The translations under genes and the position numbers were made by a program. From Thermoplasmata archaeon (GTDB taxonomy: Archaea > Thermoplasmatota > Thermoplasmata > UBA184), in the NCBI GenBank assembly GCA_027314845.1, contig DAHVAA010000080.1:1-7017 (forward strand): a DNA stretch of 7,017 nucleotides. Direction: 5' to 3'. The notes under the pieces were generated by a model. The model saw only the letters and a program-made list of their open reading frames with translations, ran no database searches and was not told the origin of the DNA. Each line of letters opens with the position of its first letter. The stretch's first letter is position 1. This document shows positions 1-7,017 of this stretch, in pieces.

Positions 1-2
1 TT

Positions 3-1445
3 CCTGGGGCCCGACCGGGCGCGGTCGTGCTGCGGATGGCCCCGTTCCCGAGCGGCGCGCTCCACATCGGCAACGGGCGGATGCTCTTCGTGAACCAGTA
101 CTACCGCGAGCGATATCGAGCGAAGCTCCTGCTGGTGTTCGACGACACCATCGGCTCGGAGAAGAAGCGGGTCGAGACCGAGTTCTTCGACCTGATCCTC
201 GGCGACCTTGAACTCGCCAGAGTGCGCCCGGACATGGTCTACTACAAGTCCGACCTCATCCCCCACCACTACCCCTGGGCGCGTCGGGTCATCGAGAAGG
301 GCGGGGCGTACGTTTGCCGCTGTCCGGCCGAGACGCTCCGCGAGAACCGCGCTCAGGGCCGGACCTGCCCCGAGCGCTCCCAGACGGTCGTCGAGACCCT
401 GGACGAGTGGGAGAAGATGCTCGGCGGCGGGTACGCCGAAGGAGAGGCGGTCCTTCGTCTACGTACGGACCTCCAGGACCCGGACCCCGCCTTCCGGGAT
501 CGGGTCCTCTTCCGCATCAGCGATCAGGACCACCCCCGGGTCGGGCACAAGTACCGCGTCTGGCCGCTCCTCGAGTTCTCCTGGGCCGTGGACGACGTCG
601 AGCTCGGGGTCACGCACGTTCTCCGAGGGAAGGACCTCGTGGTCGAGGACCGGATGCAGCGGTACATCTGGGACCTCCTCGGTATCGAGGGGCCCCCATT
701 CTTTCACTGGGGGCTTCTTCGCGTGCGCGAAGCGAAGGTCTCGAAGAGCAAGTCCTACCTCGAGGTAAAGTCCGGCGTCTACGACGGCTGGGCGGACCCG
801 CGGACCTGGTCGATCCGCTCCCTCGACCGGCGCGGGATCTCGATGGAGGCCCTGCGGCAGTTCACGCTCTCCTTCGGGCTCTCCCTCGCCGACATCGAGG
901 TCCCTGCGGAGACGCTCTACGCGGAGAACCGCAAGCTCATCGACGCAGCCACGCCACGCCGATCGTTCGTGGCGGACCCCGTTCGGGTCGAGGTCCGAGA
1001 TTACCCGTTCGACCTGGCCGAGGTCGAGCTTCCGAACCACCCGGACCGCGCCGAGCTTGGCTCACGCAAGGTCATGGCCGGGCCGGTCTTCCACCTCGCC
1101 CGAAAGGACCTCGATCGCCTCGCGGGGACGGAGGTCCGTCTCAAGGACCTCATCAACGTGCAGCTGCCGAACGAGCTGCCCGGCCCGGGAGAGACGGTCC
1201 GCGCCACGTTCACGAGCCGCGAGAACCGCAAGCTCTCCCGGCTGCAGTGGGTCGGCGATAAGGAGGCGCTCGCGGTCGACATCCTCGAGGTCGACGGCGG
1301 TCGCACGAGCGGGGTCGGAGAGTCCGCGCTCCGAGGTGCCCGGGCGCGCGAGGTGTTCCAGTTCGAGCGCGTCGGGTTTGTCCGGGTCGAGCAGGCAGCG
1401 GCGGGGGGGTCGGAGCCCCTCAAGGTCGTCTACGGACACCCCTAG
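3..1445 (+). CDS. gltX: Glutamyl-tRNA synthetase, archaeal type, 5'-truncated by the window edge
   Basis: Class I aminoacyl-tRNA synthetase that charges tRNA with glutamate in the cytoplasm. The frame is open to the first bases of the window, and residues before the first possible start (GTG at 27) already match the family, so the true start lies outside. About 480 residues are visible against roughly 550-570 in archaeal homologues, so some 70-90 N-terminal residues are missing. The HIGH signature reads PSGALHIGN (near 48-74), with Asn for the last His. The second signature is KVSKS (735-749), followed by the family's GWxDPRTWSIRSLxRRGI stretch. A cysteine cluster, CRC (315-323) plus a further Cys at 366, lies in the region where many archaeal GluRSs carry a zinc-knuckle-like insert. 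The C-terminal third is the beta-barrel anticodon-binding part of the GluRS/GlnRS family. In most archaea this enzyme also misacylates tRNA-Gln for later amidation by GatDE; that role is inferred here. A 52-bp spacer separates it from the next gene. Confidence 0.96.
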   Translation, partial: PGARPGAVVLRMAPFPSGALHIGNGRMLFVNQYYRERYRAKLLLVFDDTIGSEKKRVETEFFDLILGDLELARVRPDMVYYKSDLIPHHYPWARRVIEKGGAYVCRCPAETLRENRAQGRTCPERSQTVVETLDEWEKMLGGGYAEGEAVLRLRTDLQDPDPAFRDRVLFRISDQDHPRVGHKYRVWPLLEFSWAVDDVELGVTHVLRGKDLVVEDRMQRYIWDLLGIEGPPFFHWGLLRVREAKVSKSKSYLEVKSGVYDGWADPRTWSIRSLDRRGISMEALRQFTLSFGLSLADIEVPAETLYAENRKLIDAATPRRSFVADPVRVEVRDYPFDLAEVELPNHPDRAELGSRKVMAGPVFHLARKDLDRLAGTEVRLKDLINVQLPNELPGPGETVRATFTSRENRKLSRLQWVGDKEALAVDILEVDGGRTSGVGESALRGARAREVFQFERVGFVRVEQAAAGGSEPLKVVYGHP

Positions 1446-1453
1446 CGGAAGGG

Positions 1454-1467
1454 AAACGTTTGAAGCC
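1454..1467 (+). promoter_or_regulatory. Weak TATA-like element upstream of the VOC gene
   Basis: The A/T-rich patch AAACGTTTGAAG stands out in the 52-bp GC-rich spacer between gltX and the VOC gene. Its centre is about 37 nt before the ATG at 1498, the same spacing as the clearer TTAAAT box before the aldolase gene. This would place transcription start about 11 nt before the ATG. GGGAG at 1491-1495 is a Shine-Dalgarno-like sequence, but only 2 nt from the ATG. The match to an archaeal TATA box is poor, so read-through from gltX is equally possible. Confidence 0.3.
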
Positions 1468-1497
1468 CTCCGCATCGCTCGGGAAGTGTAGGGAGTC

Positions 1498-1887
1498 ATG
1501 AAGTTCCTGCATACGTCGATCACGGTCCGTCATATGGACGAGAGCCTCGCGTTCTACACCGAGGTCCTCGGGCTCGAGTTCGAGCGCCGCCGCACGATCC
1601 CCGAGAACCACGCGGAGATCGCGTTCGTCCGCGACCCCGCTTCGGGGGCCCGGGTCGAGCTCACCCACTGGGACGGGAAGGAGTCGTTCGAGACGGGGGA
1701 GCAGCTGGACCACCTCGCGTTCGAGGTCGAGGACCTCGACCGGTTCCTCCTCCGGGCCCGGACGAAAGGCATCCGAGTTGCGAAGGAACCGTACCGGCTC
1801 TCGGGCGGGTCGTCCCGGATCGCGTTCATCCTCGACCCGAACGACGTCTGGATCGAGCTCATCGAGCGGACCCCCCCGGCCGCGTGA
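1498..1887 (+). CDS. VOC-family (glyoxalase I-like) metalloenzyme
   Basis: A 129-residue protein of the vicinal oxygen chelate superfamily, made of two beta-alpha-beta-beta-beta modules (about residues 3-57 and 70-124). The module starts LHTSITVRHMDESLAFYTEV and LDHLAFEVEDLDRF are typical. His5, Glu54, His72 and Glu120 sit where E. coli GloA has its metal ligands (His5, Glu56, His74, Glu122), so all four appear kept and the protein should bind a divalent metal. Length matches single-domain lactoylglutathione lyases (about 130). Most archaea lack glutathione, so the substrate could be another thiol adduct, or the protein could be a different VOC enzyme such as an epimerase or dioxygenase. The ATG at 1498 fits the family's usual N-terminus exactly. 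The MFS transporter gene starts 10 bp after the stop codon, which suggests co-transcription. Confidence 0.92.
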   Translation: MKFLHTSITVRHMDESLAFYTEVLGLEFERRRTIPENHAEIAFVRDPASGARVELTHWDGKESFETGEQLDHLAFEVEDLDRFLLRARTKGIRVAKEPYRLSGGSSRIAFILDPNDVWIELIERTPPAA

Positions 1888-1897
1888 ACGGGCGATC

Positions 1898-3148
1898 GTG
1901 ACCGGACCCGAGGTGCCCCCGGCGCCGGTCGCGCACCGCCGGGCGCTCCTCGCGGTCTTTTCGTCCACGTTCTTCGTGCGGTTCGCCTTCGGGATCACGA
2001 CCTCGGTCTTCGCGAGCTACATCTCCCGGTCGACCGCCGGCATCGGGCAGGGGGAGGCCGGCGTCGTCGGCCTCGTCAGCGCGATGGCCCCGGTCGGAGA
2101 GCTCGCGACGGTACTCCTTTCGGGAGCCGCCGCCGATCGGTACGGGCGGTTTCCGGTCCTCTTCTCAGGCATCGGCGCGTCCGCGGCGATCTTCGCGCTC
2201 AAGGCGACCACCCGTTCACCGCTCGCGCTCGGCACGCTCAACCTGCTGTTCGGGGTCGCGAGCGGCGCGATCCTCGCCGCGAGCCTCGCGCTCATCGCCG
2301 ACTGGTCCGGCCCGGAGGAACGCGGCTTCGAGATGGGTCGATTCGATGCCATGAATCTCTTCGGCTGGGTCGCCGGCTTCGCCTTTGGATTCGCGGCGCT
2401 AGGCCTGGTCGACAACTCGGCGCTCTGGTTCGTCTTCCTCGTAGGGGCCGCCGTCCTCGCCGGCGGGCTCGTCGCGGCGACCCGCCTCGTGCGCGGGCTC
2501 CCGCGGCACCGGGCCGGTGCGAACTACATTTTTACGGACGTGCTCCGTCACGTCTTCCGACGCAGCGTGCTCCTCGTCTCGCTCCCCTGGCTCGTGATCT
2601 ACATGTTGATCGGCACCGAGCTGATCTTTCTCGGGTCGGCGGCGAAAGGCGTAGGGGTCTCCCCGACGCTCCTCGCGTTGGTCATCGCGGTGGGCGGGCT
2701 CCTTCTGGTCGTCACCCAGCCGTACTTCGGCCGCCTCTCCGACCGGTGGGGTCGCACCCGCCTCATGTCCGTCGGCGCCATCGGGTTCGTCCTCCTGATG
2801 CTTTTCGCGTCGCTGGTGGTCGCCTACGGTGCGCGGGTGGTCCTACTGGTCGGGCTGGGTGCGAGTGTCCTGCCGGCGCTTGCATACGGCCCCGCCGCGC
2901 TCGCCGCGCTCGCCGACCTCTCGGTGGAGATCAGTCGGGCCACGACGATGGCGATCTATTCGCTCACGATCAGCCTCGGGATGGTCCTCGGCCTCATTGC
3001 CTCCACCGGGTTATTCTCCCTCCTCGGGAACCCGGGCCTCTACGTCTTCTTCGGGTCGATCGCCGTGGCCCTGGTGGCCTTCACGTTCGCCCGGTACCGG
3101 GACCCAGGGCTCCGCGCCGCAGGCTCCGTCACGACTCCGGTTCGATGA
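1898..3148 (+). CDS. MFS transporter, 12 predicted membrane helices
   Basis: A polytopic inner-membrane secondary transporter of the major facilitator superfamily, about 416 residues, a usual length. It has two six-helix halves joined by a basic cytoplasmic loop (about residues 190-215, with LVRGLPRHRAGANYIF). The MFS motif A is present in both halves: GAAADRYGR at residues 76-84 (loop 2-3) and GRLSDRWGR at 278-286 (loop 8-9). The first helix starts almost at the N-terminus (LLAVFSSTFFVRFAFGI). I chose GTG 1898 because the in-frame sequence upstream of it is the VOC gene read in another frame; GTG 1913 is a possible alternative. No convincing Shine-Dalgarno is visible, which fits coupling to the VOC stop codon 10 bp upstream. 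Substrate cannot be read from the sequence; drug or metabolite efflux and sugar or organic-acid uptake are all open. Its last 20 bp overlap the convergent CDF gene. Confidence 0.92.
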   Translation: MTGPEVPPAPVAHRRALLAVFSSTFFVRFAFGITTSVFASYISRSTAGIGQGEAGVVGLVSAMAPVGELATVLLSGAAADRYGRFPVLFSGIGASAAIFALKATTRSPLALGTLNLLFGVASGAILAASLALIADWSGPEERGFEMGRFDAMNLFGWVAGFAFGFAALGLVDNSALWFVFLVGAAVLAGGLVAATRLVRGLPRHRAGANYIFTDVLRHVFRRSVLLVSLPWLVIYMLIGTELIFLGSAAKGVGVSPTLLALVIAVGGLLLVVTQPYFGRLSDRWGRTRLMSVGAIGFVLLMLFASLVVAYGARVVLLVGLGASVLPALAYGPAALAALADLSVEISRATTMAIYSLTISLGMVLGLIASTGLFSLLGNPGLYVFFGSIAVALVAFTFARYRDPGLRAAGSVTTPVR

Positions 3149-4013
3149 TGATGTGCCGGAGCATGGGATAGCGGCCCTTGAGACTCAGTCCGACCTCGTC
3201 AATCGTGCGCTCGATCTGGTCGGTCGTGAGCCCGTCCTTGAAGTTGATGCGCAACGCGAGGAGCGCGTCCTCCGGCCCGAGCAGCATCGACTGGAGGCTG
3301 CGGACCCGGGCGACCCGCGGGTCGCTCTCCACGATGCGGAGCAGTTCCCGCGCGACCTGGGGCGCGAGGGCCCGGCCGATGAGGTACTCGCGGCTCTCCG
3401 CGGTCAGGATGAAGCCGGTCGCGACCAGTAGGATCCCTTCGATCACGGCGGTGATGCCGTCCACGTAGTCGAGCCCGGTCTGGTAGACCACGCTCAGCCC
3501 TCCGAGCGCGACCGCGCATCCCGCGATCGTGACCAGGTCCTGGTAGAAGATCGACTTCAGCCCCTGGTTCGCGGACTCGAGCAGCGCCTGGAGCGTCTGG
3601 CGTCCGATCCGCAGCTCACGAAGGGTGATCCAGATCCCGCCGATGCTGACCAGGAGGGACGCGGCGACCACGCCGAGCGCCGCGCCGATGTGCGAGATCG
3701 GTCGCGGAGCGAGCGCCTGATCGACCCCTGCGACGATCGCGAGGATCCCCGCGATCGTGAAGGTGATGAGGATCGAGACGAACGCCCAGAAGAACCGCTC
3801 CTTCCCCCTCCCGAAGGGGTAGAGGTAGTCCGCGGGGCGACGGGAGAGGTAGAGCCCCCAGAGGAGGATCGCAGAACCGAGCAGGTCCGTGATGGTGTAG
3901 ATCGCCTGGGCGAGGACGGCGTCGCTCCCCGAGATACGGGCGATGATCAGGTTCGCGATGAAGAGAGCGAGGTTCAGCACCACCGTTGCGATGATGATGA
4001 CCTGCGGACGCAT
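3129..4013 (-). CDS. Cation diffusion facilitator (CDF) family transporter with an altered metal site
   Basis: A 294-residue membrane protein with the CDF layout: an N-terminal six-helix domain (about residues 5-200) and a cytoplasmic ferredoxin-like C-terminal domain (about 205-294). CDF proteins export divalent metals such as Zn, Fe, Mn or Co in exchange for protons. Family hallmarks include SRRPADYLYPFGRGKERFFW (residues 57-76) between helices 2 and 3, and ESREYLIG after helix 6. By hand alignment to E. coli YiiP (Asp45/Asp49 in helix 2, His153/Asp157 in helix 5), only the second residue of each pair is kept, Asp43 and Asp159. The first positions are Tyr39 and Ile155. Metal specificity is therefore unclear. 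The start is ATG (cat at 4011-4013), with a TATA-like CTTTATC upstream on the minus strand but no obvious Shine-Dalgarno. The gene is transcribed away from the aldolase gene and its 3' end overlaps the MFS gene. Confidence 0.92.
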   Translation of the reverse strand: MRPQVIIIATVVLNLALFIANLIIARISGSDAVLAQAIYTITDLLGSAILLWGLYLSRRPADYLYPFGRGKERFFWAFVSILITFTIAGILAIVAGVDQALAPRPISHIGAALGVVAASLLVSIGGIWITLRELRIGRQTLQALLESANQGLKSIFYQDLVTIAGCAVALGGLSVVYQTGLDYVDGITAVIEGILLVATGFILTAESREYLIGRALAPQVARELLRIVESDPRVARVRSLQSMLLGPEDALLALRINFKDGLTTDQIERTIDEVGLSLKGRYPMLRHIIIEPES

Positions 4014-4152
4014 CGGGCTCGGGGACCCCGGGACAGGTGGTCTCTACGGTCCGAACAACGGATAAAGCCTCGGCCGCGCCCCGGGGCAGCTCCCGGCCGC
4101 GGAGACCAACCGTTAAATCGCGAGAGCCGGTGCTTGGCACCGAGGACTTTCC
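4014..4152. promoter_or_regulatory. Divergent promoter region between the CDF and aldolase genes
   Basis: A 139-bp spacer between two divergently transcribed genes. It holds two A/T-rich boxes in otherwise GC-rich sequence. GATAAAG at 4061-4067 reads CTTTATC on the minus strand, about 51 nt before the CDF ATG. TTAAAT at 4113-4118 is centred about 37 nt before the aldolase ATG. Both resemble archaeal TATA boxes, which lie about 26 nt upstream of transcription start. A possible Shine-Dalgarno for the aldolase, GAGG at 4142-4145, is 7 nt before its ATG. The roughly 45 bp between the two boxes is GC-rich; I see no clear operator palindrome there. Confidence 0.6.
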
Positions 4153-5127
4153 ATGAACGAGACCACCGCCCACCCCCCGACCGCGGTCGGGGCCGCGGTC
4201 ACGGGCCGGAGCACCCCCCGGCGCTTCCCCCGACCGCCGCTCTCTCGGCTGGGCCTCTCGCCGGGGAAGCGCGCTCGCCTGAAGCGCCTGCTCTACGAGC
4301 ACGGCCCCGGCGGAGGGACGCTCCTGGTCCTTCCGATCGACCAGGGCTTGGAGCACGGACCCATCGACTTCTTTTCGAACCCGGACGCGCTCGACCCCCG
4401 ATACCAGTACGAGCTCGCGCACGAGGGGAAGTTCAGTGCCATCGCGCTCCACATCGGACTCGCCGAGAAGTACGGGCACGAGTTCGCGGGCGACGTCCCC
4501 CTCATCCTGAAGCTCAACGGCAAGACGTCGGTCCCCCCCGACAGCCAGGCATTCAGCCCGCTGACGGGAACGGTCGAGGACGCGGTCCGGCTGGGTGCCG
4601 ACGCGGTCGGCTACACGATCTACGTCGGCTCGCCCGCCCAGGACCGGGATTTCCGGCAGTTCCTTGAAGTGCGCCGCGACGCCGATCGCTTCGGGATGCC
4701 GGTCGTGGTCTGGGCCTATCCCCGGGGCGAGGCGATCGCCAAGAAAGGCGGGAAGGAGAGCCTCTACGCCGTCGACTACGCGGCCCGCGTCGCGCTCGAA
4801 CTCGGCGCGGACGTCGTCAAGGTGAACTACCCCGTCTCGTCGGAGAAGGACGCCGACAGCCCCGCTCCGTACAACACGCTCCGGCTCGCATCCGGCGACG
4901 CCTTCCGCAAGGTGGTGGAGAGCGCGGGGCGCGCCCTCGTGCTGGTCTCGGGCGGGGAAAAGGTCGGCGACGAGGAGCTCCTCGCGAAGGTCCGCTCCTC
5001 GCTCGATGCGGGCGCGACCGGGATCATCTTCGGCCGGAACCTCTGGCAGCGCCCGCGCGCCGAGGCACTTCGCCTGACCCGCGATCTGCATGGGATCTTC
5101 CGCGAGTACGCCCAACCGCCGACCTAG
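4153..5127 (+). CDS. Class I fructose-bisphosphate aldolase, archaeal DhnA/FbaB type
   Basis: A Schiff-base (metal-independent) aldolase that interconverts fructose 1,6-bisphosphate with dihydroxyacetone phosphate and glyceraldehyde 3-phosphate in glycolysis and gluconeogenesis. The TIM-barrel landmarks are in order: PIDQGLEHGP (residues 61-70), LILKLNGKTS (Lys120), WAYPRGE (187-193, with the Tyr proposed as acid/base in this family), DVVKVNYPV with predicted Schiff-base Lys223, and the phosphate-binding VSGGEK and GIIFGRNLWQR near the C-terminus. It has 324 residues, longer than crenarchaeal homologues (about 260-280); the excess is mostly a Pro/Arg-rich N-terminal tail of about 35 residues with no family match. 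The related 2-amino-3,7-dideoxy-heptulosonate synthase of archaeal aromatic biosynthesis is a less likely alternative. ATG 4153 is supported by GAGG 7 nt upstream and a TATA-like box at 4113-4118. The tsr3 gene follows 19 bp after the stop codon. Confidence 0.94.
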   Translation: MNETTAHPPTAVGAAVTGRSTPRRFPRPPLSRLGLSPGKRARLKRLLYEHGPGGGTLLVLPIDQGLEHGPIDFFSNPDALDPRYQYELAHEGKFSAIALHIGLAEKYGHEFAGDVPLILKLNGKTSVPPDSQAFSPLTGTVEDAVRLGADAVGYTIYVGSPAQDRDFRQFLEVRRDADRFGMPVVVWAYPRGEAIAKKGGKESLYAVDYAARVALELGADVVKVNYPVSSEKDADSPAPYNTLRLASGDAFRKVVESAGRALVLVSGGEKVGDEELLAKVRSSLDAGATGIIFGRNLWQRPRAEALRLTRDLHGIFREYAQPPT

Positions 5128-5146
5128 GGCGCCGATCCGCTCCCTG

Positions 5147-5665
5147 GTGTTCGTGGTCGGGGACGACCATCCGAAGCGTTGTACTGGCCGACGGCTCCTC
5201 CACCGGGGGCTCGCGTTCCCGTTCGGCCGCCGTACGGACGGCGCGTTCCCACCGGTCGTGCTCGACCCGTTCGCCGCCGAGCCGCTCTCGATACGGGACC
5301 GACCCATCGCGCGGCGGGGCGGACTGCTCGCAATCGACTGCTCGTGGAATCGTCTCTCCGAGCGCGGCCGCCTCGGCGCGGCGGAGCCCGGGGGGCCGCG
5401 AGGGGGCGTTCGTCGCCGGCTTCCGTTCCTGCTCGCCGCGAACCCTCAGCACTATGGGCGGGTCGGAGAGCTCAACACCGCCGAAGCGCTCGCGGCCGCG
5501 CTCTTCCTCCTCGGAGAGGCGGAGGCCGCCCGAACGCTCCTCGCGGGCTTTCCGGGCGGCCCCGCGTTCTTCGAACTGAACGGGGCGCGGCTCGAAGCCT
5601 ACGCTCATGCCACGAGCCCGACCGCCGTCGGGGTTGAGGAGCGAAGGCTCTTCAGTCCAGGGTAG
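5147..5665 (+). CDS. tsr3: Tsr3, small-subunit rRNA aminocarboxypropyltransferase (formerly DUF367)
   Basis: Tsr3 transfers the 3-amino-3-carboxypropyl group of S-adenosylmethionine to a (methyl-pseudo)uridine in helix 31 of small-subunit rRNA, near the decoding site; it is an archaeal and eukaryotic ribosome-maturation enzyme. With the GTG 5147 start it has 172 residues, close to archaeal homologues. The N-terminal motif GDDHPKRCTG (residues 5-14) corresponds to the family's DPKKCT element. It is followed by AIDCSWNR (around Asp64-Trp67), PFLLAANPQHYGR (93-105) and ELNTAEALAAALFLLG, the most conserved stretch, part of the SPOUT-like SAM-binding fold. An in-frame ATG at 5090 would overlap the aldolase by 38 bp and add 19 residues with no family counterpart. 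GTG 5147 puts the conserved motif near the N-terminus as in homologues, though GTG 5153 cannot be excluded. No promoter is visible in the 19-bp gap, so co-transcription with the aldolase is likely. Confidence 0.91.
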   Translation: MFVVGDDHPKRCTGRRLLHRGLAFPFGRRTDGAFPPVVLDPFAAEPLSIRDRPIARRGGLLAIDCSWNRLSERGRLGAAEPGGPRGGVRRRLPFLLAANPQHYGRVGELNTAEALAAALFLLGEAEAARTLLAGFPGGPAFFELNGARLEAYAHATSPTAVGVEERRLFSPG

Positions 5666-5728
5666 GGTACAAGACCCGTTTCGTCCGCGACCTCATCCGG
5701 CGGTCGGCCGACCCACGGGAAGGGGCCT
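5666..5728. other. Convergent spacer between tsr3 and the phosphatase gene
   Basis: A 63-bp gap between two genes that point toward each other. It contains a perfect 12-bp palindrome, GGTCGGCCGACC, at 5702-5713, inside a GC-rich stretch. No T-run typical of archaeal terminators follows it on either strand, so a termination role is not shown. There is no ORF or RNA gene here that I can support. Confidence 0.4.
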
Positions 5729-6634
5729 TTACGGGGGCTCCGCAGGATACGAGCGGCCCTCGCTGGAGAGGTGGTGGACCCGCACCTCGCCGACCCCCGA
5801 AAGCGGTCGGTCGAGCGGCAGGACGCCGATGATCACGCCTCCGTAGCGCTCGTAGATCCGGGTGGTGTGGAGCGTGAGGCATCGCCCGCCGTAGAGGGGA
5901 CGACCCACCACGTCCGGGTCGTGCCCTCGAAGCACGAGCCTGAGGCCGGACGACGAGAGGAACCGGTCGAGCTCCCGAGTACCCCAGCTGGGAGCGGCAC
6001 CGCGGCGGTCCCGCGAGGCGTCGCACTCGGCCCATACGAGCTCGCAGAGCCGGTCCTCGTCGATCGCATCGAAGGCGGACGGCCAGGCGCCCGGGGGAAG
6101 CTCGCGGGGGAACCCCGCGTGGGCGAGATACGCGCCGTTCTCGGTGTAGGCAGCGTAGCCGCCGCGTTCTAGGAGCCCGACCACGCGATGGTAGCGCTCC
6201 ACCTCGGGGCCCCAGAGGTCGTCGATCTCCTCCGGCAGCATGTGCGGATAACAGGGGACCCTGCGGACCGTCTCGTGATTCCCCTGCAGCAGGTAGACCC
6301 GCTCGGGGAACCGCGCGGTCAGGGAGAGGAGATAGAGAGCGTTCGCGACCGAGCCGTTCGGACAATCGTCGGGAGGTCGGTCGACGTAGTCGCCGAGGCC
6401 CATGAGGATCCGGTCGGTCCCCGGGGCTTCGGCCGCCGCGCGGACGTCCAGGGTAGAATGCCAGTCGCCGTGGGTGTCGCCGAAGACCACGAGCTCGGTC
6501 GCGGGCCGCGACGGCAGGCGAAGAAGGGGCGGCCGGACCGGCACGGTCCGTTCGAGCTCATCCAGGAGGCGATCGGCGCCCTCCGGGTCGAGGTCAAGTA
6601 TCGCGGGCGGCGGAAGGAGCTCCCCAGAAGGCAT
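5729..6634 (-). CDS. PPP-family metallophosphatase (serine/threonine phosphatase-like)
   Basis: A 301-residue cytoplasmic phosphoesterase of the calcineurin-like superfamily, closest in motif pattern to PPP protein phosphatases. The dinuclear-metal motifs are in order: GDTHGD (residues 52-57), GDYVDR (81-86), LQGNHE (116-121), LAHAGF (170-175, in place of eukaryotic HGG) and RGHD (236-239). All metal-ligand residues are present: Asp53, His55, Asp82, Asn119, His172 and His238. Arg86 is kept; the Arg of the eukaryotic LRGNHE signature is Gln117. The WAECD stretch near residue 201 corresponds to the substrate-site WSDP of PP1-type enzymes. The first 45 residues are variable. The start is well supported: AGGAGGTC (6641-6648, minus strand) is a near-perfect Shine-Dalgarno 6-7 nt from the ATG. 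Protein substrates are unknown; a diadenosine tetraphosphatase-like activity is possible. Upstream lies tRNA-Leu, only 26 bp away, with no room for an obvious separate promoter. Confidence 0.92.
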   Translation of the reverse strand: MPSGELLPPPAILDLDPEGADRLLDELERTVPVRPPLLRLPSRPATELVVFGDTHGDWHSTLDVRAAAEAPGTDRILMGLGDYVDRPPDDCPNGSVANALYLLSLTARFPERVYLLQGNHETVRRVPCYPHMLPEEIDDLWGPEVERYHRVVGLLERGGYAAYTENGAYLAHAGFPRELPPGAWPSAFDAIDEDRLCELVWAECDASRDRRGAAPSWGTRELDRFLSSSGLRLVLRGHDPDVVGRPLYGGRCLTLHTTRIYERYGGVIIGVLPLDRPLSGVGEVRVHHLSSEGRSYPAEPP

Positions 6635-6640
6635 CGTCGG

Positions 6641-6648
6641 GACCTCCT
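6641..6648 (-). promoter_or_regulatory. Strong Shine-Dalgarno sequence of the phosphatase gene
   Basis: On the minus strand AGGAGGTC lies 6 nt before the ATG at 6634-6632. It is the best match to the archaeal anti-Shine-Dalgarno core (CCUCC) at any start in this window and fixes the phosphatase start. It lies within the 26-bp gap after tRNA-Leu. Confidence 0.8.
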
Positions 6649-6674
6649 GAACTATCGGAGTGCGGGGGGCCGGA

Positions 6675-6709
6675 GTTCCCGGCGGCCGGCGAGTTCCGCC
6701 GGCCGGCCC
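6675..6709 (-). other. tRNA-Leu T-loop intron (59/60), 35 nt, imperfect BHB
   Basis: The T stem GCCGG (6720-6716) and CCGGC (6673-6669) form the outer helix. The predicted 3' bulge is ACU (6676-6674) and the 5' bulge AAG (6711-6709). The central helix pairs U6715-A6677, U6714-G6678 and C6713-G6679, but A6712 faces G6680. Inside, G6708-C6681 and G6707-C6682 pair with C6706 bulged, then a perfect 9-bp hairpin (6705-6697 with 6691-6683) closes a GAACU loop. Cutting between the second and third bulge nucleotides gives a canonical UUCAAAU loop. The exact boundaries are inferred from the BHB rule. Confidence 0.83.
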
Positions 6710-6757
6710 TTTGAACCGGCGAATGCCCTGGGCAACAGGGTCCTAAGCCCTGCCTCG

Positions 6758-6781
6758 TTGGCCCCGTCCGGACCGGACGGA
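6758..6781 (-). other. tRNA-Leu D-arm intron (about 21/22), 24 nt, perfect BHB
   Basis: The motif is complete. Outer helix: CUC (6790-6788) with GAG (6756-6754). 3' bulge: AAC (6759-6757). Central 4-bp helix: GGCC (6787-6784) with GGCC (6763-6760). 5' bulge: AAU (6783-6781). Inner helix: 7 bp, CCGUCCG (6780-6774) with CGGACGG (6770-6764), closed by a GUC loop. Cutting after the second nucleotide of each bulge joins GGCCAA to CGAGG and restores a normal-length D arm. GGCCAA occurs at both ends, giving a 6-nt direct repeat across the junctions. Confidence 0.9.
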
Positions 6782-6832
6782 TTGGCCGAGCTGGAGCACC
6801 CCCGCACAGTGAAGAGTATCGATCGGGGAAAG

Positions 6833-6939
6833 TAGCCCCGGCAGGAGTTCCGGCCCTCGGGATTCACCGTACCCGCGGCGTTCGAACCTGCGTCGCGAGA
6901 TCCAGAGTCTCGCATGATTGGCCACTACACCACGGGGCT
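6833..6939 (-). tRNA. tRNA-Gln(CUG) with a T-loop intron
   Basis: On the minus strand, exons 6939-6881 and 6846-6833 join into a 73-nt tRNA. Acceptor AGCCCCG pairs fully with CGGGGCU; the A1-U72 pair is typical of archaeal tRNA-Gln. The D arm is G10-U25, U11-A24 and G12-C23 with G18G19 in the loop. Anticodon stem CGAGA/UCUCG encloses loop CUCUGGA, giving anticodon CUG. The variable region is CGAC. T stem GCAGG (6891-6887) pairs fully with CCUGC (6845-6841), and the spliced T loop is UUCGAAU. Discriminator is A73 and CCA is not encoded. The gene decodes CAG. In most archaea it would be charged as Glu-tRNA-Gln and then amidated by GatDE; neither subunit gene is in this window. A TATA-like box about 28 nt upstream supports transcription from this strand. 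Confidence 0.95.
6847..6880 (-). other. tRNA-Gln T-loop intron (59/60), 34 nt, BHB motif
   Basis: The T stem (GCAGG/CCUGC) is the outer helix. 3' bulge: ACU (6848-6846). Central helix: UUCG (6886-6883) with CGGA (6852-6849), including one U-G pair. 5' bulge: AAC (6882-6880). Inner helix: GCC (6879-6877) with GGC (6855-6853), then a small internal loop and a CGGG/CCCG stem (6875-6872 with 6861-6858) closing a 10-nt loop. Cutting between the second and third nucleotides of each bulge gives exactly a 7-nt UUCGAAU T loop, which is why these boundaries were chosen over the adjacent 60/61 option. Confidence 0.9.
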
Positions 6940-6964
6940 ACACGTCGGCCAGCGTCGGGCCGTT

Positions 6965-6970
6965 GATAAA
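6965..6970 (-). promoter_or_regulatory. TATA-like box of the tRNA-Gln / tRNA-Leu unit
   Basis: GATAAA on the plus strand reads TTTATC on the minus strand, flanked by AACG. Its centre is about 28 nt upstream of the tRNA-Gln 5' end (6939), the distance expected for an archaeal TATA box with transcription starting within a few bases of the mature end. The same TTTATC core occurs before the CDF gene. No equally good box lies in the 27-nt gap before tRNA-Leu, so it may drive both tRNAs and possibly the phosphatase gene. The remaining bases to the window end hold no feature I can support. Confidence 0.6.
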
Positions 6971-7017
6971 CGTTGCCGCGCGGTCGGCGGACCGGATCGC
7001 TTTGGTCGCGCGAGAGA

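Follow-up and report, generated by a model that had tools for sequence, protein, structure and literature searches.

How could a normal glutamine tRNA arise from a gene whose T arm is broken by an insert? The question is raised by the tRNA-Gln(CUG) gene of the window (the whole 7,017-nt stretch of Thermoplasmata DNA analyzed here), in which 34 nt lie between the sequence GCAGG TTCGAA and its continuation, T60 plus the 3′ strand of the T stem (T CCTGC). The insert is best read as a bulge-helix-bulge (BHB) intron at position 59/60 that would be excised by the archaeal splicing endonuclease (EndA). Taken together with the neighboring tRNA-Leu(UAG), which was overlooked in an earlier reading of the window made from sequence alone, the locus very probably holds two adjacent tRNA genes with non-canonical BHB introns that are spliced by EndA and the ligase RtcB into normal tRNAs. 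The features are listed in Table 1; the protein-coding neighbors at 3-5665 show nothing unusual.

Table 1. Features of the window, with positions counted from its first nucleotide.
Feature	Position	Strand	Remarks
Pre-tRNA-Gln(CUG)	6939..6833	minus	107 nt
tRNA-Gln(CUG) exon 1	6939-6881	minus	59 nt, positions 1-59, 3′ end TTCGAA
tRNA-Gln(CUG) T-loop intron	6880-6847	minus	34 nt, 59/60, strict BHB
tRNA-Gln(CUG) exon 2	6846-6833	minus	TCCTGC CGGGGCT A, positions 60-73, discriminator A73, CCA not encoded
tRNA-Gln(CUG) T arm with BHB	6891-6841	minus	Outer helix 6891-6887/6845-6841; central helix 6886-6883/6852-6849; bulges 6882-6880 and 6848-6846
TATA-like box TTTATC	6965..6970	minus	Begins 31 nt upstream of tRNA-Gln
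tRNA-Leu(UAG)	6805..6661	minus	27 nt from tRNA-Gln, downstream
tRNA-Leu(UAG) exon 1	6805-6782	minus	
tRNA-Leu(UAG) D-loop intron	6781-6758	minus	24 nt, between positions 21 and 22 (our own count), strict BHB
tRNA-Leu(UAG) exon 2	6757-6710	minus	Anticodon, variable arm, 5′ T stem, TTCAAA
tRNA-Leu(UAG) T-loop intron	6709-6675	minus	35 nt, 59/60; central helix 3 bp plus A57 facing G
tRNA-Leu(UAG) exon 3	6674-6661	minus	
GluRS, cut at window start	within 3-5665		PF00749
Glyoxalase family	within 3-5665		PF00903
MFS transporter	within 3-5665		PF07690
Cation efflux protein	within 3-5665	minus	PF01545
DeoC/LacD-family aldolase	within 3-5665		PF01791
Ribosome biogenesis protein	within 3-5665		PF04034

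The minimum-energy fold of the tRNA-Gln T arm is a BHB, consisting of the outer helix GCAGG/CCUGC, a 5′ bulge AAC, a 4-bp central helix UUCG/CGGA, a 3′ bulge ACU, and an inner helix. EndA usually cuts between the second and third base of a bulge, and removal of the intron in silico leaves a T loop of UUCGAAU and a five-pair T stem. The sequence-only reading had proposed a 34-nt intron at the 59/60 junction of tRNA-Gln(CUG) within a full BHB that uses the T stem as its outer helix. Its coordinates, anticodon, intron length, and junction are borne out, as is the BHB. Fold energies of the pre-tRNA and the T arm were no better than those of shuffled sequences (z of -0.84 and -0.05). The four central pairs survive in 5.0% of shuffled introns (19,895 of 400,000), compared to 20 of 20 real introns.

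ARAGORN found zero tRNAs in the window and likewise did not recognize the unspliced tRNA-Gln, and it called tRNA-Gln(ctg) once the 34 nt were deleted; the Rfam tRNA model scored the unspliced gene at 23.6 bits, below the gathering score of 29. The expectation that the gene would be missed without intron models was thus correct for the window but not always for its relatives: at 16 scanned loci with the gene, ARAGORN called tRNA-Gln(ctg) 13 times, with an end short of the true 3′ end. In practical terms, tools without BHB models can miss such genes or misplace their ends. Of the 20 loci listed, including the window, 15 have a strict TATA-like pattern 31-32 nt upstream of the gene, and TTAT was seen by eye at roughly the TATA-box spot in all 20. 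This is a putative promoter element.

Relatives were gathered by a search with the GluRS fragment of the window, which gave 36 loci, 34 of them titled as Thermoplasmata MAGs; the genome is accordingly not crenarchaeal, where the earlier reading had called it not obviously so. The tRNA-Gln(CUG) gene was found in 20 of these loci, each time with a T-loop insert (20/20), whereas the other 16 had no tRNA-Gln(CUG) within the stretch available, among them L023 despite 9.5 kb downstream of GluRS. One gene (L024) was excluded from the alignment as it is cut by a contig end, with the insert present, and the intron is 34 nt long in all 20 full-length genes (19 loci and the window). Across these 20 sequences, the exons are invariant in 72 of 73 columns (58 of 59 in exon 1, where column 9 varies) compared to 4 of 34 in the intron, and mean pairwise identity is 0.99 for exons and 0.63 for introns. 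The BHB central helix is nevertheless complete in every copy, unchanged except for two pairs that alternate between U-G and U-A, and 3-nt bulges flank a 4-bp central helix at all 20 junction pairs. Covariation within this alignment alone was not significant (57 of 500 shuffles reached the covariation score), because the exons do not vary. With fold energy and tRNA-Gln covariation both weak, the case for an intron rests on the exon/intron contrast, on tRNA-Leu, and on recurrence across other tRNAs.

The tRNA-Leu(UAG) gene carries one intron in the D loop and another in the T loop, and ARAGORN recognized tRNA-Leu(tag) when both were deleted and not when only one was deleted. Both introns occur in all 19 tRNA-Leu(UAG) copies that match the exon pattern. 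In the D-loop intron, all 4 bp of the central helix are formed in 19 of 19 copies, whereas 18 copies of the T-loop intron have 3 bp with A57 facing G and one copy has 4 bp, which leaves this intron one pair short of a strict BHB. The alignment contains 26 cells changed on both sides of a pair versus 8.5 in shuffled alignments, none of which (0 of 500) reached the real count, and compensatory changes are seen in the inner helix of the D-loop intron. The A57-G combination (columns 100/132 of the alignment A6) is a conserved non-Watson-Crick partnership beside the 5′ bulge, which is also found in most TTCA-containing tRNAs decoded, with a few copies having U instead. The 3′ end of tRNA-Leu(UAG) is 26 nt upstream of the start codon of a gene for a calcineurin-like phosphoesterase (5729-6634, minus strand; PF00149), with an AGGAGGT site between the two. 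From this spacing, the tRNA and the phosphoesterase mRNA may be part of a common transcript.

Other tRNA genes are interrupted in the same way. In one relative, UBA61 (genome G003, locus L034), the Rfam tRNA model gave 42 matches, and 44 tRNA genes were obtained in total after weak matches were read individually and Leu(UAG) and His(GUG) were found by other means. T-loop introns occur in 14 of the 44 genes, namely those for Ala(GGC), Arg(UCU), Arg(UCG), Asn(GUU), Asp(GUC), Gln(CUG), Glu(CUC), Gly(UCC), His(GUG), Leu(UAG), Lys(UUU), Ser(GGA), Ser(GCU), and Ser(CGA). Lys(UUU) and Leu(UAG) have a D-loop intron in addition, and Met(CAU) and Arg(GCG) (L077 and L081) appear to have a D-loop intron each. 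Five further genes (L066, L068, L071, L073, and L074) have introns near the anticodon, as identified by the intron mode of ARAGORN. The tRNA-Gln(UUG) gene of this genome is intact (L065), and no intact tRNA-Gln(CUG) was seen among the tRNAs read. No tRNA-Pro gene was among them either, and the tRNA-Pro genes may be interrupted in ways that the models do not span.

In three other relatives (G001, G004, and G005), T-loop introns interrupt much the same set of isoacceptors, and 12, 13, and 14 such introns were recovered from these genomes. The decoding script gave nothing for 17 of 71 sources, including L075 and L080 (decoded separately), and these were not counted as absences. The T-loop intron had been regarded as unusual, which is justified with respect to its position and lineage but not as a lone case, given the two introns of the adjacent tRNA-Leu and a dozen or more T-loop introns in each of four relatives. 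Several introns within one tRNA are found in both Leu(UAG) (D and T loops, 19/19) and Lys(UUU), the latter combining a long D region with a T-loop intron in G003, G001, and G005. By eye, tRNA-Lys(UUU) appears to have three introns (D loop, 37/38, and T loop) in L143 (genome G187) and in the partial printout of L171 (G073). When 14 T arms of different tRNAs were aligned, 20 cells had changes on both sides of a pair versus 4.3 in shuffles (0 of 500 as high); the T stem accounts for 18 of the 20, as expected of any tRNA, and the relevant point is that the register of the T stem is kept across the insert.

The distribution of these introns was examined in 400 genomes drawn from the class Thermoplasmata using two covariance models, both calibrated briefly, so that their E-values are rough. 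With the model of the tRNA-Gln gene, 81 of 400 genomes had an intron-spanning match of at least 83 bits in the list as read by the author, two of them cut by a contig end. Among the 25 listed matches 73 nt in length (down to about 74 bits), none came from the 81 intron-bearing genomes. Six such matches were inspected as intact tRNA-Gln, of which three proved to be Gln(UUG). Uninterrupted tRNA-Gln(CUG) genes with an empty site occur in G089, G250, and G146, which are outgroup genomes of the class outside the 81, and the spliced window tRNA is identical to them at 67, 62, and 62 of 73 positions, the last two sequences being identical to each other. Genomes G347 and G311 each have two full-length intron-bearing tRNA-Gln(CUG) matches on different contigs, which represent either a duplication or a mixed bin.

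The second model describes the T-arm BHB alone and was trained on G003 and the window, and its strong hits in G003 are thus by construction, except for tRNA-His (27.7 bits). At E ≤ 0.001, at least one match was found in 153 of 400 genomes, with about 0.4 chance matches expected if the rough E-values hold. All 81 genomes with the tRNA-Gln intron had matches (2-13 each, median 9), as did 72 of the other 319, with a single match in 36 of these 72. The Gly gene L080 had been misplaced in the first T-arm alignment and was excluded from the model, which then missed this gene in G003; the counts are therefore lower bounds. A laxer search of 20 chosen genomes gave no match in two outgroups and a single weak match in another (G089, E of 0.0057). 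Thirty hits were decoded, and genomes with one or two hits supplied 16 of these. The script identified a matching seven-pair acceptor stem for 23 of the 30, visual inspection added 3 more, and for the last 4 the printouts stop before the 5′ end. Anticodon calls by the script are unreliable where a further 37/38 intron seems to be present (L163, L176, L177, L186, and L143). Clean cases include Lys(UUU) (G033), Leu(UAA) (G134, G128, G183, G095, and G109), and Arg(CCG) (G116), and hence there are sporadic T-loop introns beyond the main group as well. In an EndA tree of 28 genomes, the 9 with 6-14 T-loop matches form one group (support 89/99) and the other 19 have 0-3; only this intron-rich group is used here, as the tree has very long branches and uneven composition.

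EndA of five close relatives is encoded in one frame with two catalytic-type domains (5/5), and a full scan of three of the proteins identified two catalytic-type and two N-type stretches in one frame in each. These three proteins do not match the heterotetrameric (alpha beta)2 arrangement of Thermoproteales. From its domain make-up, the splicing endonuclease of these relatives looks like the fused alpha'2 type, although its oligomeric state is predicted from sequence. EndA was found in all 25 class genomes searched, in 20 of them in the fused form (two PF01974 matches). The type of EndA was considered as the sole explanation for the intron expansion and was rejected, as fused EndA also occurs in some genomes without T-loop introns, such as G142 and G250. 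By score, the closest solved EndA is that of Methanopyrus kandleri (5x89), listed as (alpha beta)2 in the excerpted text of PMC6379350, followed by that of Archaeoglobus fulgidus. The alpha'2 arrangement is that of A. fulgidus and Thermoplasma acidophilum, and the same excerpt describes these enzymes as narrow in specificity, while noting that A. fulgidus EndA can excise a relaxed 37/38 intron from full-length pre-tRNA.

A broad-specificity loop of the CSL/ASL kind was looked for as an insertion relative to A. fulgidus EndA, and none was seen in stretch 18-47 of the C-terminal unit, a comparison that is indirect as the placement of the loop is itself inferred. On this placement, the loop lysines of the crenarchaeal and ARMAN enzymes (K44 and K161 in PMC6379350, in excerpt) fall immediately ahead of the 3p1z and 4fz2 segments aligned with the EndA stretch. 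RtcB was found in six of seven genomes and was not found in G209. Ferroplasma acidarmanus presumably belongs to the same class as the window lineage. It has a homodimeric EndA that cleaves minimal BHB substrates, and cleavage of a relaxed motif is also attributed to homodimeric forms (PMC8707768, in excerpt).

From these genes and motifs, the two tRNA genes would be expressed and spliced as follows. Each intron would pair with the tRNA's own sequence to form a BHB, the cuts made by EndA (one fused chain, alpha'2-like) would fall after the second base of each 3-nt bulge, and ligation of the exons by RtcB would then yield a normal tRNA with a normal T loop (UUCGAAU). The most likely route is that EndA cuts a BHB wherever it is located in the tRNA. 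In the T loop, half of the central helix would be provided by positions 54-57 (TTCR), which are common to most tRNAs, so that nearly every T loop could make a cleavable BHB with an intron ending in YGRAAC. Such a portable half-site may explain why about a dozen tRNAs in each genome are interrupted at one position, and it would fit the interruption of up to 14 tRNAs at one site by introns with otherwise unrelated cores. Where the T loop is of the TTCA type, an A faces a G at the fourth central pair, as in nearly all tRNA-Leu copies, so such BHBs would be slightly relaxed, which counts against the proposal since alpha'2 enzymes are described as narrow (PMC6379350, in excerpt).

If the interrupted genes were decayed pseudogenes or integration scars, decoding would be left to other tRNAs such as Gln(UUG) and other tRNA-Leu species, and the intact tRNA-Gln(UUG) of G003 could in principle read CAG. 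This explanation is hardly credible in view of exons that are near-invariant while their introns diverge, a BHB that is kept in every tRNA-Gln copy and every Leu D-loop intron, a conserved TATA-like element, and an interrupted gene common to 81 genomes that contributed none of the listed 73-nt matches. Only marginally more probable, and still very improbable, is that the insert is retained, giving a mature tRNA with an enlarged T arm, or is processed by another nuclease. The insert breaks the T loop whereas the exons restore UUCRAAU and a paired stem in the tRNAs decoded. Moreover, the 3-nt bulges and central helix typical of an EndA substrate are conserved, and G003 also has five genes with introns near the anticodon, the usual substrates of EndA. 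Excision by EndA and ligation by RtcB thus remain the preferred reading for both genes.

A separate matter is the history of the T-loop introns, which may have spread recently by transposition between tRNA genes instead of being old and vertically inherited. The use of the same site in up to 14 tRNAs and a BHB half supplied by most tRNAs would suit such a spread, as would the few pairs of intron cores from different tRNAs that are similar at z > 3 (5/91, 1/91, 1/66, and 3/78 pairs in four genomes). Beyond these few pairs, the comparison of intron cores does not support spread from tRNA to tRNA, as cores within one genome are otherwise unrelated (mean z of 0.5-0.6). The interruption of largely the same isoacceptors in G001, G003, G004, and G005 argues for inheritance since their ancestor, and the intron-rich genomes group together in the EndA tree. 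Recent transposition is accordingly considered unlikely, although less so than the two explanations above.

On a wider scale, it is somewhat probable that a sizeable part of the Thermoplasmata, independently of the Crenarchaeota, filled its tRNA genes with 59/60 and D-loop introns and yet retained a fused alpha'2-like EndA that lacks the broad-specificity loop. If so, intron position would be limited only by the strictness of the BHB and not by EndA type, and introns could generally insert into the T loop, since half of the recognition motif is already present in most tRNAs. A euryarchaeal class with many T-loop-intron genomes and a fused alpha'2-like enzyme would also provide a direct test of the rule that EndA and introns co-evolve.

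The intron type itself is known, as 59/60 is among the non-canonical positions of archaeal tRNA introns (PMC4090602, in excerpt), which occur mainly in Crenarchaeota and above all in Thermoproteales (excerpts of PMC4090602 and PMC3218864). No report of T-loop introns in Thermoplasmata or Thermoplasmatota was seen among the papers listed in searches of open-licence PMC literature, and within this scope the lineage, the scale, and the combination with a fused alpha'2-like enzyme seem not to have been reported before. In Euryarchaeota, about 8% (<10%) of tRNA genes have introns, and alpha4 or alpha2 enzymes go with one intron at the canonical site only (PMC4090602, in excerpt). Rich sets of non-canonical introns have been tied to (alpha beta)2, epsilon2, or loop-bearing endonucleases (excerpts of PMC6379350 and PMC4033280).

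Compared to the canonical 37/38 introns of Euryarchaeota, those described here would be expected to follow the same EndA/RtcB route, and introns near the anticodon also occur in G003. They differ in position and in the tRNA half of the central helix, which includes anticodon bases in canonical introns (PMC4090602, in excerpt) and is TTCR here. Non-canonical introns are reported for a few Euryarchaeota, namely three thermophilic methanogens (PMC3218864, in excerpt), and one BHB model of tRNAscan-SE 2.0 was trained on introns of Crenarchaeota and Euryarchaeota (PMC8450103, in excerpt), so that some euryarchaeal cases are known. These resemble the present introns in being euryarchaeal and non-canonically placed, but the excerpts of the two papers give neither Thermoplasmata nor a bias to the T loop. 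The Asgard Atabeyarchaeia and Freyarchaeia, with often non-canonical introns in 92-95% of their tRNA genes (PMC11291895, in excerpt), are likewise a lineage recently reported with many such introns, although of a different phylum, and the excerpt describes neither their EndA type nor a preference for the T loop. Korarchaeum cryptofilum combines an alpha2 EndA that has a specific loop with non-canonical introns and is called the only such archaeon in the excerpt of PMC4033280; it shares with the present relatives a one-protein endonuclease alongside non-canonical introns, whereas no insertion is seen here at the inferred place of the loop. In intron architecture there is a likeness to the Crenarchaeota and Thermoproteales, which also have BHBs at the junctions, the 59/60 position, several introns per tRNA, and many interrupted tRNAs per genome. 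Transposition between tRNA genes has been proposed for the spread of introns in Thermoproteales; there is little sign here of intron sequences common to different tRNAs. The host is a member of the Thermoplasmata instead, and its relatives encode EndA as one fused alpha'2-like chain where the crenarchaeal enzymes are (alpha beta)2.
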